Of a stretch of DNA of 9,553 bases, positions 1 to 9,553 are shown piece by piece (positions within the stretch are counted from its first letter, which is position 1; every line of letters begins with the position of its first letter). The stretch spans positions 1-9,553 of the forward strand of contig JADFKM010000067.1 in assembly GCA_022564935.1 (NCBI GenBank), given 5' to 3'. The notes below the pieces were generated by a model. It did no database searches, was not told the DNA's origin, and saw nothing but the letters and a program-made list of their open reading frames with translations. The translations under genes were made by a program, and so were the position numbers. The DNA is from Candidatus Dadabacteria bacterium (GTDB taxonomy: Bacteria; Desulfobacterota_D; UBA1144; Nemesobacterales; JADFKM01).

Positions 1-251
1 TTCAAAGAACCTGTAACCAATTGCTCTGGAGTTATTTCCTGCTCAATTGATGTAAAGGTTCCCGGTAAGGTAACTTCTAAAAAAGCCACATCATCAGAAC
101 AGTTTGTCAATGCATATTTGGTATCTCTTGGAATGACGATGGAGTCACCAGACTCTAGTTCTTGCGTATTGCCCTCTTGGGAAAATGATAATTCTCCAGT
201 CAAAACAAAAATGAGTGAATCACCCCGTGAATCCTGGCCTGATATATTTGA
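1..251 (-). pseudogene. Cupin-domain protein, 5'-truncated remnant (continues past the left edge)
   Basis: Read on the minus strand from base 251 to base 1, the sequence encodes an open stretch of about 83 residues that looks like the beta-barrel core of a cupin. It contains D-S-L-I-F-V-L-T-G-E-L (the strand ending cupin motif 1) and G-D-S-I-V-I-P-R-D (motif 2), followed by T-N and a strand F-L-E-V-T-L-P-G. The 3' end lies outside the window. An in-frame TAA at 254-252 closes the frame upstream, and there is no plausible ATG, GTG or TTG between it and the first motif, so the N-terminal third is missing or in another frame. The metal-ligand histidines are absent: the H-x-H of motif 1 is not seen, and the motif 2 histidine position carries Tyr. 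What is seen is the fold signature. That it is a broken gene is inference; a single frameshift, in the DNA or in the sequencing, is the alternative. The plus-strand open frame at 118-348 is taken to be its shadow. Function unknown. Confidence 0.6.
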
Positions 252-281
252 TTACGCAACGCATCCATTAAATATTATAAA
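248..281 (+). promoter_or_regulatory. Possible sigma70-type promoter for the protease gene
   Basis: A TTGATT hexamer at 248-253 is followed after 19 bases by TATTAT at 273-278, with an overlapping TATAAA at 276-281. Both -10 candidates match the consensus at five of six positions, and the stretch is AT-rich. The spacing is longer than ideal. If used, transcription would start near 285 and leave a leader of about 60 bases before the ATG at 345. This is pattern matching by eye in an AT-rich region, so it is weak. Confidence 0.25.
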
Positions 282-344
282 TGTCTACTGTACCACTGAC
301 AATCTCGTATGGTGTGATGTCTATGGAGGTATTTATCGATTTTC

Positions 345-1868
345 ATGAAGTATGGAGCAGAGCAACTACACTTCAGGAAGGGTCTAGAGTTATTAATTGA
401 GTTTGCCGCCTCCACTTTCATTTTAGCTTCTCTATTTATCCCGTCTTCACACGCTCTGGCAGTTCAGAACGTAAAAGAGGCTATTGTCAAAATTTACACG
501 ATACGGAACAAACCCAATTACTACAACCCGTGGACCATGACAGGGCCCAGCTCTTCGACCGGCTCGGGCAGCATCATCGAAGGGAAGCGGATTATTACAA
601 ACGCCCACGTCGTAAGCAACCAGACGTTCGTGCAGGTGAGGCGCTATGGAGAGTTCAAGCGGTACCAGGCGAAGGTTCTCAATGTGTCCCATGAAGTAGA
701 CCTGGCAATCCTTACCGTTGAGGACAAGGGTTTTTTTGATGGGGTCAGACCGCTTAAGTTCGGAAGGCTCCCCCTGCCCCAGGACGAGGTTCTGGTTTAT
801 GGGTTCCCCCTCGGAGGGGACACGCTAAGCATTACAAAAGGGGTGATGTCGCGCATCGAGCACCAGATGTATGCCCACAGCGGAGGTCACTTTTTAGCAG
901 GGCAGCTCGACGCCGCCATCAACCCGGGCAACAGCGGCGGCCCTGTTATGGTGAAGAACAGGATTGTCGGAGTTGTGATGCAGACGATAACCAAGGCCGA
1001 GAACATCGGCTACATGGTGCCCACTCCGATAATCAGTCATTTCTTAGAGGACATTAAAGACGGGCGTTACGACGGGTTCCCGAGCATCGGGGTTGTTTTC
1101 CAGGGTATGGAGAACGAAGATCTGAAGCTCAAATATTCCATGGGGGAAAAAAGTACCGGCGTGCTTGTCATAAAGGTGCTTAAAGACTCCCCCTCGGATG
1201 GCCGGCTACGGGCAGGGGACATCCTTGTTTCGGTGGACGGTCACAAAATTGGGGATGACGGTACCGTTGAGTTCCGCCCGAAGGAGCGTACGAGCATGTC
1301 TTACTACATCCAGGCACGCCAGATCGGAGAGAAGCTGAAGCTGGGTGTGTTCAGGGATGGTAAAGAGAAGGTGCTCACCCTCGAGCTTTCAAGACCCATG
1401 CAAAAAGACATGCTTGTCCCGTTCGAGCATTACGACAGTATGCCCTCGTACTACATTTACGGAGGTCTCGTGTTTTCCCCCCTTTCTAAGAACTATCTCA
1501 AGACCTGGGGTCACAACTGGTACAATGCCGCTCCCAAAGAGCTTGTGGCTTTGCTGAGAACAAACCTGCCCTCGACACAAGGGGAGCAGGTAGTGCTTAT
1601 CGTTAAGGTTCTCGCAGCCGATGTTAACAAGGGCTATCATAACGTAACCAATTGGATCATATCGGAGGTTAACGGAAAGAAGATCTGGAACTTGAAGGAG
1701 CTTATCGAGGCGGTTGAAGGCGGCGTTAAAGATACCTATGTCGAATTCAAGAGCATACGTGGGGCGACCATAGTGCTTGACAATAAAAAAGTGAACAAAA
1801 GCCATGACCGCATACTTAGGACGTATAGGATCAAAGAGGGCAGGTCAGGAGACCTCGCTCCTCATTAA
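345..1868 (+). CDS. Secreted S1C serine protease of the Deg9 type (trypsin domain, PDZ, Deg9-like C-terminal PDZ)
   Basis: This 507-residue protein is a predicted exported trypsin-like HtrA/Deg protease that would degrade misfolded or damaged proteins in the periplasm. A hydrophobic stretch at about residues 16-36 ends in A-L-A (37-39), a likely signal-peptidase site. The catalytic triad is intact: His88 in N-A-H-V-V, Asp119 in H-E-V-D-L-A-I-L, and Ser197 in N-P-G-N-S-G-G-P. A PDZ domain spans about 247-348 (G-V-L-V-I-K-V then R-A-G-D-I-L-V-S-V-D-G). The last ~140 residues carry P-S-Y-Y-I-Y-G-G-L-V-F-S-P-L and W-Y-N-A-A-P, the pattern of the C-terminal PDZ-like domain of plant Deg9 and its bacterial relatives rather than of E. 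coli DegP. The ATG at 345 is the only good start after an in-frame TGA at 315. GGAGG at 325-329 lies 15 bases upstream, a long spacing. The gene may share a transcript with the downstream pair, but the 143-base gap leaves that open. Protease assignment is secure; the Deg9-like subclass is from recalled motifs. Confidence 0.93.
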   Translation: MKYGAEQLHFRKGLELLIEFAASTFILASLFIPSSHALAVQNVKEAIVKIYTIRNKPNYYNPWTMTGPSSSTGSGSIIEGKRIITNAHVVSNQTFVQVRRYGEFKRYQAKVLNVSHEVDLAILTVEDKGFFDGVRPLKFGRLPLPQDEVLVYGFPLGGDTLSITKGVMSRIEHQMYAHSGGHFLAGQLDAAINPGNSGGPVMVKNRIVGVVMQTITKAENIGYMVPTPIISHFLEDIKDGRYDGFPSIGVVFQGMENEDLKLKYSMGEKSTGVLVIKVLKDSPSDGRLRAGDILVSVDGHKIGDDGTVEFRPKERTSMSYYIQARQIGEKLKLGVFRDGKEKVLTLELSRPMQKDMLVPFEHYDSMPSYYIYGGLVFSPLSKNYLKTWGHNWYNAAPKELVALLRTNLPSTQGEQVVLIVKVLAADVNKGYHNVTNWIISEVNGKKIWNLKELIEAVEGGVKDTYVEFKSIRGATIVLDNKKVNKSHDRILRTYRIKEGRSGDLAPH

Positions 1869-2011
1869 ACTCCCCATGTTGTGTGTTTCTGCTCTGTTCA
1901 GTTCAGGTTGCTTGAGCTCCCCGAATAAGCCGTTTTATTTTGTACGGAAAGCATTCGTAAAAAACAAACTGCTTGAGCAATATTTTTCTTTTTGACGGTT
2001 TTAACACCGGT
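1869..2011 (+). other. Intergenic leader before the AsmA-like gene
   Basis: These 143 bases between the protease stop and the AsmA-like start are T-rich and contain the 9-base direct repeat TGCTTGAGC at 1909-1917 and 1970-1978. No convincing terminator hairpin with a T-run, no good promoter hexamer pair and no purine-rich ribosome binding site were found just before either candidate start of the next gene (TTG 1973 or ATG 2012). A 39-codon frame from ATG 1876 ends at 1995 and begins like a lipoprotein leader, but it lacks a ribosome binding site and a proper lipobox, so it is not called as a gene. Confidence 0.4.
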
Positions 2012-5000
2012 ATGTCATTTCTCAGAAATAAATATGTAAGGGTTCTGCTGATCACCGCCGCCGCTCTTTTATCGACAGCGGTCGTTACCGTGGCTGTTGT
2101 GACGAGGGTGGTTGTCCCACGGGAAGTCCACAGGTATTTGGAAGAGCTGAGCGAAGATACCGGGATCAGGATTGACCTGAATGATATAAGTTACGATATC
2201 GTTCGCGGCCTTAAGGGGCGCGGCTTCTCGGTGTCAGACCTGACAGACATGGCCAACCCGTTTTTCACAGTGCGCAACCTGGTCATTAAGCACGATATAT
2301 TCTCCCCCCTCCTCGGAGCCACGATAAAGATCCGGGGCAGGATTGAGGCCCCCTCCATAGAGCTTTCCACGGCCGGGATAGAAAAACTCTCCGAGTTGAT
2401 CGACCGAGGACGTAAGCAAATGGGGGCGGATGATGGGAAAAAGAAGGGGAAGTTCACCGTCGAGATGGAAAGCCTTGAGATAATAGACGCTGAAATAAGA
2501 CTGCCCTCCGAAAAATCCGTCTTTCTACAAAAAATCATGGTGCGTTTTGGCGAGAAAAATGTCGAAAATCAAAAGACCATTAAAATCGAGGTATTCACTC
2601 GAATTGAGAACAACGCCGCCAGTGCCTTTGGGGAGATTTTGCTCGGCGACCCTGTATCTACCGTCCGGGTGCGTGTGAGCGTACCTGCACCGGACTTGAA
2701 ATTCATCTCCCCTCTCTTGGAGCTCAAGGAGCAAACCACAATCAATTTAAATGTTGAGCTCATTATAGACGATGGAGTTAGAGCCTCGGGGGTTATCACC
2801 CTTGGCAGTACCGGCGGCTTAAAGACCACGGAGCTGCCGCCCGCCGTAAGGATAGATTTCGATGCCGGTTTGAACAGAGCGCTCCAAAACTTAGTTCTAA
2901 GCGGGCTTGACGTTTATGTTAACGGGTTTTCGGCCCTGACGCTCACAGGAACGGTTGAGGGCGCCCTCAGTAAACGCAGGAGCTTCGATATAAGGGGCAA
3001 GGGCGCAAGCTTTGGTATTGAGGGTATTTCGGGGCTGTTTGCGGCACTCTCGAGTGTGGAGCTAAGGGGAAGGGTTACGGCCTCTGAGATTTCCCTTACC
3101 GGCTCGCCCGCCGGGGAAGGGTTGAAAATGGAGGTCGACGTTGGTCTAGATGGTGTTGAAGCGGCACACAAACAGGGGAAATTTCGCCTGAGGGGCCTGG
3201 GGGGCAATCTGAGATTCAATAAAACGGTGTACTCCGACAGAGGAGATGTGACGAGCTTGAGGGGGGAGCTGGCTATTGAGGGTATTGACGCCGTTTACGG
3301 CGGGCTCCGGGATTTGAGAGTGGGTATTGAGATGGAAGGCGGGAGGGGGAGCGAGGGCAAGCTCAAGCTCTTATTAACGAGAGCTTCTTATTCCGGCGGG
3401 GCCGTTTCCGGCGAGCTTAATCTAGCCTTGAAGGGGGGCGATGAATTTTTCTCCGGCAGCTTCAGGGGGAGCGACATTGATTTGAGTGGAGTGAATTTTG
3501 TCAACGCTGCGGGCGCCGCGCTGAGTTTAGACGGGAGGGTCGATACCATCGAGGGAAAGTTCAATGCCCTGAGGGGAGGCGGACTGAGAGTGGATGCGAA
3601 GCTTGACCTTACCGGTTTCGGAGCTAGTTACAGGGGCAGGGAGATATTGAGGTCGAGCAGTATAGGGGTGGATAAAGAACTCACCGTCATCTACAGCGCT
3701 TCGGGAAAAGACAAATTTTCGGTCGAATCGTCTGGCGTTGTATTTTCCGACCTTCTGTACGGGGAGCTTTTTTATGTTAAGAGGGGGCGGGGAAAAGGGA
3801 AATTCAGCTTCAGGAGTGCCGGGGACTGGACGCTTGAGGTCGGCTCGACCGGCGAGGGGGGCTTGATCAGAGCGCTGGGCTTAATACTGGGCGAATTCGA
3901 GCTCGATCTTTCGAGAGGCGTTCATGAAAACGGAGTTATGATAGGCACGGTGAAAGGAAGGGACGGCATGTTCCTGGGGCGCTCGATTGCCACATACTCC
4001 ACCGGGTTCGGGTATAGGGACAGGGAGTTGAGACTCGAAGGCTTGAGGCTTGGAGTTGCGGGGCTGGGAGAGGGGGAATTAAAGAAATTGCGCCTTAAAT
4101 TCGGCGAAGATGAGACTTACTCGGCCGACGCGGATGGAGGAGAGTTCAGCCTGTTTGGCGGAAGGCTCAGTCTGCGTGGTGTAAGCGGCGAGGTCGGGTT
4201 CACGGGAAGCGGGCGGGGATTAAAATGGAAGGGGATGGTAAAAGCACGCGGGGGCGATGTGTTGGGGGCGGGAATTAAAGACCTGACACTGCGCACCGGG
4301 GGCGGTTGGGATGATTTTTATATCGAAGACATCAAAGTGACCGTCGCCGAAGGTTCTCTTGGAGGCTCCCTAAGGGTAAAGCGGGGCGCGTCGGGGCGGC
4401 GGGTGAAGGCAGAATTCCAGCACAGTGGAGGCAGGATACCGCTGGGCGATTCCGTCTTCGCTCTTGGGGGAGCCGCGCTCAGTCTTGACGGTGTTTTTTT
4501 TGGCGGAGGCACCGGGGTTCCGGAGGGAAAACTGAAACTGTATATTCGCGACCTTACAGCTTTAGCCGACGGGGACTCACAACCTGTTTTCACGGGCGGA
4601 GTGCATATGTCGGGCTCTGGTGAAACCATGAGGCTTGAGGGGTGGTTATTAGATAGCGCGACACGCAAAGGGCTCAGAATGACCGGGGCCCTCGATAAAA
4701 ACGGGAGGCTGAGCGTTAAAGTGCCCGAATTCGCTGTTGAATCCGTAGGAGGTGTCCTGTCCCCCGTTATCTCAAAATTCGTCGGGCGGGCGGAGCTTCA
4801 TGGCGGGGTGGGCATGGAGATCGAAGTCGAGAATTTCCCCTCTGACAATGCCGCGATTAACGGCTCTCTGAGCCTCAGGGAGTTTTCATTATCGGGTACG
4901 GTCTCAGGAACTGAGCTTACCATCTCAAACGCTAATGGTGAGGTTTTCTTACGCAGCGTCCGGGAGACCGGCGGCGCCATTTCCTCTTTATCCACCGGCG

Positions 5001-5716
5001 CGTTCAGAGGAGATAAGAAGTCTTTTAAGAAATTTATGAAGGCGCAAAAAAGCAAAGACGGACGGCGGCTAAGAGCTCAGGCCCTTTCCGTAGACCGCCT
5101 AGAGTACGGTTTTGTACGGCTTGATGATATCGAGGTCCTCATCGAGGCCGGCACGGAGGGAATAAGTATCGTCGACCTCCGCTCCAAGTTTAACGATGGA
5201 GACGTTTACTGCGATGGGACGTTGCGTTTTGACGGGGCTAAAAGTGGTTTAATGCTTGGGTTGTTGATGAGCGATATTAGCTTGTTGTCGTTTACAACGA
5301 GCCTCGGACTGGAGGATTATGTCTCGGGTAGGGTTAACGGGCTGGTTTCACTTCGGGGTGAAGCAACTGGGCTGGATGCCGTAGACGGGTCGTTCAGCTT
5401 CTGGGCAATAAAGTCTCCCAAGGAGCCGCGGTGGGTAGGAAAGGCGTTCTTGAAGAAGCTGGGAATGAAAGAAAAGCTTTTTCTGCGCTCCTCCAGAAAA
5501 TTCAACAAAGGTGAAGTTCACGGTACAATAACCGATGGAATTATCACGTTTGGGAAGTTCGATATATCCCACAGGATTTTCGGACTAATCACCGATTTCC
5601 GAATTCAGGTTGATCCAAAGGGTAATTTGGTATCTATCGGGCACCTGCTCTCTGTGATAAAGGAGACTGCTAAGAGGATAAGGGAGGGCGGTCTCGAGAT
5701 TGAATACAAAAAATAA
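2012..5716 (+). CDS. Large AsmA/YdbH-like membrane-anchored protein, putative intermembrane lipid-transport bridge
   Basis: This 1234-residue protein has a short basic N-terminus, one membrane segment (about residues 9-35, rich in V, L, A and T) and then over 1150 residues of periplasmic sequence made of short alternating beta-strands with many Gly, Ser and Asp turns and no enzyme motifs. That is the style of AsmA-like/TamB/YhdP/YdbH proteins, whose repeats stack into a long hydrophobic groove that carries phospholipids from inner to outer membrane. Internal similarity is visible, for example A-A-L-S-L-D-G at residues ~502-508 and ~821-827. The next gene, 19 bases on, encodes a lipoprotein with a YdbL (DUF1318) domain, matching the E. 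coli ydbH-ynbE-ydbL operon and favouring a YdbH-like role. E. coli YdbH is about 880 residues, so this one is considerably longer. ATG 2012 is chosen because it places the basic residues directly before the membrane segment; an in-frame TTG at 1973 would add 13 residues. Neither has a clear ribosome binding site. The family call rests on architecture and context, not on a conserved motif. Confidence 0.8.
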   Translation: MSFLRNKYVRVLLITAAALLSTAVVTVAVVTRVVVPREVHRYLEELSEDTGIRIDLNDISYDIVRGLKGRGFSVSDLTDMANPFFTVRNLVIKHDIFSPLLGATIKIRGRIEAPSIELSTAGIEKLSELIDRGRKQMGADDGKKKGKFTVEMESLEIIDAEIRLPSEKSVFLQKIMVRFGEKNVENQKTIKIEVFTRIENNAASAFGEILLGDPVSTVRVRVSVPAPDLKFISPLLELKEQTTINLNVELIIDDGVRASGVITLGSTGGLKTTELPPAVRIDFDAGLNRALQNLVLSGLDVYVNGFSALTLTGTVEGALSKRRSFDIRGKGASFGIEGISGLFAALSSVELRGRVTASEISLTGSPAGEGLKMEVDVGLDGVEAAHKQGKFRLRGLGGNLRFNKTVYSDRGDVTSLRGELAIEGIDAVYGGLRDLRVGIEMEGGRGSEGKLKLLLTRASYSGGAVSGELNLALKGGDEFFSGSFRGSDIDLSGVNFVNAAGAALSLDGRVDTIEGKFNALRGGGLRVDAKLDLTGFGASYRGREILRSSSIGVDKELTVIYSASGKDKFSVESSGVVFSDLLYGELFYVKRGRGKGKFSFRSAGDWTLEVGSTGEGGLIRALGLILGEFELDLSRGVHENGVMIGTVKGRDGMFLGRSIATYSTGFGYRDRELRLEGLRLGVAGLGEGELKKLRLKFGEDETYSADADGGEFSLFGGRLSLRGVSGEVGFTGSGRGLKWKGMVKARGGDVLGAGIKDLTLRTGGGWDDFYIEDIKVTVAEGSLGGSLRVKRGASGRRVKAEFQHSGGRIPLGDSVFALGGAALSLDGVFFGGGTGVPEGKLKLYIRDLTALADGDSQPVFTGGVHMSGSGETMRLEGWLLDSATRKGLRMTGALDKNGRLSVKVPEFAVESVGGVLSPVISKFVGRAELHGGVGMEIEVENFPSDNAAINGSLSLREFSLSGTVSGTELTISNANGEVFLRSVRETGGAISSLSTGAFRGDKKSFKKFMKAQKSKDGRRLRAQALSVDRLEYGFVRLDDIEVLIEAGTEGISIVDLRSKFNDGDVYCDGTLRFDGAKSGLMLGLLMSDISLLSFTTSLGLEDYVSGRVNGLVSLRGEATGLDAVDGSFSFWAIKSPKEPRWVGKAFLKKLGMKEKLFLRSSRKFNKGEVHGTITDGIITFGKFDISHRIFGLITDFRIQVDPKGNLVSIGHLLSVIKETAKRIREGGLEIEYKK

Positions 5717-5722
5717 CTTAAC

Positions 5723-5728
5723 AGGAGA
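5723..5728 (+). promoter_or_regulatory. Ribosome binding site deciding the lipoprotein start
   Basis: AGGAGA ends 7 bases before the ATG at 5736. It is the clearest Shine-Dalgarno in the window. It selects the ATG over the in-frame TTG at 5700, which lies inside the end of the upstream gene and would push the signal peptide away from the N-terminus. Confidence 0.8.
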
Positions 5729-5735
5729 GATTACT

Positions 5736-6458
5736 ATGAGCATATCCGGTTCAAATTATGTCGGTTTGTTTATACTGGCTGGTGTATTGTGCTTGAGCTC
5801 ATGCGCAATAATAACGATAAATGTAAATTTCCCTGCCCAGGAAGTTAGAAAGGCGTATGAAGACTTAGAAGACGAGCTTCTGAAAGAGCCCGAAGAGGAG
5901 GATGCAGGGGAGGAAGCCCCTCAGGGTAGCCCCGAGAGCATCCCTGAGCCTTCCGGTCGGGAGTCGGCCCCCCTTGAGCAGCCTCCCGGCAACATTGTCA
6001 TTCAGCTCAGGAAAGTGGTGTTTATAACCGAGCTGTTAAATTTAGATGTTTCTCCGAGGGCCTGGGCCCAGGATGATCTGGCAGGAGAGATAGGGAAGCA
6101 GATTCGCAGCATGCCTGAGGTCCTAAAGGCCTACAAGAGCAGGTCGAGGCGTTTGTCTTCGGTTAATTCCATGCTTGCCTCCGGCATTGTCGGTGAGGGC
6201 AAAAACGGGCTTCTCGTAAAAAGAGGCTCCCTTACCCAGGCGCAGGCAGGCGCAATGAACGACGAAAACTCAGACAGGGGGGTTATAATCAAGGGTATGG
6301 CGGTTGCGATTCTGAAGATACGCAGTTTCGAGGTGAACTCCCAGAATATAAACGAAGTGTATCCGAAGGCGGCAGCTGAATTTGCCGCCACCCGCAGAAC
6401 CAAGGCAAAGAGGGGCGCGTGGATTCAGAGTCCTAAAGGCTCATGGAATAGGAGATAG
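5736..6458 (+). CDS. Lipoprotein with YnbE-like N-terminus fused to a DUF1318/YdbL-like domain
   Basis: This 240-residue protein starts with a short hydrophobic signal (residues ~8-22) and the lipobox L-S-S-C, with acylation expected at Cys23 and Ala at +2, which favours the outer membrane. After the Cys come I-T-I-N-V-N-F-P and a charged helix (residues 36-50), resembling the small lipoprotein YnbE and the N-termini of many DUF1318 lipoproteins. Residues 50-85 are an acidic Pro/Glu/Ser linker. Residues ~133-236 match DUF1318 (YdbL): S-G-I-V-G-E-G-K-N-G-L, then D-E-N-S-D-R-G, an Ala-rich helix, and R-G-A-W-I-Q-S-P-K-G-S-W at the end. In E. coli, YnbE partners YdbH in an intermembrane bridge and YdbL modulates it; the gene here follows a YdbH-like gene by 19 bases, so the two are almost certainly cotranscribed. 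The segment V-V-F-I-T-E-L-L to R-A-W-A-Q-D-D (94-114) looks like a decayed second signal peptide. Lipoprotein and DUF1318 calls are strong; fusion of two functions is inference. Confidence 0.85.
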   Translation: MSISGSNYVGLFILAGVLCLSSCAIITINVNFPAQEVRKAYEDLEDELLKEPEEEDAGEEAPQGSPESIPEPSGRESAPLEQPPGNIVIQLRKVVFITELLNLDVSPRAWAQDDLAGEIGKQIRSMPEVLKAYKSRSRRLSSVNSMLASGIVGEGKNGLLVKRGSLTQAQAGAMNDENSDRGVIIKGMAVAILKIRSFEVNSQNINEVYPKAAAEFAATRRTKAKRGAWIQSPKGSWNRR

Positions 6459-6560
6459 ACCCTTGGTGAGATTTGCGGCTAAGCATCGGGAAGGGCCGAG
6501 CCTGTGGGAAAGAGTGAAAACACCTAGGTGATTGTATAGCCTCGTTGACAGCGTGGAGGC
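6459..6560. terminator. Convergent intergenic gap with small inverted repeats, possible weak terminator
   Basis: The lipoprotein gene (plus) and the kinase gene (minus) end facing each other across 102 bases, where transcription from both sides must stop. Two inverted repeats are visible. One is a perfect 10-base palindrome CACCTAGGTG at 6521-6530, followed by TTTT when read on the minus strand. The other is AGCCTC (6538-6543) paired with GAGGCT (6556-6561), a 6-bp stem with a 12-base loop touching the kinase stop codon. Neither is a strong GC-rich stem plus T-run, so intrinsic termination here is only a possibility. Confidence 0.3.
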
Positions 6561-8354
6561 TTAAACACTCAGCTGCCTGCTCACAAAGTGCGGCAGGGCT
6601 ACGGTGAACTTGCTTCCAACGCCCACTTCACTCTCGACATCCACAGCTCCGCCGTGCATGATGGCGATGTGTTTTACAATGCTCAGGCCGAGCCCAGTGC
6701 CTCCCATCTTTGAGGAGCGCGATTTGTCGACCCTGTAGAACCTCTCGAAAATCCTCGGCAGGTGCTCGGAAGGTATGCCGATGCCCGTGTCTCGGATTTC
6801 GACTTTTATCTGCGTGGGGCCGGCGGATACCGATAGATTGACGCTGCCCTGTTCCGGTGTGTATTTCACTGCGTTCTCAAGGAGGTTTATGAACATCTGC
6901 TCGAGGAGGAACGCGTCTCCGCTGCATCGAGGCTCGGGCTCCGTTATATTCAGTTCGAGACTTATCTTTTTAGCGTCGATTTTTGTTTTAAGGGCGTCAA
7001 TTGAGGATTGCAGTACAAGCTTCAAATCGACGTTCCGAAACTCCTTGCCGGTTTCTTCCCCAAAGAGGGCTGTTTTTCTTTCTATTTCGGACAGCACAAG
7101 GAGGTCGTTCACTATGTTAATGAGCCTTTCTGTGTGCCTTTTGATGATGCTTAAGAACTGGGATTGTTGCTCCTGGTCGTCATAGGCGCCCTCATAGAGT
7201 GTTTCCACGTATCCCTTAACGGCGGTAAGCGGGGTTTTGAGCTCATGAGAGACATTTGCCACGAAGTCCGCCTTAATCTTCTCAAGCCTCTTGAACTCCG
7301 TTATGTCAAACAGCATCACTATGGCCCCTCCTGCGGGTGTTCCCAGGGGCAGGGCGCTTACCATGTAGGATTTCTCAGATGGATAGAAAGGGTATATCTC
7401 CCTCTTGTCGGATTTTTTGTTTTCCAGGACAGTTTTGAGCAGCTCGATTACCTCTCTGTTTCTTAAGACTTCCCAGTAAGGTTTGTGGATTGGAGTTTCG
7501 GTAAGCTCAAGCATGTTTCTCAGTGACTGGTTGGCCAGGATAATACGTCCGTCTACAGAAACCGCGATTACCCCTTCGGCCATTGCGCTTATCACGGCTT
7601 CGAGTTGAGATTTTTCAAAGTCCACCCGGTAAAAAAGCTCCTTGAGCTTCTCGGCCATCCCGCTAAGGGCAAGAGCGAGTTTCGCTCCCTCCGGGGAGCC
7701 GTCCTTAACGGATATTTCGACATCAAAATTCCCCTTCGCTATTTCTTCCGATATCCTCGACGCAGTTTCCAGGGAGCGGGCCAGCTCCCGTTTCGAGACT
7801 ATCTCTATTGCCATGACAATGAAGCTCAGTATCAATGCGGCGAGCACAATTTTTGCCGTCAGGTACAGGGGGCCTCCTCTCCTCTCCTCAAGCGGAGCGG
7901 ATGCCATCAATACTGCAGATACCCTCCCCCCTTCATCTCTTATCGGCAAAGCCACATACAATACGGAGCCCTCACCGGGGGCTTCCCTTCTCAGGTCGAT
8001 ACCCATTCCCTCCCTTACCGCTCCGGTGAACTCCTTGGAGGTAGAAAGGTTTCGGGGCTTTGTGGAGACACGCAGCGTATCTGCCGTTACATTCCCCTGG
8101 GCGTCGGTCACGGTGAACCTGATGCCTGTTTTTCTCCCGGCCTCTCTAAGCAGCCCGGTGAGCGCTTCGCTGTCTCCGGTTTTTAACGCCGGCCTTAGCG
8201 TGTCGCTCAGTAAATTGATGCTGCTCATAAGGGCGTCTTGTTTGTTGGACGGGTCGGAAGTGTTCAGCTCATGGGTGAACAGCGCCGCAACTATACCCAG
8301 CGCTATCAATATGACAAAGAAGATCAAAAAAAATTTCTTCCATGTTGATTGCAA
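6561..8354 (-). CDS. phoR: PhoR-type sensor histidine kinase
   Basis: This 597-residue inner-membrane kinase would autophosphorylate and pass phosphate to the adjacent PhoB-type regulator. In order it has a first membrane segment (~8-26), an extracytoplasmic sensor region (~27-165) and a second membrane segment (~167-185). A HAMP linker (~187-240) and a PAS domain (~248-352, E-G-V-I-A-V then D-G-R-I-I-L-A-N) follow. HisKA comes next with His370 in N-V-S-H-E-L-K-T-P-L, then the ATPase domain with N-box L-L-E-N-A-V-K-Y-T (Asn494), D-T-G-I-G-I (522-527), F-box F-E-R-F-Y-R-V-D and G-G-T-G-L-G-L-S. All catalytic boxes are intact. The start is TTG at 8354: AGGA at 8366-8363 lies 8 bases upstream and overlaps the phoB stop codon, which suggests translational coupling. 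The ATG at 8343 is out of frame. PhoR is the best name from HAMP-PAS-HisKA order and pairing with a PhoB-like regulator, but no phosphate-uptake genes are in view, so another envelope signal is possible. Confidence 0.92.
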   Translation of the reverse strand: MQSTWKKFFLIFFVILIALGIVAALFTHELNTSDPSNKQDALMSSINLLSDTLRPALKTGDSEALTGLLREAGRKTGIRFTVTDAQGNVTADTLRVSTKPRNLSTSKEFTGAVREGMGIDLRREAPGEGSVLYVALPIRDEGGRVSAVLMASAPLEERRGGPLYLTAKIVLAALILSFIVMAIEIVSKRELARSLETASRISEEIAKGNFDVEISVKDGSPEGAKLALALSGMAEKLKELFYRVDFEKSQLEAVISAMAEGVIAVSVDGRIILANQSLRNMLELTETPIHKPYWEVLRNREVIELLKTVLENKKSDKREIYPFYPSEKSYMVSALPLGTPAGGAIVMLFDITEFKRLEKIKADFVANVSHELKTPLTAVKGYVETLYEGAYDDQEQQSQFLSIIKRHTERLINIVNDLLVLSEIERKTALFGEETGKEFRNVDLKLVLQSSIDALKTKIDAKKISLELNITEPEPRCSGDAFLLEQMFINLLENAVKYTPEQGSVNLSVSAGPTQIKVEIRDTGIGIPSEHLPRIFERFYRVDKSRSSKMGGTGLGLSIVKHIAIMHGGAVDVESEVGVGSKFTVALPHFVSRQLSV

Positions 8355-8362
8355 AGTCCGTA

Positions 8363-8366
8363 TCCT
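8363..8366 (-). promoter_or_regulatory. Ribosome binding site for the kinase gene, overlapping the phoB stop
   Basis: On the minus strand AGGA (8366-8363) begins inside the TAG stop of the response-regulator gene (8367-8365) and lies 8 bases before the TTG start at 8354. It supports the TTG as the true start, and ribosomes finishing phoB could reinitiate there. Confidence 0.55.
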
Positions 8367-9054
8367 ATGTTTGAAGTTTGTATCCTACACCGCGGATGGT
8401 CTCGATCATTTTTCCGGCCTCGCCCAGTTTTTCTCTCAGATTCTTTATGTGAACGTCTATCGTTCTGTCATATATCAGCTTTTCATCTCCCCACAGGCGC
8501 TTTTGCTTTATAAGGACGTCTCTTGTGAAAACTTTGCCCGGAGATTTTGAAAGGGCTTCAAGTATCTTGAATTCCGTTGTAGTAAGCGACAGTTTTTTAC
8601 CCTCGACGGTTACCTCATACCCCTCTGAGTCTATGGTGATTGGACCCACGGTAACTGCGGTTGCATCTGCATTGGGCTCGCTCATCCTCCTGAATATCAT
8701 TTTTACCCTCGCAACGAGCTCTCCGGGGCTGAAGGGCTTTACCATGTAATCGTCGGCTCCCAGCTCCAGGCCCAGAACGATGTCCGCCTCAGTGCCCTTG
8801 GCGGTTAGCATGATAATGGGCACCGAGGCGGTGCGTGTTGAGCGTTTCAAAATCTTGCAAATCTCTAGTCCGTCCACCCCCGGAAGCATTATGTCGAGAA
8901 TAACGATGTCAGGATGGGCCCCCTGCATGTACAACAGGAAATCTTTACCGTTGAAAAAACTCCTGACTTTAAAGCCTGCTCTTTTAAGGTGGTGAGTGAG
9001 GAGATCAAGAATGTCTTTTTCATCGTCGACTACGGCTATTGTCCTTTCGTCCAT
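8365..9054 (-). CDS. phoB: PhoB-type response regulator (receiver plus winged-helix DNA-binding domain)
   Basis: This 229-residue protein is a full-length OmpR/PhoB-family transcription regulator. The receiver domain covers about residues 4-120, with the acidic pair Asp10/Asp11, the phosphoacceptor Asp54 in V-I-L-D-I-M-L-P-G, Thr84 in M-L-T-A-K, and Lys106 in V-K-P-F-S-P. The winged-helix output domain covers about 135-229, with L-T-T-T-E-F-K-I-L at 157-165, the recognition-helix region D-R-T-I-D-V-H-I-K-N-L-R-E-K-L (196-210) and R-G-V-G-Y-K-L at the end. The partner kinase gene starts 10 bases downstream, so the two form an operon. The ATG at 9054 gives the expected receiver N-terminus, yet it has no Shine-Dalgarno; a promoter-like pair lies directly upstream (see 9062-9090), so a near-leaderless transcript is possible. 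The phosphate-regulon role is inferred from family resemblance. No Pho box was recognised upstream. Confidence 0.93.
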   Translation of the reverse strand: MDERTIAVVDDEKDILDLLTHHLKRAGFKVRSFFNGKDFLLYMQGAHPDIVILDIMLPGVDGLEICKILKRSTRTASVPIIMLTAKGTEADIVLGLELGADDYMVKPFSPGELVARVKMIFRRMSEPNADATAVTVGPITIDSEGYEVTVEGKKLSLTTTEFKILEALSKSPGKVFTRDVLIKQKRLWGDEKLIYDRTIDVHIKNLREKLGEAGKMIETIRGVGYKLQT

Positions 9055-9061
9055 CTCATTT

Positions 9062-9090
9062 ATATTAACAAAGAGCCGATTTTTTCACAA
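9062..9090 (-). promoter_or_regulatory. Possible promoter for phoB-phoR
   Basis: On the minus strand TTGTGA (9090-9085) and TAATAT (9067-9062) are separated by 17 bases. Each matches four of six consensus positions. Transcription would then begin about 7 bases further on, within a base or two of the phoB ATG at 9054. It lies in the 42-base gap after the mutase gene. The match is modest, and readthrough from the mutase gene is equally possible. Confidence 0.25.
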
Positions 9091-9096
9091 CTTCCC

Positions 9097-9492
9097 CTAG
9101 TCGGCGCCGTCCCCGGAAAGTTTTATTGCCCTCTCGACGGTCTCTTCGATAATGGAGCGTATTTCGTCCAGTCTCTCCTGTGTTTCGGCCTCGTACCTGA
9201 AGACCAGCGCAGGCTGGGTGTTGGAGGCCCTCAGGAGACCCCACCCGTCGGGGAACTCGATCCTGGCCCCGTCGATCTCGATCACATTATATTGAGCGCG
9301 AAGCTCCCGCGTGGCCCTCCTCACCACGTCGAACTTCATCTCGTCCGGACAGTCCACCCTTATTTCCGGGGTGTAGTAAGCCTTCGCGATCCCTTCGAGG
9401 AGCTCGGAGGTCTTTTTCCCGGTCTTGGACAGGATTTCAAGCAAACGCAGGGCGGCGTACAGGGCTTGAGTGTACTCCGGCTTGTTTCGAAC
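9097..9492 (-). CDS. Phosphomannomutase/phosphoglucomutase, C-terminal part (frame broken near the right edge)
   Basis: The minus strand encodes the last ~131 residues of an alpha-D-phosphohexomutase (ManB/AlgC type), which interconverts hexose-6-phosphates and hexose-1-phosphates for sugar-nucleotide and surface-polysaccharide synthesis in the cytoplasm. Seen directly are the helix A-L-Y-A-A-L-R-L-L-E-I-L-S-K-T-G and then domain 4, with F-P-D-G-W-G-L-L and the phosphate-binding motif R-A-S-N-T-Q-P (9231-9211). The protein ends with a charged helix and G-D-G-A-D before TAG. The rest of the enzyme should lie beyond the right edge, but an in-frame TAG at 9495-9493 interrupts it, and the G-G-E-x-S-G-H loop expected just upstream of this helix is not readable in any single frame. 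Either the gene is frameshifted or the last ~100 bases of sequence are poor. It precedes phoB by 42 bases in the same direction. The family call is firm; which sugar it prefers cannot be told. Confidence 0.8.
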   Translation of the reverse strand, partial: VRNKPEYTQALYAALRLLEILSKTGKKTSELLEGIAKAYYTPEIRVDCPDEMKFDVVRRATRELRAQYNVIEIDGARIEFPDGWGLLRASNTQPALVFRYEAETQERLDEIRSIIEETVERAIKLSGDGAD

Positions 9493-9553
9493 CTATTGTT
9501 GTCCGTCCGGCCCCCGATCCGGCGGAGCCGAACCTCGGCCGCCATCCACGCCT

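Follow-up and report, generated by a model that had tools for sequence, protein, structure and literature searches.

This locus bears on the route by which phospholipids travel to the outer membrane and on the means by which AsmA-like bridges are attached there. In E. coli the lipoprotein YnbE, located in the outer membrane, is a binding partner of YdbH (PMC12977461, PMC11784454), and YdbH-YnbE is the only AsmA-like bridge with a lipoprotein partner in a review of these systems (PMC11784454). The window, that is the whole analysed stretch of 9,553 nucleotides from a Candidatus Dadabacteria genome (contig JADFKM010000067.1), carries two consecutive genes that a sequence-only reading had taken for a two-gene version of the YdbH-YnbE-YdbL system. 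The sequence bears out what that reading had described: two open reading frames of the stated sizes, a 19-base intergenic gap between them (5717-5735) and one hydrophobic anchor at the N-terminus of the large protein. Our main reading is that the pair probably forms a lipid bridge between the two membranes, made of two components and with YdbL as a tethered chaperone (probability roughly 0.6). The features used in the argument are as follows, all on the forward strand.

2012..5716, +, AsmA-like large protein of 1234 aa, the proposed bridge body (sequence; relatives match PF05170 and PF05359)
2033..2116, +, N-terminal hydrophobic anchor of the large protein, residues 8-35 (sequence)
4724..5713, +, C-terminal 330 residues of the large protein, the proposed outer-membrane-proximal end of the groove (hhalign, YdbH C-terminus best)
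5723..5729, +, putative ribosome-binding site AGGAGAG, inside the 19-base gap (sequence)
5736..6458, +, fused lipoprotein of 240 aa, YnbE-like leader plus YdbL/DUF1318 domain (sequence, PF07027)
5736..5804, +, lipoprotein signal peptide and lipobox LSSC, with predicted acylated Cys23, then Ala (sequence)
5808..5834, +, IITINVNFP, residues 25-33, predicted short amphipathic strand (conservation, hhalign against YnbE)
5835..5879, +, acidic amphipathic helix following the strand (AlphaFold2, mature residues 12-26, block pLDDT 81-91)
5892..6071, +, disordered low-complexity linker of about 60 residues (pLDDT <50, mature residues 31-90)
6078..6455, +, YdbL (DUF1318) domain (PF07027, AlphaFold2, superposition on 28oj)

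The C-terminal domain of the lipoprotein is, on profile match and predicted fold together, certain to be a YdbL domain, and here the earlier claim of a YdbL/DUF1318 domain on a lipoprotein is borne out. PF07027 matches residues 141-240 with 36.9 bits against a cut-off of 27 (E 5.3e-9). The AlphaFold2 model of the mature lipoprotein, built from 17 sequences, predicts mature residues 93-218 confidently as one domain (pLDDT by block mostly 91-98), and the best Foldseek match of the model is 28oj, the E. coli YdbL (TM 0.81 by target length), an entry named “probable chaperone-like protein YdbL” by its PDB depositors. VIA-align against this crystal structure gave Z 10.2 and an rmsd of 1.7 Å over 86 of 87 residues, the next row reaching 4.2. 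Whereas E. coli YdbL is a separate soluble periplasmic protein, this domain belongs to a lipoprotein whose lipid anchor is predicted at Cys23.

The N-terminal part of the same lipoprotein resembles YnbE in its layout, with lipobox, amphipathic strand and acidic helix all present (the helix in the model), and its resemblance in sequence is weak. The I-N-V-N-F-P stretch and charged helix of the sequence-only reading are thus there, together with the lipobox and the DUF1318 domain; of its YnbE-like N-terminus the layout stood, the family match did not, and a profile resemblance was found that a few shuffled alignments equal. The lipobox Cys and the following Ala are invariant in alignments A2 and A5. 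Within the lipoprotein family conservation is highest in the strand segment (consensus [IV]T[VI]N[VI]YFP), and among 54 distinct sequences T reaches 94%, N 96% and Y 93%, the F and P having been required by the search pattern. The window itself reads ITINVNFP, with N where 50 of the 54 sequences have Y (ITVNVYFP). E. coli YnbE can be written C-TPRIEVAAPKEP-ITINMNVKIEHEI... and the window leader C-AI-ITINVNF-P..., so that ITINMNV of YnbE lies beside ITINVNF of the window; the strand here is about half the length of that in E. coli and has Pro at its end. PF13617 (YnbE) gave no match in the window lipoprotein at E 1, and across 57 genomes of the window's phylum no match exceeded the profile's cut-off. 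When 49 ITVN-type leaders, with the lipid Cys removed from their alignment, were compared with the YnbE profile by hhalign, they aligned in the expected register with a score of 14.3, a value reached by 2 of 300 column shuffles of the leader alignment (7.8 +/- 1.9); against a small YnbE set the leader gave E 7.7. In the AlphaFold2 monomer model no strand is assigned to mature residues 1-10, and a motif left without a beta partner in a monomer fits the expectation for a docking strand.

These results also bear on whether the segment enters a groove at all. The lipoprotein could instead serve to tether the YdbL domain to the outer membrane, and this domain would itself contact the AsmA-like protein; ITVNVYFP would then be unrelated to YnbE, would form no groove strand, and would pack against the partner or the membrane. 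The weak kinship with YnbE just described, by shuffles, by E value and by the absence of a PF13617 match, argues for this, as does the half-length, Pro-ended strand, whereas the standing of the segment as the most conserved part of the lipoprotein, its amphipathic alternation of the groove-strand kind, and the recognisable YnbE-like sequence at the same place in two YdbL-fused proteins (L046 and L052) argue against it. We regard such a tether as unlikely.

The bridge reading also draws on the pairing of the two genes. Profile searches for both proteins were carried out on the 57 genomes of the window's phylum; each protein was found in 25 genomes, and two genomes (G002 and G024) gave partial matches only. 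Both genes occur in 24 genomes and neither in 31. In all 24 genomes with both, the large protein sits directly upstream of the lipoprotein with the YnbE/YdbL parts; these genomes are related, and the 24 adjacent pairs are not to be read as a number of independent events. Such adjacency in all 24 genomes is far beyond chance, and the pair looks obligate. A count of just 11 of the 57 genomes for the lipoprotein, obtained with PF07027 alone, was wrong and was rejected: it missed family f2 because the C-terminus of these proteins is shortened. The f2 lipoproteins end at about ..FASVRRSER, having lost the last ~20 YdbL residues, namely the G-W-x-x-Q..G-x-W hairpin of the domain, and keep their AsmA-like partner (L165-L171 and L173-L177, in G015, G031, G018, G021, G039, G001, G029, G035, G012, G040, G033 and G042), which implies that the pair does not strictly need a complete domain and speaks against the bridge reading.

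Across phyla, with the window's phylum counted, an AsmA-like gene lies directly upstream of 46 of the 50 ITVN-type lipoproteins, so that consistent pairing with an AsmA-like protein holds there too. Free YdbL genes are accompanied instead by a gene of its own for YnbE in 15 of the 16 loci and by one of YdbH (PF11739) type in 14; the remaining loci are at contig ends. The survey of fused versus split forms that had been proposed from the sequence separates the two arrangements by their partners, and the layout of a strand plus YdbL on one lipoprotein is common outside the relatives of E. coli. Four such lipoproteins of the Geobacteraceae type (L002, L005, L013 and L016) do not adjoin an AsmA-like gene, and the open reading frame upstream of each is another lipoprotein, of the CTAYKTQYAGF or CTTYKSQFVSF type. 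A further class of DUF1318 lipoproteins has a different leader (..GEKTALENQVLG.. in L051, L059, L065 and L066), and these also come after proteins with weak AsmA-like similarity.

The large protein was assigned through its relatives. The window protein itself gave no family match over cut-off, its sub-threshold matches being DUF2125 (E 0.008) and the AsmA equivalog (E 0.01). Across the 19 members of its family, the window protein counted among them, hmmscan matched DUF748 (PF05359) in 13 (best E 1.1e-25), AsmA (PF05170) in 11 (best E 5.7e-20) and YhdP in six (E 5e-19), and in the relatives some of the AsmA and DUF748 matches exceed the curated cut-offs. YdbH (PF11739) was matched in hmmscan by none of the 19; its sole trace is in a Geomonas homologue from the whole-genome search (E 2.2e-4, below cut-off), in contrast with E 2.3e-62 in the large protein of the split-type locus L100. 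In full-length hhalign the large-protein family scored 99.4% with the AsmA set, 98.5% with YdbH and 94.8% with TamB, and for the last 330 residues the C-terminal families gave YdbH 96.7% (E 3.4e-10), AsmA 95.0% and TamB 1.0%; family sets were used for these comparisons, single-sequence alignment against E. coli YdbH, TamB, YhdP and AsmA being uninformative, even for YdbH. Judged by these profiles, the large protein is a member of the AsmA-like superfamily and is not a YdbH by family. Of the earlier assignment, the AsmA-like character is retained, by way of the relatives, and the label YdbH is not.

The predicted structure of the large protein (AlphaFold2, 13 rows of Geobacteraceae homologues) is mostly beta, with a mean pLDDT of 38.8 and a pTM of 0.28, and because this prediction failed its groove is inferred from kinship. 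Foldseek matches of the model to ushers, LptD and apoB were discarded, the model being too poor, and matches to troponin (PDB search, large protein) and MS2 coat (family profile) were taken as chance. In locus L030 of G019 (2053-5399) a frameshift or a sequencing error divides the AsmA-like gene into two open reading frames of 440 and 667 aa.

Against the bridge reading stand the poor model of the large protein and the want of YdbH and YnbE family matches over cut-off. The proposed bridge would work as follows. The AsmA-like protein would be anchored in the inner membrane and would span the periplasm with a hydrophobic beta-groove, and the lipoprotein, through the lipid on Cys23, would sit in the outer membrane's inner leaflet. 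ITINVNF, with its alternating hydrophobic and polar residues, would join the C-terminal end of the groove as an extra strand, tying the groove to the outer membrane. The YdbL domain, on a flexible tether of about 60 residues that is long enough to reach back, may shield the sticky strand until docking and may keep the lipoproteins from stacking on one another, acting as a chaperone in cis; since strand and YdbL parts lie on one fused chain, their stoichiometry would be fixed. The cargo is presumed to be lipid. For E. coli, Kumar, Davis and Ruiz (PNAS, 2024) reportedly proposed that the YdbH groove is extended by strands of YnbE and that YdbL prevents runaway stacking of YnbE.

A complex of this shape might still serve another end. 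It could be an envelope-spanning AsmA-type complex with a role other than bulk phospholipid transport, for example in outer-membrane protein assembly or in the export of other lipids. The functions of AsmA-type proteins are diverse, and the genome also encodes TamB and other AsmA-like proteins, which could carry the phospholipid and which make redundancy of the E. coli kind likely. We hold this alternative to be quite improbable.

Comparison with known systems places the proposed lipid bridge more closely. With E. coli YdbH-YnbE-YdbL (b1381, b1382, b1383) it shares the order of a large AsmA-like gene, a lipoprotein strand and YdbL, as well as the YdbL fold and an ITIN motif a short way behind the lipidated Cys. 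It differs in having two genes instead of three, with strand and YdbL on one lipoprotein that lacks a PF13617 match, and in a large protein of AsmA/DUF748 type, 1234 aa versus 879, that lacks a match to PF11739. The name YdbH-YnbE-YdbL is right as an analogy for the working mode and, as family membership, holds for YdbL only. The AsmA and DUF748 families are those matched by the relatives of the large protein, and to our knowledge neither has a lipoprotein partner of its own. TamAB is alike in belonging to the repeating-groove superfamily, and the large-protein family profile matches the TamB of 9xdc (E 3.1e-7); however, its partner is the TamA beta-barrel and not a lipoprotein, and the C-terminal domain here has no match to the TamB C-terminus. 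The pairs of AsmA-like protein and DUF1318 lipoprotein in Geobacteraceae (e.g., Geomonas edaphica, L004) have the same two-gene layout, and their large proteins align full-length with that of the window (hhalign 100%, E 3e-43) but carry a C-terminal extension ending in ..EFKWEE.

The YdbL-domain tree was built on 105 columns only and has some long branches; in it all ITVN-type fused proteins fall on one side of a branch with 98/93 support that is found in 98% of bootstrap trees. On the other side are free YdbL, other DUF1318 lipoproteins and L046 and L052, which belong to two other lineages and show that YnbE-YdbL fusions do exist. This tree and the different large subunit suggest a parallel lineage, and not that the E. 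coli operon underwent a simple or recent fusion. A plain gene fusion of an E. coli-type ydbH-ynbE-ydbL operon, as the sequence-only reading had it, would account for the gene order, the domain content and the YdbH-like last 330 residues, but it is highly improbable given a large subunit of AsmA/DUF748 type outside PF11739, ITVN-type YdbL domains set apart from all free YdbL, and clear YnbE-YdbL fusions on the other side of the tree. The YnbE-YdbL fusions L107 (G144, 4108-5982) and L108 (G284, 4482-6131) have canonical YnbE-like leaders (KPIKIEAHITVDI and KPLRVDVNMRIDV) and much shorter upstream proteins, of 417 and 342 aa; they appear to be independent of the ITVN type.

A tentative extension, which we consider possible though somewhat short of even odds, is that the pairs represent a second AsmA lineage, separate from YdbH, with its own outer-membrane strand lipoprotein and a built-in YdbL chaperone, the ITVNVYFP strand having perhaps arisen independently of YnbE. 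If so, the capping of a groove by a lipoprotein strand under the control of YdbL would be a general solution reaching well beyond YdbH. The layout also predicts lipoprotein partners for proteins of AsmA/DUF748 type, and its many natural cases of strand and chaperone on one chain make the idea of YdbL as a chaperone testable by cutting the tether. A search of available full text, the scope of which did not extend to Kumar et al. 2024 and the group's 2023 review, returned no paper about the fused layout.

The pair has further neighbours in the window. Upstream lies a gene for an HtrA/DegP-like serine protease with PDZ domains (345-1868, +; PF17815, E 8.5e-49), and downstream, convergent with the lipoprotein gene, is a two-component system of PhoR/PhoB type with kinase and regulator (6561-9054, -). 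The contig closes with what we take to be the C-terminal end of a gene resembling phosphohexomutase (9097-9553, -), whose protein is not continued over the last ~55 bases, where there is an in-frame stop, perhaps a contig-end error. A gene similar to this last one is also found near the pair in L029 and L032.
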